Positions 1 to 64,000 of a stretch of DNA of 64,000 nt are shown here, piece by piece. The translations under genes and the position numbers were made by a program. Origin of the DNA: Crossiella sp. CA-258035. GTDB taxonomy: Bacteria > Actinomycetota > Actinomycetes > Mycobacteriales > Pseudonocardiaceae. The DNA lies in the NCBI RefSeq assembly GCF_030064675.1, contig NZ_CP116413.1, positions 591,001 to 655,000 of the forward strand, in the 5' to 3' direction. The notes beneath the pieces are model-generated. The model had not been told where the DNA came from. It saw nothing but the letters and a program-made list of their open reading frames with translations, and searched no databases. Numbering within the stretch: position 1 is the stretch's first letter; every line of letters starts with the position of its first letter.

Positions 1-76
1 CGATCTCGGTCTGGAAGGCGACCACGCCCTCCAGGCCCGGCCGGAAGGTCGGGTCGGCTGCCTGCTCCTGCACCAC
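1..76 (-). CDS. Citrate synthase 2, N-terminal fragment (cut by window edge)
   Basis: Reading the minus strand from a GTG at 76 gives a short reading frame running off the window start. It contains RPGLEGVVAFQTEI, which matches the N-terminus of actinobacterial CitA-type citrate synthases (GLxGVVAF-TEIAEPD). The product would condense acetyl-CoA with oxaloacetate. A purine-rich GAGAGGGG lies just before the GTG pair at 76/73. The frame stays open upstream to an ATG at 154, so the true start is not fixed. The gene diverges from pdxH. Only about 25 residues are visible, so the identification rests on one motif. Confidence 0.6.
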   Translation of the reverse strand, partial: MVQEQAADPTFRPGLEGVVAFQTEI

Positions 77-249
77 GTTGTGCCCCTCTCCCTGAGCGTT
101 GGCGCCACCCTTCCGCGTGCGCGCGGTGTCGGCAATCACCTCCTGTGGTGGCATCCGTCACCACTCAGGCGGTTTCGCATTCGTGGATTTCGCCGTACGG
201 TCCGCTGTCACGGTGCTACGCGGGGTGCCCCGTCGGGGAGGAGTTCGAC

Positions 250-903
250 ATGCCGGACGCCAACATCACACTCCCGGCGATGAGAGTGTCGTACGAGGCA
301 GGGGCCTTGGACGAGACCTCGCTCGCCGGTACCTGGCACGAGCAGCTCCAGTTGTGGCTGAACGACGCGATCGGCGCGGGACTGCCCGAGCCGAACGCGA
401 TGATCCTGGCGACATCGGACACCGAGGGCCGGCCGTCCTCACGCACCGTGTTGGCCAAGGGGCTTGATACACGCGGACTGGTGTTCTTCACCAACTACAC
501 CTCCACCAAGAGTCACGATCTGCTGGCGACGCGGTTCGCATCCGCGACTTTTCCCTGGTTCGCCATGCAGCGGCAGGCCACCGTGCGGGGCGCGGTGGAG
601 CGGGTCAACGCGGCGGAGACCGCGGAGTACTGGAACTCGCGGCCCAGGGGCTCGCAGCTGAGCGCGTGGGCTTCGCCGCAGTCGCGGGTGGTCAACGACC
701 GGCACGCGCTGGAGAACGCGCTGAACATGGCCAAGCGCCGGTTCGCCGACGCCGAGCAGATCCCGGTGCCGCCGCACTGGGGCGGCTGGCGGATCCGGCC
801 GGAGATGGTCGAGTTCTGGCAGGGCCGCAAGGACCGGATGCACGACCGGCTGCGCTTCCGGGCCAGCCGCGACGGGTGGCAGGTAGAGCGCCTCGCCCCC
901 TGA
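250..903 (+). CDS. pdxH: Pyridoxamine 5'-phosphate oxidase
   Basis: A 217-residue protein of the usual PdxH length. It is an FMN enzyme that oxidises pyridoxamine or pyridoxine 5'-phosphate to pyridoxal 5'-phosphate in the cytoplasm, the last step of the salvage route. Visible family signatures are the FMN-binding stretch SRTVLAKGLDTRGLVFFTNY (about residues 64-83), the central SRPRGSQLSAWASPQS block and the C-terminal EFWQGRKDRMHDRLRF signature. I chose ATG 250 because GGGGAGGAG sits just upstream; the frame is open earlier, but that stretch is not conserved-looking. It diverges from the citrate synthase 2 fragment. Confidence 0.95.
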   Translation: MPDANITLPAMRVSYEAGALDETSLAGTWHEQLQLWLNDAIGAGLPEPNAMILATSDTEGRPSSRTVLAKGLDTRGLVFFTNYTSTKSHDLLATRFASATFPWFAMQRQATVRGAVERVNAAETAEYWNSRPRGSQLSAWASPQSRVVNDRHALENALNMAKRRFADAEQIPVPPHWGGWRIRPEMVEFWQGRKDRMHDRLRFRASRDGWQVERLAP

Positions 904-958
904 GCGGTACCGGACAAACGCATTCCCTTAGCCACGCTAACGGCCTAACATCCGACGG

Positions 959-2338
959 GTGACTGGGGACCCCGATGCCGTGCGCGTCGACGCCGAGAAG
1001 CCGCCCAGACCTGGCCTCCGGGCCAGGCTGGGGCGCATCCTGCTGGACACCCGCCCACTGAAGATCCTGGCCTACCGGCGGTTGTGGCTCTCCAGCACGA
1101 TCACCGTGATCGGCTCCCAGCTCAGCACGGTCGCCGTGCCCAAGCAGCTGTTCGACCTGACCGGCTCGTCCGCCTACGTCGGACTGGCCGGTCTTTTCGG
1201 TGTGGTGCCTTTGATCGTCTTCGGCATCTGGGGCGGCGCGGTCGCCGACACGGTGGACCGGCGGAAGCTGTTGCTGGTCACCAACACCGGTATCGCGGTC
1301 ACCGCGCTGCTGCTGTGGGCGCAGGCGGCCACCGGCATCGGCTCGGTGTGGACGGTGCTCAGCCTGTTCGCGGTGCAGCAGGCCTTCTTCGCGATGAACA
1401 TGCCCGCGCGCAGTGCCGCGATCGCCCGCCTGGTGCCGCTGGACCAGCTGCCGGCCGCGCAGGCGCTGGGCTCCACCGTGTTCATGTTCGCCGCGGTGTT
1501 CGGGCCGCTGGCCGCCGGCTCGTTGATCGCGGTGCTCGGCCTGCCCACGCTGTACCTGATCGACGCGATCGCGTTGTGCGCCACGCTCTGGGCGGTGTGG
1601 AAGCTGCCCCCGCTGCCGCCGCTGAACGGGCCGTCCCGCCGGGCCGGGCTGGGCGATGTGGTGGACGGCTTCCGCAACCTCATCGGGCAGAAGGTGCTTT
1701 TGGCCTCCTTCCTGCTGGACATCATCGCGATGGTGGCCGGCATGCCGCGCGCGCTGTACCCGGAGATGGCGGTGCGCACCTTCGGCGATCCCGAGGGCGG
1801 CGGCTTCGCGCTGGGCTGGCTGTACGCGGCGATGCCGTTGGGGGCGCTGCTCTTCGGCCTGTTCTCCGGCTGGAGCTCACGGGTCTCCCGGCACGGCGTG
1901 GCGCTGACCTTCGCGATCATCGGCTGGGGCCTGAGCATCATCGGGCTGGGCCTGGCCACCGAGCTGTGGGTGGCGGTGCTGTTCCTGGCGCTGGGCGGCG
2001 CGGCCGACGTGGTGAGCATGATCTTCCGCGGCGCGATGCTCCAGCAGGCGGTCACCGACGACATGCGCGGCCGGACCCAGGGCGTGTTCACCGTGGTGGT
2101 GGCCGGCGGGCCGCGGTTCGCCGACCTGGCGCACGGCACCGCCGGCGCGGCCTTCGGCACCGCGGTCGCGGTCTCCGGCGGCGGCGTGCTGGTGATCGTG
2201 CTGACCGTGCTCGCGGTGGTCTGCATCCCGGTGATCTGGCGCTACCGTGCGCCGATCAGCGGAGATCAGCCCGGTGTGGATCAGCCCAGGGTGGACAGTG
2301 TGGTGGCCAAGGAGAAGCCGAGCAGCAGCGGCCAGTAG
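959..2338 (+). CDS. MFS transporter, EntS-like (MFS_3) exporter
   Basis: A 459-residue polytopic membrane protein with about 12 hydrophobic segments. The loop after TM2 reads GGAVADTVDRRKLLL, the G-x-x-x-D-x-x-x-R-K signature of the major facilitator superfamily. The N-terminal pattern LKILAYRRLWLSSTITVIGS is typical of the enterobactin-exporter-like MFS_3 group. The substrate cannot be read from sequence; siderophore or drug efflux is only a family-level guess. The GTG start at 959 has no clear ribosome site. Its 3' end overlaps the convergent channel-like gene by 58 bases. The polar tail after TM12 may be cytoplasmic. Confidence 0.85.
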   Translation: MTGDPDAVRVDAEKPPRPGLRARLGRILLDTRPLKILAYRRLWLSSTITVIGSQLSTVAVPKQLFDLTGSSAYVGLAGLFGVVPLIVFGIWGGAVADTVDRRKLLLVTNTGIAVTALLLWAQAATGIGSVWTVLSLFAVQQAFFAMNMPARSAAIARLVPLDQLPAAQALGSTVFMFAAVFGPLAAGSLIAVLGLPTLYLIDAIALCATLWAVWKLPPLPPLNGPSRRAGLGDVVDGFRNLIGQKVLLASFLLDIIAMVAGMPRALYPEMAVRTFGDPEGGGFALGWLYAAMPLGALLFGLFSGWSSRVSRHGVALTFAIIGWGLSIIGLGLATELWVAVLFLALGGAADVVSMIFRGAMLQQAVTDDMRGRTQGVFTVVVAGGPRFADLAHGTAGAAFGTAVAVSGGGVLVIVLTVLAVVCIPVIWRYRAPISGDQPGVDQPRVDSVVAKEKPSSSGQ

Positions 2339-3570
2339 ATCAGCCGGGGGGCCAGGTTGTCCCGCCAGCGGATCAGCCCGATCGGCGTGCGCGCGGTGAC
2401 CAGCAGCGCGTTGATGGCGCTGATCAGCACCACCAGGTAGAGCCCGAACGAGAAATATTCCAGGTACACGATGCCGGGTGCGGCGGTGGCCTCGCGGATC
2501 GCGTTCTGCCGCACCGCGACCACCAGCACCATGCTCACCGCGAAGCTGATCACGCCGAAGGAGGTGAACCCGACGAAGGTGCGCCGCAGCTCGTCGCCGT
2601 TGGTGGTGATGAACAGCGCGGCGAAGACCAGCACCGCGATGAACCCGATCGGCACCAGCGTCTCGAACAGCGGGCCCTGGAACTGCCTGGTCACCAGCAG
2701 GTTGAAGTACAGCTCGGGGAACGGCGGCCGGTCGGTGTAGCGGCCGAGGCCGAAGTTGGTGGTGTAGTCGTGCTTGGAGAAGCTGAACGAGGTGGACTGC
2801 GGCTGCCACCGCGAGGTGACGAACTGCGGGTCCAGGCCGTGCATGTGCTCCGGCTGCCACGGGCCAGGGTAGGCGCCGAAGTCCGGCACCAGCACCACGC
2901 CGCGGCTGAAGTCCGGGTGCCACATCCGGATCCACACGTCCTGGCGGTCGAGTGGGTAACGGGTGTAGTCGAACTTCTGCACGAACGCGGTCTTGAAGTA
3001 CCAGCCGATCACCTCGGCGTCGCCGTCCCGGTGCCGGTAGGCCTGCTTGACCGGGTAGGAGTCGTCGGCCTCCGGTAGCACCACGCCCCTGGTCAGCCCG
3101 GCCGGCAGGCTGTCCGGGTAGCGCTGCCAGACGTAGCCGCTGACCTGCACCTCGTTGCTGGCGGCGAACCTGATCGACTCCAGGTAGACGCCGGTGGGGA
3201 TCTGCGCGACGGAGTCGCTGCCCGGCGGCAGCTGCCTGGCCAGGTAGGCCGAGGTCTCCTCGGTGGAGCGCACCACCTCGCCGATCACCACCCGGTGGTC
3301 CTCCTCCTGCGCGGTGTTCCACACCACGACCATGCCGAGCAGGCAGAACCCGCTGAAGGCCGCCGAGCACAGCCAGTACCGCCAGGCCTGCCGCCCGAAC
3401 GGCCGGACCACCAGCAGCACCACACCGGAGAGGCAGATGAGCCCGGTGACCAGCAGCGGCGGCAGGTGCCTGCGCTGGTCGAACAGGCACAACAGCACGA
3501 AGGCGGTCGCGCTGAGCACGCACAGCCCGGCGATGGCCCACTCGACCCGGCGATAGCGCTCCTGCCCCAT
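2281..3570 (-). CDS. Pentameric ligand-gated ion channel-like membrane protein with extra N-terminal helices
   Basis: A 429-residue membrane protein (ATG at 3570; a GTG at 3579 is also possible). Architecture: about three N-terminal transmembrane helices (residues ~10-85), a ~200-residue soluble domain, then four hydrophobic segments ending at the C-terminus. The soluble part contains IPTGVYLESIRF...VSGYVWQRY followed by FDYTRYPLDRQDVWIRMW. These resemble the beta1-beta2 region and the Pro-loop F-x-x-[FY]P-[FL]D-x-Q of Cys-loop family channels, and PELYFNLLVTR leads into the first of the last four helices as in pLGIC M1. A cation- or ligand-gated role is inference. Convergent with the MFS gene. 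Confidence 0.6.
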   Translation of the reverse strand: MGQERYRRVEWAIAGLCVLSATAFVLLCLFDQRRHLPPLLVTGLICLSGVVLLVVRPFGRQAWRYWLCSAAFSGFCLLGMVVVWNTAQEEDHRVVIGEVVRSTEETSAYLARQLPPGSDSVAQIPTGVYLESIRFAASNEVQVSGYVWQRYPDSLPAGLTRGVVLPEADDSYPVKQAYRHRDGDAEVIGWYFKTAFVQKFDYTRYPLDRQDVWIRMWHPDFSRGVVLVPDFGAYPGPWQPEHMHGLDPQFVTSRWQPQSTSFSFSKHDYTTNFGLGRYTDRPPFPELYFNLLVTRQFQGPLFETLVPIGFIAVLVFAALFITTNGDELRRTFVGFTSFGVISFAVSMVLVVAVRQNAIREATAAPGIVYLEYFSFGLYLVVLISAINALLVTARTPIGLIRWRDNLAPRLIYWPLLLGFSLATTLSTLG

Positions 3571-3623
3571 GCGGGCCACAGTGGCGGGCGGGCCGGGTCA
3601 GTGCCCGGTGTGGCGCGCCAGGT

Positions 3624-4526
3624 TCAGCCGGTCGGGGAATCCAGTGCCGCCGCCAGGATGTCGGTGAGCAGCGCGGCGCACCGGCCGTCCGGGTCCAGAT
3701 CGGGGTCGTAGATGCCCACGTCCAGGCCGAGGCAGCCGGGATCGCGCAGCAGCCCGGCGAGCAGTCCGGTCAGCTCCGCCGCGGTCAGCCCGGCCGGGTT
3801 GGGCGAGTCGACCGCGGGCATCAGGCTGGCGTCCAGGGTGTCCACGTCCAGGTGGACCCAGAACCCGGCCAGCCCGGCGAACCGGTCCCGCGCCCAGTCC
3901 GCCACCACGCCCGCGCCCAGGCGGCGGATGTCCTGCGCGGTGCGCACGCCGATGTCCGTTGTGGACAGTTCGGTGACGTCGGACTCGTCCTCCGGCCCCA
4001 TGCCCAGCAGCACCGCGTCCGCGTCGGCGACCAGCGGCCGCAGCCCGTCCAGATCGGTGAGATCCGGCTGTCCGCGACCGGTGACCAGGGCCAGCGCCTC
4101 GCCGCCCGCCGCGCCCACCCGGTCGGAGTTGCCGGGGTGCCGGAAGTCCGAGTGACCGTCCACATAGGCCAGTCCGTGCCTGCCGGATCGCCGCCGCAGC
4201 GCCAGCATCGGGCCCAGCGCGATCGAGCACTCGCCGCCGAGCACCAGCGGCAGCTCACCCCGTTCGTGGATGGCGTCGACCCGGTCGGCCAGCCGTCTGG
4301 CGTACTCGGCGATCAGCGGCGCGTGGAAGACGCCGTCGCCCTCCCGCCAGTCACCCCGGTCGTACCTCGGGGCCACCAGGCAGCCGGCGTCCCTGGCGCC
4401 GAGCCTGGTCAGCAGTCCGGCATCGCGCAGCGCGCCGGGCGCCTTGGCGCAGCCGGGCACGGCGCCGGGGGCGGGCGGGCGGAGTCCGAGGTTGGACGGC
4501 GCGTCCAGCACGGCGATGGTCGGCAT
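3624..4526 (-). CDS. Arginase/agmatinase-fold (ureohydrolase) family protein
   Basis: A 300-residue protein of ureohydrolase length. Family members hydrolyse guanidino compounds at a binuclear manganese centre. Two metal motifs are canonical: VDGHSDF (D-x-H-x-D, about residue 143) and HLDVDTLD (D-x-D, near 224). The first motif, normally GGDHS, reads GGECS here, so the usual histidine ligand is a cysteine and the Asp is a Glu. Substrate therefore cannot be assigned; arginase, agmatinase, formimidoylglutamase or guanidinase activities all occur in the fold. The ATG at 4526 begins MPTIAVLDAPSNLGLRP, a plausible first beta strand. It is a single gene, divergent from the ABC operon downstream. 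Confidence 0.75.
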   Translation of the reverse strand: MPTIAVLDAPSNLGLRPPAPGAVPGCAKAPGALRDAGLLTRLGARDAGCLVAPRYDRGDWREGDGVFHAPLIAEYARRLADRVDAIHERGELPLVLGGECSIALGPMLALRRRSGRHGLAYVDGHSDFRHPGNSDRVGAAGGEALALVTGRGQPDLTDLDGLRPLVADADAVLLGMGPEDESDVTELSTTDIGVRTAQDIRRLGAGVVADWARDRFAGLAGFWVHLDVDTLDASLMPAVDSPNPAGLTAAELTGLLAGLLRDPGCLGLDVGIYDPDLDPDGRCAALLTDILAAALDSPTG

Positions 4527-4595
4527 GGCATGAGTTCATACCCGACACGGTCGAATCAGCCCACCGAGTTGTGCCGGGGCGGCTACGGTGGGCCG

Positions 4596-5477
4596 GTGCT
4601 CACTGCATGGGGGCTGACCAAGGCCTATGAGGGACGTACGGTCGTCGATCAGGTGAGTTTCGAACTCCAGCCTGGCACCGTGACGGCCTTCCTCGGGCCG
4701 AACGGGGCGGGCAAGTCGACGACCCTGCGCATGATCACCGGACTGACCGTGCCGAACGCGGGCCGCGCGATGGTCGCGGGCCGCCCGTTCACGGCCTGGC
4801 CCAACCCCTCGCACGTGGCCGGCGTGCTGCTGGACGCCGCCGCCGTGCACCCCGGCCGCAGTGGCCGGGGCCACCTGCGGATGGCCGCCACGCTGGCCGG
4901 GGTGCCCGCCCGCCGGGCCGATGAGGTGCTGGAGACGGTGGGCCTGGCCGACGCGGCCACCCGCAAGATCGGCAAGTACAGCCTCGGCATGCGCCAGCGC
5001 CTGGGCATCGCGCACGCCCTGCTCACCAACCCGCCGCTGCTGGTGCTGGACGAGCCGATCAACGGCCTGGACCCCGAGGGCATCCGCGCGGTCCGCAACC
5101 TGCTCCGCGGCCACGCCGCCAGGGGCGGCACGGTGCTGCTGTCCAGCCACGTGCTCTCCGAGGTGGACCAGACCGCGGACCGGGTGCTGGTGATCGGCAA
5201 CGGCCGCATCGTCGCCGACGGCCCACTGTCCACATTGACCACCTCCTCGCGTTCCCTGGTCCGCGCCAAGGACATGAACAAGCTCGCCGAGACCCTGCAA
5301 CGCGCCGGGGTCGCCATCCAGCCCGCGCCGGACGGCTTCATGGCCGCGCACGCCTCGGTCGAACAGGTCTCCGACCTCACCTTCGCCGCGGGCATCCCGC
5401 TGCTGGGCCTGCGCGAGGAGCAGATGAACCTGGAGGACCTGTTCTTCCGGCTCACCGGGGGAGGACGACCGGCATGA
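4596..5477 (+). CDS. ABC exporter ATP-binding protein
   Basis: A 293-residue ABC ATPase. Walker A is GPNGAGKST (34-42), the signature is YSLGMRQRL (128-136), and Walker B is LLVLDEP followed by INGLDPEG (148-161). The ~80-residue C-terminal extension is typical of ABC-2 drug or bacteriocin exporter ATPases. GTG 4596 is chosen because the hydrophobic first strand LTAWGLTKAYEG follows directly; the open frame upstream has no domain. It overlaps the next gene by ATGA, so both should be translated together as a two-component exporter. Substrate is unknown. Confidence 0.9.
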   Translation: MLTAWGLTKAYEGRTVVDQVSFELQPGTVTAFLGPNGAGKSTTLRMITGLTVPNAGRAMVAGRPFTAWPNPSHVAGVLLDAAAVHPGRSGRGHLRMAATLAGVPARRADEVLETVGLADAATRKIGKYSLGMRQRLGIAHALLTNPPLLVLDEPINGLDPEGIRAVRNLLRGHAARGGTVLLSSHVLSEVDQTADRVLVIGNGRIVADGPLSTLTTSSRSLVRAKDMNKLAETLQRAGVAIQPAPDGFMAAHASVEQVSDLTFAAGIPLLGLREEQMNLEDLFFRLTGGGRPA

Positions 5478-6472
5478 CGCACGGCTACCCAGGACAGCAG
5501 GCCCCCGGCTACCCGCAGACCGGCCCGCAGCCGATGCCGGGCGGCCACCCCGGCCAGCCCTACCCGCCGCAGCAGCCCGGCTTCCCGCCCGGCCCCGGCG
5601 GCCACCCCGGCCCGCACACCGGCAGCCACCCCGCGCCCGGACCGCACACCGGTCAGCAGCCCGCCGTGCCCGGCCCGCCGCCCGGCATGCCCGCGCCCGG
5701 CCAGTCCGGCCCGGTCGCCACCGGCCCGTGGGCCGAGCGCGCGGCCAAACCCGCGAGCTTCCTCCGCCTGGTCGCGGTGGAGTTCCGCAAGCTGGTCGGC
5801 ACCCGCTCGGACAAGATCGTGCTGGCCTTCTCGCCGGTGTTCCTGGTCGGCGTGCTCAGCCTGATCATCCTGCCGCAGTACTACCTGCGCTCGGCCTCCG
5901 ACCAGATCCTGCCCAACCTGCTCGGCGTGCAGCTCGGCCAGCTGCTGCTGTTCGTCGCGGTGATCAAGCTGATCGCCGGGGAGTGGCAGTACAAGAGCGT
6001 GCAGCCGACCCTGCTGGTGCAGCCCTCCCGGCTGCGCTACCTGCTCGCCCAGGCCGCGGTGCTGGTCGGGGTGTGGCTGCTGGCCACGCTGGTCACCTTC
6101 ATCGCCGGGCCGCTGCTGGTGAAGACCCGCACCGCGATGAACCTCCAGTCCAACTGGCTGGGCATGCGGCCGGGCTGGACGCTCGGGGTGATCGCGCTGG
6201 CCACCGCGCTGGTGCTGCTGTCCGCGATGGTGATCGGCACGCTGATCCCGAACACCGCGGCCGCGATCACCGTGTTCTTCGTGGCGGTGCCGCTGCTGAC
6301 CTTCGCCAGGGCCGGGCTGCCCGAGGTGATCGGCATGATCTACCCGCTGGAGGCCGCCTACGCGATGGCCGGGCTCGGTGTCGGCGTGGTGCAGACCATC
6401 GTCTCGGTGCTGGTCTGGGTCGGTCTGCTGGTCTTCGGCGCGCTGGTGGTCAGCAGGCGGGACGCCGGCTGA
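5474..6472 (+). CDS. ABC-2 type permease with Pro/Gly/His-rich N-terminus
   Basis: A 332-residue membrane partner of the preceding ATPase, joined by an ATGA overlap. The first ~85 residues are low-complexity, dominated by Pro, Gly, Gln and His with repeats such as PGGHPG and PHTG. About six hydrophobic segments follow, starting near LVGTRSDKIVLAFSPVFLVG. The body is ABC-2-like (MFRKLxGTR-type start VEFRKLVGTRSDK). The disordered tail would be cytoplasmic and may recruit partners; that is inference. No substrate indication. Confidence 0.85.
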   Translation: MTHGYPGQQAPGYPQTGPQPMPGGHPGQPYPPQQPGFPPGPGGHPGPHTGSHPAPGPHTGQQPAVPGPPPGMPAPGQSGPVATGPWAERAAKPASFLRLVAVEFRKLVGTRSDKIVLAFSPVFLVGVLSLIILPQYYLRSASDQILPNLLGVQLGQLLLFVAVIKLIAGEWQYKSVQPTLLVQPSRLRYLLAQAAVLVGVWLLATLVTFIAGPLLVKTRTAMNLQSNWLGMRPGWTLGVIALATALVLLSAMVIGTLIPNTAAAITVFFVAVPLLTFARAGLPEVIGMIYPLEAAYAMAGLGVGVVQTIVSVLVWVGLLVFGALVVSRRDAG

Positions 6473-6475
6473 GCC

Positions 6476-7120
6476 TCAGCTCTTGCGGCTGCCGCCGTCG
6501 GGGTCGATGGCGGGCAGCAGCTTGCCGGCGAAGTCCCGTGCTCGCGGGCAGAGCTGGTCCCGGCTGGCCGCGGGGTCGAACTTCTCGTCCAGCTTGCGCT
6601 TGGCCTCGGTCTCGGCGTCGGTGTAGTAGATCGAGACCTTGAACGGGGTGGACGAACCGGTGTCCACCACCAGCTCGCAGCTGGCGTTGTCGTAGCCGAG
6701 GCTCTGCACCGCGTAGTAACGCTCGGCCACGATCAGCCGCTCGAAGTACCGCCCGGCGACCTCGTCGCCCTTCCACACGTCGGAGAAGAACTTCTGCTCC
6801 GACTTCCGGTCCCGCTGCGCGAACTGGGCGATCATGAACTCGCCCCACTCCTCCGCGCCGATGCACGCCTGGTTGTTGAACCCGGTCCTGGGCGGCTTGG
6901 TCAGCCCGAGCAGGGTGGTGATGTTCGGCGGCAGCGTCTTGCAGGTGTTGTCGAAGACCGGCTTGCGGCCCTTCTGGAAGTCCAGGTTGTCGTAGGCCAC
7001 CGCGTCCGGGTCCAGCTTCGGCGCCGGTGCGCCGACCGGGGGCTCCGGCGGCGAGGTGCAGGCCGAGGCCACGGCAAGGGTGGCCAGCAGGGAGGAGACC
7101 AGGACTGCGCGCTTGCCCAT
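6476..7120 (-). CDS. DUF3558-like secreted lipoprotein
   Basis: A 214-residue protein starting MGKRAVLVSSLLATLAVASAC, a lipoprotein signal with lipobox ASAC (Cys at about residue 21). The mature part has conserved cysteines (DNTCKTLPP, NNQACIGAEEW, ASCELVV, DQLCPRAR), the spacing expected of DUF3558, a family of actinobacterial cell-envelope lipoproteins without known function. It ends three bases from the ABC permease stop, convergent with it, and diverges from the amino-acid permease gene. A membrane-anchored extracytoplasmic location is the only firm inference. Confidence 0.75.
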   Translation of the reverse strand: MGKRAVLVSSLLATLAVASACTSPPEPPVGAPAPKLDPDAVAYDNLDFQKGRKPVFDNTCKTLPPNITTLLGLTKPPRTGFNNQACIGAEEWGEFMIAQFAQRDRKSEQKFFSDVWKGDEVAGRYFERLIVAERYYAVQSLGYDNASCELVVDTGSSTPFKVSIYYTDAETEAKRKLDEKFDPAASRDQLCPRARDFAGKLLPAIDPDGGSRKS

Positions 7121-7231
7121 GGCTGGTAGTTCAGCACATTCGGCCGATCAGGGTGACGATTTGGTGTACCTAGTTCGAAACACGGTCGGGTGGCTCCCAG
7201 CACGCGCTGTGACCAGGCACACTTTCCGCTT

Positions 7232-8623
7232 ATGGCGAGCGAAGCGAAAGCCCAGGGGGCTCCCGAGACGAACGCCGGCCAGCCTGAGCTGAAGCGGGCG
7301 ATCGGGTCGAAGCTGCTGCTGTTCTTCGTGATCGGCGACATCCTCGGCACCGGTGTGTACGCGCTGACCGGCACGGTGGCCGGGAAGGTCGGCGGGGCGC
7401 TGTGGGTGCCCTTCCTGCTGGCCTTCGTGGTGGCGTTCCTGACCGCGTTCAGCTACTTGGAACTGGTCGGCAAGTACCCGAAGGCCGCGGGCGCCGCGCT
7501 GTACACCAACCGCGCGTTCCGGATGCCGTTCCTGACCTTCATGGTGGCCTTCGCGGTGATGTGCTCCGGCATCACCTCGGCCTCCTCGGCGGCGGTGGCC
7601 TTCGGCGGCACCTACCTCAAGGCGTTCGTGGAGACCCCCGGCCCGTGGGTGGCCATCGGGTTCCTCGCGCTGCTCGCCTTCATCAACTTCCGCGGCGTCG
7701 GCGAGTCGGTGAAGGCCAACGTGGTGCTCACCATCATCGAGCTGTCCGGTCTGCTGATCGTGATCGGCATCGGCGTCTACGCGGTGTTCAACGGCATGGG
7801 CGAGCCGTCCCGGCTGATCGAGTTCAACACCGCCGACCAGAGCACACTGATCGCGATCACCTCGGCGACCTCGCTGGCCTTCTTCGCCATGGTCGGCTTC
7901 GAGGACTCGGTGAACATGGCCGAGGAGTGCAAGGACCCGGTGCGGATCTTCCCGCGCTCGATGCTGATGGGCATGGGCATCGCGGGTTCGGTCTACCTGC
8001 TGGTGGCGATCACCTCCTCGCTGCTGGTGCCGGCGGGCGACCTCGCGGCGGCCAAGAGCAGCGCGTTGCTGAAGGTGGTCCAGATCGGCGCGCCCGCTTT
8101 CCCGCTGGCGCTGTTCGCCTTCATCGGCCTGTTCGCGGTTGCCAACTCGGCCCTGATCAACATGCTGATGGCCAGCCGCCTCGTCTACGGCATGGCCAAC
8201 GAGCGGATCATCCCGCTGCCCTTCGGCAAGGTCCACCAGACCCGGCGCACCCCGTGGATCGCCATCCTGTTCACCAGCCTGATCGCGGTGATCCTGGTGT
8301 CCACCCTGGACATCAGCGTGCTGGGCGGCACCACCGCGCTGCTGCTGCTGATCGTGTTCACCATCGTCAACATCGCCTGCCTGGTGCTGCGCAAGGACAA
8401 GGCCGAGCACAAGCACTTCCGCGCACCCACCATCCTGCCCATCCTGGGCGCGGTGACCTGTGCCTACCTCGCGCTGCCGTTCTCCGGGCGGCCGGCGGAG
8501 GACTACAAGCTGGCCGGCATCCTGCTCGGCGTCGGCCTGCTGCTGTGGATGGTCAACTGGCTGGTCGTGCGCAAGCAGCACGGCAAGATCGAGTTCGACG
8601 CCGCCAACCTCGGTAAGAACTGA
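7232..8623 (+). CDS. APC-family amino acid permease
   Basis: A 463-residue integral membrane protein with about 12 transmembrane segments. TM1 carries the APC signature around VIGDILGTGVYALTG, with an unwound G-x-G-x-Y pattern, and the region SATSLAFFAMVGFEDSVNMAEECKDP matches the TM6/loop consensus (GFD/E...AEExxxP). It probably imports or exchanges amino acids or amines using the proton or sodium gradient; specificity cannot be read. ATG 7232 begins a short polar N-terminus (MASEAKAQGAPETNAGQPEL) before TM1. The 110-base divergent gap to the lipoprotein gene must hold both promoters. Confidence 0.9.
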   Translation: MASEAKAQGAPETNAGQPELKRAIGSKLLLFFVIGDILGTGVYALTGTVAGKVGGALWVPFLLAFVVAFLTAFSYLELVGKYPKAAGAALYTNRAFRMPFLTFMVAFAVMCSGITSASSAAVAFGGTYLKAFVETPGPWVAIGFLALLAFINFRGVGESVKANVVLTIIELSGLLIVIGIGVYAVFNGMGEPSRLIEFNTADQSTLIAITSATSLAFFAMVGFEDSVNMAEECKDPVRIFPRSMLMGMGIAGSVYLLVAITSSLLVPAGDLAAAKSSALLKVVQIGAPAFPLALFAFIGLFAVANSALINMLMASRLVYGMANERIIPLPFGKVHQTRRTPWIAILFTSLIAVILVSTLDISVLGGTTALLLLIVFTIVNIACLVLRKDKAEHKHFRAPTILPILGAVTCAYLALPFSGRPAEDYKLAGILLGVGLLLWMVNWLVVRKQHGKIEFDAANLGKN

Positions 8624-8646
8624 AGGCGCGTGTTTGACTGCGTGCC

Positions 8647-9552
8647 GTGACAGTGAACGGTGCGCAGTTCGAGATCACCGACGGCCCGGTCCGGGCGGTG
8701 GTCAACGAGGTGGGGGCGGCGCCGCGGATCCTGGAGATCGGCGGCCTGCCCTACCTGGAAACCTATCCGGAGGACCACACCCCGCCGATGGGTTGCGGCG
8801 CGGTGCTGGTGCCCTGGCCGAACCGGGTGCTGGACGGCCGCTGGAACTACGACGGCGGTGTCCAGCAACTCGCGCTGACCGAACCGGCCAGGGGCAACGC
8901 CAGCCACGGCCTGCTGCGCCACACCAGCTGGCAGCCGGAGATCCACTACCTGGACCGGATCACGCTGGGCGCGGACGTCAACGTGCAGCCCGGCTGGCCG
9001 GTGCGGCTGCGGGCCACGGTCACCTACCGGGTCCAGGACGGCGGCCTGAACGTCACGCACACCGTGGCCAACCGCGGCCACCAGCCGGTGCCCTTCGGCG
9101 TCGGCGCGCACCCCTACCCGCGGGCGGGCCAGGCGGAGACCGACGAGTGCACCCTGGAGCTGGCCGCGACCACCGCGCTTGAGCTGGACCCCGAGCGCAA
9201 GGTGCCGGTCGGCGACCCGGTGCCGGTCGCCGGGACCGACCTGGACTTCCGTTCGGCCCGGCTGCTCAAGGGCGTGGAGCTGGACACCGCGTTCGGCGGC
9301 TGCCTGCCCGCGCAGGACGGGCTGGTGCACCACGTGCTGCGCGGGCCGGACGGTGGCGTGGAGCTGTGGGCCGACCCGGTGTTCTCCTGGGTGCAGGTCT
9401 ACACCCCGGACGGCTTCCCCGACCGCGGGCGGGCGGTGGCCATCGAGCCGATGACCTGCCCGCCGAACGCGTTGAACAGCGGCATCGACCTGATCACCCT
9501 GGCGCCGGGGGAGACCTGGTCGGCGAGCTGGGGGATCAGAGCAGTCGGTTGA
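8647..9552 (+). CDS. Aldose 1-epimerase family protein
   Basis: A 301-residue galactose-mutarotase-fold protein. It should interconvert alpha and beta anomers of aldoses or act on a phosphorylated or oligomeric sugar. Motifs include a substrate-binding region NASHGLLRHTSW, the histidine in FGVGAHPYPR (the catalytic HPY/HPF motif) and the glutamate in AIEPMTCPPNALN, the usual E-P-M-T-x-x-x-N catalytic region. The start is GTG 8647, with GTG 8653 as an alternative. It lies 23 bases downstream of the permease and may be co-transcribed. Its end overlaps the convergent hydrolase gene. Confidence 0.9.
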   Translation: MTVNGAQFEITDGPVRAVVNEVGAAPRILEIGGLPYLETYPEDHTPPMGCGAVLVPWPNRVLDGRWNYDGGVQQLALTEPARGNASHGLLRHTSWQPEIHYLDRITLGADVNVQPGWPVRLRATVTYRVQDGGLNVTHTVANRGHQPVPFGVGAHPYPRAGQAETDECTLELAATTALELDPERKVPVGDPVPVAGTDLDFRSARLLKGVELDTAFGGCLPAQDGLVHHVLRGPDGGVELWADPVFSWVQVYTPDGFPDRGRAVAIEPMTCPPNALNSGIDLITLAPGETWSASWGIRAVG

Positions 9553-10348
9553 TCTCGGCGGCCACCAGGTCCGGTTGCTGCAACGGGACCAGGTGGTCGG
9601 CCCGCTCGGCCAGCACGTGCCGCCCGTGCGGGAGCGCGGCGGCGAAGGCCCGGTGCGTCTCGATCAGCACCGGGCGGAACTTCTTCTCCGCCGGTCCGGT
9701 GCGGCCTGCCGAGATGACCGTGGTCGGCACCTGCGGCAGCCGCAGCGGCGGCAGTTCGGCCAGGCCGCCGGGCAGCGCGCGCACCTCGGCGGCGGCGGCG
9801 GTGAGGAAGCCGGGGCTCAGCTCCTCATCGGTGATCTCCCTGGCGATCTCCGGCGGGAAGTCGCGGTGCAACCGCCCGCGCAGCAACAGCTTCAGCAACC
9901 CGGTGCGGGCGAGCAGCGCGCCCGTCCGGTAGCCCAGGCTGACCAGCCGGAACTGCTTGCCCTCGTGGTAGTGCGGCAGCTCCTCCTGCACCTGGTCCAC
10001 CAGCACCAGCCCGGCCACCAGCTCCGGCCGCAGGTGCGCCACGTGCCGGACGACCACCCCGCCCAGGCTGTGCCCGACCAGCACCGCGCGCCGGATCCCT
10101 GCCGCGGCAAGCAGGTCGAGCAGGTCCTCGGTCATCCTGGACACCGTGCGCGGGCCGGGATCGGGGGTGCTGCGGCCCAGTCCGGCCCGGTCGTAGACCA
10201 GGGTGGCGGCCTGGACCTGGGGCTCCACCAGGGTCCAGCTGCCCCGGTTGGCGCCGATGCCGGACTCGAAGACCACCACGGGTTCGCCCGTGCCACGGCG
10301 GATCAGGTGCAGGCAACGGCCGTCGCGGGTGCGGATGTGTTGGGACAT
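9536..10348 (-). CDS. Alpha/beta hydrolase
   Basis: A 270-residue alpha/beta-hydrolase-fold enzyme. Visible elements are the oxyanion region VVVFESGIGANRGSW, the nucleophile elbow GHSLGG, an acid-bearing strand around TTVISAGRTG, and a C-terminal histidine in ERADHLVPLQQPDLV, giving a complete Ser-Asp/Glu-His type triad. Small-molecule ester or lactone hydrolysis is the generic expectation. I use ATG 10348 (MSQHIRTRDG); a GTG at 10366 is also in frame. It is divergent from the methyltransferase gene and its tail overlaps the epimerase gene by 17 bases. Confidence 0.85.
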   Translation of the reverse strand: MSQHIRTRDGRCLHLIRRGTGEPVVVFESGIGANRGSWTLVEPQVQAATLVYDRAGLGRSTPDPGPRTVSRMTEDLLDLLAAAGIRRAVLVGHSLGGVVVRHVAHLRPELVAGLVLVDQVQEELPHYHEGKQFRLVSLGYRTGALLARTGLLKLLLRGRLHRDFPPEIAREITDEELSPGFLTAAAAEVRALPGGLAELPPLRLPQVPTTVISAGRTGPAEKKFRPVLIETHRAFAAALPHGRHVLAERADHLVPLQQPDLVAAEINRLL

Positions 10349-10443
10349 CACGGTCGAGGTTTCCACGTCCCGAGTGGATGAACCCGGCCAACACGCCGTC
10401 CGCGCCGCTTCCCGCGGCCAGTGGCCGGTGCTTCACTGCCCCG

Positions 10444-11310
10444 ATGGCCGACATCTCGGTGCAGCTGGGCGATGTCCAGGAAACCCTGCTCGCCACCCTG
10501 TACGCCCGCGCGGTGGAAACCGGCAAGAAGCGCGGCCTGCTGCGCGATGAGACCGCCGCCCGGATGGTGGCCAGGATCGACTACGACTTCACCCGCTTCG
10601 GTCGCTCGCCGATGCTGCTCGGCTCGGTGCTGCGCACGCTGATCCTGGACGAGTGGGTGCGCGAGTTCCTCGACGCCAACCCCGGCGGCACCGTGGTGGA
10701 GATCGGCGCCGGCCTGAACACCCGGTTCGAGCGGCTGGACAACGGGCGGGTGCACTGGGTGGACCTGGACCTGCCGGACGCGATGGCGCTGCGCCGCCGG
10801 TTCTTCACCGAATGCGATCGCCGCAAGCTGGTCGGGGCCTCGGTGCTGGAAGAGGACTGGCCGGATGCGGTCCGCGCGCTGCCCGGCCCGTACTTCTTCG
10901 TCGCCGAGGGCGTGCTGCTGTACTTCCCGCCCGCCCAGGTCCGGCTGGCCCTGGCCGGGCTGGCCAGGCACTTCCCCGGCGCGGGGCTGGCCTTCGACAC
11001 CGCGGGCCGCTGGCTGGTGGACAACCAGGACGCGCCGGTGTTCGAGAAGAACGTGACCGCGAGCTTCCGCTGGTCCTGCGACGATCCCACGGTGATCGGC
11101 GAGTGGGGGCTGGGCCTGCGGCACCGCGACTCCCGCACCCTGCTCCAGCTGCCCAAACGGCTGGCCCGCTCGCTGCCGCCGCAGACCCGCGCCACCCTCG
11201 GCGTGGTGCGTGCCGCGCTGCGCAGCCGGGCCCGCGGCTACCAGGTCAGCCTGTTCGACCTGGAGCCGCACGTGCCCGAACCGGCCTCTCCCGCTGACCG
11301 GATCGGCTGA
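10444..11310 (+). CDS. TcmP-like class I O-methyltransferase (LCM family)
   Basis: A 288-residue SAM-dependent methyltransferase of the leucine carboxyl methyltransferase/TcmP group. Features: the N-terminal helix LLATLYARAVETGKK, conserved MVARIDYDF, SAM-binding GTVVEIGAGLNTRF, acidic VHWVDLDLPD, and EGVLLYFPPAQVR. TcmP itself methylates a polyketide carboxylate in tetracenomycin synthesis, but members without a cluster often have unknown substrates, and no polyketide genes are seen here. ATG 10444 (MADISVQLGD) is preferred over ATG 10378 because the extra 22 residues are Pro/Ala-rich and not family-like. Confidence 0.85.
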   Translation: MADISVQLGDVQETLLATLYARAVETGKKRGLLRDETAARMVARIDYDFTRFGRSPMLLGSVLRTLILDEWVREFLDANPGGTVVEIGAGLNTRFERLDNGRVHWVDLDLPDAMALRRRFFTECDRRKLVGASVLEEDWPDAVRALPGPYFFVAEGVLLYFPPAQVRLALAGLARHFPGAGLAFDTAGRWLVDNQDAPVFEKNVTASFRWSCDDPTVIGEWGLGLRHRDSRTLLQLPKRLARSLPPQTRATLGVVRAALRSRARGYQVSLFDLEPHVPEPASPADRIG

Positions 11311-11365
11311 CCGAACCGGACAAGACCCTTCGGGTCGGCGGCATACTCGGTTAGCGTGTCCCGCC

Positions 11366-12586
11366 GTGGACATCGCGATCACCGGTGGATATGTGGTGCC
11401 CGTCGAGGGCGAGCCGATCGACGGCGGCACGGTGCTGATCTCCGACGGCAAGATCGTCGCGGTCGGCACCGAGGAGGCCGTGGACGTGCCAGAGGACGCG
11501 CAGGTGGTGGACGCCGCGGGCACCTGGGTGCTGCCGGGGTTCGTGGAGGGCCACGCGCACGTCGGCATCCACGAGGAGGCCGAGGGCTGGGCAGGCCAGG
11601 ACACCAACGAGATGACCGACCCGAACGGGGCCAGGCTGCGCGCCATCGACGCGATCAACCCGGCCGACACCGGGTTCGCCGACGCGCTCTCCGGCGGGGT
11701 CACCACCGCGGTGGTCAAGCCGGGCTCTGGCAACCCGATCGGCGGCCAGACCGTGGCGCTGAAGTGCTGGGGCCGGACCGTGGACGAGATGGTCGTGGTC
11801 AACCCGGCCAGCGTGAAGAGCGCGCTGGGCGAGAACCCGAAGCGGGTCTACGGCGAGGCGAAGAAGCTGCCCTCCACCAGGATGGGCGTGGCCGCGGTCA
11901 TCAGGGACGCGTTCACCAAGGCCCAGGACTACCAGAAGAGGCGGGAGCACGCGGCGGCGGAGAACAAGCCGTTCGACCGCGATCCCACGCTGGAGGTGCT
12001 GGTGCGGGTGCTCGACGGCGAGCTGCCCTGGGCCCAGCACAGCCACCGCGCCGACGACATCGCCACCGCGCTGCGGCTGGCCGAGGAGTTCGGCTACCGG
12101 CTGATCGTCCACCACGGCACCGAGGCGCACCTGATCGCCGACCTGCTCGCCGAGCGGGACATCCCGGTGATCATCGGCCCGCTGTTCACCGCCAGGTCCA
12201 AAGTGGAGCTGCGCCAGCGCTCGCTGCGCAACCCCGGCCTGCTGGCCAAGGCCGGCGTGCGGATCGCGCTGACCACCGACCACCCGGTGGTGCCCATCCA
12301 CTTCCTGGTGCACCAGGCCACCCTCGCGGTCAAGGAGGGCCTGGACGAGCGGACCGCGCTGCGCTCGATCACGGTCAACCCGGCCAAGATGCTCGGCCTG
12401 GCGGACCGGATCGGCTCGCTCAAGCCCGGCGCGGACGCCGACGTGGTGCTCTGGTCCGGCGACCCGCTGGACGTGATGAGCCGCGCGCTGCGGGTCTTCG
12501 TGGACGGCCGCGAGGTCTACACCTTCGACGAGCACCGCGGCGAGGGCGTCGTGGCCAGCCCCTACCGGCGAGGAGCCCGTTCATGA
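11366..12586 (+). CDS. Amidohydrolase (imidazolonepropionase-like)
   Basis: A 406-residue metal-dependent amidohydrolase. It has the composite beta-sandwich N- and C-termini (VDIAITGGYVVPVEGEPI at the start, LKPGADADVVLWSGDPLD near the end), a first metal motif GFVEGHAHVGIHE (H-x-H), later histidines in WAQHSHRADD and LIVHHGTEAH, and the terminal aspartate in ALTTDHPVV. It probably cleaves a cyclic amide or peptide-like bond; some relatives are dipeptidases. GTG 11366 is chosen because it begins the first conserved strand. It overlaps the downstream kinase gene by ATGA. Confidence 0.85.
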   Translation: MDIAITGGYVVPVEGEPIDGGTVLISDGKIVAVGTEEAVDVPEDAQVVDAAGTWVLPGFVEGHAHVGIHEEAEGWAGQDTNEMTDPNGARLRAIDAINPADTGFADALSGGVTTAVVKPGSGNPIGGQTVALKCWGRTVDEMVVVNPASVKSALGENPKRVYGEAKKLPSTRMGVAAVIRDAFTKAQDYQKRREHAAAENKPFDRDPTLEVLVRVLDGELPWAQHSHRADDIATALRLAEEFGYRLIVHHGTEAHLIADLLAERDIPVIIGPLFTARSKVELRQRSLRNPGLLAKAGVRIALTTDHPVVPIHFLVHQATLAVKEGLDERTALRSITVNPAKMLGLADRIGSLKPGADADVVLWSGDPLDVMSRALRVFVDGREVYTFDEHRGEGVVASPYRRGARS

Positions 12587-13503
12587 TCATTGTTGGTGGC
12601 GAGGCCCTGGTCGACCTGGTCCCCGATCCGTCCACAATGGACGGTGAGCTGGGTCCGCTGCTGCCGCGCCTGGGCGGCGGCCCGTACAACGTGGCGGTCG
12701 CGCTGGGCAGGCTGGGCGTGGCCGCCGGGTTCGTCTCCCGGCTCTCCACCGACCAGTTCGGCGACGCGCTGCTGGACCGGCTGGTCGCCTCGGGCGTGGA
12801 CGTCTCCGGCGTGCAGCGCGGCGCGGAGCCCACCACGCTGGCCGTGGTCGGCCTGGCCGCGGACGGCTCGGCCCGCTACTCCTTCCACGTGGAGGGCACC
12901 GCGGACCGCCTGGTCGCCGACCCCGGCCCGCTGGCCGCGGAGGCCACCGCGCTCGCCCTCGGCACGCTGTCGCTGGTGCTGGAGCCGGGCGCGAGCGCGT
13001 ACGAGGCGATGATGCGCCGGGAGGCCGGGCGCGGGCTGTTCGTCTCGCTGGACCCCAACATCCGCGCCGGGCTGATTCCGGACCCGGACGCCTACCGGGC
13101 CCGGTTCCGCGGCTGGCTGCCGCACGTGACCCTGCTCAAGCTGTCCGTGGAGGACGCGGACTGGCTCGGCGCGGACGTGCCCGGCTGGCTCGGTCAGGGA
13201 CCGGCCGCAGTGCTGCTCACCCACGGCGGCGACGGCCTTGAGGTGCGCACCGTGGACGGGCTGTCGGTGCGGGTCCCGGCGACCGAGGTGGACGTGGTGG
13301 ACACCATCGGCGCGGGCGACACCGTGCACGCCGCCCTGCTCGGCTGGCTGGCCCAGCAGGGCGCGCTGTCCAGGGATGCCCTGGGTGACCTCAGTGAGGG
13401 GCAGTGGGCGGCCGCGCTGGAATTCGCCGGGCGGGCCGCCGCGCTCACCTGTTCCAGGGCGGGGGCCGAACCGCCGTATGCGGCAGAACTCCAGAGTCCT
13501 TAA
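12583..13503 (+). CDS. PfkB-family carbohydrate kinase, fructokinase-like
   Basis: A 306-residue ribokinase/PfkB sugar kinase. It starts MIIVGGEALVDLVPDP, has the N-terminal GGGPYNVAVALGRLG motif (residues ~31-45, sugar binding) and the C-terminal DTIGAGDTVHAALLG motif containing the catalytic Asp and anion hole. The architecture fits a fructokinase, but adenosine or other sugar kinases share it. AGGAG precedes the ATG by 7 bases. Translational coupling to the amidohydrolase through ATGA suggests use of a released sugar or nucleoside, which is inference. Confidence 0.88.
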   Translation: MIIVGGEALVDLVPDPSTMDGELGPLLPRLGGGPYNVAVALGRLGVAAGFVSRLSTDQFGDALLDRLVASGVDVSGVQRGAEPTTLAVVGLAADGSARYSFHVEGTADRLVADPGPLAAEATALALGTLSLVLEPGASAYEAMMRREAGRGLFVSLDPNIRAGLIPDPDAYRARFRGWLPHVTLLKLSVEDADWLGADVPGWLGQGPAAVLLTHGGDGLEVRTVDGLSVRVPATEVDVVDTIGAGDTVHAALLGWLAQQGALSRDALGDLSEGQWAAALEFAGRAAALTCSRAGAEPPYAAELQSP

Positions 13504-13963
13504 TTGCCGGCGTTTTCCGCGCGGCAAATAAATCGATATTTCCAGGTGCTGGATCAACCACGATCAAGAATCACGGCGGGTAGCCGGACGGCACGCTGCA
13601 CCCGAGTGGTCCAGTCCACTAGGTGACCCTGGTTACCCACCGGTACCGCGCTACCCCGAGGACGATCTTGATCGATGCATCTGGCACTGTAGTGGACGTC
13701 ACGTACCGCTCTGGCCTGCGTGGATCTGGTCTTGATCGATCGGATTCCCTAGGTTGGAACCCACCGGTGCCACTCAGGTAACCGGACGGGCGTTATGTGA
13801 TACCTGTCCCAGATGAGCCGCTGGGCCACTCACGCGGCTGCGCTGGGATGTAACGCCCACTAGCGTGACAACCGACAGGACCCCAACGAGGCGGTTGCTG
13901 CGGGTGGTGGCAAACCCACCCCGCGCGCGTGAAGCGCCTCGCCTTAGCGTGAGAGGGACTCGC
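13504..13963. promoter_or_regulatory. 460-base intergenic region upstream of gltA with three TCTTGATCG words
   Basis: No gene is supported here. The word TCTTGATCGAT occurs at 13666-13676 and again at 13730-13740, 64 bases apart in direct orientation. A third, inverted partial copy (CGATCAAGA) is at 13561-13569. The sequence around 13750-13865 leads into the gltA leader. Repeated binding sites for a regulator of the citrate synthase promoter are the simplest reading, but no protein can be named from sequence. Confidence 0.4.
13788..13858 (+). promoter_or_regulatory. Nested inverted repeats in gltA leader
   Basis: GGGCGTTA (13788-13795) pairs perfectly with TAACGCCC (13851-13858). Inside lies AGCCGC...GCGGCT. 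The element sits about 105 bases before the gltA ATG and could be a DNA operator or an RNA leader structure. No known riboswitch class was recognised. Confidence 0.3.
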
Positions 13964-15295
<1,332 letters not shown>

Positions 15296-15311
15296 CCGCC
15301 TGACCCCACCG

Positions 15312-15354
15312 AAGCGGCCCCGGTTCGCATCCCCCGTGGATGTGCCGGGGCGCT
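15312..15354 (+). terminator. Intrinsic hairpin after gltA
   Basis: AAGCGGCCCCGG (15312-15323) pairs with CCGGGGCGCTT (from 15345), with one bulged base and a partly paired loop (CGCATCC/GGATGTG). Only a short T stretch follows, as usual in high-GC actinomycetes. It lies 17 bases past the gltA stop. Confidence 0.75.
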
Positions 15355-15376
15355 TTGCTGTGGGTACCTTCCCGGT

Positions 15377-16711
15377 GTGACGGCTGTGCTGTGGTTCCGG
15401 CGGGACCTGAGACTGGGCGACCACGCGGCCCTGCTGGCCGCCGCGCAGCGGAGCCGGGACGTGCTCGCGGTGTTCGTGCTGGACGAGGCCCTGCTCAAGC
15501 CCTCGGGCCCGGTCCGCCGGACCTTCCTCTACCGCAGCCTGCGCGCGCTGGAGGAGCAGCTGGACGGCCGCCTGCTGGTGCTGCGCGGCGATCCGGCGGC
15601 CGAGCTGCCGAAGGCCGCCGGGCAGGTCGGCGCGGACAGCGTGCACGTCTCCGCGGACACCGGCCCGTACGGCCGGGAGCGGGACGAGCGGGTGGCGAAC
15701 GCGTTGGCGGACAACGGGATCGAGCTGGTCCGGACCGGCTCGCCGTACGCGGTCACGCCCGGCCGGGTGCGCAAGGGCGACGGCACCCCGTTCAAGGTGT
15801 TCACCCCGTTCCGCCGGGCCTGGGCCGAACACGGCTGGCGAGCGCCCGCGGACACCGATGCGTCCACAGTGGACTGGATCACCGCGGAGGGCGGCGTGCG
15901 CGTTCCGGCGGATGAGGACCTGGGCGAGATCTCCCTGCCCACGGCGGGGGAGCGGGCCGCGATCGAAGCCTGGGAGTCCTTTGTGGACGAGCGGGTGACG
16001 GACTACGCGGACCGGCGGGACCGGCCGGCGGTGGACGGCACCAGCCGGATGTCGGCCTACCTGCGCTGGGGCCAGCTGCACCCGCGCACCCTGCTCGCCG
16101 ACCTGGCCCGGCACACCGGCCAGGGCGCGGAGACCTACCGCAGCGAGCTGGCCTGGCGGGAGTTCTACGCCGACGTGCTGTGGCACCGCCCGGAGACCGC
16201 GCGGCGCAACTACGACCGCCGCTTCGACAAGATCGACCACGACACCGACGACGAGCTGTTCGCGGCCTGGTGCGCGGGCCGGACCGGGTTCCCGATCGTG
16301 GACGCGGGCATGCGCCAGCTGCTGGCCGAGGGCTGGATGCACAACCGGGTGCGCATGATCACCGCCAGCTTCCTGGTGAAGGACCTGCACCAGCCCTGGT
16401 GGCGCGGGGCACGGCACTTCATGCGCCACCTGGTCGACGGCGACCTGGCCTCCAACCAGCACGGCTGGCAGTGGACCGCGGGCTGCGGCACGGACGCGGC
16501 CCCGTACTTCCGGGTGTTCAACCCGACCACCCAGGGCGAGAGGTTCGACCCGGACGGCGACTACGTGCGCCGGTACGTGCCGGAACTCCGTGGCCTGCCA
16601 GGAAAACGCGTGCACAAGCCCCTCGGCGTGCCCGGCTATCCGGAGCCGATCGTGGACCACAAGCACGAGCGCGAGGTCGCGCTGGCCCGCTACGGGGCCA
16701 CCAGGAGCTAG
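15377..16711 (+). CDS. phr: Deoxyribodipyrimidine photolyase (class I)
   Basis: A 444-residue flavoprotein that uses blue light to split cyclobutane pyrimidine dimers in DNA. It starts TAVLWFRRDLRLGDH, the hallmark of the N-terminal photolyase alpha/beta domain. The C-terminal FAD domain shows TSRMSAYLRWGQLHPRT, ELAWREFYADVLWHRP, the DAGMRQL and GWMHNRVRM motifs, and NQHGWQWTAGCGTDAAPYFR containing electron-transfer tryptophans. Length and motifs are those of class I CPD photolyases. GTG 15377 closely follows the gltA terminator without a clear ribosome site. The stop overlaps the convergent pseudogene. Confidence 0.93.
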   Translation: MTAVLWFRRDLRLGDHAALLAAAQRSRDVLAVFVLDEALLKPSGPVRRTFLYRSLRALEEQLDGRLLVLRGDPAAELPKAAGQVGADSVHVSADTGPYGRERDERVANALADNGIELVRTGSPYAVTPGRVRKGDGTPFKVFTPFRRAWAEHGWRAPADTDASTVDWITAEGGVRVPADEDLGEISLPTAGERAAIEAWESFVDERVTDYADRRDRPAVDGTSRMSAYLRWGQLHPRTLLADLARHTGQGAETYRSELAWREFYADVLWHRPETARRNYDRRFDKIDHDTDDELFAAWCAGRTGFPIVDAGMRQLLAEGWMHNRVRMITASFLVKDLHQPWWRGARHFMRHLVDGDLASNQHGWQWTAGCGTDAAPYFRVFNPTTQGERFDPDGDYVRRYVPELRGLPGKRVHKPLGVPGYPEPIVDHKHEREVALARYGATRS

Positions 16712-17079
16712 GCCCCCGGGCAGGACCCGGAACTGGGCTTCCCGGTGCGGAAGAAGGCCACCGCCTTGGCCGCGCAGGGGATCGAGGACAGCGAGCCGTG
16801 GTGGTCGTCCGCCACGGTCAGCAGCTCGCCGCCGACTCGCTCCCGCAGCTGCTCGGCCCAGCCGTACGGGGTGACCGGCTCGTGGCGGTGCCCGACCAGC
16901 TGCAGCGGGCTGGTGCGGCGGCCCGGATCGGTGGCCTTGATCCGGGACAGCGCGATGCCGATGGTCCGCCCGTCCAGCGCCGCGTAGTCCACCGGCACGG
17001 TGACCATCGCGCACTCGGTCCGGTCGTCCTCCGGCGACCACTGTGGACTGTGCGAGGTTGACCGGAGTGGAGTCGTGGC
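16708..17079 (-). pseudogene. Decayed S33 (tripeptidyl aminopeptidase-like) hydrolase
   Basis: A ~120-codon frame directly after the ABC permease stop. It encodes a piece resembling the N-terminal signature of TAP/S33 secreted peptidases (ECAMVTVPVDYA...ISRIKATDP-like) and then jumps, within about 5 residues, to the TAP C-terminal domain (PVTPYGWAEQLRERVGG, VADDHHGS, PCAAKAVAFF). The signal peptide, the G-x-S-x-G nucleophile elbow and the catalytic Asp region are absent; only the final His remains. A full enzyme is ~480-520 residues, so roughly 350 residues were lost in an internal deletion plus a 5' truncation. A translated remnant starting at ATG 17007 is possible but should be inactive. 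Confidence 0.72.
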
Positions 17080-18282
17080 CTACTTCGCCCCGAGCGCGTC
17101 CCGCAGCTTGACCCGGCCACCCGTGCGCAGCACCGCGTTGGAGTAGATCCGCCCGGCCAGCCGGATGAAGGCGAACATCCCGGCCACGGTGAGCACCACC
17201 GACACCACGATCTCCCAGGCGGGCGCCACCCCCATCGCGATCCGCGCGGGCATGATGATCGGCGCGAACGGCGGGATCATGGACAGCACCTCCAGGATCC
17301 GGTTGCCCGGATCGCGGGGCAGCATCAGGAAGGTCAGCACCGCGGGCAGGATCGCGGCGAACATCACCGGCTGCACCACCGAGCTGACCTCCTCCTGCCG
17401 GGCGACCAGCGCGGCGGAGGCGGCGAACAGGGTGCCGAAGGTGAAGAACCCGGCCAGGTACCACAGCACCCCGGTGACCAGGGTGCCGGTGATCTGCCCG
17501 CCGGGCAGGGTGAGCTGGTCGGTGGCGGTGGCCGCGGTGAGCGCCACCGCGGTGATCACGCTGACCTGCAACAGGCCCGCGATGCCGATCCCGGCGACCT
17601 TGCCGGCCAGCAGCTGCCACGGCCGCACCGAGGACAGCAGCAGCTCGACCACCCGGCTGGACTTCTCCTCCACCACGCCCTGCGCCACCGCCATGCCGAA
17701 GATCATCAGCGACATGTAGAGCAGCGCGGTGAGCCCGATCGCGATGCCCAGGCGCTGCCCGCGCTCGGGGTCCTCCGGCTCCAGTTGGCTCACCTGCACC
17801 TTGGCCTCGGCCACGGTGCGGCCCACCTGCGCGGGGTCCAGGCCGCCCTGGGCCAGCTGGGCGTCCAGCGCCTGCTGCCGGACCACCGCGTCCAGGCTGC
17901 CGCGCACCGCGTCGTTGAGGTCCTTCTTCACCAGCACCCGCAGCGAGCCCGGCGCGCCGCTGACCAGCACGTCGATCTTGTCGTCCTTGAGCTGCGCCTC
18001 GCCGTCGGCGGCGTCGGGCACCTCGGTGGTCTCCACCTGCTCGCCGAAGCCCTTGGCGGTGGCCTTGAGCTGCTCGGCCACCGCGCTGGCCTGGCCGGTC
18101 AGCCCGACCGTGGTCTTGGCGTTGCTCTGGCTGATGAAGTAGATCAGCCCGACGTAGGCGGCGATGATCGCGATGATCACCACCGTGCTGACCACGAAGG
18201 ACTTGGAGCGCACCCGGGTGTTCAGCTCGCGGCGGGCCACCAGCCACACCGCGCGGGCCGGGGTCAGGGGGCTGCTGCTCAT
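17080..18282 (-). CDS. ABC-2 permease, NatB-like, with large extracellular loop
   Basis: A 400-residue membrane protein: one N-terminal helix (about 28-50), a ~150-residue soluble extracytoplasmic domain (residues ~55-190), then five or six helices. This topology matches NatB/YhaP-type ABC-2 permeases. The segment MAVAQGVVEEKSSRVVELLLSS is the conserved family motif between helices. It partners the upstream ATPase, with which it shares an ATGA overlap. NatAB systems export sodium or toxic compounds; substrate here is unknown. Confidence 0.88.
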   Translation of the reverse strand: MSSSPLTPARAVWLVARRELNTRVRSKSFVVSTVVIIAIIAAYVGLIYFISQSNAKTTVGLTGQASAVAEQLKATAKGFGEQVETTEVPDAADGEAQLKDDKIDVLVSGAPGSLRVLVKKDLNDAVRGSLDAVVRQQALDAQLAQGGLDPAQVGRTVAEAKVQVSQLEPEDPERGQRLGIAIGLTALLYMSLMIFGMAVAQGVVEEKSSRVVELLLSSVRPWQLLAGKVAGIGIAGLLQVSVITAVALTAATATDQLTLPGGQITGTLVTGVLWYLAGFFTFGTLFAASAALVARQEEVSSVVQPVMFAAILPAVLTFLMLPRDPGNRILEVLSMIPPFAPIIMPARIAMGVAPAWEIVVSVVLTVAGMFAFIRLAGRIYSNAVLRTGGRVKLRDALGAK

Positions 18283-19190
18283 GCCGGGGATCCCTCGGTG
18301 ACGACGTTGCGGAACAGTTCGGTCAGCGTCGGGCGGTGCGGCGCGAACTCGCGCACCTCGCCGGTGCGCATGGCCGCGGCCAGCACGCTCTGGCTGTCCG
18401 TGCCGGGCGCCAGCTCGACCAGGAACCGGGACCCGTCCACGCTCAGCTCGGTGACCCCGGTCTGGTTCCTGGCCCAGTCCGACGGCGCGTAGGGCAGGTC
18501 GAGCAGGTAGCGGTCGCTGCCGCCGGTGCGCAGCTCGGAGACCTTGCCGCTGACCACCATCTGTCCACTCCGGATGATCCCGACCCGGTCGCACAGCCGC
18601 TCCACCAGGTCGAGCTGGTGACTGGAGAACATCACCGGCACGCCGGCGTCGGCCTGCTCCCGCAGCACCTCGCTCATCACGTCCACCGCCACCGGGTCCA
18701 GCCCGGAGAACGGCTCGTCCAGCACCAGCACCTCGGGCTCGTGCACCAGCGCCGCGGCCAGCTGCACCCGCTGCTGGTTGCCCAGGCTGAGCTTCTGGAC
18801 CTCCTCGTCCCGCCGCTGCCCCAGTCCTAACCGCTCGGTCCAGGCGCCGGCCGCCCTGCGCGCGGCCTTGGCGGACATCCCGTGCAGCTCGGCCAGGTAG
18901 ACCAGCTGCTCGGTCACCTTCATCTTCGGGTACAGGCCGCGCTCCTCCGGCATGTACCCGATGTGCCTGCGGGTCTCGAAGTCCACCGCGCGGCCGTTCC
19001 AGCGCACCTCGCCGGAGTCGGCGGCCAGCACGCCCAGCGCGATCCGCATGGTGGTGGTCTTGCCAGCGCCGTTGCTGCCGACGAAGCCGAACAGCTCACC
19101 GGCCCTGATCGAGAAGGTCATCTCCCGCAGGGCGACGACCTCGCCATAGCGCTTGGAGATCCGATCGATCTCCAGCACTGCCTCAGCCAC
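18279..19190 (-). CDS. ABC exporter ATPase, NatA-like
   Basis: A 303-residue ABC ATPase. Walker A GSNGAGKTTT (about 38-47), signature LSLGNQQRV, Walker B VLVLDEPFSGLDPVA, and the long C-terminal domain (VTELSVDGSRFLVEL...) found in NatA/YhaQ-type proteins. GTG 19190 is preceded by GAGAGG seven bases upstream, which fixes the start; the 114 extra bases of open frame before it have no domain. It is coupled to the permease by ATGA. Confidence 0.9.
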   Translation of the reverse strand: MAEAVLEIDRISKRYGEVVALREMTFSIRAGELFGFVGSNGAGKTTTMRIALGVLAADSGEVRWNGRAVDFETRRHIGYMPEERGLYPKMKVTEQLVYLAELHGMSAKAARRAAGAWTERLGLGQRRDEEVQKLSLGNQQRVQLAAALVHEPEVLVLDEPFSGLDPVAVDVMSEVLREQADAGVPVMFSSHQLDLVERLCDRVGIIRSGQMVVSGKVSELRTGGSDRYLLDLPYAPSDWARNQTGVTELSVDGSRFLVELAPGTDSQSVLAAAMRTGEVREFAPHRPTLTELFRNVVTEGSPA

Positions 19191-19350
19191 GGCGTTTTCC
19201 TCTCGGTTGTCCAGTTCGCGTCCCCCGGCGCGCTGCCCGTGTCCACTATCTCCCAGCCCGGCGATTATCGAGCCCGATCCCGCCGGTCGTGAGCAGCCTG
19301 ACACTCCCGGCCGCCCAGCGCCGCCTGACCGGCCGGGCTACCGTCGGGGG

Positions 19351-19584
19351 ATGCCGACGATTCTGGGCGCGACCGCGCGCAGGGCCGGGTACACCGCGGC
19401 GCTGGCCGCCGGGCTCTGGGGCGCGTGGATCCTGTTCGGCCCGTGGCCCGGCTCCGAGGGCTCCAGCCTGATGTGGGGCCTCGGCCTGGTGCTGCGCGGC
19501 GCGGCCGCCGGGTTCACCGGACTGGCCCTGCTGTGGCTCGCGTTGCTGGTCTGGGGCGCGGTGGTCCGGGCGAGGGACCGCTAG
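19351..19584 (+). CDS. Small two-helix membrane protein
   Basis: A 77-residue protein with two hydrophobic stretches (about residues 12-30 and 41-70) and a short basic tail RARDR. ATG 19351 follows GTCGGGGG. It is an unrecognised small inner-membrane protein. Its stop overlaps the convergent methyltransferase gene by four bases. It could be a subunit or accessory of a neighbouring transport or glycosylation system, but nothing proves that. Confidence 0.6.
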   Translation: MPTILGATARRAGYTAALAAGLWGAWILFGPWPGSEGSSLMWGLGLVLRGAAAGFTGLALLWLALLVWGAVVRARDR

Positions 19585-21383
19585 GCGCGCTGAGCGAGCA
19601 GCCGGTAGGCGTTGCCGCCGTTGCCGCGCTTGACCACCTGGTGCGCCAGCTTGTCGGCCACCCAGGCCAGCACCAGCAGCGGCACCCCCGCGGTGAGCAC
19701 CGCGCGGTAGACCACCCGCCGCCACCAGGTGGCCGGCCGGGGCCGCCAGGGCTGGTCGGGGTTTCGGGCCAGCCGGTTCAGGCCGAGGCCGACGGCCATG
19801 GTGAGGTCCATGGACTGGTCGGCGCGGCCGCGGTCCTGGGCCACCACGGTGAAGCCGCGCTCGGTCAGCGCCCTGACCAGGTTCTCCCTCGGCATCATGT
19901 GCTGGTGCTGCGGCGGGAACCACGGCATCCAGTAGGTGCGCAGCAGCCGCCCGTACCGCGAGCCGGGGTTGGGCACCTCGATGAGCAGGAAACCACCCGC
20001 GGACAGCACCTTCGCCGCCGCGTCCAGCTCCTCGAACGGCTCCCTGGTGTGCTCCAGGTAGTGGAACATGCTGATCACGTCGTAGCGCCCGGCCAGCTCG
20101 GCCACCAGCTCGGGGAACTGGCCGCGGTAACCCCGGTCCACCCAGCCGCGCCTGGCTGCCTCCTCGATGCCGGCGCCCAGGTCCAGGCCGTCGAAGGCGG
20201 TGTCCGGCCAGACCTCGCGGGCCAGGTTGGCGAAGTGGCCGTGGCCGCCGCCGACGTCCAGCCAGGTGCGCGGGGTGGTGAACGGGACGAGCATCTCGGC
20301 CCGCCGCCGGTACACCGCGGGGCCGGAGGAGAACGCGGTCTCCGCGGTGCGCGCGCCCTCGCCGTCGTAGCAGTCGCGGTAGTAGAAGTCGAGTCCGGCC
20401 AGGTTGAGCCGGGGGTTCTGGAACACGTGGCCGCAGTCCGCACAGCGTTCCAGGGTGAACCGGCCCGGCTTGTTCAGCACCAGGTCCGCGCAGCGCACGT
20501 GCGGCTTCAGCGCGGTGCCGCCGCACCACGGGCAGTCCGCTCGGCGCGGCTCGAAGAAGCGCTCGGTGCCCTGGGCCAGCTCGGCGGCGTAGGCGGCGCG
20601 CAGCTCGGCCACCCGGTCGCCCCTGACCCTGGTGCGCCACAGCGCGGCCAGCGTGCGGGCCCAGTTCGCCGGATCGCGCAGCAGCCGCAGCGCGGCGTGC
20701 CGGTGCAGGTCAGCGGGCCGGACCGGGCTGCCGGCGAAGACCAGGTAGGGCTGGAGGCTGAACAGCGCCAGCGCGCCGAGGCCGAGGATGGGCTGGGCCA
20801 CCACGCAGCTGACCAGCGCGGCGTAGCAGACCAGCGGCGGCAGGACCGCGCGGAACAGGCCGCGTTCGGCGCGCAGCCGCTCGGCCCGCTGCGCCGGGGT
20901 CTCCCGGACCACACCGAGTCCGGGCGCGACGGCGAAATCCGTTGCGGTGCAAGCCAACCGCTTCAACCGGCTGGTGAGCCCGGCGGTGGTCACGGTGTCC
21001 GGCGCGGCCTCGCCGAGCTGTTCGCGCCCGGCCACGCCGTCGTCCACCAGCAGCGCGTGTCCCGCGCCGCCCGCGCTGGCCAGCCGGGTGGCCAGGAAGT
21101 CCTTGCCCAGCCCGGCGCGGGCCAGGTCCAGCGCCCTGGCCACGCCGAGGCGGCGGGGCACCAGGTCCAGCACGGACAGGCCCTGCCGCTGCGCCCAGTC
21201 CTCGGCGGCGGCCCTGGTCCGCTCCGGCAGTTCCACGCCGTCGGCCACCACGAACCGGAACCGGCCGTGCGGACCGTCCTGCTCGTCGTCGAGCACCGGC
21301 AGCCAGGACAGCTGCCCGCGCAGCCGGAAACCGTTGAGCACCAGGGCGATCATCGTGACCACCGGTAGCCAGCCCAACATCAT
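19581..21383 (-). CDS. Chimeric membrane protein with zinc-ribbon SAM methyltransferase domain
   Basis: A 600-residue protein starting at ATG 21383 (ATGA overlap with the glycosyltransferase). Order: an N-terminal membrane helix (MMLGWLPVVTMIALVLN), a ~180-residue soluble domain of uncertain identity, two hydrophobic segments near 190-245, a Cys4 zinc ribbon (CPWCGG...CADCGHVFQNPR, ~310-345), a class I SAM-binding domain (TWLDVGGGHGHFANLA; FDGLDLGAG; ISMFHYLEHTREPF; GGFLLIEVPNP), and a final membrane helix. The zinc-ribbon plus methyltransferase part resembles sugar C- or O-methyltransferases. The N-terminal half could be glycosyltransferase-like, but I see no diagnostic motif. Last gene of the four-gene operon. 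Confidence 0.75.
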   Translation of the reverse strand: MMLGWLPVVTMIALVLNGFRLRGQLSWLPVLDDEQDGPHGRFRFVVADGVELPERTRAAAEDWAQRQGLSVLDLVPRRLGVARALDLARAGLGKDFLATRLASAGGAGHALLVDDGVAGREQLGEAAPDTVTTAGLTSRLKRLACTATDFAVAPGLGVVRETPAQRAERLRAERGLFRAVLPPLVCYAALVSCVVAQPILGLGALALFSLQPYLVFAGSPVRPADLHRHAALRLLRDPANWARTLAALWRTRVRGDRVAELRAAYAAELAQGTERFFEPRRADCPWCGGTALKPHVRCADLVLNKPGRFTLERCADCGHVFQNPRLNLAGLDFYYRDCYDGEGARTAETAFSSGPAVYRRRAEMLVPFTTPRTWLDVGGGHGHFANLAREVWPDTAFDGLDLGAGIEEAARRGWVDRGYRGQFPELVAELAGRYDVISMFHYLEHTREPFEELDAAAKVLSAGGFLLIEVPNPGSRYGRLLRTYWMPWFPPQHQHMMPRENLVRALTERGFTVVAQDRGRADQSMDLTMAVGLGLNRLARNPDQPWRPRPATWWRRVVYRAVLTAGVPLLVLAWVADKLAHQVVKRGNGGNAYRLLAQRA

Positions 21384-22555
21384 GTCAGCATCTCCACCCG
21401 GTCGGCCGCCGCCGCGGTACCACCGGCGTCGGCGAAGGACGCCCGGATACGCTCTGCCGCCGCTCGGTACCCAGGGAAGGTCAGCACATCGAGAATCGAG
21501 TCCCGCAGCTCGGCCGGTCCGACCCGGCCGAACCGAACACGTCGGCCCGCTCCCGCCTCGACCACCTGGTTGGCGATGATCGGCTGGTCGTCCCTGATCG
21601 GGGCGACCACCAGCGGCAGGCCGTGCGCGAGGGTCTCGCACACCGTGTTGTGCCCGCCATGGCATACCACCGCGTCCGTGCGCGCCAACACCTCCAGTTG
21701 GGGGACGAACTCCCGCACCAGCACATGGGCCGGGAGTTCTCCAAACAACTTGGGTGGCGCGGCGATGGTGACCTGGAGGCGGGAGCCGAGCGGCTCGACC
21801 GCGGCCAGCACCGCGTTGAGGAAGCGGGCGCCGTTCTCCCGGTCCACCGTGCCCAGGGTGACCAGCAGGTGCTGCCGCCGTCCGTCCAGCCATTCCCACG
21901 GATAGTCCACACTGGAGGCTCGAACGCCCAGCGAGGGCCCGACGAAGGCGTAGTGGCCGGGGTAGTCGATCTCGGAGCCGACCAGGCAGCGGGTGGTGTA
22001 GGCGAGCACCAGGTGCTCGGAGAACCGCAGGTCGCCGCGTTCGGCCACGGCCACCGGAACCTGTTGCGCGCGTTGCAGCGCGGCCAGCTGCATGCGTACC
22101 CAGGCGCCGAACTTGGGCACGGTGGCGAACTGGTCGGTCAGCTCGGCCGAGGTGGTCGCCGAGGTGGCCCAGGGCAGCCCGTGCCGCCGTGCCACCACGC
22201 CACCGGCCAGCGCCTGCTGGTCCACCACCAGCACATCCGGCCGGAACCGCTCGACCGCCTCCTCCACCCCGGGCACGCTGGACTCCGCCAGCGGGATCAG
22301 GAAGTCCCGCCAGAGGAACTGGAAGGCCGCGGGACCGCGTAAGCCGCGCGAGCGGGTCACCACCTCGGCGAGCCAGTCGTCCGGGCCGCGCTGCACCGGC
22401 ATGAGCAGCTCCGGCTCCGGCAGCAGCGGGGCCACCACCTCGCGGTGGCCGACCCAGGCGACCTCGTGCCCGCGCCCGGTCAGCTCGTGGCCCAGCGCCA
22501 CCGTGGGCAGGGTGTGCCCGGCCAGTGGCGGCACCACGAACAGGACCCGGCTCAC
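21380..22555 (-). CDS. GT1 family glycosyltransferase, macrolide (MGT) type
   Basis: A 391-residue GT-B glycosyltransferase. N-terminal acceptor domain: VLFVVPPLAGHTLPTVALGHEL with a conserved catalytic-type His. C-terminal donor domain: LLVTLGTVDRENG, VREFVPQLEVLARTDAVV, then CHGGHNTVCETLAHGLPLVV and PIRDDQPIIANQV, the UDP/TDP-sugar binding signature of MGT/UGT enzymes. It probably glycosylates a small hydrophobic or carrier-bound acyl product. GTG 22555 overlaps the hydrolase stop (GTGA), and its own stop overlaps the methyltransferase start, so the operon is tightly coupled. Confidence 0.9.
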   Translation of the reverse strand: MSRVLFVVPPLAGHTLPTVALGHELTGRGHEVAWVGHREVVAPLLPEPELLMPVQRGPDDWLAEVVTRSRGLRGPAAFQFLWRDFLIPLAESSVPGVEEAVERFRPDVLVVDQQALAGGVVARRHGLPWATSATTSAELTDQFATVPKFGAWVRMQLAALQRAQQVPVAVAERGDLRFSEHLVLAYTTRCLVGSEIDYPGHYAFVGPSLGVRASSVDYPWEWLDGRRQHLLVTLGTVDRENGARFLNAVLAAVEPLGSRLQVTIAAPPKLFGELPAHVLVREFVPQLEVLARTDAVVCHGGHNTVCETLAHGLPLVVAPIRDDQPIIANQVVEAGAGRRVRFGRVGPAELRDSILDVLTFPGYRAAAERIRASFADAGGTAAAADRVEMLT

Positions 22556-23316
22556 CGCAACCACCTTGCCAGCACTTCGCGCACCTGGCCGGCCGCCTCG
22601 GTGAGCAGCATGTGCGACTGCTCCGGCAGGATCTCCAGCTCCAGCCGCGGCAGGTACTTCTGCAACACGCTGACCTCGGGCAACAGTTCGGACTCCGAGC
22701 CGTAGACGGCCAGCACCGGCGCGGTCACCGCGGCGTAGCGGTCCGGGCTGAACGGCTCCTGCCTGCCGATCTCGGCCACCATGCTGGTCCTGATCAGCAG
22801 TTCCTCCACCTGGTGCACCCGCCGCTCCCACTTGCGGCCGCTCATGTGCGTGAAGTGGTGGTCGTACCGGCCCGCGATCGCCTCGGTGAGGGTGGCCGCC
22901 ATCCGCTCGCCCCAGCCGGGGGTGGGCACCAGCGACTCGATCAGCATGATCTTGTCCACCCGGTGCGGGCAGTGCGAGGCGAAGGCCAGCGCGAGCAGGC
23001 CGCCGTAGCTGTTGCCGACCAGCCGGACCGGGCGGTGCTCGCCGAGGGCGTCCAGCAGCGCGTGCAGGTCGGCGACCGAGTCGTCCAGGGTGTAGCCGGT
23101 CGGCGGCCGGTCGGAGCGGCCGTGTCCGCGCTGGTCGTAGCAGAGGGTGCGAGCCCCGGCGGTGGCGGCCGGGGTGGCCAGGGTGAGGTAGAGGCCGGAG
23201 AGGTTGTCCACCACCAGGCCGTGCAGGAAGACCACCAGTGGCGCGTCCGGTGGGGAGTCGGCGGTGGCCAGCGGCTGGACGTGGAAGGTCAGGTTGTTCG
23301 CCTGGACCTCGGTCAT
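22552..23316 (-). CDS. Alpha/beta hydrolase (possible thioesterase or acyl hydrolase)
   Basis: A 254-residue alpha/beta hydrolase. Oxyanion segment PLVVFLHGLVVDN, GHGRSDRPPTGYTLDD, nucleophile elbow GNSYGG, acid strand PVLAVYGSESELLPE and terminal His in ILPEQSHMLL give a full catalytic triad. It sits between an acyl carrier protein (ATGA overlap) and a glycosyltransferase (GTGA overlap), so release or transfer of an acyl group from the carrier is a reasonable hypothesis. The sequence alone cannot separate thioesterase, esterase and acyltransferase. Confidence 0.87.
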   Translation of the reverse strand: MTEVQANNLTFHVQPLATADSPPDAPLVVFLHGLVVDNLSGLYLTLATPAATAGARTLCYDQRGHGRSDRPPTGYTLDDSVADLHALLDALGEHRPVRLVGNSYGGLLALAFASHCPHRVDKIMLIESLVPTPGWGERMAATLTEAIAGRYDHHFTHMSGRKWERRVHQVEELLIRTSMVAEIGRQEPFSPDRYAAVTAPVLAVYGSESELLPEVSVLQKYLPRLELEILPEQSHMLLTEAAGQVREVLARWLR

Positions 23317-23633
23317 GGAGCGGCCCCGCGGTCGCCGGCCAGGCAGCCGGCGATGTGGCGGACCAGGTGGCCGACGGTCAGGCCGACGGCCTCCTCCACC
23401 TCCTTGTCGGCCAGGAAGGCGGCGAAGTTGACCGAGCCGCCGTAGTGCTCGCGCAGCTTGGCCGAGAGCGCGACGAACTCGATGCTCTCCAGCTCGAGGT
23501 CATGGTTGAACGAGGTGTCCATGTCGATCTCGACGGTCTGCGCGTACTCGGGCCCGATCACGGCCACGAGCAGCTCGGTCACCGTGGCGAGCACCTGCTG
23601 CTCCACCTCGGAAGCCAGGTCTGCGTAACTCAT
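23313..23633 (-). CDS. Acyl carrier protein
   Basis: A 106-residue carrier-type protein. The helix II motif is HDLELESIEFVALSAKL, in which Ser50 occupies the position of the phosphopantetheine attachment serine (normally DSL; here ESI). Acidic composition and four-helix length fit an ACP, with a somewhat long C-terminal extension. ATG 23633 is chosen over GTG 23642 because GGGAG lies eight bases upstream of the ATG. It is the first gene of an operon with a hydrolase, a glycosyltransferase and a methyltransferase; no ketosynthase or adenylation enzyme is nearby, so the loading partner must be elsewhere. Confidence 0.82.
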   Translation of the reverse strand: MSYADLASEVEQQVLATVTELLVAVIGPEYAQTVEIDMDTSFNHDLELESIEFVALSAKLREHYGGSVNFAAFLADKEVEEAVGLTVGHLVRHIAGCLAGDRGAAP

Positions 23634-23854
23634 CGCGTTCACTCCCTGTCACGGCGCTGCGAACACCGGTGATGACGTGACACCGCGGACGTGGGGCCGC
23701 AGGGGGCCGTCCTCTGTGGAGGGTCCGAGGCGGTGTTTCCCTAAGGTGACAGGTTCCAAGCCGGGATTGCTTGCGGTTGCGGTGAAAACGCCGCCAAGAC
23801 AACCCGTTTGAATGACGCTGCAAGCGATTCGACCGCGTTGGCTACGCTGTGTCG

Positions 23855-25444
23855 TCAAAGTCCTTCGGTGGCCTTGCGCACCAGTGCGGTGACGGAGTCC
23901 AAGGCCCGCAACCGATCCGAGGGCACCAGGCCGATCCGGCTGCGCCGGTCCAGCACGTCGTCGGCGTCCAGCGCGCCCTCGTGCCGCACCGCCCACACCA
24001 CCTCGGCCGCGGTGACGCCGAGCCCGTCGGCGACCTCGGCGCCCAGCCTGGGGTCCAGCTGGGCCAGCGCGGCCAGCCGCACGGCTTCCGCGCCGTAGCG
24101 GGCAACCAGCCGCGGTGATACCTCCATTGTGGACAGATACTCGGCTGGCGCGGCGCCGACCAGCGGCACCTGCTCGCTGCGCGAAGGCCCGGCGGACAGG
24201 CCGCGGCGGGCGATCGCGGCGTCCACCGCGTCGGCGGCCATCCGCCGGTAGGTGGTGAGCTTGCCGCCCACCACCGTGGTAACCCCGTCCGGCGAGGTGA
24301 GCACGGCGTGTTTGCGGGAGAGGTCCGCGGTGCGGCCACTCGTACCCGGAAGGTCGATCAAGGGGCGCAGACCGGCGAACGCGCCCAGCACGTCGGCCGG
24401 GCCGAGCCGCCTGCCCAGCACGGTGTTGGCCACGTCCAGCAGGAAGTCCACGTCGGCCTGCGGGACCTCGGGCACCTCCGGCACCGGCCCGTCCATCGGC
24501 TCGTCGGTCAGGCCCAGGTAGACCCGGCCGTCCAGCTGCGGCAGCAGCAGCGCGAACCGGTTGCGCTCGCCGGGCACCGGCACGGTCAGCGCGGTGCCGC
24601 CCAGACCCAGCGCGGCGCCGTCGAGCACCAGGTGCGAGCCGCGGGAGGGCCGCAGCCGCACGCCGGGCACCAGCCGGTCCGCCCACACCCCGGTGGCGTT
24701 GATCACTGCCTTGGCCCTGATCCGGACGGTCTCGCCGGTCAGCCCGTCCAGCACCTCGCCGCCGGAGCCGTCCAGGTGCACCGCCCTGGCCCTGGTGATG
24801 ATCCGCGCGCCGAACCCGGCCGCGGTGCGGGCCAGTGCCACCACCAGGCGCGCGTCGTCGACCAGCTGGCCGTCGTAGGAGAGCAGCCCGCCGCGCAGCC
24901 CGCTCACCCGCAGGCCACCGGCCAGCGCCAATGCCTCGGCGGCCGGGATGCGGCGGGGCGCGGGCAGCACCGCTCCCGGCGTGCCCGCGGTGCGGCGCAG
25001 CAGGTCACCGGCGCGCAGCCCGGCCATGAAGACCGCCTCGTGGCTCCGCCTCACCCCGGCGCCGCGGGCCGGCCGGTGCAGCGGGATGAGCTGGGGCAGG
25101 GTGCGCACCAGGTGCGGGGCGGTGCGGGTCATCAGCAGACCGCGTTCCACCGCGCTCTCCCTGGCCAGCCCGAACTCGCCGTGCGCCAGGTAGCGCAGGC
25201 CGCCGTGCACCAGCTTGCTGGAGAACCGGGAGGTGCCGAAGGCCAGGTCGTGCGCCTCGACCAGGGCCACCGACAGGCCGCGGGCGGCCGCGTCCAGCGC
25301 GACCCCGGCCCCGGTCACCCCGCCGCCCACCACCAGCAGGTCGAGCTGGTGGCCACCGGCGAGCAGGGCCAGGTCGTTGGCCCTGCGGGTGGCGTTGAGC
25401 GAGGTCGCGCGCAGCGAGCCGGCCGGCAGCATCGGGACGGTCAT
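23855..25444 (-). CDS. glpD: Glycerol-3-phosphate dehydrogenase (FAD)
   Basis: A 529-residue aerobic GlpD-type flavoprotein that oxidises sn-glycerol 3-phosphate to dihydroxyacetone phosphate at the membrane. N-terminal dinucleotide motif LLVVGGGVTGAGVALDAAAR, then FGTSRFSSKLVHGGLRYLAHGE, a strong GlpD signature, and KAVINATGVWAD. A C-terminal DAO_C domain follows GGKLTTYRRMAADAVDA. ATG 25444 overlaps the TetR stop (ATGA), so TetR and GlpD are co-translated. The neighbouring divergent gene makes ether-lipid-type products from acyl-DHAP, a pathway that consumes DHAP. Confidence 0.93.
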   Translation of the reverse strand: MTVPMLPAGSLRATSLNATRRANDLALLAGGHQLDLLVVGGGVTGAGVALDAAARGLSVALVEAHDLAFGTSRFSSKLVHGGLRYLAHGEFGLARESAVERGLLMTRTAPHLVRTLPQLIPLHRPARGAGVRRSHEAVFMAGLRAGDLLRRTAGTPGAVLPAPRRIPAAEALALAGGLRVSGLRGGLLSYDGQLVDDARLVVALARTAAGFGARIITRARAVHLDGSGGEVLDGLTGETVRIRAKAVINATGVWADRLVPGVRLRPSRGSHLVLDGAALGLGGTALTVPVPGERNRFALLLPQLDGRVYLGLTDEPMDGPVPEVPEVPQADVDFLLDVANTVLGRRLGPADVLGAFAGLRPLIDLPGTSGRTADLSRKHAVLTSPDGVTTVVGGKLTTYRRMAADAVDAAIARRGLSAGPSRSEQVPLVGAAPAEYLSTMEVSPRLVARYGAEAVRLAALAQLDPRLGAEVADGLGVTAAEVVWAVRHEGALDADDVLDRRSRIGLVPSDRLRALDSVTALVRKATEGL

Positions 25445-26058
25445 GGCCGCAGCACCGCGTCCAGGCCGTGCCGCAGCTCGGCCAGCAGCGCGGCCTCGTC
25501 CGGCTCGGCCACCGCCAGCCGCAGCGCGAAGACCACCGACTGGACCATCAGGAACAGCAGCCTGCACTGCGCGGCCACGTCCCCGGCGCGCACCGAGCCG
25601 TCGGCCTGCCCGGCCAGCACCTGCTCGCGCAGGAACTGCTCGGCCAGCCGCTGGGTGCTGCCCATCCGCTGCACCAGGTAGGGCAGCAGCAGTTCGGGGT
25701 CGACCTCCAGGATGGTGCGCATCAGCGGGTTGTGCGCGACCTCCCGCCCGGCCGCCACCGCGCCGGCGACCAGCCGCTCGCGCGCGCTGGGCAGGTTCGC
25801 CGAGGCCGAGGCCACCGCGCTGAGCAGGCCGCGGAACTCGCGGGTGAGCAGCGCGGCGACCAGGCTGGTCACGTCAGGGAAGCGGCGGTACAGGGTCATC
25901 CGGCTGACCCTGGCCCGGCGCGCCACCTCGGTCAGCGTGGTGCGCCGCACGCCCACGTCGAGCACGCAGTCCTTGGCCGCGGCGAGCAGGACCTCGTCGT
26001 CCACCCGCTGGCCGCGGACCACCGGCGGGGCTTCGGAGGTGTGACACTCGGACGCCAT
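25441..26058 (-). CDS. TetR-family regulator
   Basis: A 205-residue TetR repressor. The HTH is in residues ~20-65: ILLAAAKDCVLDV-like helix 1, TTLTEVARRARVSRMTLYRRF recognition region. The C-terminal half is an all-helical ligand-binding domain. Its ATG (26058) lies inside a perfect inverted repeat that also covers the divergent promoter, indicating autoregulation and control of the divergent AGPS-like gene and of glpD, with which it is coupled. The ligand may be a lipid or acyl-CoA (inference from the targets). Confidence 0.9.
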   Translation of the reverse strand: MASECHTSEAPPVVRGQRVDDEVLLAAAKDCVLDVGVRRTTLTEVARRARVSRMTLYRRFPDVTSLVAALLTREFRGLLSAVASASANLPSARERLVAGAVAAGREVAHNPLMRTILEVDPELLLPYLVQRMGSTQRLAEQFLREQVLAGQADGSVRAGDVAAQCRLLFLMVQSVVFALRLAVAEPDEAALLAELRHGLDAVLRP

Positions 26059-26067
26059 GTGTCACAC
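26039..26067. promoter_or_regulatory. TetR operator candidate
   Basis: GTGTGACAC (26039-26047) and GTGTCACAC (26059-26067) form a perfect 9-base inverted repeat with an 11-base spacer. It covers the TetR start codon and lies eight bases before the GTG of the divergent flavoenzyme gene. Position and symmetry fit an autoregulatory TetR operator. Confidence 0.7.
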
Positions 26068-26074
26068 TGTAGCG

Positions 26075-27709
26075 GTGACCGAGCGCATCGACCACACCCT
26101 CCGCACCAGTTGGACGCCCGAGGGCGCGAACGCGGCGCACCTGCCGCCACACGCGCTGCGCTGGCTCCGCTCCCGCATTGGCCTGGCCGAGGTGACCACG
26201 CCGGTGGGGCCGGGCTCGCTGCACCCGGTCGCCGACTCGGCGCTGCCACCGGCCGCGCTGGCGGCCCTGGCCGAGGTGGTCGGCCCGGCGGCGGTGCTGA
26301 CCGACCGGGAGGCGCGGCTCGGCCGCGCCGGCGGACTGTCCTATGTGGACCTCATGCGGCACAGGGGCTGCGGTGAGCTGGCCGTTCCGGACGCGGTGGT
26401 GCTGCCCGCCGATCCCGAGCAGGTGCAGCGGGTGCTGGAGGTCTGCGCCGCGCAGGACCTCGCGGTGGTGCCCTTCGGCGGCGGCACCTCGGTGGTCGGC
26501 GGGGTGAACGCGCTGCGCGGAACCAAGGCCTCGGTGGTCACCCTGGACCTGGCCCGGCTGGACAAGTTGGTCTCGGTGGACCCGGTCTCGCACACCGCGG
26601 TCTTCCAGGCCGGGGTGCGCGCGCCGGAGGCGGAACGGCTGCTGGCCGCGCACGGCTTCACCCTCGGCCACTTCCCGCAGTCCTTCGAGCGGGCCACCCT
26701 CGGCGGGTTCGCCGCCACCCGCTCGGCCGGTCAGGCCTCCGCGGGCTACGGCCGGTTCGAGGACATGGTGCACGCGCTGCGGCTGGCCACCCCCGCCGGT
26801 GAGCTCACCCTCGGCGGCGTCCCGGCCTCGGCGGCAGGCCCTGACCTGAAGCGGCTGGTCATCGGCAGCGAGGGCGTCTTCGGCGTGATCACCGAGCTGA
26901 CCCTGCGGGTGCGACCGGCGGCCACCTTCCACCACTACGAGGGCGTGGTGGTGGACGGCTGGGAACGCGGCGCCGCGGCGGTCCGCGCGCTGGCCCAGCA
27001 GCGGGTGCTGGCCGATGTCACCCGCCTGTCCGACATGGACGAGACCGAGGTGTCCCTCGAGCTGGCGGGTGGCTGGAAGGGCCGGGCGCTGCGCGCCTAC
27101 CTGCGCACCAGGGGGGTGGTCGCGCCCTGCCTGCTGATCCTGGGCTGGGAGACCGGGTCCCCGCGCGAGCTGGCCAACCGGCGGCGGGCCGCGCTGCACG
27201 CGCTGAAGGAGTTCAACCCGGTGCGGCTGGGCCGCCCGCTCGGCGAGGCCTGGCGCAAGGGCCGCTACGGCGGGCCGAGGCAGCGGGACGCGCTGCTGGA
27301 GGCCGGGGTGTGCGTGGAGACCCTGGAGACCGCGGGCGACTGGGCCGGGCTGGCCGCGTTGCGCACCGCGGTCCGCGGCGCGCTCACCGACTCGCTGAGC
27401 ACCGCCCGCGCCCGCCCGGTGGTGATGTGCCACGTCTCGCACGCCTACGAGACCGGGGCCTCGCTGTACTTCACCGTGCTCGCCCCGCGCGCCGACACCG
27501 CCCCGGTCGAGCAGTGGCAGCGGGCCAAGGCCGCGGCCTGCGAGGCCATCGTCAACCACGCCGGCACCATCACCCACCACCACGCGGTCGGCGTGGACCA
27601 CGCGCCCTGGCTGGCCGCCGAGGTCGGCGAACTGGGCATTGAGGTGCTGCGCGCGGTCAAGGCCCGGCTGGACCCGACTGGAGTTCTCAACCCGGGAAAG
27701 CTCGTGTGA
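26075..27709 (+). CDS. FAD-binding oxidase, alkyldihydroxyacetonephosphate synthase-like
   Basis: A 544-residue VAO/PCMH-family flavoprotein. FAD-binding motifs: VVPFGGGTSVVGGV (about residue 132) and GHFPQSFERATLGGFAATRSAGQ. It ends LDPTGVLNPGKLV, the family terminus. The active-site-like THHHAVGVDHAPW near the C-terminus matches the His-rich loop of AGPS, the enzyme that swaps the acyl chain of acyl-DHAP for an alkyl chain. Actinobacterial members may instead be D-2-hydroxyacid or glycolate-type oxidases, so the reaction is provisional. GTG 26075 is preferred; an ATG at 26057 lies inside the operator. Confidence 0.82.
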   Translation: MTERIDHTLRTSWTPEGANAAHLPPHALRWLRSRIGLAEVTTPVGPGSLHPVADSALPPAALAALAEVVGPAAVLTDREARLGRAGGLSYVDLMRHRGCGELAVPDAVVLPADPEQVQRVLEVCAAQDLAVVPFGGGTSVVGGVNALRGTKASVVTLDLARLDKLVSVDPVSHTAVFQAGVRAPEAERLLAAHGFTLGHFPQSFERATLGGFAATRSAGQASAGYGRFEDMVHALRLATPAGELTLGGVPASAAGPDLKRLVIGSEGVFGVITELTLRVRPAATFHHYEGVVVDGWERGAAAVRALAQQRVLADVTRLSDMDETEVSLELAGGWKGRALRAYLRTRGVVAPCLLILGWETGSPRELANRRRAALHALKEFNPVRLGRPLGEAWRKGRYGGPRQRDALLEAGVCVETLETAGDWAGLAALRTAVRGALTDSLSTARARPVVMCHVSHAYETGASLYFTVLAPRADTAPVEQWQRAKAAACEAIVNHAGTITHHHAVGVDHAPWLAAEVGELGIEVLRAVKARLDPTGVLNPGKLV

Positions 27710-27757
27710 CACGCCGCGGGGCTGGTGCGCTCGCGGCCGGGGGCCTAGGGTCCGGCA

Positions 27758-28804
27758 ATGGGTGATGTGCTGATCCGTTCCGTCCGCCCGTGGTCCTCCG
27801 CGCCCGACACCCCCGCGATCGACGTGCTCTGCCGAGCCGGGGCGATCGCCGAGCTCGGGCCGGAACTCACCGCTCCACCAGGGATTCCGGAAGCCGATGG
27901 CGCAGGTGGCGTGCTGCTGCCCGCCCTGGTCGCCGCGCACGTCCGGCCGTGCGCCGGACAGGCCGAGGCCACCCTGGCCCGCCTGGTCGCCGCGGGAGCC
28001 ACCCTGCTCCGCGTGCACGGCCCGGCCGAGGACCTGGACGAGCTGCTGGCCGCCAGGGAGGTCTTCGCCGACCGCGCCACCATCCAGCTGGTCGCCTTCG
28101 TGGCCGGCGGGCTCGTCCGCGAGGAACGCGGCGAGAAGCTGCTGGACGCCGCGGTGGCCGCGGGCGCGGACCTGCTCGGCGGCCTGGACCCGGCAGGCCA
28201 CGACCGCGACCCGGTGCGCCACCTGGACCTGCTCTTCGAGCTGGCCGAGCGGCACTCCGTGGGCATCGACCTCCAGCTGCGCGACCCCGGTGAGCTGGGC
28301 GCCTTCGTGATCGAGCTGATCTGCGAGCGGGTGGCCGCCCTGGACATGCGCGGCCGGGTCACCCTGTCGCACTGCCTCGCACTGTCCACTGTGGAGGATC
28401 ACCGGCGCGAGCTGCTGGCCGAGCTGCTGGCCGAACACGGCGTCTCGGTCACCACCCTGGCCACCGCCTGGGGAAACCCGCTGCCGCTGCGCCGGTTGCG
28501 CTGGGCAGGCGTGCCGGTCGGCCTCGGCGACGACGGCGGCGACCTGCTCGACCAGGCCCGCCTGCTGGCCGAGGCCAACGGCTTCGAGCGCGACGACGAG
28601 GTCGAGCTGTGCGCCGACGTGGCCACCCGGGACGGCGCACGGGCGCTGCGGGTGGGCGGCTACGGCGTGATCGAGGGCGACCGGGCCGAGCTGATGGTGG
28701 TGCCCGCTGACTCGGTGGCGGAGGCGGTACGGCAACGGCCGCCGCGCACCCTGGTGGTGCACGACGGCCGGGTGGTCAGCGGCGCTCAAACCGCCGGAGG
28801 ATGA
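27758..28804 (+). CDS. Degenerate amidohydrolase (cytosine deaminase-like)
   Basis: A 348-residue protein with the layout of an amidohydrolase: N-terminal beta strand MGDVLIRSVRPW, a TIM-barrel middle, and a C-terminal strand PPRTLVVHDGRVV. The metal ligands look eroded. The H-x-H motif after strand 1 reads AAHVRPC, the mid-barrel D-L-H-x-x-E of cytosine deaminases reads DLQLRD, and the late Asp motif reads GDDGGD; a later TLSHC is intact. It may be a binding protein, a regulator or an inactive paralogue. It starts 48 bases after the AGPS-like gene and could be co-transcribed. Confidence 0.65.
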   Translation: MGDVLIRSVRPWSSAPDTPAIDVLCRAGAIAELGPELTAPPGIPEADGAGGVLLPALVAAHVRPCAGQAEATLARLVAAGATLLRVHGPAEDLDELLAAREVFADRATIQLVAFVAGGLVREERGEKLLDAAVAAGADLLGGLDPAGHDRDPVRHLDLLFELAERHSVGIDLQLRDPGELGAFVIELICERVAALDMRGRVTLSHCLALSTVEDHRRELLAELLAEHGVSVTTLATAWGNPLPLRRLRWAGVPVGLGDDGGDLLDQARLLAEANGFERDDEVELCADVATRDGARALRVGGYGVIEGDRAELMVVPADSVAEAVRQRPPRTLVVHDGRVVSGAQTAGG

Positions 28805-28866
28805 CTTCTGCGAAAGAGGCGTGGCGCGCCAGCGACACGCCGGGCTCTTGGACCCGCGGTGGGGTT

Positions 28867-28960
28867 GATTTTTCGCGTCGCCTTGTCGTGCGTCCGACGC
28901 ATCCGAAGCTTGCTTCGCGTGCGGCGGATGCACGACAAGGCGACTCAAGAGCGAAAAATC
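28867..28960. repeat. Long imperfect inverted repeat between convergent genes
   Basis: GATTTTTCGC (28867-28876) pairs with GCGAAAAATC (28951-28960), and CGCCTTGTCGTGC (28879-28891) pairs with GCACGACAAGGCG (28930-28942). The tip contains CGAAGC/GCTTCG (28904-28917). The whole forms a ~94-base hairpin with unpaired bulges. Located between convergent genes, it could be a bidirectional terminator; its size and compound arms also fit a small non-coding repeat element (MITE or palindromic repeat). Confidence 0.7.
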
Positions 28961-28981
28961 CCGCGCGCGGAGCGCGCCAAA

Positions 28982-29992
28982 CTACACAGTCACCAGCATC
29001 TTGCCGGTGTTCGCGCCCTTGAGCAGGTCAAGAAAGGCCTGCGGTGCGTTGGCCAGGCCCTCGACCGTGGTCTCCCGGTAGCTGATCTTGCCCTCGGCCA
29101 GCCAGCCGCCGACCTCGGCGAAGAACTGCTCCTGCATGGACCCGTACTCGTTCACGATGAACCCGCGCAGGTTCAGGCCCTTGCCGACGATCTGGATCAT
29201 GTTGCGCGGGCCGGTGGGCTCGCCCTTCTCGTTGTACTGCGAGATGGCGCCGCACAGCGCGAACCGGCCGCCCGGCTTGGCCGCGCTGATCGCCGCCTCC
29301 AGGTGCTCGCCGCCCACGTTGTCGAAGTACACGTCGATGCCCTCGGGTGCGGCCTTGGCGAGCAGCTCGGCCACCGGGCCGTCCTTGTAGTTGAACGCGG
29401 CGTCGAAGCCCAGCTCGTTGACCAGGTAGTCGACCTTCTCCTGGCTGCCGGCCGAGCCGATCACCCTGGCGGCGCCCTTGAGCTTGGCGATCTGGCCCAC
29501 CAGCGAGCCGACCGCGCCTGCCGCGCCGGAGACGAAGACGACATCGCCCTCGCGGAACTGGCCGGCGGCCAGCAGGCCCGCGTAGGCGGTCAGGCCCGGC
29601 ATGCCCAGCACGCCGAGGAAAGCGCCCGCGGGGGCCAGGTTCGCGTCCACCTTGACCGCGTGCTTGACGTCCACCTTGGCGTACTCGCGCCAGCCGCCCA
29701 TGTGCAGCACCAGGTCGCCGACGGCGAAGCCGGGGTCGTTGGAGGTGACCACCTCGCCGACCGCGCCGCCCTGCAGCGCCTTGCCCAGCTCGAACGGCGG
29801 CACGTAGGACTTCACGTCGTTCATCCGGCCGCGCATGTACGGGTCGACGCTCATGACCTTGTTGCGCACCAGCAGCTCGCCCTCGCCTGGCGCGGGCACC
29901 TCGGCCTGGACCAGGTCGAAGTTGTCCAGGGTGGGCCAGCCCTCGGGACGGGAGGCGAGACGGATTTCCAGGCCGGTGGACGGGGTGGTCAT
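28982..29992 (-). CDS. NADP-dependent oxidoreductase (leukotriene B4 dehydrogenase/CurA-like MDR)
   Basis: A 336-residue zinc-free medium-chain reductase. It begins with a beta-rich catalytic domain (VPAPGEGELLVRNKVMSVDPYMRGRM, the classic family stretch). A Rossmann domain follows with GQFREGDVVFVSGAAGAVGSLVGQIAK, and the conserved YFDNVGGEHL. Such enzymes reduce alpha,beta-unsaturated ketones or aldehydes with NADPH. ATG 29992 is preceded by GAGGAG. Divergent from a TetR gene, which probably controls it. Confidence 0.92.
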   Translation of the reverse strand: MTTPSTGLEIRLASRPEGWPTLDNFDLVQAEVPAPGEGELLVRNKVMSVDPYMRGRMNDVKSYVPPFELGKALQGGAVGEVVTSNDPGFAVGDLVLHMGGWREYAKVDVKHAVKVDANLAPAGAFLGVLGMPGLTAYAGLLAAGQFREGDVVFVSGAAGAVGSLVGQIAKLKGAARVIGSAGSQEKVDYLVNELGFDAAFNYKDGPVAELLAKAAPEGIDVYFDNVGGEHLEAAISAAKPGGRFALCGAISQYNEKGEPTGPRNMIQIVGKGLNLRGFIVNEYGSMQEQFFAEVGGWLAEGKISYRETTVEGLANAPQAFLDLLKGANTGKMLVTV

Positions 29993-30015
29993 GCGGAGCT
30001 CCTCAGCAGAGAACG

Positions 30016-30030
30016 TGTCACTCACTGACA
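30016..30030. promoter_or_regulatory. Operator candidate between oxidoreductase and TetR genes
   Basis: TGTCA-CTCAC-TGACA is a symmetric element 24 bases upstream of the oxidoreductase start and 54 bases upstream of the TetR start. It lies in an AT-richer segment that should hold both promoters, so it is a plausible TetR operator. Confidence 0.45.
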
Positions 30031-30083
30031 AAAAACATACCATGACAATAGGCGGAGCGCGACATGTGACGTAGACTGACGGT

Positions 30084-30731
30084 GTGAGCATGGTCAAGGA
30101 CGAGCTGGGTCTGCGCGAGCGCAAGAAGCTGCGCACCAAGAACGCGCTGGTCGACGCCGCCCTGGAGTTGTTCTTCGGCAAGGGTTTCGAGGCCACCACG
30201 GTGGAGGAGATCGCCGCCGCGGTGGAGATCTCGCCGCGCACCTTCTTCCGGTACTTCGCCGGCAAGGAGGACGTCGCGCTGGCCCAGTTCGCCGAGATCG
30301 ACGAGTTCTGCATCACCGCGCTGGCCGCCCGCCCGGACAACGAACCGCCGGTGACCGCCACCCGCGCCACCTACCTGGCCATGTTCGACCACATCGCCGC
30401 ACTGGACGGCGGCCCGGCCCGCTACTGCGCCACCCACCGCCTGATCGGCCAGACCCCGACCCTGTTCGCCCGCTGGTTGCAGACCTCCGCCCAGGTCGAG
30501 CACCGGCTGGCCGAGGTGATCGCGGCCCGCCAGGGCGTCTCCGCCGAGACCGACCTGCGCTGCCGGCTGCTGATCCGGGTGGTCTGCGCCAGCGCCCGGC
30601 TCGGCATGGAGATCGCCTGCCTGCGCGGCTACGACACCATCGACGAGCTCCGCGCCCAGGTCATCGAGGCCCTGGACCTGGGCATCGCGGGCCTGCCCGC
30701 CGCCTGGTCCAGCGCCACCGAGCGCTGGTGA
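30084..30731 (+). CDS. TetR-family regulator
   Basis: A 215-residue TetR repressor with a typical N-terminal HTH: LRERKKLRTKNALVDAALELF helix region, then TTVEEIAAAVEISPRTFFRYF. The C-terminal domain is the MftR/acyl-binding-like helical type. The start is GTG 30084, or ATG 30090. It diverges from the quinone/enone reductase gene, a common arrangement for repressors that sense electrophilic substrates of the enzyme they control; ligand identity is inference. Confidence 0.9.
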   Translation: MSMVKDELGLRERKKLRTKNALVDAALELFFGKGFEATTVEEIAAAVEISPRTFFRYFAGKEDVALAQFAEIDEFCITALAARPDNEPPVTATRATYLAMFDHIAALDGGPARYCATHRLIGQTPTLFARWLQTSAQVEHRLAEVIAARQGVSAETDLRCRLLIRVVCASARLGMEIACLRGYDTIDELRAQVIEALDLGIAGLPAAWSSATERW

Positions 30732-30743
30732 GGCGCGCGCTGG

Positions 30744-31115
30744 TCAGTCCCGGCGGCGGATCAGCCCGCCGCGCTTGCGCAGCAGCTCCTCCAGGCCCTG
30801 CTGCGCGGCCCTGATCCGCTCCGCGCGCTGCTCGATGGTCAGGCCGTCGGCCGGCAGGACCGGCTTGGGCAGCGGCTTCATCGGGAACCAGCGCTCGTCG
30901 TAGAACAGGTCGCCGACCTCGCGCCAGCGCTCCCTGAGCTCCTGCTCGGTCGCGCTGAGCTGCTGCTCGGCCTTGGCGTGCCGCTCCTTGGCCTGGCGGA
31001 CCACGTCGGTCAGCTCCTTGGCGCGCTCGGCGTCCACCTTCTGCATCCGGCGCACCGCCTCGTCCACCTGGCCGGTGATCGCCCGGTAGCGCTCGCTCGC
31101 GGACGGCTCGTTCAC
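30744..31115 (-). CDS. Coiled-coil protein of the FtsK-like operon
   Basis: A 123-residue, highly charged, helix-rich protein with predicted coiled coil from about residue 10 to 75 (RAITGQVDEAVRRMQKVDAE...ATEQELRERWREVGDLF). It is followed by a proline-containing linker PMKPLPKPVLPADG and a basic C-terminus KRGGLIRRRD. GTG 31115 overlaps the stop of the ATPase gene (GTGA), so it is translated with it. No family recognised. A structural or adaptor role for the ATPase is inference. Confidence 0.75.
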   Translation of the reverse strand: MNEPSASERYRAITGQVDEAVRRMQKVDAERAKELTDVVRQAKERHAKAEQQLSATEQELRERWREVGDLFYDERWFPMKPLPKPVLPADGLTIEQRAERIRAAQQGLEELLRKRGGLIRRRD

Positions 31116-33907
31116 GGTTGCCCCTCCCCGCTGGCCTCTGCGGTGTCGAACGGGATGACGACCTCGGGCCGCGCGTGCTCGGACTTGTCGAAGAACAGGC
31201 CGCGGCGGGGCCGGGGCGACCAGCTGATCAGCTGGCCGGCGGCCAGGCTGGACAGGTCGGGGCCGTGCACGTCCAGGGCCACCCAGGCGCCCAGGTCCTC
31301 GATGCCGCCGCCGAGGAAGCCGCTCTTGAGCCGCTGCACGCTGCGCCACCAGCCGATGGTGTGGGTGGCCAGTTCGGGGCCGTGCTTGAGGATCTGCTTG
31401 AGACTGTCCACTCCGGACTGACGGGTGGTCGGGTCCTTCTGCTCCAGCAACGGGTAGGCCGCGTCGATGGCGTAGAGCACCAGGTAGTGCGGCCGGGCCG
31501 GTTCGTTGTTGCCCGCGCCGCGGGCCGCGCGGGCGCCCAGGTCGGCGGCCAGCGCGTCCAGCGCGGCGCGCACGCCGTCGCTGTCGAGCAGCTCGACCTC
31601 GTTGCCGGTGTCCTTGAGCGCGCAGGTCAGCGTCTCCGCCGCCGGGCGGGCGTCCTCGGTCACGCAGATCAGGGTGAACCTGGCCTCACCGGGAAGGTGT
31701 TGCCGGGCAAGGGAAAGCGTGGCCGCGGCGAGCACGCTGGCGGCATCGCGCAGCACCGAGCCGAGGGTGGCGATGTTGCGGCCGGGCGTGCGGGCCAGGG
31801 TCACCCCGGCCGCGCTGCCGGCCACGTCGATCACCTGGCCGAGCAGCGCCACCGGCGGGCGGCCCCGGCGCGGCTCCAGCAGCCGGAAGTCCTCCACAGT
31901 GGACAGCGGCGGCACGTGGTCGCCGTCGAAGAGCCTCGGCTCGCCCAGGTTCGCGGGCCTGCGCTGCCACAGCTCCACCTGCAACGCGTCGAAGGTGCCC
32001 CGGCTGGTCGCGTCCGGGATGCGGGCCACCTCGTTGCCGTGCCGGACCCCGGAGTCGTGGTTGATCACCGCGTGCCGCCGCGGGATCTCGATCGCGGCCT
32101 GGTTGGTCTCCACCAGCACCCGGCGCGCCTTGGGCAGCGCGATCCGCACGATGAACTGCTCGAAGATGGCCGGCTTGCCCCAGAACGCCTCGATGCCGGA
32201 GACGTCCTGGCTGGAGAGCACCAGGTGGATGCCCTGCGAGCGCCCGCGCCGCGCCACGTCCTCCAGCAGCCCGGCTGCCTGGCTGGTCACCGCGTCCCGC
32301 TCGGCGAAGAGGAACTGGAACTCGTCGATCACCGCCACGATCCGCGGCCACCGCCCGCCGGTGTCCTCCGCGCGCAGCTCCTCCAGCTTGGTCACCTCGT
32401 GCCGCTTGGCCGCCTCCGCCCTGCGCCGCATCTCATCGGCCAGGTACTTCAGCAGCGCCAGCCCGAACTCCCGGTCGGCGTTGACGTTCACCCCGACCAG
32501 CCGCGCGTGCGGCAGCCAGCTCGGGTCCTTGCGGCCGGGGGTGAACTGGGCGAAGGACACGCCCTCCTTGAAGTCGAGCACGTAGAGCTCGAGCTCGTCG
32601 GGGGAGTAGCGCGCGGTGAGGCTGCCCAGCATCGCGTACAGGAAGTTGGTCTTGCCGGAGCCGCTCGGCCCGCCGATCAGCGCGTGCGGCGAGGAGTCAC
32701 CCAGGTGCAGCAGCACGTCCTGGCCGTCGCTGCGGCCGATCGGCGCGCTCAGCCCGGTGGCCGAGTGCTCCGTCCAGCGGGTCTCCGGCAGCAGGTCGGC
32801 GAAGGTGCACACCCGGCTGCGCCGCTCCAGCAGCGCGTCCGCGATCGCCCCGCAGGCCATCGGCACCCGGTCCCTTGGCAGCGGCTCGTCCAGGGTGATC
32901 ACCGCGTGCTCGCCGGTCATGGTGGAGGTGACCCGGCCGTCCTCGTGCAGCTCCACGGTCTCCAGCGGGCTGTTCACCGACAGCCGCATGTCCACCATGA
33001 CCAGCTGGATGCCGCAGGCCAAACCATTGCGCGCGACCCGTTGCAGCTGCTGGCGGAGCTGGTCGTCCAGGTTCTCGTGGTTGCCGAACAGGATCGCGAT
33101 CCGCCAGGGTTCCGAACGTTTGCCGGTGGCCGCGGTCAGCGCGCGCAGCGAGTGGTGGCCGTCCACCAGGATCCGGGTGTGCACCCGGCGGATGTGCTCG
33201 GAGAACTCGCTGAGCAGGTCCTGCAACCGGCTCGGGTCGTGCACGGTGAGCAGCCCGGCGCGGGCCAGCGGGTACAGGCCGGGCAGCGAACCGGTGAACT
33301 GGCCGGTGTCCCACACGTGCACCTGCACCAGGCCAGGCTGGAAGTAGGACAGCGTGCGCAGCACCAGCGTCTCGACCAGCGCCTCGGCCAGCATCCGGGT
33401 GTTGTGCGCGGAGACCACGTGCAGGTGGCCGTGGTCCAGCAGCGGCACCGCGGCCGGGAACTCCTCGGCCAGCGAGGCGTCCTCCAGCCGGGCCGAGCCG
33501 ATCCGCCACAGGCCCGGCGCGGGCGTGCTGCCGTCCCGCTCGCCCGGCCTGCCCAGCCAGTGCTCCCAGTGCTCGCCGGCCGAACCGGGCGCGTGCTCGG
33601 CGACCAGCGCGGTCAGCGTGGCCGGGCCGTCGCCGGTCCACTGCGCGAAGACCTGCTCGTGCTCGGCCAGCGCGCGCTCGGCCAGCGGCCGCAGCGCCGG
33701 GTCGGCCCACTGCGCGGCGAAGGCCGGATCCGCTTGCACGGCACGGATTCCGCGTTTGCGCAGGGTCAGCTCGAACTCGGCCCTGCGGTGCTGGGCCTCG
33801 GCCACGATGTGCTCCTGGCGCGCCGCGCCGAGGGCCATCGCGACGGCGTCGTGGAACTCGCCGAAGACCGCGCTGATCCGTGCCCGTCGCTCGATCTTCT
33901 TGCTCAC
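31112..33907 (-). CDS. Soluble FtsK/SpoIIIE-type ATPase
   Basis: A 931-residue protein with one FtsK/SpoIIIE motor domain. Walker A GGPSGSGKTN (412-421), strand LYVLDFKEGVSF, Walker B RIVAVIDEFQF (522-532), and the later LSSQDVSGIEAF and RIALPKARRVLVETNQAA typical of FtsK. No transmembrane segment is visible: residues 1-380 are a helical plus alpha/beta N-domain, and residues ~640-931 form a C-domain unlike the gamma domain of FtsK. It resembles the motor part of T7SS EccC but has a single ATPase module and no membrane anchor. It lies between two small helical proteins upstream and a coiled-coil protein downstream. Confidence 0.85.
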   Translation of the reverse strand: MSKKIERRARISAVFGEFHDAVAMALGAARQEHIVAEAQHRRAEFELTLRKRGIRAVQADPAFAAQWADPALRPLAERALAEHEQVFAQWTGDGPATLTALVAEHAPGSAGEHWEHWLGRPGERDGSTPAPGLWRIGSARLEDASLAEEFPAAVPLLDHGHLHVVSAHNTRMLAEALVETLVLRTLSYFQPGLVQVHVWDTGQFTGSLPGLYPLARAGLLTVHDPSRLQDLLSEFSEHIRRVHTRILVDGHHSLRALTAATGKRSEPWRIAILFGNHENLDDQLRQQLQRVARNGLACGIQLVMVDMRLSVNSPLETVELHEDGRVTSTMTGEHAVITLDEPLPRDRVPMACGAIADALLERRSRVCTFADLLPETRWTEHSATGLSAPIGRSDGQDVLLHLGDSSPHALIGGPSGSGKTNFLYAMLGSLTARYSPDELELYVLDFKEGVSFAQFTPGRKDPSWLPHARLVGVNVNADREFGLALLKYLADEMRRRAEAAKRHEVTKLEELRAEDTGGRWPRIVAVIDEFQFLFAERDAVTSQAAGLLEDVARRGRSQGIHLVLSSQDVSGIEAFWGKPAIFEQFIVRIALPKARRVLVETNQAAIEIPRRHAVINHDSGVRHGNEVARIPDATSRGTFDALQVELWQRRPANLGEPRLFDGDHVPPLSTVEDFRLLEPRRGRPPVALLGQVIDVAGSAAGVTLARTPGRNIATLGSVLRDAASVLAAATLSLARQHLPGEARFTLICVTEDARPAAETLTCALKDTGNEVELLDSDGVRAALDALAADLGARAARGAGNNEPARPHYLVLYAIDAAYPLLEQKDPTTRQSGVDSLKQILKHGPELATHTIGWWRSVQRLKSGFLGGGIEDLGAWVALDVHGPDLSSLAAGQLISWSPRPRRGLFFDKSEHARPEVVIPFDTAEASGEGQP

Positions 33908-33937
33908 GCTGCACCGCCCAAGATCACGTAGTCAGTG

Positions 33938-34189
33938 TCACAGGGAGGTCATCAGGCCTTCTACCCGGTCCAGCGCGGCGGTGACCAGCTCCACGGTGCG
34001 GCCGTGTCCCTGGCCCGCGCCCAGCAGCTCGGGCGGGACCAGCGAGGCCGAGTGGTGCTTGCCCGCTTTCGCCAGTGCGGCCAGGGTTTCCCCGATCAGT
34101 TCGTCGGCCTCGATCAGCACCTGATGTGCCTGGAGAAGCTGTTCGCGCACCGACGCCAGTGCGGCGGCGACCTCCGCGATGGACGACAC
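33938..34189 (-). CDS. Small helical protein B of the FtsK-like operon
   Basis: An 83-residue protein, GTG start at 34189, two predicted helices with a Gly/His/Pro turn (LAKAGKHHSASLVPPELLGAGQ). It begins five bases after the stop of small protein A and ends about 30 bases before the ATPase start. Size and helical nature recall WXG100-type pairs, but no W-x-G motif is present. No family assigned. Confidence 0.7.
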   Translation of the reverse strand: MSSIAEVAAALASVREQLLQAHQVLIEADELIGETLAALAKAGKHHSASLVPPELLGAGQGHGRTVELVTAALDRVEGLMTSL

Positions 34190-34194
34190 CGGGC

Positions 34195-34455
34195 CTACAG
34201 CCTGCTCGCGTAGCCCTCGGCGGTGTTGATCGCCTGGGTCACCTGCTGGTGCGTCTCGGTCAGGTTCGCCATCGCCTGGTCCAGCATGCCCGCGGCCTGC
34301 TCGGCCTCGGGCTGGTTGCTGCCCTGCACGACCTGGAGCAGCGCGCCCTTGGCCTGCTCGATGGCGGTGGAGGCCGCCTGCAGGGCGCCGAGGCTCTCTT
34401 GCGCCTTCTCGTTGGCCTGGAGGATTCCGTTGCGAACCTGCTCCACACTTGCCAT
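34195..34455 (-). CDS. Small helical protein A of the FtsK-like operon
   Basis: An 86-residue protein (ATG 34455), almost entirely helical, alanine/glutamine-rich: EQVRNGILQANEKAQESLG, then a second long helix ending TAEGYASRL. It resembles short coiled-coil proteins encoded beside FtsK-type ATPases in actinomycetes, possibly DUF6244-like. There is no W-x-G and no YxxxD/E export motif. First gene of the operon; a perfect palindrome lies 29 bases upstream. Confidence 0.75.
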   Translation of the reverse strand: MASVEQVRNGILQANEKAQESLGALQAASTAIEQAKGALLQVVQGSNQPEAEQAAGMLDQAMANLTETHQQVTQAINTAEGYASRL

Positions 34456-34483
34456 CTTGCGCCCTACTCCTCCACGCGGCTCC

Positions 34484-34509
34484 AGCCGTGCCACGGACAT
34501 GGCACGGCT
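34484..34509 (-). promoter_or_regulatory. Perfect palindrome in the FtsK operon leader
   Basis: AGCCGTGCCA (34484-34493) and TGGCACGGCT (34500-34509) are a perfect 10-base inverted repeat with a six-base spacer. On the minus strand an AT-rich CTAAATAA abuts it, which could be a -10 region, so it sits where an operator would overlap the transcription start. Confidence 0.5.
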
Positions 34510-34696
34510 TATTTAGTTGAAGGTAGTACCCAAACCCCACCTCAGTACAACCAAGATCAGGCTGAATTCCACCGCCATTGGAGTGAGGGCCGGGACTACG
34601 CGGCGTGCCCTCTACCGCCGTCCGGGGGCTTGTTCCAGGTCACGGACGCATCACAGGATCGTGCCGTACTGATCCTCTGGAAGGACGGCTGCTCAC

Positions 34697-36421
34697 ATGG
34701 CGAAACGCCTCTTGCTGCGCACCGCGCTGGCCGCCACCGCGGTCGCCGCGGCCGCGCTGCTGCCGGTGCCCGCACTGGCCACCGGGGCCGCTGACCCGGC
34801 CCGGATCCTGCACGTCACCGCACCCGGCGACCCGGCCGAGCTCGGGCAGAAGCTCGTCGAGGCCGGGTTCGACGTCCTCGGCCGCGAGGGCTCGGCGATC
34901 CTGGTGCTCGGCCAGCCCGGCGCGGAGGACCGGCTGGCCGGGCTCGGCGCCCGCACGGCCCGAGTCCAGCAGGCGCCCGCCGCGGCGACCCCGCGCGCGG
35001 CCGCTGCCTACCCCAAGCCGAAACGACTGGCGGACAAGGAATATCCGACCTTCTACGGCGGCTACCGCACGGTCGAGGGCTTTCACTCCTTCGTGGCCGA
35101 CGTGGCCAAGCGCTACCCGGAGCTGACCAAGCGGGTCGGCTACGGCGAGTCCTGGCAGCGGCAGCAGGACCCGGCCAAGGGCAACCGGCTGGAGGCGCTG
35201 TGCATCACCGCGCAGGCCTGGCGCGGCTGCGAGCTCAAGCCGGACTCGGCCAAGCCGCGGTTCCTGCTGATGGCCCAGATCCACGCCCGCGAGGTGACCA
35301 CCTCCGAGATGGCCTGGCGGTTCATCACCAGGCTGCTCGACGGCGCGCACAACGACGCCGAGGTGGCCGCGCTGCTCGGCGGCACCGAGGTGTGGGTGGT
35401 GCCGCAGGTCAACCCGGACGGCGTCGGCGTGGTGCAGGACGGCCTGACCAACTCCGGCACCTCGGCCAACAGCTCGGCCTGGCAGCGCAAGAACCTCAAC
35501 GACAGCAACAGTGTCACGCCCTGCCCCGGCCCGTGGAGCGCCAACCACGAGGGCATCGACCTCAACCGCAACTGGGACTCCCGCTGGGGCGGCGTCGGCA
35601 CCTCGAACAACCCCTGCTCGCAGACCTACCGCGGCCCGAAGGCGGCCAGCGAGCCGGAGACCCACCAGCTGGCCGGGCTGTTCGAGAAGCTGTTCCCGGA
35701 CCAGCGCGGCCCCGGTGAGAACGACGCGGCCCCGGTGACCACCCGCGGCGCGATGATCACCTTGCACACCTACGGCAACCTGGTGCTGCTGCCCTGGGGC
35801 CACGACCCGAAGGCCAAGACCCCCAACGACGCCGGGCTGCGCTCGATGGCCTTCCGGATGAGCGGCTACAACGGCTACAACACCGGCCAGCCGGGCGAGG
35901 TGCTCTACAACGTCACCGGCGCGGCCGACGACTGGGCCTACGACAAGCTGGGCATCGCCGGGTTCACCTTCGAGATCGGCCCGAACAGCGGTGAGTGCAA
36001 CGGTTTCCACCCGGCCTACAGCTGCCAGGACAAGTTCTGGGAGCTGAACAAGGACGCGCTGCTGTACGCGGCCAAGTCGGCGCGTCAGCCCTACGTCTCC
36101 ACGCTGGGCCCGACCGTGTCCGGGCTCAGCGTCAAGCGCGGCCTGTTCAGCGTCGAGGTGGCGGCCAAGGCCGATGACAACGCCTACGGCAACGTCGGCG
36201 TGGGCCGCCCGGCCGCGCAGAAGGTGGCCGAGGCCGAGGTCTACCTGGACCGCGCGCCCTGGGACGGCGGCAAGGCCCGCAAGCTCAAGGTCGGCGGCGA
36301 CGGGACCACGGTCGAGGTCGGCGGCAAGGTCGGCGCCTGGGGCCTGGAGCGCCTGGCCTACGTGCGGGCCAAGGACGCCGACGGCAACTGGGGTCCGTTC
36401 ACCGCGGCCTGGGTGAAGTGA
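34697..36421 (+). CDS. Secreted zinc carboxypeptidase (M14)
   Basis: A 574-residue secreted peptidase. Sec signal MAKRLLLRTALAATAVAAAA...ALA cleaves near residue 28. The ~80-residue propeptide-like region is followed by the M14 domain. Zn ligands His and Glu are in QIHAREVTTSEM (H-x-x-E), the third ligand is in ITLHTYGN, and the catalytic glutamate is in FTFEIGPNSGEC. EGIDLNRNWD is the substrate-binding NR motif. A small beta-sandwich domain ends the protein. It should trim C-terminal residues from extracellular peptides. GGAAGGA lies 12 bases before the ATG. Confidence 0.93.
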   Translation: MAKRLLLRTALAATAVAAAALLPVPALATGAADPARILHVTAPGDPAELGQKLVEAGFDVLGREGSAILVLGQPGAEDRLAGLGARTARVQQAPAAATPRAAAAYPKPKRLADKEYPTFYGGYRTVEGFHSFVADVAKRYPELTKRVGYGESWQRQQDPAKGNRLEALCITAQAWRGCELKPDSAKPRFLLMAQIHAREVTTSEMAWRFITRLLDGAHNDAEVAALLGGTEVWVVPQVNPDGVGVVQDGLTNSGTSANSSAWQRKNLNDSNSVTPCPGPWSANHEGIDLNRNWDSRWGGVGTSNNPCSQTYRGPKAASEPETHQLAGLFEKLFPDQRGPGENDAAPVTTRGAMITLHTYGNLVLLPWGHDPKAKTPNDAGLRSMAFRMSGYNGYNTGQPGEVLYNVTGAADDWAYDKLGIAGFTFEIGPNSGECNGFHPAYSCQDKFWELNKDALLYAAKSARQPYVSTLGPTVSGLSVKRGLFSVEVAAKADDNAYGNVGVGRPAAQKVAEAEVYLDRAPWDGGKARKLKVGGDGTTVEVGGKVGAWGLERLAYVRAKDADGNWGPFTAAWVK

Positions 36422-36458
36422 GGCGCTGACCGGGGCTGGGCCGCCGGCCCGGCTCCGG

Positions 36459-37259
36459 TCACTGCTCCGCCGGTCCCGCGCTGAGCTGCAACGCGATCAC
36501 GCCCGCGGTGGGCGCGGGATCGGCCGACCAGTAGCTGACCGCGTGCTCGCCGTCGAACTCCAGCGCCGACCAGTTGTCCTGCCCCAGCTGGGCCATCGCC
36601 GCCTTGAGCGCGCTGGCCGCGTCCCCCGGCACCAGCCCGAGGTCGAACTCGACCCCGAGCACGCCGGGCCCGCACGGGGTGAAGTCGGTCAGCTCGCCGT
36701 GGTGGGTGATCCGGCTGGCCACCGCCCTGGCCTGCCACTCCGCCCCGGCCCGCCGGTCGGCGGCCACGTCAACGGAGAGCCGCAGCCGTTGCACCGGCCC
36801 GTCCGGCAGCACCACCGGCGCGGGCTCCGGCACGACCTCGTCCGGGTCCTCGGCGGCGGGCGGCGGCTGTTGCAACGGGCTCGCGCCCAGCCAGGCCTCC
36901 ACCAGCACCCGTTCGCCGCCGGGCACCAGCTGGGTGACCAGGTCGGGCTCGTCCAGCACGGTCCACGCGGTGGGCGGCTCGCAGGAGACCCTGGGCATGC
37001 CGACATCCGGCCCCAGCCCGCGGACGAAGGTGCGCACCGCCCTGGACAGCGCCCCGGCGTCGCTGGCCGAGGCCCGCTCGGCACTCGGCTGGCTGATCGT
37101 CACCGACCAGCAGCCCGGCTCCTCGTCGGAGCAGTCACCGGCCTCCACGATCCGTCCGCCGCCCAACGCGACCAGTCCCAGACAGGCGTTCCTGGCCTGG
37201 GACTCGTTCTCGGCGGCGACCACCACGGTGATCAGCAGCTCCAGCTCGTCTTCCACCAT
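36459..37259 (-). CDS. Uncharacterised protein with two similar halves
   Basis: A 266-residue acidic protein (ATG 37259; a GTG at 37292 is possible), not recognised. It has an N-terminal strand-rich segment ELELLITVVVAAENESQARNAC, a proline-rich linker near the middle (LQQPPPAAEDPDEVVPEPAP) and a second strand-rich segment RLRLSVDVAADRRAGAEWQARAV. The two halves start with similar hydrophobic strands followed by an amphipathic helix, suggesting a duplicated ferredoxin-like fold. No signal peptide. It sits just after, and may be co-transcribed with, the AhpD-like gene. Confidence 0.6.
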   Translation of the reverse strand: MVEDELELLITVVVAAENESQARNACLGLVALGGGRIVEAGDCSDEEPGCWSVTISQPSAERASASDAGALSRAVRTFVRGLGPDVGMPRVSCEPPTAWTVLDEPDLVTQLVPGGERVLVEAWLGASPLQQPPPAAEDPDEVVPEPAPVVLPDGPVQRLRLSVDVAADRRAGAEWQARAVASRITHHGELTDFTPCGPGVLGVEFDLGLVPGDAASALKAAMAQLGQDNWSALEFDGEHAVSYWSADPAPTAGVIALQLSAGPAEQ

Positions 37260-37276
37260 CGCGTCGCAATTGTCCC

Positions 37277-37798
37277 TCAGTGGTGTGAACACGGAGCGCA
37301 GTGGTCCCGTTCCGCGGCCAGCACCACCCCGGCGGCGTGCACCACCGCCGCCACCCGCAGCACCTCGTGCACCTCCGGCACGCCCGCTCCCGCTTCGCGC
37401 GCCTTCCGCTCTTGCAGCTCAAGGCACACCCGGCACCCGTTGACCGCGCTGACCGCCACGCACCACAGCTCGAAGTCGGCCTTGTCCACCCCCGGCCGCG
37501 CCACCACCCGCATCCGCAACCGCCCGGGCAGCCGCCGGTACTCCTCATCCGCCAGCTGGTGCTTGGCCCGGTAGAACACGTTGTTCATGGCCATCACCGC
37601 CCCGGCGGACCTGGCCGCGTCGAAGGCCTCGGCGGACAACAGCCGCTCACCCCGCCCGACCAGCTCACCCAGCGCCGCCACCCGCCCCGAGGTGACCGCC
37701 ACCGCCACCACCGCGCCCCACAACCGCTGCTCGGACAGCACCGAGTCCCCGAGCACCGACTCCAGGTTCGCCCGGATGTCCGCGGCATAGTCCGGCAT
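37277..37798 (-). CDS. AhpD-like alkylhydroperoxidase family protein
   Basis: A 173-residue helical protein matching AhpD length. AhpD reduces peroxides or recycles AhpC through a C-x-x-C pair. The core CxxC is present as GCRVC (C122, C125), with the preceding Glu in DKADFELW (E110). The family's CxxC-embedded His and the downstream His, part of the proton relay in mycobacterial AhpD, are Val and Gln here. The C-terminus carries an additional CAPCSHH. No ahpC is adjacent. Another carboxymuconolactone-decarboxylase-fold role is possible. Confidence 0.8.
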   Translation of the reverse strand: MPDYAADIRANLESVLGDSVLSEQRLWGAVVAVAVTSGRVAALGELVGRGERLLSAEAFDAARSAGAVMAMNNVFYRAKHQLADEEYRRLPGRLRMRVVARPGVDKADFELWCVAVSAVNGCRVCLELQERKAREAGAGVPEVHEVLRVAAVVHAAGVVLAAERDHCAPCSHH

Positions 37799-37811
37799 CA
37801 CCCGGGAAACG

Positions 37812-38504
37812 CTAGTCCAGCAGCTCGGCCACCCACACCCGCCGCGCTGGCGCCCACCGCTCCTGCCCGCCGCCGGTGAAGTGCACCGCGATCATCCCGT
37901 CGGTCCACGGCGTGGCCGACTCCACCCGCGCCACCGGCCCGATCTGCCCGTACCGCCGCACGAACATCCCCTCCGCCAGCTCAGCCGCGGTGACCCGGTC
38001 CAGGTTCCTGGCCCGCGAGCACGGCCGCAGCCAGCGCGCGAACACCCGCCACAGCGCGAAGCCCAGCACCGCCGCGGCCGCCGCCCAGGCCGGTTCGGCC
38101 GGGACCAGCGCCACAGCCAGACCGGCGCCGAGCAGCGCGCACAGCAGGCCGGAGCCGACCACCCGGTTGCCCACCAGCAGCCAGCCGGAGGTGCGCACCA
38201 GGCCGTCGGCCAGCTGACCCCTGGGCGCGGAACCGTTGGGCAGCAACGGGATTCCGCCGCCTTCGGGCAGCGGCTCCATGGTGCCGGGCAGCCGGGTCGC
38301 CGAGGCGGCCGGACCCAGCACGTCCGGGCTCACTGTGACCCGGTGCGCGCAGGCGGCGCAGGCCAGCACGATCCCGGCCTGCGCGGCGCGGTCCCGGTAC
38401 AGCCCGAGCACGCCGTGCCCGGCCGGGCAGCGGTAGGCGACCGGGTTGGTCGGCACCTGCCAGGCCCGCAGCACCTTGGTGGCCTGGGCCAGTTCCACCG
38501 TCAC
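37812..38504 (-). CDS. Membrane protein with N-terminal zinc-ribbon-like domain
   Basis: A 230-residue protein. The N-terminal region has a Cys4 cluster (YRCPAGHGV...VLACAACAHRV) that could bind zinc. The middle has two hydrophobic helices (VVGSGLLCALLGAGLAVALV and AWAAAAAVLGFALWRVFA). The C-terminal domain ends WAPARRVWVAELLD. The family is unknown. GTG 38504 overlaps the upstream gene (GTGA), so the two small membrane proteins are coupled. Confidence 0.62.
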   Translation of the reverse strand: MTVELAQATKVLRAWQVPTNPVAYRCPAGHGVLGLYRDRAAQAGIVLACAACAHRVTVSPDVLGPAASATRLPGTMEPLPEGGGIPLLPNGSAPRGQLADGLVRTSGWLLVGNRVVGSGLLCALLGAGLAVALVPAEPAWAAAAAVLGFALWRVFARWLRPCSRARNLDRVTAAELAEGMFVRRYGQIGPVARVESATPWTDGMIAVHFTGGGQERWAPARRVWVAELLD

Positions 38505-38848
38505 ACCGCCCGCCAGACCGCGCGCCGCTCGCCGGGCTTGCGCACGCACCGCAACGCCGTGCCCGCCTTGGTCACCGCCCGCTCACCGGGCTTCGGGCAG
38601 CGTTCACCCAGCTTGGCCACGCTGGTCCGCACCGGCGGGGCCGAGCTCGGCGGCGGCGCGGGCCGCACCGGGGCCTCCGCGGCGGGCGGGACGGCCACCG
38701 GCGGGATCGCGGCCACCGCGGGCGGCGGTGTCCGGGGCCAGGCGAAGGCCACCAGCAGGGCCGCGCCGCCGAGTGCGGGCGCGGCCCGCACCAGCGACGG
38801 TGCCGACCACCACCACAGCCGGATCCGCCCGGGTTCCAGGTCCGGCAC
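38501..38848 (-). CDS. Single-pass membrane protein, proline-rich
   Basis: A 115-residue protein: short cytoplasmic N-terminus, one helix (LVRAAPALGGAALLVAFAW), a proline/alanine-rich extracytoplasmic linker, and a C-terminal patch with two cysteines (GERCPKPGERAVTKAGTALRC). Likely a small envelope protein coupled by GTGA to the zinc-ribbon membrane protein. No family recognised. Confidence 0.55.
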   Translation of the reverse strand: MPDLEPGRIRLWWWSAPSLVRAAPALGGAALLVAFAWPRTPPPAVAAIPPVAVPPAAEAPVRPAPPPSSAPPVRTSVAKLGERCPKPGERAVTKAGTALRCVRKPGERRAVWRAV

Positions 38849-38957
38849 GCCGGTCCCCTTTCGTTCCAGAGCCCGGAAAACCCGGGACAGGAACGAGTTC
38901 GCCGGTCCCCGCGCCGCCGTTACCTTGATCGGCCGTTCGGGTGGCCGCTCGGGTGAC

Positions 38958-39746
38958 TCACCCCAGCCATGGCTTGCTGATCCGGGCCCAGGTCCCGTCG
39001 TGCATCGCCAGGTTGAGCCACTGGTCCACCCACTGCTGGAAGACCACGTCGCCCAGCGGCACCAGGTAGGCCTTCTCGCTGAAGGTGAACGGCGTCTCCG
39101 GGTGCACCGCGCACAGCTCCGGGCGCTGCTTCGCCTGCCACTTGGTCTCGGTGGCGTCGGTCATCATCAGGTCGGCCCGGCCGGCGATGATCTCGTCGAA
39201 GATGGTGTTGTTGTCCGGGTGCGGCACGATGGTTGCGCGCTTGAGGCTGGCGCGGGCGAACTGCTCGTTGGTGCCGCCGGGGTTGACCACCACGCGCACT
39301 CCCGGCTGGTCGATCTGCTCCAGGGTCTGTAATCGATCTTTGTTCTCGCAGCGGGTGATCGGGGTCTTGCCGTCGCGGACGTAGGCCTTGCTGTAGAAGG
39401 CCTGCCGGGCGCGGTCCAGGGTGATCGAGATGCCGCCGACGGCCAGGTCGCAGTGCCTGCGGAAGTCGGGCAGCAGGGTTTTCCAGGTGGTCGGCACGAT
39501 CTTGAGCCGGACCCCCAGCCGGGTGGCCAGGTCGCGGGCCAGGTCGATGTCGATGCCGGTCCAGGTGCCGTCCTGGGCGCGGTAGGTGAACGGGCGGTAG
39601 TCGCCGGTGCTGCACACCCGCAGCTCACCGCGCGCGGTCACCACGTCGAGACGGCTGCGGGTCCCGGCCTCCCCGGCGGGGGCGGCCGAGGACACGCCGC
39701 CGACCAGCAACAGGGCGAGCACCAGCGGCAGGATTCTGTGCTTCAT
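38958..39746 (-). CDS. Cyclohexadienyl dehydratase-like secreted protein (PheC-like)
   Basis: A 262-residue protein with signal peptide MKHRILPLVLALLLVGGVSS. The mature part has the periplasmic binding-protein fold and resembles PheC: LRVCSTGDYRPF near the start, GGISITLDRARQAF, DGKTPITRCENKDR, GVRVVVNPGGTNEQFA, IIAGRADLMMTDATET and FSEKAYLVPLGD. PheC dehydrates prephenate or arogenate to phenylpyruvate or phenylalanine outside the cytoplasm. A plain amino-acid-binding role is the alternative. ATG 39746 is preferred because the signal peptide begins there. Confidence 0.82.
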   Translation of the reverse strand: MKHRILPLVLALLLVGGVSSAAPAGEAGTRSRLDVVTARGELRVCSTGDYRPFTYRAQDGTWTGIDIDLARDLATRLGVRLKIVPTTWKTLLPDFRRHCDLAVGGISITLDRARQAFYSKAYVRDGKTPITRCENKDRLQTLEQIDQPGVRVVVNPGGTNEQFARASLKRATIVPHPDNNTIFDEIIAGRADLMMTDATETKWQAKQRPELCAVHPETPFTFSEKAYLVPLGDVVFQQWVDQWLNLAMHDGTWARISKPWLG

Positions 39747-39785
39747 CCGGCCACCCAACCCGCCGGTGCTCACCAGGTCAACGGG

Positions 39786-40403
39786 TCACAGCGGGTGGTA
39801 GGCCGAGCCTTCGATCTTGCCCTGCTGGCAGACCGGGCCGAGGGACCAGGCCAGCTCGAACGGGTTGCGCTCGTCCGGCGGGATCACGCTGATCTTGGCG
39901 GGAGAGGGCTGGCACTGGCCGGTGGTCGGCTCCCCTTCACCGGGGACCGCGCCCCAGTGCAGATCCTTGGCCGCCTTGCCGCCCGGTCGCAGCGTGACCA
40001 GCTTCGGGCCGGGGTTGGCCTTGCGCTCCAGCTTGGTGCGCAGCGCGTGGCCCGAGCCGTCCAGCAGGGCGAGGCCGCCGTAGCCGTAGAGCGTGCAGTT
40101 GCTCTTGCCGGTGTTGGTCACCACCAGGGTGGCGTAGCGCTGGCCCGCGCCGGAGTCGCCCGGCTTGAGCTCGCCGCGCAGTTGCTCCGCGGTGCACCGT
40201 CCGACCTGCGCCTCGGCGGTGACCTCCGGCGGCTGTTCCTTGGCCGCGGGACTGGTGGCGGGGCTGGTCGGCTCGGTGCTGGCGGTGGTGCTCAGGCCAC
40301 TCGGCGGGCCGCTGCCGGGGGACTGGGCGGTGGGCTGCCCGCAGGCGGCCGTCACCAGGGCCAGCGCGGACAGCGCGAGTAGAGGTCGAAAACGCACGGT
40401 CAT
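39786..40403 (-). CDS. DUF4232-like lipoprotein
   Basis: A 205-residue lipoprotein: MTVRFRPLLALSALALVTAAC lipobox (Cys near residue 21), a Ser/Thr/Pro-rich linker, then a domain with GRCTAEQLRGEL and NTGKSNCTLYGYGGLALLDG, features of DUF4232 extracellular domains. GGGAGGAG precedes the ATG at 40403. The function is unknown; it should be lipid-anchored outside the membrane. Confidence 0.82.
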   Translation of the reverse strand: MTVRFRPLLALSALALVTAACGQPTAQSPGSGPPSGLSTTASTEPTSPATSPAAKEQPPEVTAEAQVGRCTAEQLRGELKPGDSGAGQRYATLVVTNTGKSNCTLYGYGGLALLDGSGHALRTKLERKANPGPKLVTLRPGGKAAKDLHWGAVPGEGEPTTGQCQPSPAKISVIPPDERNPFELAWSLGPVCQQGKIEGSAYHPL

Positions 40404-40449
40404 GTCTCCTCCCGAGTCAGCCCCCTCGGGTTTCCCGCTGCGACGATCT

Positions 40450-41541
40450 TCACACGTGCCCGGCAGGCCAGCCCGGCACCACGCGCAAGCCCGCGGTGGC
40501 CGCGGCGTAGACGTAGGTCCAGCACACCGTGCCGTCGGCCAGCGCGATCCGGATCCGCCGATATTCCTCGCCCTCGTACTCATCCAGCACCGGCAGCGCG
40601 GCCACCGGGTCGGCCAACGGCAACAGCCAGCCAGGCACCTCCTCCCCGGTACCCGGCAGCAGGCCGGGATAACCCTCGCCGGTGTCGTAGAGCGTGCCGG
40701 GCACCGCGGCCCGCACCGGCCGGCCGCCGACCAGCGGGGCAGCCAGTGACCAGGCCGAACAGCCCGGTTGCAGGGTGCCGTAGACGAACACCCGGTCGGG
40801 CCACAACGCCGGGCCGGGCTCGCCGGTGACCTCGGTGACGGCCAGCCCGCAGGACCCCGGTTCGCCGCGCAGGTCGCGGGCCGCGTGCTGCGGCAGGTCC
40901 GCACAGTGCACCGGCAGGCCGTCCACCAGCAGCGGCTCGCGCTCCGGGGCGCGGGCCACGTAGGAGAGCACGCCGTCCAGGTGCGCGCCGGTGCCCAGCG
41001 TCACCCGTCCGGTGTGCACCCTGGCCAGCTGGTAGCGCACGCCCCTGCCCTCCACCACGTCCAGCACCCGCAGTTGCGCCGGCGTGGCCAGCCAGACCGC
41101 GTGCGTCTCGGTGACCCCAGGGGCGGAGGCCAGGGTGGCCGGGCGGGCGCCGTCGCGGGCCCGGAAACCGAAGGCCCACACCGCGGCCAGGTCCTGGCAG
41201 CGCACCCGCAGCACCACCACCGCGCCGTCCAGCCCCAGGTTCCGCCGCAGCCAGGTGATCTTGGCCGGGTTGCGGTTGGAGCCGTAGGTCAGCACCGGCA
41301 GCCTGGCCGCCAGCGGCGGCTCACCGCGCCGGGCCAGCCACTCGTCCAGGTCCAGGCCGTCCACCTCGGCCCCGGCCCCGGTCTCGCGCAGCGGGTGGGC
41401 CCGGCCGTCGGCGTGCACGTAGGAGGTGGGCGGCACCGCGCCCGGGTAGGGGTCGGCGGGGAAGTCCTCGTCGCGGTACACCAGCCCAGCCAACCATCGA
41501 CTTTCGTCAGCGGCACCGCGCGGTTGGTCTGGTTGGCACAA
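40450..41541 (-). CDS. Tandem gamma-glutamylcyclotransferase/AIG2-like protein
   Basis: A 363-residue protein with two cyclotransferase-like halves. The N-terminal half contains LPVLTYGSNRNP and the C-terminal half FVYGTLQPGCSAW, both with the Y-G-(S/T) substrate loop of the GGCT/AIG2 fold. The C-terminal half also has DEYEGEEYRR, with the conserved Glu of the AIG2 family. These enzymes form 5-oxoproline from gamma-glutamyl compounds. The start is uncertain: TTG 41541 is the earliest, and later internal starts exist. Confidence 0.75.
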   Translation of the reverse strand: MCQPDQPRGAADESRWLAGLVYRDEDFPADPYPGAVPPTSYVHADGRAHPLRETGAGAEVDGLDLDEWLARRGEPPLAARLPVLTYGSNRNPAKITWLRRNLGLDGAVVVLRVRCQDLAAVWAFGFRARDGARPATLASAPGVTETHAVWLATPAQLRVLDVVEGRGVRYQLARVHTGRVTLGTGAHLDGVLSYVARAPEREPLLVDGLPVHCADLPQHAARDLRGEPGSCGLAVTEVTGEPGPALWPDRVFVYGTLQPGCSAWSLAAPLVGGRPVRAAVPGTLYDTGEGYPGLLPGTGEEVPGWLLPLADPVAALPVLDEYEGEEYRRIRIALADGTVCWTYVYAAATAGLRVVPGWPAGHV

Positions 41542-41678
41542 ACGATTGTGCCGACCGGACCAGTTTTCGCGTTAATGGAGAGGAAAGTTCCCTAACGACC
41601 TTGACGCTCAACGTGGCCTGGGTCACCCTCGGATCCCCTGCTGTCGCTCTCCCGATCCCGCTAGTCGGAGGACGCGAA

Positions 41679-43298
41679 ATGACCCCTTCACCTCGGCTGC
41701 TCGCCGGAGTCATGATCACTACCCTGGCCGCGGGCCTGTGCGCCGGCGCGGGCACCGCCGCCGCCGCGACCAACCTCGCGCTCGGCGCGGCCGTCACCAC
41801 CTCCAGCGCCGAGGACGCCACCCTGGCCGGCGGCAAGGCGGTGGACGGCGACGCGGCCACCAGGTGGGCCAGCGCGGAGGGCGCCGATCCACAGTGGATC
41901 CAGCTGGACCTGCGCGCGGTCAAGGACATCCGGCGGATCCGGCTCAACTGGGAGACCGCCTACGGCAAGGCCTACCGGATCGAGGCATCCGACGACGGCA
42001 GCGCCTGGCGCTCGCTGCACAGCACCAGCACCGGCGACGGCGGCATCGACGACATCGGGGTCAGCACCACCGCCCGGTACCTGAAGCTGACCGGCACCCA
42101 GCGCGGCACGACCTACGGTTACTCACTGTGGGAGTTCGAGGCCTACGGCGCGGACGGCCAGGAACCACCGCCCGCCAACGGTTATCTGCCCGGCACCCTG
42201 CGGCCCTCGGTCTCCCAGGCCGAGCAGGACCAGGTGCTGCTGCGCTACTACCAGCAGTGGAAGGCCAACTTCCTGACCGACCGCTGCGGTGGCGGCCAGT
42301 GGGCGGTGCACTCGGTGGACGCCGACCACCCGTTCGTCGGCGAGGGCCAGGGCTACGGCATGACCATCACCGCGCTGATGGCCGAGGCCGACCCGCAGGC
42401 GCGCACCTACTTCGACGGCATCCTGCGCTACGTCAAGAACCACCCCTCGGTCATCGACCGCGACCTGCACGCCGCCGAGCAGAACGAGAGCTGCGTCAGC
42501 GTCAACGGCAGCGACTCGGCCACCGACTCCGACCTGGAGATCGCCTACGCGCTGCTGATCGCCGACCGCAAGTGGGGCAGCGGCGGCACCTACAACTACA
42601 AGCGGGAAGCGCTCCGGATCATCGCCGCGATCAAGCGCAGCGAGATCCACCAGACCAGCAAGCTGCCGCTGGTGGCCGACTGGGCCACCTCGGGGAACTA
42701 CCCGAACGGCTCGCGCACCTCGGACTGGATGCCCGGCCACTTCCGCGCCTTCGCCCGAGCCACCGGCGACTCCTTCTGGCACCAGGTGCGCACGGCCACC
42801 GAGAACGCGACCACCAAGCTCCAGCAGCAGTTCGCGCCGAACACCGGTCTGCTGCCCGACTTCGTGGTGAACACGCTGTCCTCGGTGCGGCCGGCCCGGG
42901 GCAAGTTCCTGGAGAACGAGTTCACCGACGGCAAGTACAGCTGGAACGCCTGCCGGGACCCGTGGCGGCTGGGCGCGGACGCGATCACCGCCGGCGGCAG
43001 CGCCGCGCAGGCCCAGGCGCGCAAGATGAACGCCTGGGTCAAGCAGGCCACCGGCGGCGACCCGAACCGGATCGCCAGGAGCTACGACCTCAACGGCTCG
43101 GTGGTGGAGAGCGGCAGCTCAGCGGCCTTCTTCGCACCGTTCGCGGTGGCCGCGATGACCGACCCGGGCAGCCAGGCCTGGCTGGACCGGTTGTGGGCCA
43201 AGCTCGCCGGCACCTCGCTGAGCACCACCGACTACTACGCGAGCAGCATCCAGGTGCAGGTGTTGATCATCCTCGCCGGGCGGCTCGTCACCCCGTGA
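41679..43298 (+). CDS. Secreted glycoside hydrolase family 8 with N-terminal discoidin domain
   Basis: A 539-residue secreted enzyme. Signal peptide to about residue 29, then an F5/8-type C carbohydrate-binding domain (ALGAAVTTSSAEDATLAGGK, DGDAATRWASAEG). The GH8 catalytic domain has FVGEGQGYGMTITAL (acid Glu) and ATDSDLEIAYALLIADRKWG (the family's D-x-D signature). GH8 members hydrolyse beta-1,4 glucans, xylan or chitosan. GGAGGA precedes the ATG at 41679. Stand-alone gene; a hairpin lies before the next gene. Confidence 0.9.
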   Translation: MTPSPRLLAGVMITTLAAGLCAGAGTAAAATNLALGAAVTTSSAEDATLAGGKAVDGDAATRWASAEGADPQWIQLDLRAVKDIRRIRLNWETAYGKAYRIEASDDGSAWRSLHSTSTGDGGIDDIGVSTTARYLKLTGTQRGTTYGYSLWEFEAYGADGQEPPPANGYLPGTLRPSVSQAEQDQVLLRYYQQWKANFLTDRCGGGQWAVHSVDADHPFVGEGQGYGMTITALMAEADPQARTYFDGILRYVKNHPSVIDRDLHAAEQNESCVSVNGSDSATDSDLEIAYALLIADRKWGSGGTYNYKREALRIIAAIKRSEIHQTSKLPLVADWATSGNYPNGSRTSDWMPGHFRAFARATGDSFWHQVRTATENATTKLQQQFAPNTGLLPDFVVNTLSSVRPARGKFLENEFTDGKYSWNACRDPWRLGADAITAGGSAAQAQARKMNAWVKQATGGDPNRIARSYDLNGSVVESGSSAAFFAPFAVAAMTDPGSQAWLDRLWAKLAGTSLSTTDYYASSIQVQVLIILAGRLVTP

Positions 43299-43446
43299 CC
43301 GATTTCCGACAAAAGAGACGATCGGGGGTTGTCCGGAGGTGGGCCGAAGACCAGTCTTTCGGGGTGTTGGGAGCGGTCTCACGGAACTCGGTTGAACCGG
43401 TCCGGCACCGCGATCCGTACCAGGTACAGCAGGTCGCACCATGAAC

Positions 43447-43486
43447 GTGAGGGGTTGTCCGTCTGGCGGCGGGGGCAACCCCTCAC
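43447..43486 (+). terminator. Hairpin between GH8 and P450 genes
   Basis: GTGAGGGGTTG (43447-43457) and CAACCCCTCAC (43476-43486) are perfect 11-base arms with an 18-base loop, followed by CCCTTTCG. It lies 150 bases after the GH8 stop and 38 before the P450 GTG, so it can be a late terminator or a leader attenuator. Confidence 0.5.
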
Positions 43487-43524
43487 CCCTTTCGAAGTCC
43501 GGGAGCGCCGGGTTTGATGGACCG

Positions 43525-44709
43525 GTGCCCCCGGACTACCCGCCGAGCCGGGTGAACCCGCTGGACCCGCCACCGCGGTTCGCGCAGCTGCGCGCGAGCG
43601 AGCCGGTCTCGCTGGTGCGCACCCCGCACGGGGAGTCGGTCTACCTCATCACCCGGCACGCCGACGCCCGGTTCGTGCTCAGCGATCCGCGCTTCTCCAG
43701 CGACCCGGCCAGTCCCGGCTTCCCGCAGCTCCGGCCCGCGCCCGAGGGTCCGCGCGCGCCCGGCACATTCCTGTCGATGGACCCGCCGGAACACGGCCGG
43801 TACCGGCGGATGCTCACCGGCGAGTTCACCGTGCGCCGGATGGCCGCGCTGCGCCCAGCGGTCCGGGCGCGGGCGCGGGAGTGCCTGGCCGGACTGCTGG
43901 CCGAGGGAGCACCCGCCGACCTGGTGGCCGGGTTCGCCAAGCCGCTGCCGGTGCTGGTGATCTGCGACCTGCTCGGCGTGCCGCTGGCCGACCGCGAGTT
44001 CTTCGGCAGCCGCAGCGAGGTCCAGCTGGACCGCTCCCGGCCGGGGGCCGAGGTCACCACAGCCATGGCCGAGCTGTGGGACTACCTGGACGGCCTGGTC
44101 GCGGCCAAGATCGCCGACCCCGGCGAGGACCTGCTCGGCAGGCTGGTGCGGCGGCGGGTGCGCACCGGTGAGCTGAGCCGGGCCGAGCTGGTCGGCATGA
44201 GCAGGCTGCTGCTGGTCGCCGGGCACGAGACCACCGCCAACATGATCGGCATCGGCATGTTGCTGCTGCTCCGGCAGCCTCAGCTGTGGGCGGCGCTGCT
44301 GGCCGATCCGCACCTGGTGCCCGCCGCGGTGGAGGAGCTGCTGCGGCACGCCAGCGTGGTGCAGCAGGGCGTGGTGCGGGCGGTGGTGGGCGCGGCCGAG
44401 GTCGGCGGCGTCCGGCTGGCGCCCGGCGACGGGGTGATCGTCTCGCTGTCCTCGGCCAACCGGGACGAGGCGGTCTACGCCGAACCGGACCAGCTCGTCC
44501 CGCACCGCCGCGGCGCGCCGCACCTGGCCTTCGGACACGGGGTGCACCAGTGCCTCGGCCAGTTGCTGGCCAGGACCGAACTGACCGAGGCCGTGCGCGC
44601 TCTGTTGCCGGTTACCGGTCTGCGGCTGGCTATTGCCCCCGAACAGGTGAAGTTCCGGCACGAGATGGCGGTTTACGGAGTGCGGACCCTGCCGGTTGAG
44701 TGGGACTGA
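43525..44709 (+). CDS. Cytochrome P450
   Basis: A 394-residue bacterial P450 (CYP105/107-like length). I-helix AGHETT (232-237), EXXR region in VEELLRHAS, and heme loop FGHGVHQCLGQ with Cys343. All key residues are intact, so it should be active with a ferredoxin partner, which is not encoded nearby. GTG 43525 starts PPDYPPSRVNPLDPPP. It is followed 16 bases later by a YqcI/YcgG-like gene. Substrate is unknown. Confidence 0.92.
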   Translation: MPPDYPPSRVNPLDPPPRFAQLRASEPVSLVRTPHGESVYLITRHADARFVLSDPRFSSDPASPGFPQLRPAPEGPRAPGTFLSMDPPEHGRYRRMLTGEFTVRRMAALRPAVRARARECLAGLLAEGAPADLVAGFAKPLPVLVICDLLGVPLADREFFGSRSEVQLDRSRPGAEVTTAMAELWDYLDGLVAAKIADPGEDLLGRLVRRRVRTGELSRAELVGMSRLLLVAGHETTANMIGIGMLLLLRQPQLWAALLADPHLVPAAVEELLRHASVVQQGVVRAVVGAAEVGGVRLAPGDGVIVSLSSANRDEAVYAEPDQLVPHRRGAPHLAFGHGVHQCLGQLLARTELTEAVRALLPVTGLRLAIAPEQVKFRHEMAVYGVRTLPVEWD

Positions 44710-44725
44710 TTTCCGGGAGGACGAG

Positions 44726-45154
44726 ATGACGACGCCTCAACGCGCCCACCGGCGCTTGGTGCAGCGCACCTACGGCACCCTCGCCGATCCCGCGGACGCC
44801 GCGCGGACCTGGGCCGACCTGGCCGGACTGGTGCGCGGGGCCGGCTCCTTCGACCCGAGCTGCACCACCTTCGTGGCCGCCTTCGACACCGAGGTCCCGG
44901 CCGGCGGCGAGGCCGCCTACCGGCACCTGCTGCTGATGGCCGAGGAGGACGAGCGCAGGCACGCCTCCGAGGACCCCGCGCCGCCGCGGCGCACCGGGGT
45001 GGACTTCGTGATCACGGTGGCCGGGCAGCGGTTCTTCGTCAGCCTGTTGTTGCTGGCCGCGCCCGCGCTCTCGTTCACGCCGTGCGCGCAGTTCACCAGG
45101 GGCACGGCGATACCGGCGCCGCGCTGCTCGGAAACCCCGGTGCTGTGGGACTAG
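44726..45154 (+). CDS. Short YqcI/YcgG (GntA-like) family protein, tentative
   Basis: A 142-residue protein. FVAAFDTEVPAGGEAAYRHL, FVITVAGQRFFVSLLLLAAP and LSFTPCAQFTRGT resemble the C-terminal pattern of YqcI/YcgG proteins, some of which (GntA) are heme-dependent N-hydroxylases. The N-terminal part is shorter than the family, so identity is uncertain. AGGAC-type site precedes ATG 44726. The close position behind the P450 suggests one operon and a shared oxidative task. Confidence 0.45.
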   Translation: MTTPQRAHRRLVQRTYGTLADPADAARTWADLAGLVRGAGSFDPSCTTFVAAFDTEVPAGGEAAYRHLLLMAEEDERRHASEDPAPPRRTGVDFVITVAGQRFFVSLLLLAAPALSFTPCAQFTRGTAIPAPRCSETPVLWD

Positions 45155-45167
45155 ACCTGCTCTGGGA

Positions 45168-45611
45168 CTAGTCCGGCTCGGCCGCTCGCGGCTCGGGCAG
45201 CGGGCCGGGCCCGCGTTCCAGGTCCGCGCTGTGCGCGGCCACCGCGGCCCACAGCAGCGCCTCCCGGCGGCGGGTGATGCCGACCAGCACGATCACCAGC
45301 ATGAGCAGCGCGCCGACCGCGCAGCCGCTGGCCAGGAATCGCGGCACGTGAAAACTGTGCAGCGTCACCGAGACGGCGACCAGCGTGAATCCCACCAGCG
45401 CGGTGTAGACCAGCAGCGAGGAGCGGCGGTCGAAGGCGCGGAATTCGATGCTGCGTTCGCGCAGTGAGCCCAGCAGCAATCGTTGGTCACGTAGCGACAT
45501 GTGCATGTATTCGGCAATGCGTTCCTCAATCGGATCCAGCCCGTCGGCCCGGAGCCGGAGGGTGCTGGCCGAATGCGCGGTGGGCGACGGAAAGGTCGCC
45601 GGCGTGGCCAT
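45168..45611 (-). CDS. Two-helix membrane protein
   Basis: A 147-residue protein with a helical cytoplasmic N-terminus (IEERIAEYMHMSLRDQRLLL), two membrane helices (LLVYTALVGFTLVAVSVTL and LASGCAVGALLMLVIVLVGI) and a charged tail. AAAGGA lies before ATG 45611. No family recognised. It is divergent from the HTH regulator across a 170-base AT-richer gap. Confidence 0.65.
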   Translation of the reverse strand: MATPATFPSPTAHSASTLRLRADGLDPIEERIAEYMHMSLRDQRLLLGSLRERSIEFRAFDRRSSLLVYTALVGFTLVAVSVTLHSFHVPRFLASGCAVGALLMLVIVLVGITRRREALLWAAVAAHSADLERGPGPLPEPRAAEPD

Positions 45612-45698
45612 GGTGCGTCCTTTCCGCTGCGGATCGCCGGGGGTCACTCGAATGAGTGAGACGGGGTGGCCTGTACCGTGTGGCCCTCCCAGACTTGT

Positions 45699-45754
45699 CG
45701 CACAGTAAAACAGAATGTTCCATTTTCCACATCCCTCGATGGTGTAACTGTGCG
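45699..45754. promoter_or_regulatory. Inverted repeat in the divergent promoter region
   Basis: CGCACAGT (45699-45706) pairs with ACTGTGCG (45747-45754). The intervening stretch is AT-rich for this genome (AAAACAGAATGTT, CCATTTTCC), so it likely holds promoters for the HTH gene and the membrane protein. Operator function is inference. Confidence 0.4.
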
Positions 45755-45780
45755 TGCCGGAGGTTGACGAGGAGGACCGC

Positions 45781-46632
45781 GTGGCCGAGAGCCCCACGGT
45801 GCGCAGGCGGCACGTCGGCGCGGAGCTGCGCAGGCTGCGCGAGTCGGCGGGACGGGACCGGGAGAGCGCGGCCGAGCTACTGGACTGCTCGCTGTCCAAG
45901 ATCACCAAGATCGAGCTGGGCAACGTCGCGGTGAAGAAGGCCGAGCTGGAGAAGCTGCTCGACTTCTACGCCGCGCCCGCCGACCTGTCAGCGTCCTTGC
46001 TGGTCATCGCGGCTGAGGCGAAGAAGCGCGGCTGGTGGTCCAAGTACGGCAAGGCGGTGCCGGACTGGTTCCGCACCTTCGTCGGGCTGGAGTCGGCCGC
46101 CTCCGAGATGCGGGTCTACGAGGCCGAGCTGATCACCGGGGTGCTGCAGACCGAGGCGTACACCAGGGCGGTGATCGCCGCGGTCAGTCCGGAGCTGGAC
46201 GACGACCAGGTGGCCCGGCTGGTCCGGGTGCGCGCCGAGCGGCAGGCGCGGCTGCTCGGCGGTGACCCTCAGCGACTGAACCTGATCATGAGCGAGGCCG
46301 CGGTCCGGCGAATGGTGGGCGGTCCGGCAGTGATGCGAGAACAACTCACATTTCTGGCCGAGGTGCAGCGGCGGCCCAACGTGACCATCCAGGTGTTGCC
46401 TTTGCGGTCCGGGGCGCATGCCGCCATCGGATTCACCTTCACCATGCTCCGTTTTCCGGACGAACCCGCGCCGACGCTGGTTTATCTGGAAGACCTGACC
46501 TCGGCCGTCTATCTCGATGAAGCCGCGGATTTGGACGTGTATAAGCTCGCCTTCGACCGCTTGCAAGCGTTGGCACTCGGCCCGGCCGAGTCCGTCGCAC
46601 TCATGGAGCGGGTAGTGAGTGAATTCGAGTAA
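45781..46632 (+). CDS. XRE-type HTH regulator with DUF5753 (Scr1-like)
   Basis: A 283-residue regulator with an N-terminal lambda-repressor-type HTH (LRRLRESAGRDRESAAELLD, KITKIELGN) and the C-terminal DUF5753 domain (KKRGWWSKYGKAVPDWFRTFVGLE, ELITGVLQTEAYTRAV). GTG 45781 follows GAGGAGGA. It is paired with a DUF397 protein 12 bases downstream. Such pairs are abundant in actinomycetes and proposed to control development or act as toxin-antitoxin-like modules; that function is family-level only. Confidence 0.9.
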   Translation: MAESPTVRRRHVGAELRRLRESAGRDRESAAELLDCSLSKITKIELGNVAVKKAELEKLLDFYAAPADLSASLLVIAAEAKKRGWWSKYGKAVPDWFRTFVGLESAASEMRVYEAELITGVLQTEAYTRAVIAAVSPELDDDQVARLVRVRAERQARLLGGDPQRLNLIMSEAAVRRMVGGPAVMREQLTFLAEVQRRPNVTIQVLPLRSGAHAAIGFTFTMLRFPDEPAPTLVYLEDLTSAVYLDEAADLDVYKLAFDRLQALALGPAESVALMERVVSEFE

Positions 46633-46644
46633 ATAGGGGTCAGT

Positions 46645-46854
46645 ATGTTGTCCTCCGGCCTTTCCTACGCCACCTGGCGCACGTCCAGCCGCAGCAGCGG
46701 CAACGGCGGCCAGTGCGTGGAGGTCGCCATCGTTCCGGACGTCGTCGGCGTCCGGGACTCCAAGAACGCCAGAGGTCCCGCCCTGGTGTTCACTCCGGGC
46801 GCGTGGGGCACGTTCCAGTCCACGCTGCGGGCGGGGTCCTTCGACCTGGTCTAG
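46645..46854 (+). CDS. DUF397 protein
   Basis: A 69-residue DUF397 protein: WRTSSRSSGNGGQCVEVA, VGVRDSKNARGPALVFTP and a C-terminal WGTF block. It partners the upstream XRE regulator. A strong terminator follows directly. Confidence 0.9.
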   Translation: MLSSGLSYATWRTSSRSSGNGGQCVEVAIVPDVVGVRDSKNARGPALVFTPGAWGTFQSTLRAGSFDLV

Positions 46855-46871
46855 CTCGGGTGTAGCGCGAC

Positions 46872-46902
46872 GGGCGGTCGGCACGGTCGGCCGCCCTTTT
46901 TT
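46872..46902 (+). terminator. Rho-independent terminator with T-run
   Basis: GGGCGG (46872-46877) and CCGCCC (46891-46896) with a partly paired interior, followed by six T residues. It is one of the few canonical terminators in the window and ends the XRE-DUF397 operon. Confidence 0.85.
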
Positions 46903-46913
46903 CATGCGAAGTC

Positions 46914-46927
46914 TGCAAACGTATACA
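46914..46927. promoter_or_regulatory. LacI-type operator candidate before GH97
   Basis: TGCAAACGTATACA differs at two positions from the perfect palindrome TGCAAACGTTTGCA, the general form of LacI/GalR-family operators with a central CG. It lies 67 bases upstream of the GH97 start, and a LacI-family gene is encoded three kilobases downstream. Confidence 0.45.
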
Positions 46928-46993
46928 GGAGTACCTGATCCGACCCGGTTGACTCGGACCTGCCGTCCGCCAGGTATCCGGGAGGAACGCACG

Positions 46994-48871
46994 ATGAGAC
47001 GACGAACGCCGCGGCAGCGCGGCGGCCGGATCGCGCTGGTCTGTGTGCTGGCCACGAGCGCGGTCGCGCTCAGCCTGCCAGCGGTCGGCAGCGCGAGCAC
47101 TCCGACGAACTGGCAGCTCACCGCCCCTGGCCCGCGCGCGGTGCCGGGTGCGGCCGCGAGTCCTTCGGCCGAGGTGGACCTGGGTCCGGACGGGCGGCTG
47201 AAGCTGACCGTGCGCCGGGGCGGGACCACCCTGCTGGAGCCCTCCGCGCTGGGCGTGGAGACCGCGTACGCCGATTTCACCAGCGGCCTGCGGTTCAGCG
47301 GGATCAGCCAGCGCGCGATCCAGGAGAAGTACACCACCAGCGTGGGCAAGCGCCGCGAGCACAGCACCGAGGCGGCCGAGACCACCCTGCGCTTCACCAA
47401 GGACGGCCACCGGATCGACCTGGTGGTCCGGGTCGCCGCGGACGGCGTGGCCTACCGCTACGTGCTCTCCGGGCCGAAGTGGGTGACCGTGGTCGGCGAG
47501 GCGTCCGAGTTCGCCGTCCCGGCCACCGCGCACTCGGTGCTGCTGCCCTTCGACAACGGGCGCGGGGACTACGAGTCGGCGCACAAGCACGGCACGGTGG
47601 CCCAGGCCGAGGCCGCCGAGTACGGCTATCCCGCGCTGTTCCGGGTCGAGGACAGCTGGCTGCTGCTGGCTGAGTCCGATGTGGACGGTCGCTACGGCGG
47701 CTCCCGGGTGCGGCTGGACCCGGCGGAGAAGAAGTTCAAGCTGGTGCTGCCGGACCCGGCGGAGGTGAGCACCGGCCCGCTGGCCACGCCCTGGCGCACC
47801 ATGGTCATCGGCGACCTGGCCACGGTGACCGAGAGCGACCTGATCACCGACCTGGCCCCGCCGTCCAAGATCGCGGACACCTCGTGGATCAAGCCGGGGG
47901 TCGCGGCCTGGTCCTGGTGGGCGCTGGGGACAGGGGATCTGGCCCTGCAGAAGCGTTACGTGGACTACGCGAGCAAGCAGGGCTGGGAGTACAACCTGGT
48001 CGACTCGGGCTGGGCGGACTCCTGGATCCCTGAGCTGGTCGCCTACTCCAAGGCGCGCAACGTGGACACCTGGCTGTGGGTGCGCTGGCAGACCATCGAC
48101 ACCCCCAGCGAGCTGGAACGGCTGTTCAAGCGGTACCAGGACTGGGGCGTGGTCGGCCTGAAGATCGACTTCGTGGAGTCCGACGGCCAGGACCGGATGC
48201 GCTGGTACGACCTGGTGTTCGCGGCCGCGGCCAAGTACAAGCTGATGCTCAACTTCCACGGCGCGCCGATCCCGCGCGGCACCGAGCGCACCTGGCCGCA
48301 CGTGATGACGGTGGAGGCGGTCAAGGGCGCGGAGGGCACCAAGCCGAGGCCGGGCCGGGAGCCGTTCCCGATCGAGCACTACCTGACCCTGCCGTTCACC
48401 AGGAACCTGACCGGCTCGATGGACTTCACCCCGGTGACCTTCAGCGGGGTGCGGCCCAACTCCGACGCCGGTGAGCTGGCGCTGTCGGTGCTCTACGAGT
48501 CCGGGGTGCAGCACTTCGCGGACAGCCCGGAGAGCTACGCCAAGCAGCCACTGGCCGAGGAGCTGCTGCGCGCGGTGCCCGCGGTCTGGGACGAGACCAA
48601 GCTGCTGGCCGGCGATCCCGGCAAGCACGCGGTGATCGCCCGGCGCGGCGGCGCGGAGTGGTACGTGGGCGCGGCGCTGGCGGGGGAGGGGCGCAACCTC
48701 GATGCCGCGCTGTCCTTCCTGCCCGCGGGTGAGTGGACCGCGGACATCTACGCCGACGGTCCCGAGGGCAAGATCGTCCGCACCAGCCAGCGGGTGCACC
48801 GGGACAGCACGCTGTCGGTGCCGGTGGCCAAGAACGGCGGCTACACCGTCCGCCTGCGGCCGAATGGCTGA
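46994..48871 (+). CDS. Secreted glycoside hydrolase family 97
   Basis: A 625-residue secreted GH97 enzyme. Signal peptide MRRRTPRQRGGRIALVCVLA to about residue 35. An N-terminal beta-sandwich is followed by a catalytic barrel with AWSWWALG, GWEYNLVDSGWADSW, LKIDFVESDGQDRM and MLNFHGAPIPRGTERTWPHV, EAVKGAEG, characteristic of GH97. The family includes alpha-glucosidases and alpha-galactosidases, so the substrate is an alpha-glycoside. GGGAGGAA precedes the ATG. A LacI-like operator is upstream. Confidence 0.9.
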   Translation: MRRRTPRQRGGRIALVCVLATSAVALSLPAVGSASTPTNWQLTAPGPRAVPGAAASPSAEVDLGPDGRLKLTVRRGGTTLLEPSALGVETAYADFTSGLRFSGISQRAIQEKYTTSVGKRREHSTEAAETTLRFTKDGHRIDLVVRVAADGVAYRYVLSGPKWVTVVGEASEFAVPATAHSVLLPFDNGRGDYESAHKHGTVAQAEAAEYGYPALFRVEDSWLLLAESDVDGRYGGSRVRLDPAEKKFKLVLPDPAEVSTGPLATPWRTMVIGDLATVTESDLITDLAPPSKIADTSWIKPGVAAWSWWALGTGDLALQKRYVDYASKQGWEYNLVDSGWADSWIPELVAYSKARNVDTWLWVRWQTIDTPSELERLFKRYQDWGVVGLKIDFVESDGQDRMRWYDLVFAAAAKYKLMLNFHGAPIPRGTERTWPHVMTVEAVKGAEGTKPRPGREPFPIEHYLTLPFTRNLTGSMDFTPVTFSGVRPNSDAGELALSVLYESGVQHFADSPESYAKQPLAEELLRAVPAVWDETKLLAGDPGKHAVIARRGGAEWYVGAALAGEGRNLDAALSFLPAGEWTADIYADGPEGKIVRTSQRVHRDSTLSVPVAKNGGYTVRLRPNG

Positions 48872-48942
48872 TCGAAAAATTTCACGAAGATTGTTCGCGT
48901 TTCCGCCGTTCGGTGCTACCGACCGGTAAACCTCGCGGTCAC

Positions 48943-48990
48943 GCTGTCGTCACGCGCCTTCGCTGCACTTCACCGGCGCGTGACGACAGC
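48943..48990. repeat. Perfect 16-base inverted repeat
   Basis: GCTGTCGTCACGCGCC (48943-48958) and GGCGCGTGACGACAGC (48975-48990) pair perfectly across a 16-base loop. It lies 72 bases past the GH97 stop and 24 before the phosphatase ATG, with no T-run. It could be a terminator or a leader element of the phosphatase gene. Confidence 0.65.
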
Positions 48991-49013
48991 GCGCGGACTG
49001 CCGAGGAGGCGAC

Positions 49014-49604
49014 ATGCGGTTGCGGAGTGCCCTGGTCGGGGCGATCACGGTGGCGGCACTGGGGCTGGGCACGCCCGCGGCGCTGGCCGCGCCCGCCGCC
49101 CCCGCGGAGGCAGCGGCGGCCAAGCCCCCGTACGAGACCTGGATCCGCGATGTCACCGTGGTGACCGGCCAGCTCACCACCTACCTGGACGGCAGGCTGC
49201 CCGGCGGCGGCAAGAAGGCCGTGGTCTTCGACATCGACAACACCACGCTGGAGACCGCCTACAACTTCGGCGTGCCCACCCCGGCGATCCCGCCGGTGCT
49301 CAAGGCGGCCAAGCGGGCCAGGGAACAGGGCGCGGCGATCTTCTTCGTGACCAACCGCCCGTACGTGCTCGGCCTGCCCACCGAGGACAACCTCAAGCGG
49401 GTCGGCTACCCGGTGGACGGCCTCTACCTGCGTCCCTGGTTCAACTTCGACCCGACCGAGAAGGTCAAGACCGAGGCCAGGATCTCGATCGAGAAGCTCG
49501 GCTACACCATCGTGGCCAACGTCGGCAACAACACCTGGGACCTGGTCGGCGGCCACGCCGAGCGCACCTTCAAGCTGCCGGACTACGACGGCGCGCTGGA
49601 CTGA
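49014..49604 (+). CDS. Secreted HAD-family acid phosphatase
   Basis: A 196-residue protein. Signal peptide MRLRSALVGAITVAALGLG...ALA, then a HAD fold with the catalytic aspartates in VVFDIDNTTLE, motif II in IFFVTNRP and the motif IV-like VGNNTWDLVG. It is of the class of secreted acid phosphatases (HAD subfamily IIIB) that release phosphate from nucleotides or sugar phosphates. The start is fixed by GAGGCG before the ATG. A hairpin lies downstream. Confidence 0.88.
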   Translation: MRLRSALVGAITVAALGLGTPAALAAPAAPAEAAAAKPPYETWIRDVTVVTGQLTTYLDGRLPGGGKKAVVFDIDNTTLETAYNFGVPTPAIPPVLKAAKRAREQGAAIFFVTNRPYVLGLPTEDNLKRVGYPVDGLYLRPWFNFDPTEKVKTEARISIEKLGYTIVANVGNNTWDLVGGHAERTFKLPDYDGALD

Positions 49605-49622
49605 GGCGGCTGACGGCACAAA

Positions 49623-49655
49623 CGTGGGCGCCACCCTGACCCGGTGGCGCCCACG
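49623..49655. terminator. Bidirectional hairpin between HAD phosphatase and LacI gene
   Basis: CGTGGGCGCCACC (49623-49635) and GGTGGCGCCCACG (49643-49655) form a perfect 13-base stem with a seven-base loop between two convergent genes. Confidence 0.75.
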
Positions 49656-49690
49656 AATGTTCGCGCTTGCTTGGTCCTGCCTGGTCTTGC

Positions 49691-50797
49691 TTACGCCGAG
49701 GGCGCCGGTGCGGTCGAGGCCCGCACCACCAGCTCCGGCGGTGTCGGGAGCACCAGCTTGCTCGGCCGGTGTCCCTGGAGCACCTGCAACAGCATGTGGG
49801 CCGAGGCTCGGCCCAGCTCGCGCTGCGGTGTCTTCACCGCGGTCAGCGGAGGATCGGTGTGCGCGGCGACGATGTGCTCGTCGATGGCGATCACGCTGAG
49901 GTCGTGCGGGACCGAAAGACCCAGCTCGCGGGCCGCGCTGAGGGTGCCCAGCGCGCTCAGCAGGTTCGCCACCACCAACGCGGTCGGCCGTTGCGCGGCC
50001 GGCGCGTCCAGGATGTGCAGGGCCGCCTGGTGGCCGCCCCGCCAGTGGAAGTTGCCGTCGCAGATCCATTCCGGGCGCACGGTGAGCCCGTGCGACCGCA
50101 TGGCCGCGGCGAAACCCTGGCGCCGCCGCAGACCCGTGTCGGTGCGCAGCGGTCCGCTCACGTGACCGATCCGCCGGTGCCCCAGTTCCACCAGGTGATC
50201 GACCATGATCGAGACGTTGTGCACCTCGTCCATCACCACCGCGGCCGGATAGCCGGGGGTGCCACGCTGCACGAGCACCATGGGCAGGTGCTCGCGGGTG
50301 GCCCACTCCTGGATGTTCGGGTCGTCGACGCTGGCGAAGGCCACCAGCACGCCGTCCACCTTGCCTTCGAGCCCGAGCTTGTCGTAGGCGTTGCCCGCAC
50401 CCTCGCCACTGCCCGCCTCGACGACCATCAGGGTGTAGTCCTGTTCGGTCGCCACCTCCTGGACGCCACGCATTATCTGCGTGAAACCGAAGTTGTCCAG
50501 GTCCGGCACGAGCAGCCCGATGGCCTGTTGTCGTTGCAGGCGCAGGGCGCGCGCCTGCGCGTTCGGCCGGTAGCCGAGCGCTTCGGCGGCGTCGAGCACC
50601 CGCTGCCGTGTCTCCGCCCGATAGGCGGTGTCCTGACCCCGCAACAGCCGGGAGGCTGTCGACACATCCACCCCGGCCGCCGCCGCCACCTCGCGCAAGG
50701 TCGGCCGATCACGCCGCCGACTTCGAGTGAGGGACAAGGACGCGCCGGGCGAAACTGCCACTGGCCGCCAGCCAGCGGCCTCTGGCCGAGTTACCAC
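49691..50797 (-). CDS. LacI-family transcriptional regulator
   Basis: A 368-residue LacI/GalR regulator. HTH and hinge: RPTLREVAAAAGVDVSTASR, then LDAAEALGYRPNAQARAL. The periplasmic-binding-like effector domain includes AIGLLVPDLDNFGFTQIMRG and GHRRIGHVSGP, and ends with the family PPLTAVKTPQRELGRASA. The GTG start gives a ~30-residue extension before the HTH, so a later start is possible. Targets are probably sugar-utilisation genes such as the nearby GH97. Confidence 0.92.
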   Translation of the reverse strand: MVTRPEAAGWRPVAVSPGASLSLTRSRRRDRPTLREVAAAAGVDVSTASRLLRGQDTAYRAETRQRVLDAAEALGYRPNAQARALRLQRQQAIGLLVPDLDNFGFTQIMRGVQEVATEQDYTLMVVEAGSGEGAGNAYDKLGLEGKVDGVLVAFASVDDPNIQEWATREHLPMVLVQRGTPGYPAAVVMDEVHNVSIMVDHLVELGHRRIGHVSGPLRTDTGLRRRQGFAAAMRSHGLTVRPEWICDGNFHWRGGHQAALHILDAPAAQRPTALVVANLLSALGTLSAARELGLSVPHDLSVIAIDEHIVAAHTDPPLTAVKTPQRELGRASAHMLLQVLQGHRPSKLVLPTPPELVVRASTAPAPSA

Positions 50798-51115
50798 TCC
50801 AACCCCCTTGAACCCCCTCCGGTACAGCCGTCACTCTAGGGGGTTTGACGGCAGCTGAGCGTGGGCTGTCCAGGTGTCTCGGTGATCCCCACCCGAACGG
50901 CCGCAGCACACGACCGGAAGCCCGGCGCGGCTGGAACTCCTGGCTGCCGGACGCTACGCCGAACAGGCTCCTGGGACGACATTCGGCAACAGCGATGGTT
51001 TAGAGAAGCTGTGGCAGGCAATCGGTTTCTGTTCCCGGACGTGAAAACGGGGGCGCCGCATCCTCGCCGACTGGCAAGAAAGCGACACCCCCGCCGGGTG
51101 TGTCGAGTTAGGACA
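50798..51115. other. Intergenic region without a recognised gene
   Basis: Between the LacI start and the LVIVD-protein stop. No coding frame with family-like content or codon pattern was recognised. An imperfect hairpin at the right end is listed separately. The LacI promoter is expected near 50800-50850. Confidence 0.4.
51084..51104 (-). terminator. Hairpin after LVIVD-protein gene
   Basis: GACACCC (51084-51090) pairs imperfectly with GGGTGTGTC (51096-51104), 11 bases beyond the stop codon of the minus-strand gene at 51116. No T-run. Confidence 0.5.
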
Positions 51116-52561
51116 TCAGCCGAAGTAACGGCCCTGGGTCTGCACGTTCAGCTCGTCGAAGTGCTGGAGCTTGGCCCAGTCGGTGCGCCAGTCGTCGAGC
51201 CGGAGCACGTCGAAGCCCTTCTGGATGTCCGAGGAGTAGATGTAACCGTTGTACCAGTAGGCCGACCAGGAGCCGCCGGTCTTCAGCTCGGTGTCCGAGA
51301 GCGGCCCGCGCTCCCAGAAACCGATCTCCTTGGGCTTGCTGGAGTCGGTGAAGTCGAACACCGACACGCCGCCCTGGTACCAGGCCTGGACCATGATGTC
51401 CTTGCCGGGAACCGGGATCAGCGAGCCGTTGTGCGCGACGCAGTTCTCGGTGTCCTTCTGCGGACGCGGGATCTTGAAGTAGCTGCGGAAGACCAGCTTG
51501 CGCTTGTCGCCCTTGCCCACGATGTCGTAGATGCCGTTCGCACCGCGCTTGTCGCCGGTCTTGGCGTTGCAGGTCGCGCCGCCGCCACCGCCGAGCTCGT
51601 CGGTGAAGATGACCTTGTCGCCGCGGTTGTTGAAGGTCGCGGAGTGCCAGAACGCGAAGTTCACGTCATCGCGCACCCGCTCGATCACCCTCGGCTTCTC
51701 CCGGTCGGAGATGTCGAAGAGGATGCCGTCACCCATGCACGCGCCCGCCGCCAGGTCGAGCTTGGGGTAGACGGTGATGTCGTGGCAGCCCGAGGTCGCG
51801 GACAGGTCCGGGTTGGTCGGGTTCTGCCCGGGGTTGCCGCCGTCCGGGAACAGCACCGGCGCGGAGATGACCTTGGCCGAGGCCGGGTCGCGCAGCGGCA
51901 CCTTCACGATGGAGATCTTGTCGTGCGGCGGCTGGCAGTCCGGGAAGGACGCCGACGGGGCGTAGGAGGAGCTGTACAGGTACACGTTCTTGTTGCCCTT
52001 TTCGGGCACCAGGGTGTGCGTGTGCGACCCGCAGTCGTTCTCCACCGAGGCGACGTACTTCGGGTTGCGCACATCGCTGATGTCGAAGATCTTCACACCC
52101 TCCCAGGACTCCTTGACCGTGGCCGGCTGGCTCACGTTCTCGCAGGAGTCGTTGCTGCGGGAGGAGTCGGTGGACAGGAAGAGCAGGTTCCCGTGCACCG
52201 AGACGTCGTTCTGCCCACCGGGGCAGAGCACCTGGGCGACGCGCTTCGGCTTCGCCGGACGGCGGATGTCGAAGATGTCGAAGCCGTTGTAGTTGCCCAC
52301 GAAGGCGTAGTCGCCCTGGAAGGCCATGTCGGTGCCGAGCGCGTTCTCCGGCGCGAACGGACCGGACTTGGGCAGGTTCGCGACCTGCCGCAGGTTCTTG
52401 CTGCTGACGATCTGGTCAACGCCGGGAATGCCGTCGGTCGGCTCGGCGGCCACGGCAGGCGCGGCGGCGAACGTGGAGGCGGCGACAAGCGCGGCCCCGG
52501 ACAGCACCATCAAAACTCGGCGCGTTGTGCGTTGGGTAGACGCCACCCTCAAAGCTCCCAT
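51116..52561 (-). CDS. Secreted LVIVD-repeat beta-propeller-like protein
   Basis: A 481-residue secreted protein. Signal region VLMVLSGAALVAASTFAAAPAVA, then repeated strands with the pattern FxGDYAFVGNYNGFDIFDI, WEGVKIFDISDVRNPKYVAS and GGVSVFDFTDSSKPKEIG, i.e. LVIVD-type repeats forming a beta-propeller. Multiple cysteines (VLCPGG, NDSCENV, VENDCGSHTHT, SGCHD, GACMGDG) suggest disulfides. Function is unknown; related proteins are extracellular. Start ATG 52561 or GTG 52546. Confidence 0.82.
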   Translation of the reverse strand: MGALRVASTQRTTRRVLMVLSGAALVAASTFAAAPAVAAEPTDGIPGVDQIVSSKNLRQVANLPKSGPFAPENALGTDMAFQGDYAFVGNYNGFDIFDIRRPAKPKRVAQVLCPGGQNDVSVHGNLLFLSTDSSRSNDSCENVSQPATVKESWEGVKIFDISDVRNPKYVASVENDCGSHTHTLVPEKGNKNVYLYSSSYAPSASFPDCQPPHDKISIVKVPLRDPASAKVISAPVLFPDGGNPGQNPTNPDLSATSGCHDITVYPKLDLAAGACMGDGILFDISDREKPRVIERVRDDVNFAFWHSATFNNRGDKVIFTDELGGGGGATCNAKTGDKRGANGIYDIVGKGDKRKLVFRSYFKIPRPQKDTENCVAHNGSLIPVPGKDIMVQAWYQGGVSVFDFTDSSKPKEIGFWERGPLSDTELKTGGSWSAYWYNGYIYSSDIQKGFDVLRLDDWRTDWAKLQHFDELNVQTQGRYFG

Positions 52562-52687
52562 CGCGTGACGGCTGGATCTGTGCAGTATCTCTGTCAGGTT
52601 TGGGTAAGGAAACAGCCTTTCGCCATCCGCTGCACACAGTTTTTCCAGGTTCCCACCAGGCGGACATCCCAGGTAGCGTCGCCGCTC

Positions 52688-53332
52688 GTGAGCCGTCTGC
52701 CGCTGAAATCCGGGGTCCTTGCCGCCTTCGCCGCCCTGGCGCTCACTGCCTGTACCGGCAACGGCACGCAGGGTGCGCCGCCGGAGACCACCGAGCAGGT
52801 GCCGGTGATCGCACCGGGCAAGCCGGGCGAGTCCGCGAAGACCCTGTCCAGCATGCCGCCGATCGCCGAGCGGCCGCCCGGTGATGCCGACTTCAGCTAC
52901 GTGTCCATGATGATTCCGCATCACCGGCAGGCGCTGGAGATGACCGCGCTGGTCGCCGACCGCGCCCAGCACCAGGACGTGCGCGGGCTGGCCGGCCGGA
53001 TCGAGGGCGCGCAGGCCCCGGAGATCCAGGCCATGGAGGGTTACCTGAAGCGGCACAACAAGCCGGTGCCCAGCGCGCACGGCGGGCACGCCGGCAGCAG
53101 CGCCATGCCCGGTATGGCCTCCTTCGCGGACATGGTGCGGCTCAAGGACGCCAGGGGCGCGGAGTTCGACCGGATGTTCGTGCGGCTGATGATCGCCCAC
53201 CACGAGGGCGCGGTGAAGATGGCCAACGACGTGCTGGCCACCGGGCACGACATCTTCGTGGAGGAGATGGCCCAGGACGTCATCGCCACCCAGACCGACG
53301 AGATCAAGCGGATGCGCGAAATCAAGGTCTGA
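52688..53332 (+). CDS. DUF305 lipoprotein
   Basis: A 214-residue protein with lipobox LALTAC near residue 20 and the DUF305 domain: YVSMMIPHHRQALEMTALV and FVRLMIAHHEGAVKMANDV, two His-His helices that form a ferritin-like bundle possibly binding copper. Envelope metal handling is plausible but unproven. GTG 52688 is the closest start to the lipoprotein signal. Divergent from the LVIVD protein. Confidence 0.86.
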   Translation: MSRLPLKSGVLAAFAALALTACTGNGTQGAPPETTEQVPVIAPGKPGESAKTLSSMPPIAERPPGDADFSYVSMMIPHHRQALEMTALVADRAQHQDVRGLAGRIEGAQAPEIQAMEGYLKRHNKPVPSAHGGHAGSSAMPGMASFADMVRLKDARGAEFDRMFVRLMIAHHEGAVKMANDVLATGHDIFVEEMAQDVIATQTDEIKRMREIKV

Positions 53333-53397
53333 ACCGTTTCCGGCGGAAGTCTTGACGCACAACCGTTATCTCTCCCCGGTAACGTCCACAGTGGACT

Positions 53398-53414
53398 GTA
53401 TTGAACAGTATTGA
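53398..53414. promoter_or_regulatory. Tandem GTATTGA repeat upstream of the subtilase gene
   Basis: GTATTGA occurs at 53398-53404 and 53408-53414, a 10-base period, immediately after the palindrome GTCCACAGTGGAC (53384-53396), 78 bases before the GTG. One-helical-turn spacing suits a regulator binding one DNA face. Confidence 0.4.
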
Positions 53415-53491
53415 CTGGGCCATTTGCGGCATTGAACTTCGCTGGTCGCCGGGTTCTGCTCTTGGGCATCGTTCCCAGGAAGGGACCAGCC

Positions 53492-56400
53492 GTGACCAAC
53501 CCGAACACCCGCCGCTGGCGTGCGCCTGCCGCGGCCGTACTGGCCGCAGCGCTGGGCACCGCCGCCTTCGGCCTGGCCGCACCGGCCGCCGCGGCGCCGC
53601 AGCAGCCGCCCCAGGCGGACAAGCAACTGGACAAGCGTGACCGTGAGCTGCTGGCCGAGGCCGCGCGCGAGGGCAAGCAGCGCGTGACCCTGCTGGTGGC
53701 CGCGGGCAAGGGCCGCACCGACAAGGCCGTCGAGGAGCTCCGCTCGCTCGGCGGCGAGGTGGAGACCACCGAGAAGTCGGTGGACTACGTCAAGGTGTCG
53801 GTGCCGAGGGAGAAGGCCGAGCAGGCCGCGAAGCTGAAGTCGGTGGACGCCATCGACATCGACGCGGTCATCCCGGTCGACGACCCGCGCCCGCAGCCCA
53901 ACGGCGCCGTGCAGCCGTTGCCGCAGAAGGCCCCCGACGCCAAGACCCCCCGGGTCAACCCCTACCTGCCGACCGGTGACATCGGCGCCGCGCAGTTCGG
54001 GCAGACGCTGCCGTTCTGGGACGGCCGCGGCACCACCGTGGCGATCCTGGACTCCGGCGTCGACCTGGACCACCCGGCGCTGGCCACCACCAGCACCGGC
54101 GAGCGCAAGATCGTGGACTGGTACACCGCGAACTCGCCCACCTCCGGCGACGGCACCTGGGTCGCGATGACCAAGACCGGCCGCACCGGCAAGTTCACCG
54201 AGGGCGGCCGCGAGTGGACCGCGCCGGCCACCGGTGGCCCGTACTCCTTCGGCCTGTTCAAGGAGACCGCGCAGGACCTGGGCGCGGCGGGCAGCGAGAT
54301 CGGCGGCGACGTCAACCGGGACGGCGACCGCGCCGACTCCTGGGGCGTGCTGCAGGACGTCACCACCAAGGAGGTCCGGGTCGACCTCAACGGCGACGGT
54401 GACTTCACCAACGACAAGTCGATGATCGACTACAAGGTCAAGCAGGACGTCCAGCACTTCGGCGCGGACAAGCCGGCCACCAAGGACGTGGTCGAGCGGA
54501 TGGCCTTCGTGGTGCAGACCGACCGCTCCATCTACGACAACGGCGGCACCCCGTACGTCAACCTGGGCATGGCCTCGGGCTCGCACGGTTCGCACGTGGC
54601 CGGTATCGCGGCCGGTAACAAGCTCTTCGGCGGCAACATCGCCGGTGGCGCGCCGGGCGCGAAGCTGATCTCGATCAAGGCCTGCCTGTCCAGCCCCGGC
54701 TGCACCTCCAGCGGGCTGATCGACGGCGTGCTCTACGCCGCGCGCAACGGCGCGGACGTCATCAACATCTCCATCGGCGGGCTGCCCGGTCTCAACGACG
54801 GCAACAACGCCCGTGCCGCGCTCTACAACCGCACCATCGCCGAGTACAAGATGCAGATCTTCATCTCGGCCGGCAACAGCGGCGCCGGCGCGAACACCGT
54901 CGGCGACCCCTCGGTGGCCACCGACGCGGTGAGCGTGGGCTCCTCGATCACCGCCGAGACCTGGCTGAGCAACTACGGCTCGGAGGCCGCGGCCAAGGAG
55001 GGCCTGCACCCGTTCTCCTCGCGCGGTCCGGCCGAGGACGGCGGCTTCAAGCCGAACATCATCGCCCCGGGCTCGGCGGTCTCCACCACGCTGCTCTGGC
55101 AGGCGCCCGGCCCGACCGCGGGCACCTACACCCTGCCCGCCGGGTACTCGATGTTCAACGGCACCTCGATGGCCTCCCCGCAGGCCACCGGCGCGGCCGC
55201 GCTGCTGCTCAGCGCGTACAAGGCCACCCACGGCGGCCAGCGCCCCACCCCGGCCCAGCTGCGCACCGCGATCTACTCCAGCGCCAAGTTCCTGCCGAAC
55301 CTGGGCGCCTACGAGCAGGGCGCGGGCAAGTTCGACGTGTGGGGCGCGTTCTTCGCCCTGCAGCGCGGCCCGGCCACCGACACGGTGCGCACCGAGGTCG
55401 AGGTGGACACCTCGCTGGAGGGCCAGCTGGCCAAGCCCGGTTTCGGCGTCGGCATCCACGACCGCGAGGGCGTGACCGTCGGCAAGGCCTACACCAGGAC
55501 CTACACCCTGACCCGGACCTCCGGCGCGGCGGGCGACCGCCGGTTCTCGGTGGACTGGGTGGGCAACGACGGCACCTTCTCCTCGGCCCGCTCGGTGCAG
55601 CTGCCGCTGAACACGCCGGTGAAGTTCGAGGTCAAGGTCAACCCGAAGGCCGCGGGCGCGCACTCGGCGCTGCTGCGGCTGGACAACCCGGCCACGCCGG
55701 GCATCGACCACCAGGGCCTGGCCGCGGTCTTCGCCGCCCAGGACTTCACCGCGGCCGCTGGCTACAAGGTGACCGCCTCCGGTGAGATCGGCCGCAACCA
55801 GGCCAAGTCGGTGTTCGTCCGGGTGCCGCAGGGCGCCAGCGCGCTCAAGATCGACCTGAACGCCGGTGGCCCGGCAGGCAAGGGCCAGGTGCGCTTCCTG
55901 CGCTTCGACCCGACCGGGGTGCCGAAGGACGTCACCTCGACCACCAACTGCTACAACCCGGACGCGGGCGCGGGCTGCTCTGGCGGCACGCCGGCCAGCC
56001 GCACCATCACCAACCCGCTGCCGGGCGTGTGGGAGATCATCATCGAGGCCCGCCGGACCTCGGATGTGAAGCTCGCGCCGTTCTCGGTCAGCGCCGAGGT
56101 GCTGGGCACCAAGATCACCCCGAACCCGGACGTGATCCCGACCGCGGCGGTGGGCACGCCGGTGCAGCGCCAGTACACGGTGACCAACTCGCTGGCCGGG
56201 TTCACCGGCAAGCTGGTCGGCGGCACCCTGTCCAGCGCCAGGACCGACCGGCCGAGCATCGCCAACGGGGCCGTGCAGCAGTACGACGTCACCGTGCCCG
56301 CCGGTGCGAGCAGCTTCACCGCGACCATCGGCAGCACCGCCGACGCCGCGGCCGACCTGGACCTGGTGGTGCAGAACTGCACCAGCGGCAGCTGCGTGGA

Positions 56401-56740
56401 CGCCGGTTCCAGCGCGGACGGCGACTCCGAGGAGTCGGTGACCATCGCCAACCCGGCCGCCGGCAAGTGGCGCGTGGTGGTCGACGGCTACTCGGTGCCC
56501 GCGGGCACCACCGCCTACGACTACCTGGACTCCTTCGTCTCGGCGGCGCTGGGCGGCATCGCGGTGACCGACACCGACGCCACCCGCGCCGCGGGGGCCA
56601 CCTGGACCGCGCCGGCGAGCATCACCGTCGCCGGGCAGCCGGGGGAGGGCAGGCACCTGCGGGGCGACCTGCTGGTGCAGACCGCGGACAAGGTGACCGT
56701 CGGCCGTGGCGCCGTGCGGATCCAGGCCGTGACCGGCTGA
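53492..56740 (+). CDS. Large secreted subtilase (S8) with I9-like propeptide and C-terminal beta domains
   Basis: A 1082-residue secreted protease. Signal peptide to about residue 35, with a twin-Arg-like RRWRAPAAA start. A propeptide (about 43-130) resembles the inhibitor I9 fold: KQLDKRDRELLAEAARE, then YVKVSVPREKAEQAAKLKSV. The catalytic triad is Asp187 (AILDSGVDLDHP), His365 (GSHGSHVAG) and Ser559 (FNGTSMASP). The D-to-H interval is ~180 residues instead of ~30 and contains DVNRDGDR and DLNGDGDFTND, calcium-loop-like motifs. The ~500-residue C-terminal part is beta-rich. AGGAAGGGA lies before GTG 53492. The next gene is its tandem paralogue. Confidence 0.93.
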   Translation: MTNPNTRRWRAPAAAVLAAALGTAAFGLAAPAAAAPQQPPQADKQLDKRDRELLAEAAREGKQRVTLLVAAGKGRTDKAVEELRSLGGEVETTEKSVDYVKVSVPREKAEQAAKLKSVDAIDIDAVIPVDDPRPQPNGAVQPLPQKAPDAKTPRVNPYLPTGDIGAAQFGQTLPFWDGRGTTVAILDSGVDLDHPALATTSTGERKIVDWYTANSPTSGDGTWVAMTKTGRTGKFTEGGREWTAPATGGPYSFGLFKETAQDLGAAGSEIGGDVNRDGDRADSWGVLQDVTTKEVRVDLNGDGDFTNDKSMIDYKVKQDVQHFGADKPATKDVVERMAFVVQTDRSIYDNGGTPYVNLGMASGSHGSHVAGIAAGNKLFGGNIAGGAPGAKLISIKACLSSPGCTSSGLIDGVLYAARNGADVINISIGGLPGLNDGNNARAALYNRTIAEYKMQIFISAGNSGAGANTVGDPSVATDAVSVGSSITAETWLSNYGSEAAAKEGLHPFSSRGPAEDGGFKPNIIAPGSAVSTTLLWQAPGPTAGTYTLPAGYSMFNGTSMASPQATGAAALLLSAYKATHGGQRPTPAQLRTAIYSSAKFLPNLGAYEQGAGKFDVWGAFFALQRGPATDTVRTEVEVDTSLEGQLAKPGFGVGIHDREGVTVGKAYTRTYTLTRTSGAAGDRRFSVDWVGNDGTFSSARSVQLPLNTPVKFEVKVNPKAAGAHSALLRLDNPATPGIDHQGLAAVFAAQDFTAAAGYKVTASGEIGRNQAKSVFVRVPQGASALKIDLNAGGPAGKGQVRFLRFDPTGVPKDVTSTTNCYNPDAGAGCSGGTPASRTITNPLPGVWEIIIEARRTSDVKLAPFSVSAEVLGTKITPNPDVIPTAAVGTPVQRQYTVTNSLAGFTGKLVGGTLSSARTDRPSIANGAVQQYDVTVPAGASSFTATIGSTADAAADLDLVVQNCTSGSCVDAGSSADGDSEESVTIANPAAGKWRVVVDGYSVPAGTTAYDYLDSFVSAALGGIAVTDTDATRAAGATWTAPASITVAGQPGEGRHLRGDLLVQTADKVTVGRGAVRIQAVTG

Positions 56741-56756
56741 CCAACTGAATGATCGG

Positions 56757-56793
56757 ACGACCCCGCCTGGGCTGCACTCCCGGGCGGGGTCGT
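56757..56793 (+). terminator. Terminator after first subtilase
   Basis: ACGACCCCGCC (56757-56767) and GGCGGGGTCGT (56783-56793), perfect 11-base arms, followed by TCTCTT. The interior CTGCACTCCCGG recurs in the terminator of the second subtilase. Confidence 0.85.
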
Positions 56794-56838
56794 TCTCTTC
56801 GGAGCGCCGGGACCGTCCATTGTGGATACCGTGCCAGC

Positions 56839-59800
56839 GTGACCACACCGCCTCGCCTGGTGCTCCTGCTCGTCAGCGCGGTCCTGGCCGCGACCGGACT
56901 CGCCGCGCTGCCCGCGGCCGCCGCGCCGCCGGTGAAACAGCTGGACAAGGCCGACCGCGGCCGGATCGCCGAGGCGCGCGGCGCCGGGCAGTCCACGGTG
57001 ACCCTGGTGGTCGCCGCCGAGCAGGGCCACGTGGGCGCGGCCGAGACCGAGCTGCGCGAGCTGGGCGGGGTGGTGCGCGCGGCCGAGCCCGCGGTGGGCT
57101 ACCTCAAGGTCGAGCTGCCCGCCGCGCAGGCGGAGCGGGCCGTGGCGCTGGCCTCGGTCAAGGCCGTGGACGTGGAGCACCTGGTGCACCGGGAGGACCC
57201 GCGGCCGCAGGGCGCGGACCAGCCGCTGCCGCAGTCGCCGCCCGGCCCGCTGACCCCGCGCGCCAACCCGTACCTGCCCACCAGGGACATCGGCGCGGCG
57301 GACTTCCCCGCCGACGGACGCGGCGTGCTGATCGCGATCCTGGACTCCGGCGTGGACCTCGACCACCCGGCGCTGGCCACAACCAGCACCGGCGAGCGCA
57401 AGATCGTGGACTGGCACAACGCGAACGCCCCTGACTCGGGTGACGGCGGCTGGGTCGAGATGACCACGAAGCTCCACAATGGACGGTTCCGCGAGCAGGA
57501 CCGGGACTGGGTGGCGCCGGCCGGGGGCGGCCCGTTCTCCTTCGGCCTGCTCACCGAGGTCGCGGGTGACCTCGGCGCCAAGAACAGCGAGGTCGGCGGC
57601 GACCTCAACCGGGACGGCGACCGCACGGACTCCTGGGGCGTGTTGCAGGACACCGCGAGCAAGCAGGTCAGGGTGGACCTCAACGGCGACCGCGACTTCA
57701 CCAACGACCGGCCGATGACCGACTACAAGGTCGGCTACGACGTCGGCCACTTCGGCGCGGACCGCCCGGAGACCGCGGTGCTGGACCGGATCGCCTTCGT
57801 GGTGCAGACCGACCGCTCCACCTACGACGGCCAGGCCACGCCGTATGTGAACATCGGGGTGGCGGGCGGCCTGCACGGTTCGCACGTGGCCGGCATCGCG
57901 GCCGGGCACAAGCTCTTCGGCGGGGCGATGGCCGGTGCCGCCCCCGGCGCGCAGCTCATGTCGGTCAAGGCCTGCCTGGCCAGTCCCGGCTGCACCAACA
58001 GCGGCTTGCTGGACGGGGTGCTCTACGCCGCGCGCAACGGCGCGGACATCGTCAACATCTCCATCGGCGGGCTGCCCGCGCTCAACAACGGCGACGATGC
58101 CGTGGCCGCGCTCTACAACCGCACCATCGCCGAGTACAAGATGCAGCTCGTCATCTCGGCTGGCAACGACGGCGCGGGCGCGAACACCGTTGGCGAGCCA
58201 GGCGCGACCGTGGACGCGGTGACCGTCGGCTCCTCGATCACCGCCGAGACCTGGCTGAGCAACTACGGTTCGGTGACACCGGTCCAGCAGGGCCTGCACT
58301 CCTACTCCTCGCGCGGACCGGCCGAGGACGGCGGCTTCAAGCCGAACATCATCGCCCCCGGCGCGGCGATATCCACGGTGCCGCAATGGCAAGAGCCCTC
58401 GCCGATCCCTGGCACCTACCCGCTGCCCACCGGGTACGCGATGCTCAACGGCACCTCGATGGCCGCCCCGCAGGCCACCGGCGGCGCGGCCCTGCTGATC
58501 GGCGCGCACAAGGCGCGGCACGGCTCCCGGCCCGATCCGGCCGCGCTGCGCAACGCGATCTACTCCACCGCGAAGTTCCTGCCGAACCTGGGCGCGTATG
58601 AACAAGGTGTCGGCCTGCTCGACGTGCCGGCCGCTTTCCGTGCCCTGCAACGAGGTCCGGCCCCGGAGAAGATCACCGCCGAGGTGCCGGTGCGGACCGT
58701 CCTCTCCGGCGAGCTGGCCAAACCCCATGTGGGCGCCGGCATCCACGACCGCGAGGGCGTTTCCGTCGGCCAGACCTACACCCGCACCTACACGCTGACC
58801 CGCACCACCGGCACGGCCAACCGCGCCTGGCACCGGGTGCAGTGGGTCGGCGACGACGGCACCTTCAGCTCGGCCAGCGGCATCCGGCTGCCGCTGAACG
58901 AGCCGGTGCGGCTGGACGTGACGATCACCCCGCGCACCGCGGGCGCGCATTCGGCCTTGCTGCGCATCGACAACCCGGCCACCCCCGGCGTCGACCTGGT
59001 CACCCTCAACACGGTGTTCGCGCCGCTGGAACTGGGCGCTGCCAACGGTTTCACCGCCGGCGGCAGCGGCGAGGTCGGCCGCAACGGCACCCGCTCCACC
59101 TTCGTCAGGGTGCCCGAGGGCACGACCGGGCTGAAGATCGACCTGGTCGGTGGCGGCGCGCCCGGCCAGGGACAGCTGCGCTTCCTGCCGTTCACCCCGT
59201 CCGGTCTGCCGTACGAGAAGACCGGTTCCGTGCTCTGCTACCAGCCCGACGCCGGCGGCGGCTGCCCCACCGGCGCACCGGCCAGCCGCACCGTGCTGTC
59301 ACCGATGCCGGGGGTCTGGGAGATCGTGGTGGACGCCCGGCGCACCTCCGACGCGCTCACCGCGCCGTTCACCGTGACCGCGGCCGCGCTGGCGATCAAG
59401 GTCCAGCCGGATCCGGACGTGCTGACCTCGGTGACCCGCGGCGCACCGCAGGCCAGGGAGTACCGGCTGCACAGCACGATGGCCCCGTTCACCGGGCGGC
59501 TGACCGGCGGGCCGATGGGCAGCGCCCGCCCACTGCGGCCCACCATCGCCACCGGAGCCCAGCAGAGCCACGAGCTCACCGTGCCCGAGGGCGCCACCTC
59601 GCTGACCGTGCGCACCGGCAACCCGGCCGACCCCGGCACGGACCTGGACCTGGTGGTCTTCGACTGCTCCAGCGGCGACTGCGTGCAGGCGGGCCAGAGC
59701 GCCGGGTCCAGCGCGGCGGAGGAGGTGACCATCGACAACCCCAGGGCCGGGCGCTGGCGGGCGGTGGTCGACGGCTACGCGATTCCCGGCGGCAGCACCG

Positions 59801-60027
59801 AATACGACTACCTGGACCGCTACGCCGCGCCCTCGCTGGGCGTGGTCGAGGTGACCGACGAGGACCGGCTGCGGGAGACCGGCAGCCAGTGGACAGCGCC
59901 GGGACTGGTGATCGCGCGCAGCGGCCTCACCGAGGGGCGCGAGCTGCGCGGGGAGCTGCGGGTGCGCACCACCGCCGAGGGCGTGGCCGCGGTCGGCGGC
60001 GTGGAGGTGCGCGCCGTCAGCGGGTGA
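56839..60027 (+). CDS. Second large secreted subtilase (S8), paralogue
   Basis: A 1062-residue secreted protease, closely similar along its whole length to the preceding gene. Signal peptide to ~29, I9-like propeptide (QLDKADRGRIAEARGAG; YLKVELPAAQAERAVALASV), Asp169 in AILDSGVDLDHP, His in GLHGSHVAG (about 346), Ser in LNGTSMAAP (about 540). The calcium-like DLNRDGDR and DLNGDRDFTND insert is retained. All catalytic residues are intact, so a recent tandem duplication with two active enzymes is likely. GTG 56839 follows the terminator of the first gene, so it must have its own promoter in a ~45-base gap or rely on read-through. Confidence 0.92.
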   Translation: MTTPPRLVLLLVSAVLAATGLAALPAAAAPPVKQLDKADRGRIAEARGAGQSTVTLVVAAEQGHVGAAETELRELGGVVRAAEPAVGYLKVELPAAQAERAVALASVKAVDVEHLVHREDPRPQGADQPLPQSPPGPLTPRANPYLPTRDIGAADFPADGRGVLIAILDSGVDLDHPALATTSTGERKIVDWHNANAPDSGDGGWVEMTTKLHNGRFREQDRDWVAPAGGGPFSFGLLTEVAGDLGAKNSEVGGDLNRDGDRTDSWGVLQDTASKQVRVDLNGDRDFTNDRPMTDYKVGYDVGHFGADRPETAVLDRIAFVVQTDRSTYDGQATPYVNIGVAGGLHGSHVAGIAAGHKLFGGAMAGAAPGAQLMSVKACLASPGCTNSGLLDGVLYAARNGADIVNISIGGLPALNNGDDAVAALYNRTIAEYKMQLVISAGNDGAGANTVGEPGATVDAVTVGSSITAETWLSNYGSVTPVQQGLHSYSSRGPAEDGGFKPNIIAPGAAISTVPQWQEPSPIPGTYPLPTGYAMLNGTSMAAPQATGGAALLIGAHKARHGSRPDPAALRNAIYSTAKFLPNLGAYEQGVGLLDVPAAFRALQRGPAPEKITAEVPVRTVLSGELAKPHVGAGIHDREGVSVGQTYTRTYTLTRTTGTANRAWHRVQWVGDDGTFSSASGIRLPLNEPVRLDVTITPRTAGAHSALLRIDNPATPGVDLVTLNTVFAPLELGAANGFTAGGSGEVGRNGTRSTFVRVPEGTTGLKIDLVGGGAPGQGQLRFLPFTPSGLPYEKTGSVLCYQPDAGGGCPTGAPASRTVLSPMPGVWEIVVDARRTSDALTAPFTVTAAALAIKVQPDPDVLTSVTRGAPQAREYRLHSTMAPFTGRLTGGPMGSARPLRPTIATGAQQSHELTVPEGATSLTVRTGNPADPGTDLDLVVFDCSSGDCVQAGQSAGSSAAEEVTIDNPRAGRWRAVVDGYAIPGGSTEYDYLDRYAAPSLGVVEVTDEDRLRETGSQWTAPGLVIARSGLTEGRELRGELRVRTTAEGVAAVGGVEVRAVSG

Positions 60028-60036
60028 ACCGGCTGA

Positions 60037-60492
60037 TCACGACGGCCCCACACCGGGCTGCACTCCCGGTGTGGGGTCGTCTCGCGGGATCAGCCGATCC
60101 AGTTCCACTGAGGTGACGGAGGGCAGCGCGGCGGCTCGTTCCACGGCGTCGAGGGGCACATCGACCCGCAGATATCCGACCGCACCGTCACTGACCTCCA
60201 CAGTCGCTCCGAGTTCGCGTAGCCCCTTGGTGACCTTGTCGGTCGCCCCGGGTTCGGTGAACACCATGAGCAGCATGGTCTTCCGGCCCTCCTGACGGGC
60301 CTTGGCCACCTGCTGGCGTTGCGCCTCATCGAGCTTGCGCACTGGCGACTCGCTACTGACCTGCGTACTGGGCGAACCACTTGCGGTGGGCGAGGGCGGG
60401 GAACCGGCCTGGGGCCGCGCGCCGCATGAGCCGAGGACCAGGGCGGCCGTGACCGCGAACACCCCGGCGCCGGCTCGGCAGAGCGGACCCAT
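60037..60492 (-). CDS. Lipoprotein with stand-alone subtilase-propeptide-like (I9) domain
   Basis: A 151-residue lipoprotein: MGPLCRAGAGVFAVTAALVL followed by GSC (lipid Cys23), a Ser/Pro linker, then a ~90-residue domain similar to the propeptides of the two neighbouring subtilases. KLDEAQRQQVAKARQEGRK matches their KQLDKxDR start, YLRVDVPLDAVERAAALPSV matches YLKVELPAAQAERAVALASV, and both continue into a D-D/E-D-P segment. No catalytic domain follows, so it should act in trans as an inhibitor or folding helper for the secreted proteases (inference). GAGGAG precedes ATG 60492. Its 3' end is convergent with the second subtilase. Confidence 0.85.
   Translation of the reverse strand: MGPLCRAGAGVFAVTAALVLGSCGARPQAGSPPSPTASGSPSTQVSSESPVRKLDEAQRQQVAKARQEGRKTMLLMVFTEPGATDKVTKGLRELGATVEVSDGAVGYLRVDVPLDAVERAAALPSVTSVELDRLIPRDDPTPGVQPGVGPS
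60042..60080. terminator. Terminator after second subtilase, inside the convergent lipoprotein CDS
   Basis: ACGGCCCCACACCGGG (60042-60057) pairs with CCCGGTGTGGGGTCGT (60065-60080), one mismatch. It lies within the last codons of the minus-strand lipoprotein gene and could end both transcripts. Confidence 0.75.
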
Positions 60493-60585
60493 CCGAACTC
60501 CTCTTCTCCTCGTCCCAACCGCAAGGACGGAAGGCCGGGGAAAGTCGGTTGCACCCGAGTTGCGGATGAATAAAGATACATTCTT

Positions 60586-61322
60586 ATGCATACTCAGTCG
60601 ATCTCGTTCGGGCGGCTCGCGTCAGCCGCATGGCCGGGCCTGCACGTCCGCGAGGTGGACGGCTGGCTGCTGCGCAGCGCGGGCGGCGTGACCAACCGGG
60701 CCAACTCGGTGCTGGCCGAGGGCGAACCGGCCGATGTCGAGGCCGCGCTGGCCGAGGTCGAACGGCACTACGCCCGGCTCGGCCAGCCCAGCGTGTTCCA
60801 GGTCAGCCCGGACAGCAGGCCGGCTGACCTGGACGAGCTGCTCGCCGCCCGCGGCTACCGGGTGGTCAGCCCGGTCCACGGCCAGACCGCGGCCATCCCC
60901 GAGGCGCTGGCCGCCCTCGGCGAGCAGACCCGGCACCCGGTGGTCACCGGGGAACCGACGGAGAGCTGGCTGGACCTGTACTGGGCGCAGAACGGCCAGA
61001 CCGACCCGGCGAGCCGGTTCATCACCCAGCAGATCCTGGCCGCGGTGCCGGGCGGGTATGCCGAGCTGGACGGCCAGGCCCTGGTCCGGGGCGCGCTGGT
61101 GCGGGACTGGGTGGGCATCTTCGGCATGTGGGTCGACCCGGCCGCCCGCGGCAAGGGCCTGGCCCGCGCGGTGCTCGCCGGCCTGCTGCGCTGGGCAGCG
61201 GACCGGGGAGCGACCCACGCGTTTCTCCAGGTGATGGTGGACAACACCGTCGCCCAGCGGCTGTACGCCAGTGCCGGGTTCAGCACGGTCAGCAGCTACC
61301 ACTACCGCGTGCTGGACCGCCC

Positions 61323-61326
<4 letters not shown>
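60586..61326 (+). CDS. GNAT-family N-acetyltransferase
   Basis: A 246-residue acetyltransferase. The acetyl-CoA loop MWVDPAARGKGLARAVLAGL is the R-G-x-G-x-A motif, and the C-terminal DNTVAQRLYASAGFSTVSSY is the conserved last helix/strand of GNAT. The N-terminal half is a divergent GNAT-like lobe. Substrate unknown. ATG 60586 is divergent from the propeptide lipoprotein. Its stop overlaps the convergent chitinase by four bases. Confidence 0.9.
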
Positions 61327-63122
<1,796 letters not shown>

Positions 63123-63173
63123 CGGAAAGTCCTCCAGCAGCTCGTGCGGTGGCGGCGGCGAGCGCTCCGAGCT

Positions 63174-63189
63174 TGTGGTCTAGACCTAT
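63174..63189. promoter_or_regulatory. DasR-responsive (dre) element candidate
   Basis: The 16-mer with core TGGTCTAGACC matches 13 of 16 positions of the GntR-family DasR consensus AGTGGTCTAGACCACT known from streptomycete chitin and N-acetylglucosamine genes. It lies 52 bases before the chitinase start. Confidence 0.75.
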
Positions 63190-63389
63190 TCGCTGTCAAG
63201 CAAGGGCAGCCATCCGGACCCCCGCGGACACGCCACTTCGGCCTTGCCGGTCACCGGTAAACGGGACTCGTTTTCGCAGGTAGCAGGCCCGGATCGACGT
63301 TAGCGGTGGTATTGGCGCGCGAACTAGCGTTGACTCCGCTGCCCCGGGCGCCCGGAACCCCTCACCAGGGAGTCGCCCGGACCGCGCGC

Positions 63390-63434
63390 GACCGGCCCCC
63401 GATTTCCCTCGGCCCCGAGACCCGGGGGCCGGTC
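63390..63434 (-). terminator. Hairpin downstream of sigma factor gene
   Basis: GACCGGCCCCCG (63390-63401) and CGGGGGCCGGTC (63423-63434), perfect 12-base arms, about 80 bases beyond the minus-strand stop at 63515. Confidence 0.6.
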
Positions 63435-63514
63435 AGCCCCGCCCGCGCACCCCAGTCAGGACCTCCCCGTCCCAGGGACGAAGAGGTCCCCCCTGACGGC
63501 CTCCCGCACCCCCA

Positions 63515-64000
63515 TCACCCGAGTAGCGTCACTTCCAGCCGCCCGAGTCGCTCCGGGTCGGCCACGACGTCGATGCCGACGATCCGATCGTCGACAACGG
63601 TGAACGCGAACGCCACCAGGGCCTGATCGCCCCTGGGCAGCACCGCGCCCACCACGCCGTCGAGCAGTGCCGGCCGGACCACGGTGGCCCGTCCGGCGAA
63701 GGTCCGCGCGATCACCTCGGCGCCCCGCAGCTCGGCTGCCAGTGGCGGTGCACCGATGCCCGCGTTGGCCGAGGCCCCGGCGACGGCCAGCTGGTCGGCG
63801 CGGAGCTCGACATCGGGATCGAGCACCGCGAGCAGTGCCGCCAGGTCGCCGTTACGGGAGGCGGCCAGGAACGCCTCCACCACGGCGCGCTGCCGGTGCT
63901 GGTCCGGTTCCAGCTCGGCCGGCGCACCCCGCACCCGGCGGCGGGCGCGGCTGGCCAGCTGCCGGGTGGCCGCGACCGAGCGACCGACGATGGGCGCGAT
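63515..64000 (-). CDS. ECF sigma factor of SigJ type, C-terminal part (cut by window edge)
   Basis: The frame is open to the window end. At the edge it reads IAPIVGRSVAATRQLASRAR, the sigma region 4 recognition helix of SigJ-like ECF factors. A SnoaL-like domain follows: VVEAFLAASRNGDLAALLAV, LDPDVELRAD and ALVAFAFTVVDDRIVGIDVVADPERL. This domain replaces an anti-sigma factor in SigJ-type proteins and may sense a ligand. The initiator and region 2 lie outside the window. Confidence 0.85.
   Translation of the reverse strand: MAPIVGRSVAATRQLASRARRRVRGAPAELEPDQHRQRAVVEAFLAASRNGDLAALLAVLDPDVELRADQLAVAGASANAGIGAPPLAAELRGAEVIARTFAGRATVVRPALLDGVVGAVLPRGDQALVAFAFTVVDDRIVGIDVVADPERLGRLEVTLLG

Follow-up and report, generated by a model that had tools for sequence, protein, structure and literature searches.

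Why should two tandem genes for large secreted subtilases be faced by a small gene whose product resembles their own propeptides? The question arises in a window of 64,000 nucleotides from Crossiella sp. CA-258035 (contig NZ_CP116413.1, positions 591,001 to 655,000). A first-pass annotation had described the facing gene product as a lipoprotein consisting of a propeptide copy and had proposed that it serves the two proteases as a tethered inhibitor or chaperone in trans. Re-reading S8a, S8b and the lipoprotein from the sequence gave the same coordinates and the same description. The features of the locus, in window positions, are as follows.

53492..56740, + strand: S8a, secreted subtilase of 1082 amino acids, GTG start (translation)
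53624..53893, + strand: S8a propeptide domain, ending ...DDPRP (alignment with the lipoprotein)
54023..55324, + strand: S8a catalytic domain, with the motifs DSGVD (Asp), HGSHV (His) and GTSMA (Ser) (translation, Pfam)
56755..56795, + strand: terminator-type hairpin 3' of S8a (-40.9 kcal/mol for 56741-56805, z -5.6)
56839..60027, + strand: S8b, tandem relative of S8a, 1062 amino acids, GTG start (translation)
56938..57207, + strand: S8b propeptide domain, ending ...EDPRP (alignment with the lipoprotein)
60037..60492, - strand: stand-alone propeptide-like lipoprotein of 151 amino acids, ATG start (translation, alignments)
60041..60081, + strand: terminator-type hairpin 3' of S8b (-49.5 kcal/mol for 60028-60095, z -6.7)
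60067..60339, - strand: propeptide-like domain of the lipoprotein, amino acids 52-142, ending ...DDPTP (alignments, fold model)
60424..60435, - strand: lipobox L-G-S-C, amino acids 20-23, with Cys23 as the predicted lipidated residue (translation)

Both proteases are S8 subtilases, based on a PF00082 match and the presence of DSGVD, HGSHV and GTSMA in each translation. S8a comprises a signal peptide, the propeptide, an S8 domain in which a long insertion separates Asp from His (PF00082, E 5e-47, amino acids 178-611) and a C-terminal PPC domain (PF04151, amino acids 931-999). S8b yielded the same two Pfam families (PF00082 at E 5.6e-42) and is 69% identical to S8a across the propeptide and catalytic region. 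The closest PDB sequence match of S8a was tripeptidyl-peptidase 2 (3lxu), and NCBIfam mycosin and other models matched the proteases, but under their cut-offs. The hairpins that follow S8a and S8b have an identical loop sequence. The second overlaps the final codons of the lipoprotein gene on the opposite strand. These codons specify a tail of 9-10 residues past DPTP that, among the copies, occurs only in those of the genus Crossiella. S8b and the lipoprotein gene end in stop codons 9 nt apart.

The lipoprotein is an independent small gene product, unfused to a protease, and its ATG is preceded by a Shine-Dalgarno-like AGAGGAG. Its N-terminus has the n-region, hydrophobic core and nearby lipobox cysteine (LGSC at amino acids 20-23) of a predicted bacterial lipoprotein. 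Residues 52-142 align significantly with the propeptides of both S8a (40/99 identical, 40%; E 9e-21) and S8b (40/92 identical, 43%; E 3e-21), which bears out the propeptide copy claimed at the outset. Within the 9.17-Mb genome, strong matches to the domain occur at these three places only, the next having E >= 0.058. No relative turned up in NCBIfam or in the sequences of PDB entries, where ribosomal protein S1 came closest at E 0.07. Judged by its sequence, the lipoprotein is a separate copy of the S8 propeptide domain.

Whether this domain deserves the label 'I9-like' that it had been given depends on the evidence considered. The Inhibitor I9 model PF05922 found no match at E<=1 in the lipoprotein, S8a or S8b, and does match 11 other places in the same genome. 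Alignment by hhalign with eight I9 propeptides of this genome gave a plausible register over 42 columns, but at a non-significant probability of 1.3% (E 0.04), and the nearest Pfam hint came from two related copies that matched Fervidolysin_NPro-like below threshold (E 0.0086 and 0.047). The Pfam I9 assignment was dropped, as PF05922 is unmatched; the structural part of the label, similarity to subtilase propeptides, is upheld by the predicted fold. An AF2 model (pLDDT about 82 for the domain) matched propeptides with Z 7.4-9.8, including ProN-Tk-SP (Z 9.8 over 82 residues), CspB (8.8) and Tk-subtilisin propeptides (8.3-8.9), and isolated propeptides held Foldseek ranks 2-15 (TM-score by target 0.72-0.80). 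The same order of helices and strands is predicted for the S8a propeptide (pLDDT about 70-89 there) in an otherwise poor model of the S8 precursor (pLDDT 36), and docking based on that model was given up on account of its quality. NapD, which has the same general arrangement, scored as high as most propeptides (Z 9.5), unrelated proteins reached Z 8.0, and no Foldseek match passed E 0.001. Because NapD scores as well and no Foldseek match passes that threshold, function cannot be read from the fold alone.

At E<=1e-10 the domain was found in 157 of 390 family genomes, of which 63 have a stand-alone copy, 94 the protease form only, and none the stand-alone form only. In all 62 testable genomes the copy adjoins a propeptide-bearing S8 gene, the neighbouring S8s being recognised via their cis-propeptide, with 58 pairs convergent and four on the same strand; the expectation that a copy always sits next to such a gene was thus confirmed. 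Where the gap exceeded 500 bp, gene-like open frames lay between the two in 7 of 8 loci checked (one of the seven doubtful), and copy and S8 were still neighbours. Copies were present in 25/25 searched genomes of one genus (g8) and in 23/24 of another (g25). A putative lipobox, scored by a relaxed motif plus spacing without a signal-peptide predictor, occurs in 59 of the 63 copies, and the linker after it ranges from 7 to 57 residues; the other four copies lack a lipobox and, judged by eye, a signal peptide. In one genome (G229) a degraded copy adjoins an S8 with intact motifs. Since 94 of the 157 genomes have the S8 without a copy, and G229 has lost its own, the lipoprotein is not essential.

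The copies are conserved. Seven columns are invariant among 15 diverse copies, and dN was below dS in 20/20 chosen pairs, indicating purifying selection. An acidic pair at columns 79 (58/59 lipidated copies) and 81 (59/59) is equivalent to Glu69/Asp71 of the BPN' propeptide, residues named as helix caps in PMC6993865. In the four unlipidated copies, column 79 is Gln in 4/4, column 81 is Leu in two, and column 90 is Lys in one. Column 90, in the tail, carries Arg/Lys in 83/102 cis forms versus Thr/Glu in 58/59 lipidated copies, making it, narrowly, the most different column (0.81; next 0.80 and 0.79). This change may be a founder effect. The copies stop at or shortly past the tail and so lack the T-P-[RK]-x-N-P-Y stretch of the S8 precursors, the basic residue of which was kept in 90/99 precursors examined.

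A quick tree of 165 rows, built on a short alignment of 91 columns, required two changes for the S8 label and three for the three labels together (least possible 2). An AU test did not reject a single clade for the 59 lipidated copies (p 0.77) or for all 63 (p 0.80), and trees that held the copies together scored better; a long-branch warning applies to the unlipidated copies in the quick tree. One or few origins of the stand-alone copies are possible. Two features of the tree speak against a simple single origin, and the Crossiella copy may have arisen separately: all 63 copies share a branch of strong support with 16 S8 propeptides, and outside its genus the window's copy has an S8 propeptide as its nearest row.

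We consider it rather probable that the lipoprotein is lipid-anchored and inhibits the neighbouring protease in trans as a propeptide would, with self-protection as its probable purpose. The protein would be exported and held on the outside of the cell membrane by a lipid on Cys23, with a Ser/Thr/Pro-rich flexible linker between this anchor and the domain. The domain would bind the neighbouring S8 enzymes at their catalytic domain in the manner of a propeptide, its sheet packing against the enzyme, its acidic-x-acidic pair capping enzyme helices, and its C-terminal P-x-P tail occupying the active-site cleft. S8 that became active too early or too near the cell would be inhibited and the envelope protected, while distant enzyme would stay active. 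From this we infer the 'immunity-like' role that the first-pass annotation had suggested. Several points were counted against inhibition: another inhibitor family, the SSI type (PF00720), is already present in 79/80 sampled genomes; four copies lack a lipobox and also depart from the acidic residue at column 79; NapD matches the fold as well; the change at column 90 may reflect a founder; and most domain-bearing genomes (94/157) have the S8 but no copy.

One alternative is a dedicated intermolecular chaperone, in which case the copy would assist the folding of newly exported S8 at the membrane. Mesophilic bacterial subtilase propeptides are described as chaperones and inhibitors both (PMC10580911), and a membrane anchor where the secretion channel opens would be suited to this task, but every neighbouring S8 identified owns a cis-propeptide (partly by construction, since these S8s were recognised by it). 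An inhibitor role is favoured over this chaperone role, which we regard as unlikely, because S8s keep their cis-propeptide, 94/157 genomes do without a copy, and the copy of G229 is degraded beside intact S8 motifs. About equally unlikely is a tether or adapter that would localise S8 at the cell surface, with inhibition incidental. A lipobox, a linker of such variable length and the expected binding of the domain to the S8 catalytic domain would suit a tether, but a domain bound as a propeptide is would close off the active site, and the C-terminal tail ranks with those parts of the copies that are most sharply altered, yet uniform. Less likely again is a shield against the subtilases of competitors, with the adjacency to S8 merely historical: predicted surface exposure and the promiscuity ascribed to mesophilic subtilase propeptides (PMC10580911) speak for it, whereas 0/390 family genomes have a copy without the S8 form, and the neighbourhood outlasts insertions. 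Lastly, the copy might be a propeptide fragment that was duplicated, gained a lipobox and does nothing important; this would account for the patchy presence and the G229 copy, but is very improbable given the purifying selection, the invariant columns and the near-constant presence in g8 and g25.

The inhibitor reading has precedents. Stand-alone propeptide inhibitors are already known in eukaryotes, and what would be new here, as read from the sequence, is a lipid-anchored bacterial form with presumed inhibitory activity. The closest is SUB1-ProM of Plasmodium, described as encoded next to subtilisin genes and as a potent SUB1 inhibitor (PMC6993865). Like the Crossiella protein, it is reported there to stand alone, to resemble a propeptide and to carry a secretory signal; its locus beside subtilisin-like genes is conserved, its fold is predicted to be that of a propeptide, and it has an acidic residue that caps a helix. 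It differs in being eukaryotic, and its description in PMC6993865 includes no lipid anchor. SUB1-ProM resembles the SUB1 propeptide by structure modelling, the Crossiella lipoprotein plainly by sequence (40-43%); inhibition by the former is reported as measured, whereas by the latter it is presumed. The same source names the MEROPS I9 stand-alone inhibitors, Pleurotus peptidase A inhibitor 1, yeast peptidase B inhibitor and Arabidopsis SPI-1, and TgMIC5 of Toxoplasma as a further stand-alone propeptide-fold protein. These too are described as small independent genes with the propeptide fold that inhibit or regulate subtilases, but all are eukaryotic, and PF05922 is unmatched in the Crossiella lipoprotein. 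With the propeptides of BPN', Tk-subtilisin, Tk-SP and fervidolysin the lipoprotein shares the predicted fold and the acidic capping pair, and two related copies have the sub-threshold Fervidolysin_NPro-like matches; those propeptides, however, are part of a protease precursor rather than a separate lipobox-bearing gene product. Among the matches listed for the open-access PMC literature, there was no bacterial lipidated stand-alone subtilase propeptide. If the proposal is right, the lipoprotein would be a bacterial example, with visible propeptide ancestry, of the inhibitor class whose eukaryotic examples are given in PMC6993865.

In actinomycetes, the Streptomyces subtilisin inhibitor SSI likewise inhibits subtilases, but belongs to another Pfam family. 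A replacement of SSI by the copy was ruled out, because SSI is present in 41/41 sampled genomes with a copy and in 38/39 without. Large subtilases secreted by filamentous actinomycetes can fragment the producer's own mycelium; a dedicated lipid-anchored inhibitor next to the protease would explain the sparing of the cell surface and would offer a simple engineering handle. As described in PMC7356834, SSI overexpression in Actinosynnema eased the fragmentation of mycelium ascribed to the large subtilase APASM_4178, and deletion of one large subtilase or overexpressed subtilisin inhibitors altered morphology and antibiotic yield. A direct link to APASM_4178 (1091 amino acids) found no support: in genomes G057, G066 and G068 the starts within the first 60 codons of the copy-adjacent S8 would give 1079 or 1060 amino acids, not 1091. 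In the loci of these three genomes the published AdpA motif TGACGGGGAG was absent and CGCGCCGCCA occurred only far from the S8 start; the AdpA motif pair at a guessed spacing of 20-50 was absent from the three genomes.

A bolder reading, put forward tentatively and at somewhat less than even odds, is a bacterial control module not described before, in which a secreted subtilase is paired with a lipid-anchored, cleavage-resistant propeptide copy as a cell-surface 'immunity' inhibitor. The copy would have originated early in the family, in a single event or a few, and have persisted in nine of the genera sampled; an unsecreted version would guard the cytoplasm in a few lineages, and in other families an unrelated lipoprotein would hold the same convergent slot.

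Searches beyond the family covered 397 genomes from the order, 394 from the class and 193 from the phylum, with at most 13-27 candidates per genome scored, and gave no clear copy. Some of these genomes were also part of the family search, and remote copies may be missed. L083, L084 and L086 were rejected as other small proteins (L084, E 7.7e-4, is counted as a different protein, with no S8 recognised by eye within 5.9 kb). On visual inspection, L085 and L087 resemble disrupted S8 genes. The wider samples also contain weak candidates, namely G505:C477, G545:C390 and G919. A search of plasmids matched three records, two annotated as S8 peptidases and one unannotated.

A propeptide-like lipoprotein beside secreted S8 subtilases is a real and conserved arrangement, for which an inhibitory role is predicted. 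The locus in the window is organized as follows:

53492-56740, same strand as S8b: S8a, subtilase, 1082 aa
56755-56795: strong hairpin 3' of S8a, similar to that 3' of S8b and with the same loop
56839-60027, same strand as S8a: S8b, subtilase, 1062 aa
60037-60492, strand opposite to S8a and S8b: lipoprotein gene, 151 aa
60041-60081: strong hairpin 3' of S8b
60586-61326: open frame, presumably GNAT-like
61323-63122 (-), beyond that open frame: a product that we take to resemble a secreted GH18-type chitinase

Nine bases separate the stop codons of S8b and the lipoprotein gene. Both proteases start with what looks by eye like a signal peptide, followed by a propeptide and a Peptidase_S8 domain (E 5e-47 for S8a and 5.6e-42 for S8b), with a PPC domain at the C-terminus. 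The Asp, His and Ser motifs are present in both, with a long insertion separating the Asp from the His motif, and the closest PDB sequence to S8a is tripeptidyl-peptidase 2. In the lipoprotein, a signal peptide bearing the lipobox LGSC (Cys23) is joined by a 28-residue linker rich in Ser and Pro to a single domain at residues 52-142. Since the two hairpins are similar and share a loop, the terminator was probably part of the tandem duplication. On the other strand, the hairpin at 60041-60081 also accounts for the additional residues at the lipoprotein's C-terminus.

The first-pass annotation had aligned the lipoprotein with both protease propeptides through the landmarks KLD, YLRVDVP and DDP. 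These landmarks are correct, and the alignments are significant with S8a (40% identity over 99 residues, E 9e-21) and S8b (43% over 92 residues, E 3e-21). Strong matches to the domain in the 9.17-Mb genome are confined to these three proteins, the next falling at E 0.058. The description of the propeptides as I9-like holds for the predicted fold and fails for PF05922 (I9), which matches 11 other places in this genome and none of the three proteins. Profile alignment to eight I9 propeptides gave a plausible register, without significance. Sub-threshold matches to the Fervidolysin N-terminal prodomain occurred in two related stand-alone copies, and no relatives of the lipoprotein by sequence were found in PDB or NCBIfam.

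The lipoprotein domain was modelled using AlphaFold2 with nine sequences from the window and near relatives. It was predicted fairly confidently (pLDDT about 82) as helix-strand-helix-strand-strand-helix-strand. Foldseek placed NapD first and subtilase propeptides at ranks 2-15, and no match passed E 0.001; isolated propeptides in that range had TM-scores by target of 0.72-0.80. VIA-align Z scores were 9.8 for ProN-Tk-SP (82 residues), 8.3-8.9 for Tk-subtilisin propeptides, 8.8 for CspB and 7.4 for the BPN' prosegment. The modelled fold thus agrees with that of a subtilase propeptide, but it does not prove function, given that NapD scored 9.5, unrelated rows reached 8.0 and no E fell below 0.001. 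The S8a precursor was modelled poorly in its catalytic domain (mean pLDDT 36), so docking could not be read from it.

A profile built from 15 stand-alone domains (A1, E<=1e-10) was run on 390 genomes of the Pseudonocardiaceae and detected the domain in 157. A stand-alone copy occurs in 63 of these, the S8 form only in 94, and a stand-alone copy only in 0. By coded genus, the genomes with a stand-alone copy among those with the domain number 5/5 (g1), 25/25 (g8), 23/24 (g25), 3/3 (g42), 1/1 (g43), 2/2 (g32), 1/6 (g23), 1/8 (g22) and 2/43 (g11); two named relatives among GTDB contigs are Crossiella. In wider samples that share genomes with the family sample, matches were found in 88/397 (order), 49/394 (class) and 6/193 (phylum) genomes. 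The S8 form is widespread across them, and no clear stand-alone copy was found in them outside the family, nor in three matching plasmid records.

The 63 copies (64 rows, less one duplicated locus and one fragment of an S8, plus the window's own copy) bear out the expectation that orthologues always sit beside an S8 gene. All loci were in hand and 62 copies adjoin an S8; in the 63rd (genome G236) a contig break lies between, with copy and S8 both at contig ends. The pair is convergent in 58 and on the same strand in four, the copy lying upstream in G057, G066 and G068 and downstream in G219. Two of the 58 convergent S8s did not pass automatic recognition by motif, and their coordinates were used instead to place them: that of G238 has a broken reading frame, and that of G248 is an open 1130-aa frame with GTSMA. 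The frame is broken in loci L068 (G238) and L141 (G223), by sequencing error or as a pseudogene. Measured convergent pairs lie 1 to 2678 bp apart, stop to stop. Where the gap exceeds 500 bp, 7/8 g8 loci checked contain gene-like open frames of several different kinds, one of the seven (L059) being doubtful. In G229, a degraded copy (L115:3655-3825, +) adjoins an S8 with intact motifs and is a natural loss of the stand-alone gene. A sensitive search of the 33 copy-less loci listed (G229 included, 6 outside the family) found no further copy.

A lipobox is present in 59/63 copies. The other four (G155, G164, G328, G329) also have no signal peptide by eye and form one supported group in the tree, to which a long-branch warning attaches. 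On the 165-row tree, built on 91 columns with weak resolution, the S8 label requires two changes, and with the copies constrained to one clade the AU test gave no rejection (p 0.77 for lipidated, 0.80 for all). More than one origin is nevertheless possible, because 16 S8 propeptides share a well-supported branch with the copies and the row closest to the window's copy outside its genus is an S8 propeptide. In 20/20 chosen pairs dN is below dS (ratio 0 to 0.52).

The helix-capping pair of the BPN' propeptide, Glu69 and Asp71 (PMC6993865), corresponds to columns 79 and 81 of our alignment. Lipidated copies are acidic at these columns in 58/59 and 59/59; unlipidated copies have Gln at column 79 in 4/4 and Leu at column 81 in 2/4. 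Lipidated copies and S8 propeptides differ most, narrowly, at column 90 in the x-P-x-P tail (0.81, followed by columns 23 at 0.80 and 85 at 0.79), with R/K in 83/102 S8 propeptides versus T/E in 58/59 lipidated copies; one of four unlipidated copies has Lys. S8 precursors run on to T-P-[RK]-x-N-P-Y, the presumed maturation site, and keep the basic residue in 90/99 S8s examined; stand-alone copies stop at the x-P-x-P tail or soon after. We read the lipidated copy as having lost basic residues at the putative sites where the enzyme would process its own propeptide. A founder effect could also have produced this pattern.

Most likely, the lipid-anchored copy blocks the neighbouring S8 near the cell surface. 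A flexible tether would hold the propeptide copy on the membrane's outer side, where it would trap and block active S8 close to the cell, while S8 further away would stay active. An obligatory foldase role is argued against by the 94 genomes with S8 and no stand-alone copy, and by the cis-propeptide that neighbouring S8s themselves carry, the latter partly by construction as S8s were recognised by that propeptide. Streptomyces subtilisin inhibitors (SSI) occur in 79/80 sampled genomes, copy-bearing or not, so the copy supplements that system rather than replacing it. The window's genome has five SSI-type genes (G000:C1:548477, 1089704, 1090213, 1527221 and 5035683), one about 96 kb from the S8 locus; several genomes of g8, g25 and g42 have an SSI gene some 40-50 kb away from the S8.

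Inhibitors that are stand-alone propeptide-like proteins are known from fungi, plants and apicomplexans, and the gene for SUB1-ProM of Plasmodium adjoins subtilisin genes (PMC6993865). Pernisine, an archaeal subtilase, is strongly inhibited by its own isolated propeptide (PMC10580911). In Actinosynnema a large subtilase fragments the mycelium and extra SSI relieves this (PMC7356834); membership of that enzyme in the present S8 family was looked for and not established. No bacterial lipidated stand-alone subtilase propeptide was among the open-access PMC matches listed.

A tandem S8 pair outside the Pseudonocardiaceae occurs in G593 (L135, family f15), at a locus where no stand-alone propeptide copy was found. 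In families f15 (L134, L135) and f41 (L138, L142), a different small lipoprotein of about 110-130 aa after the Cys occupies the convergent slot, 1-78 bp from the S8 stop; that of L138 matches DUF5818 below threshold (E 1.4e-4). It may fill an analogous role without being related. Two small open frames without a signal end in PPPDSP[VI]Q and show weak similarity to the domain:

L083:3308-3655 (+), 115 aa
L086:3605-3853 (-), 82 aa

Each overlaps the end of an upstream same-strand frame (389-466 aa, S8-like by eye) and is possibly another stand-alone propeptide-like partner.
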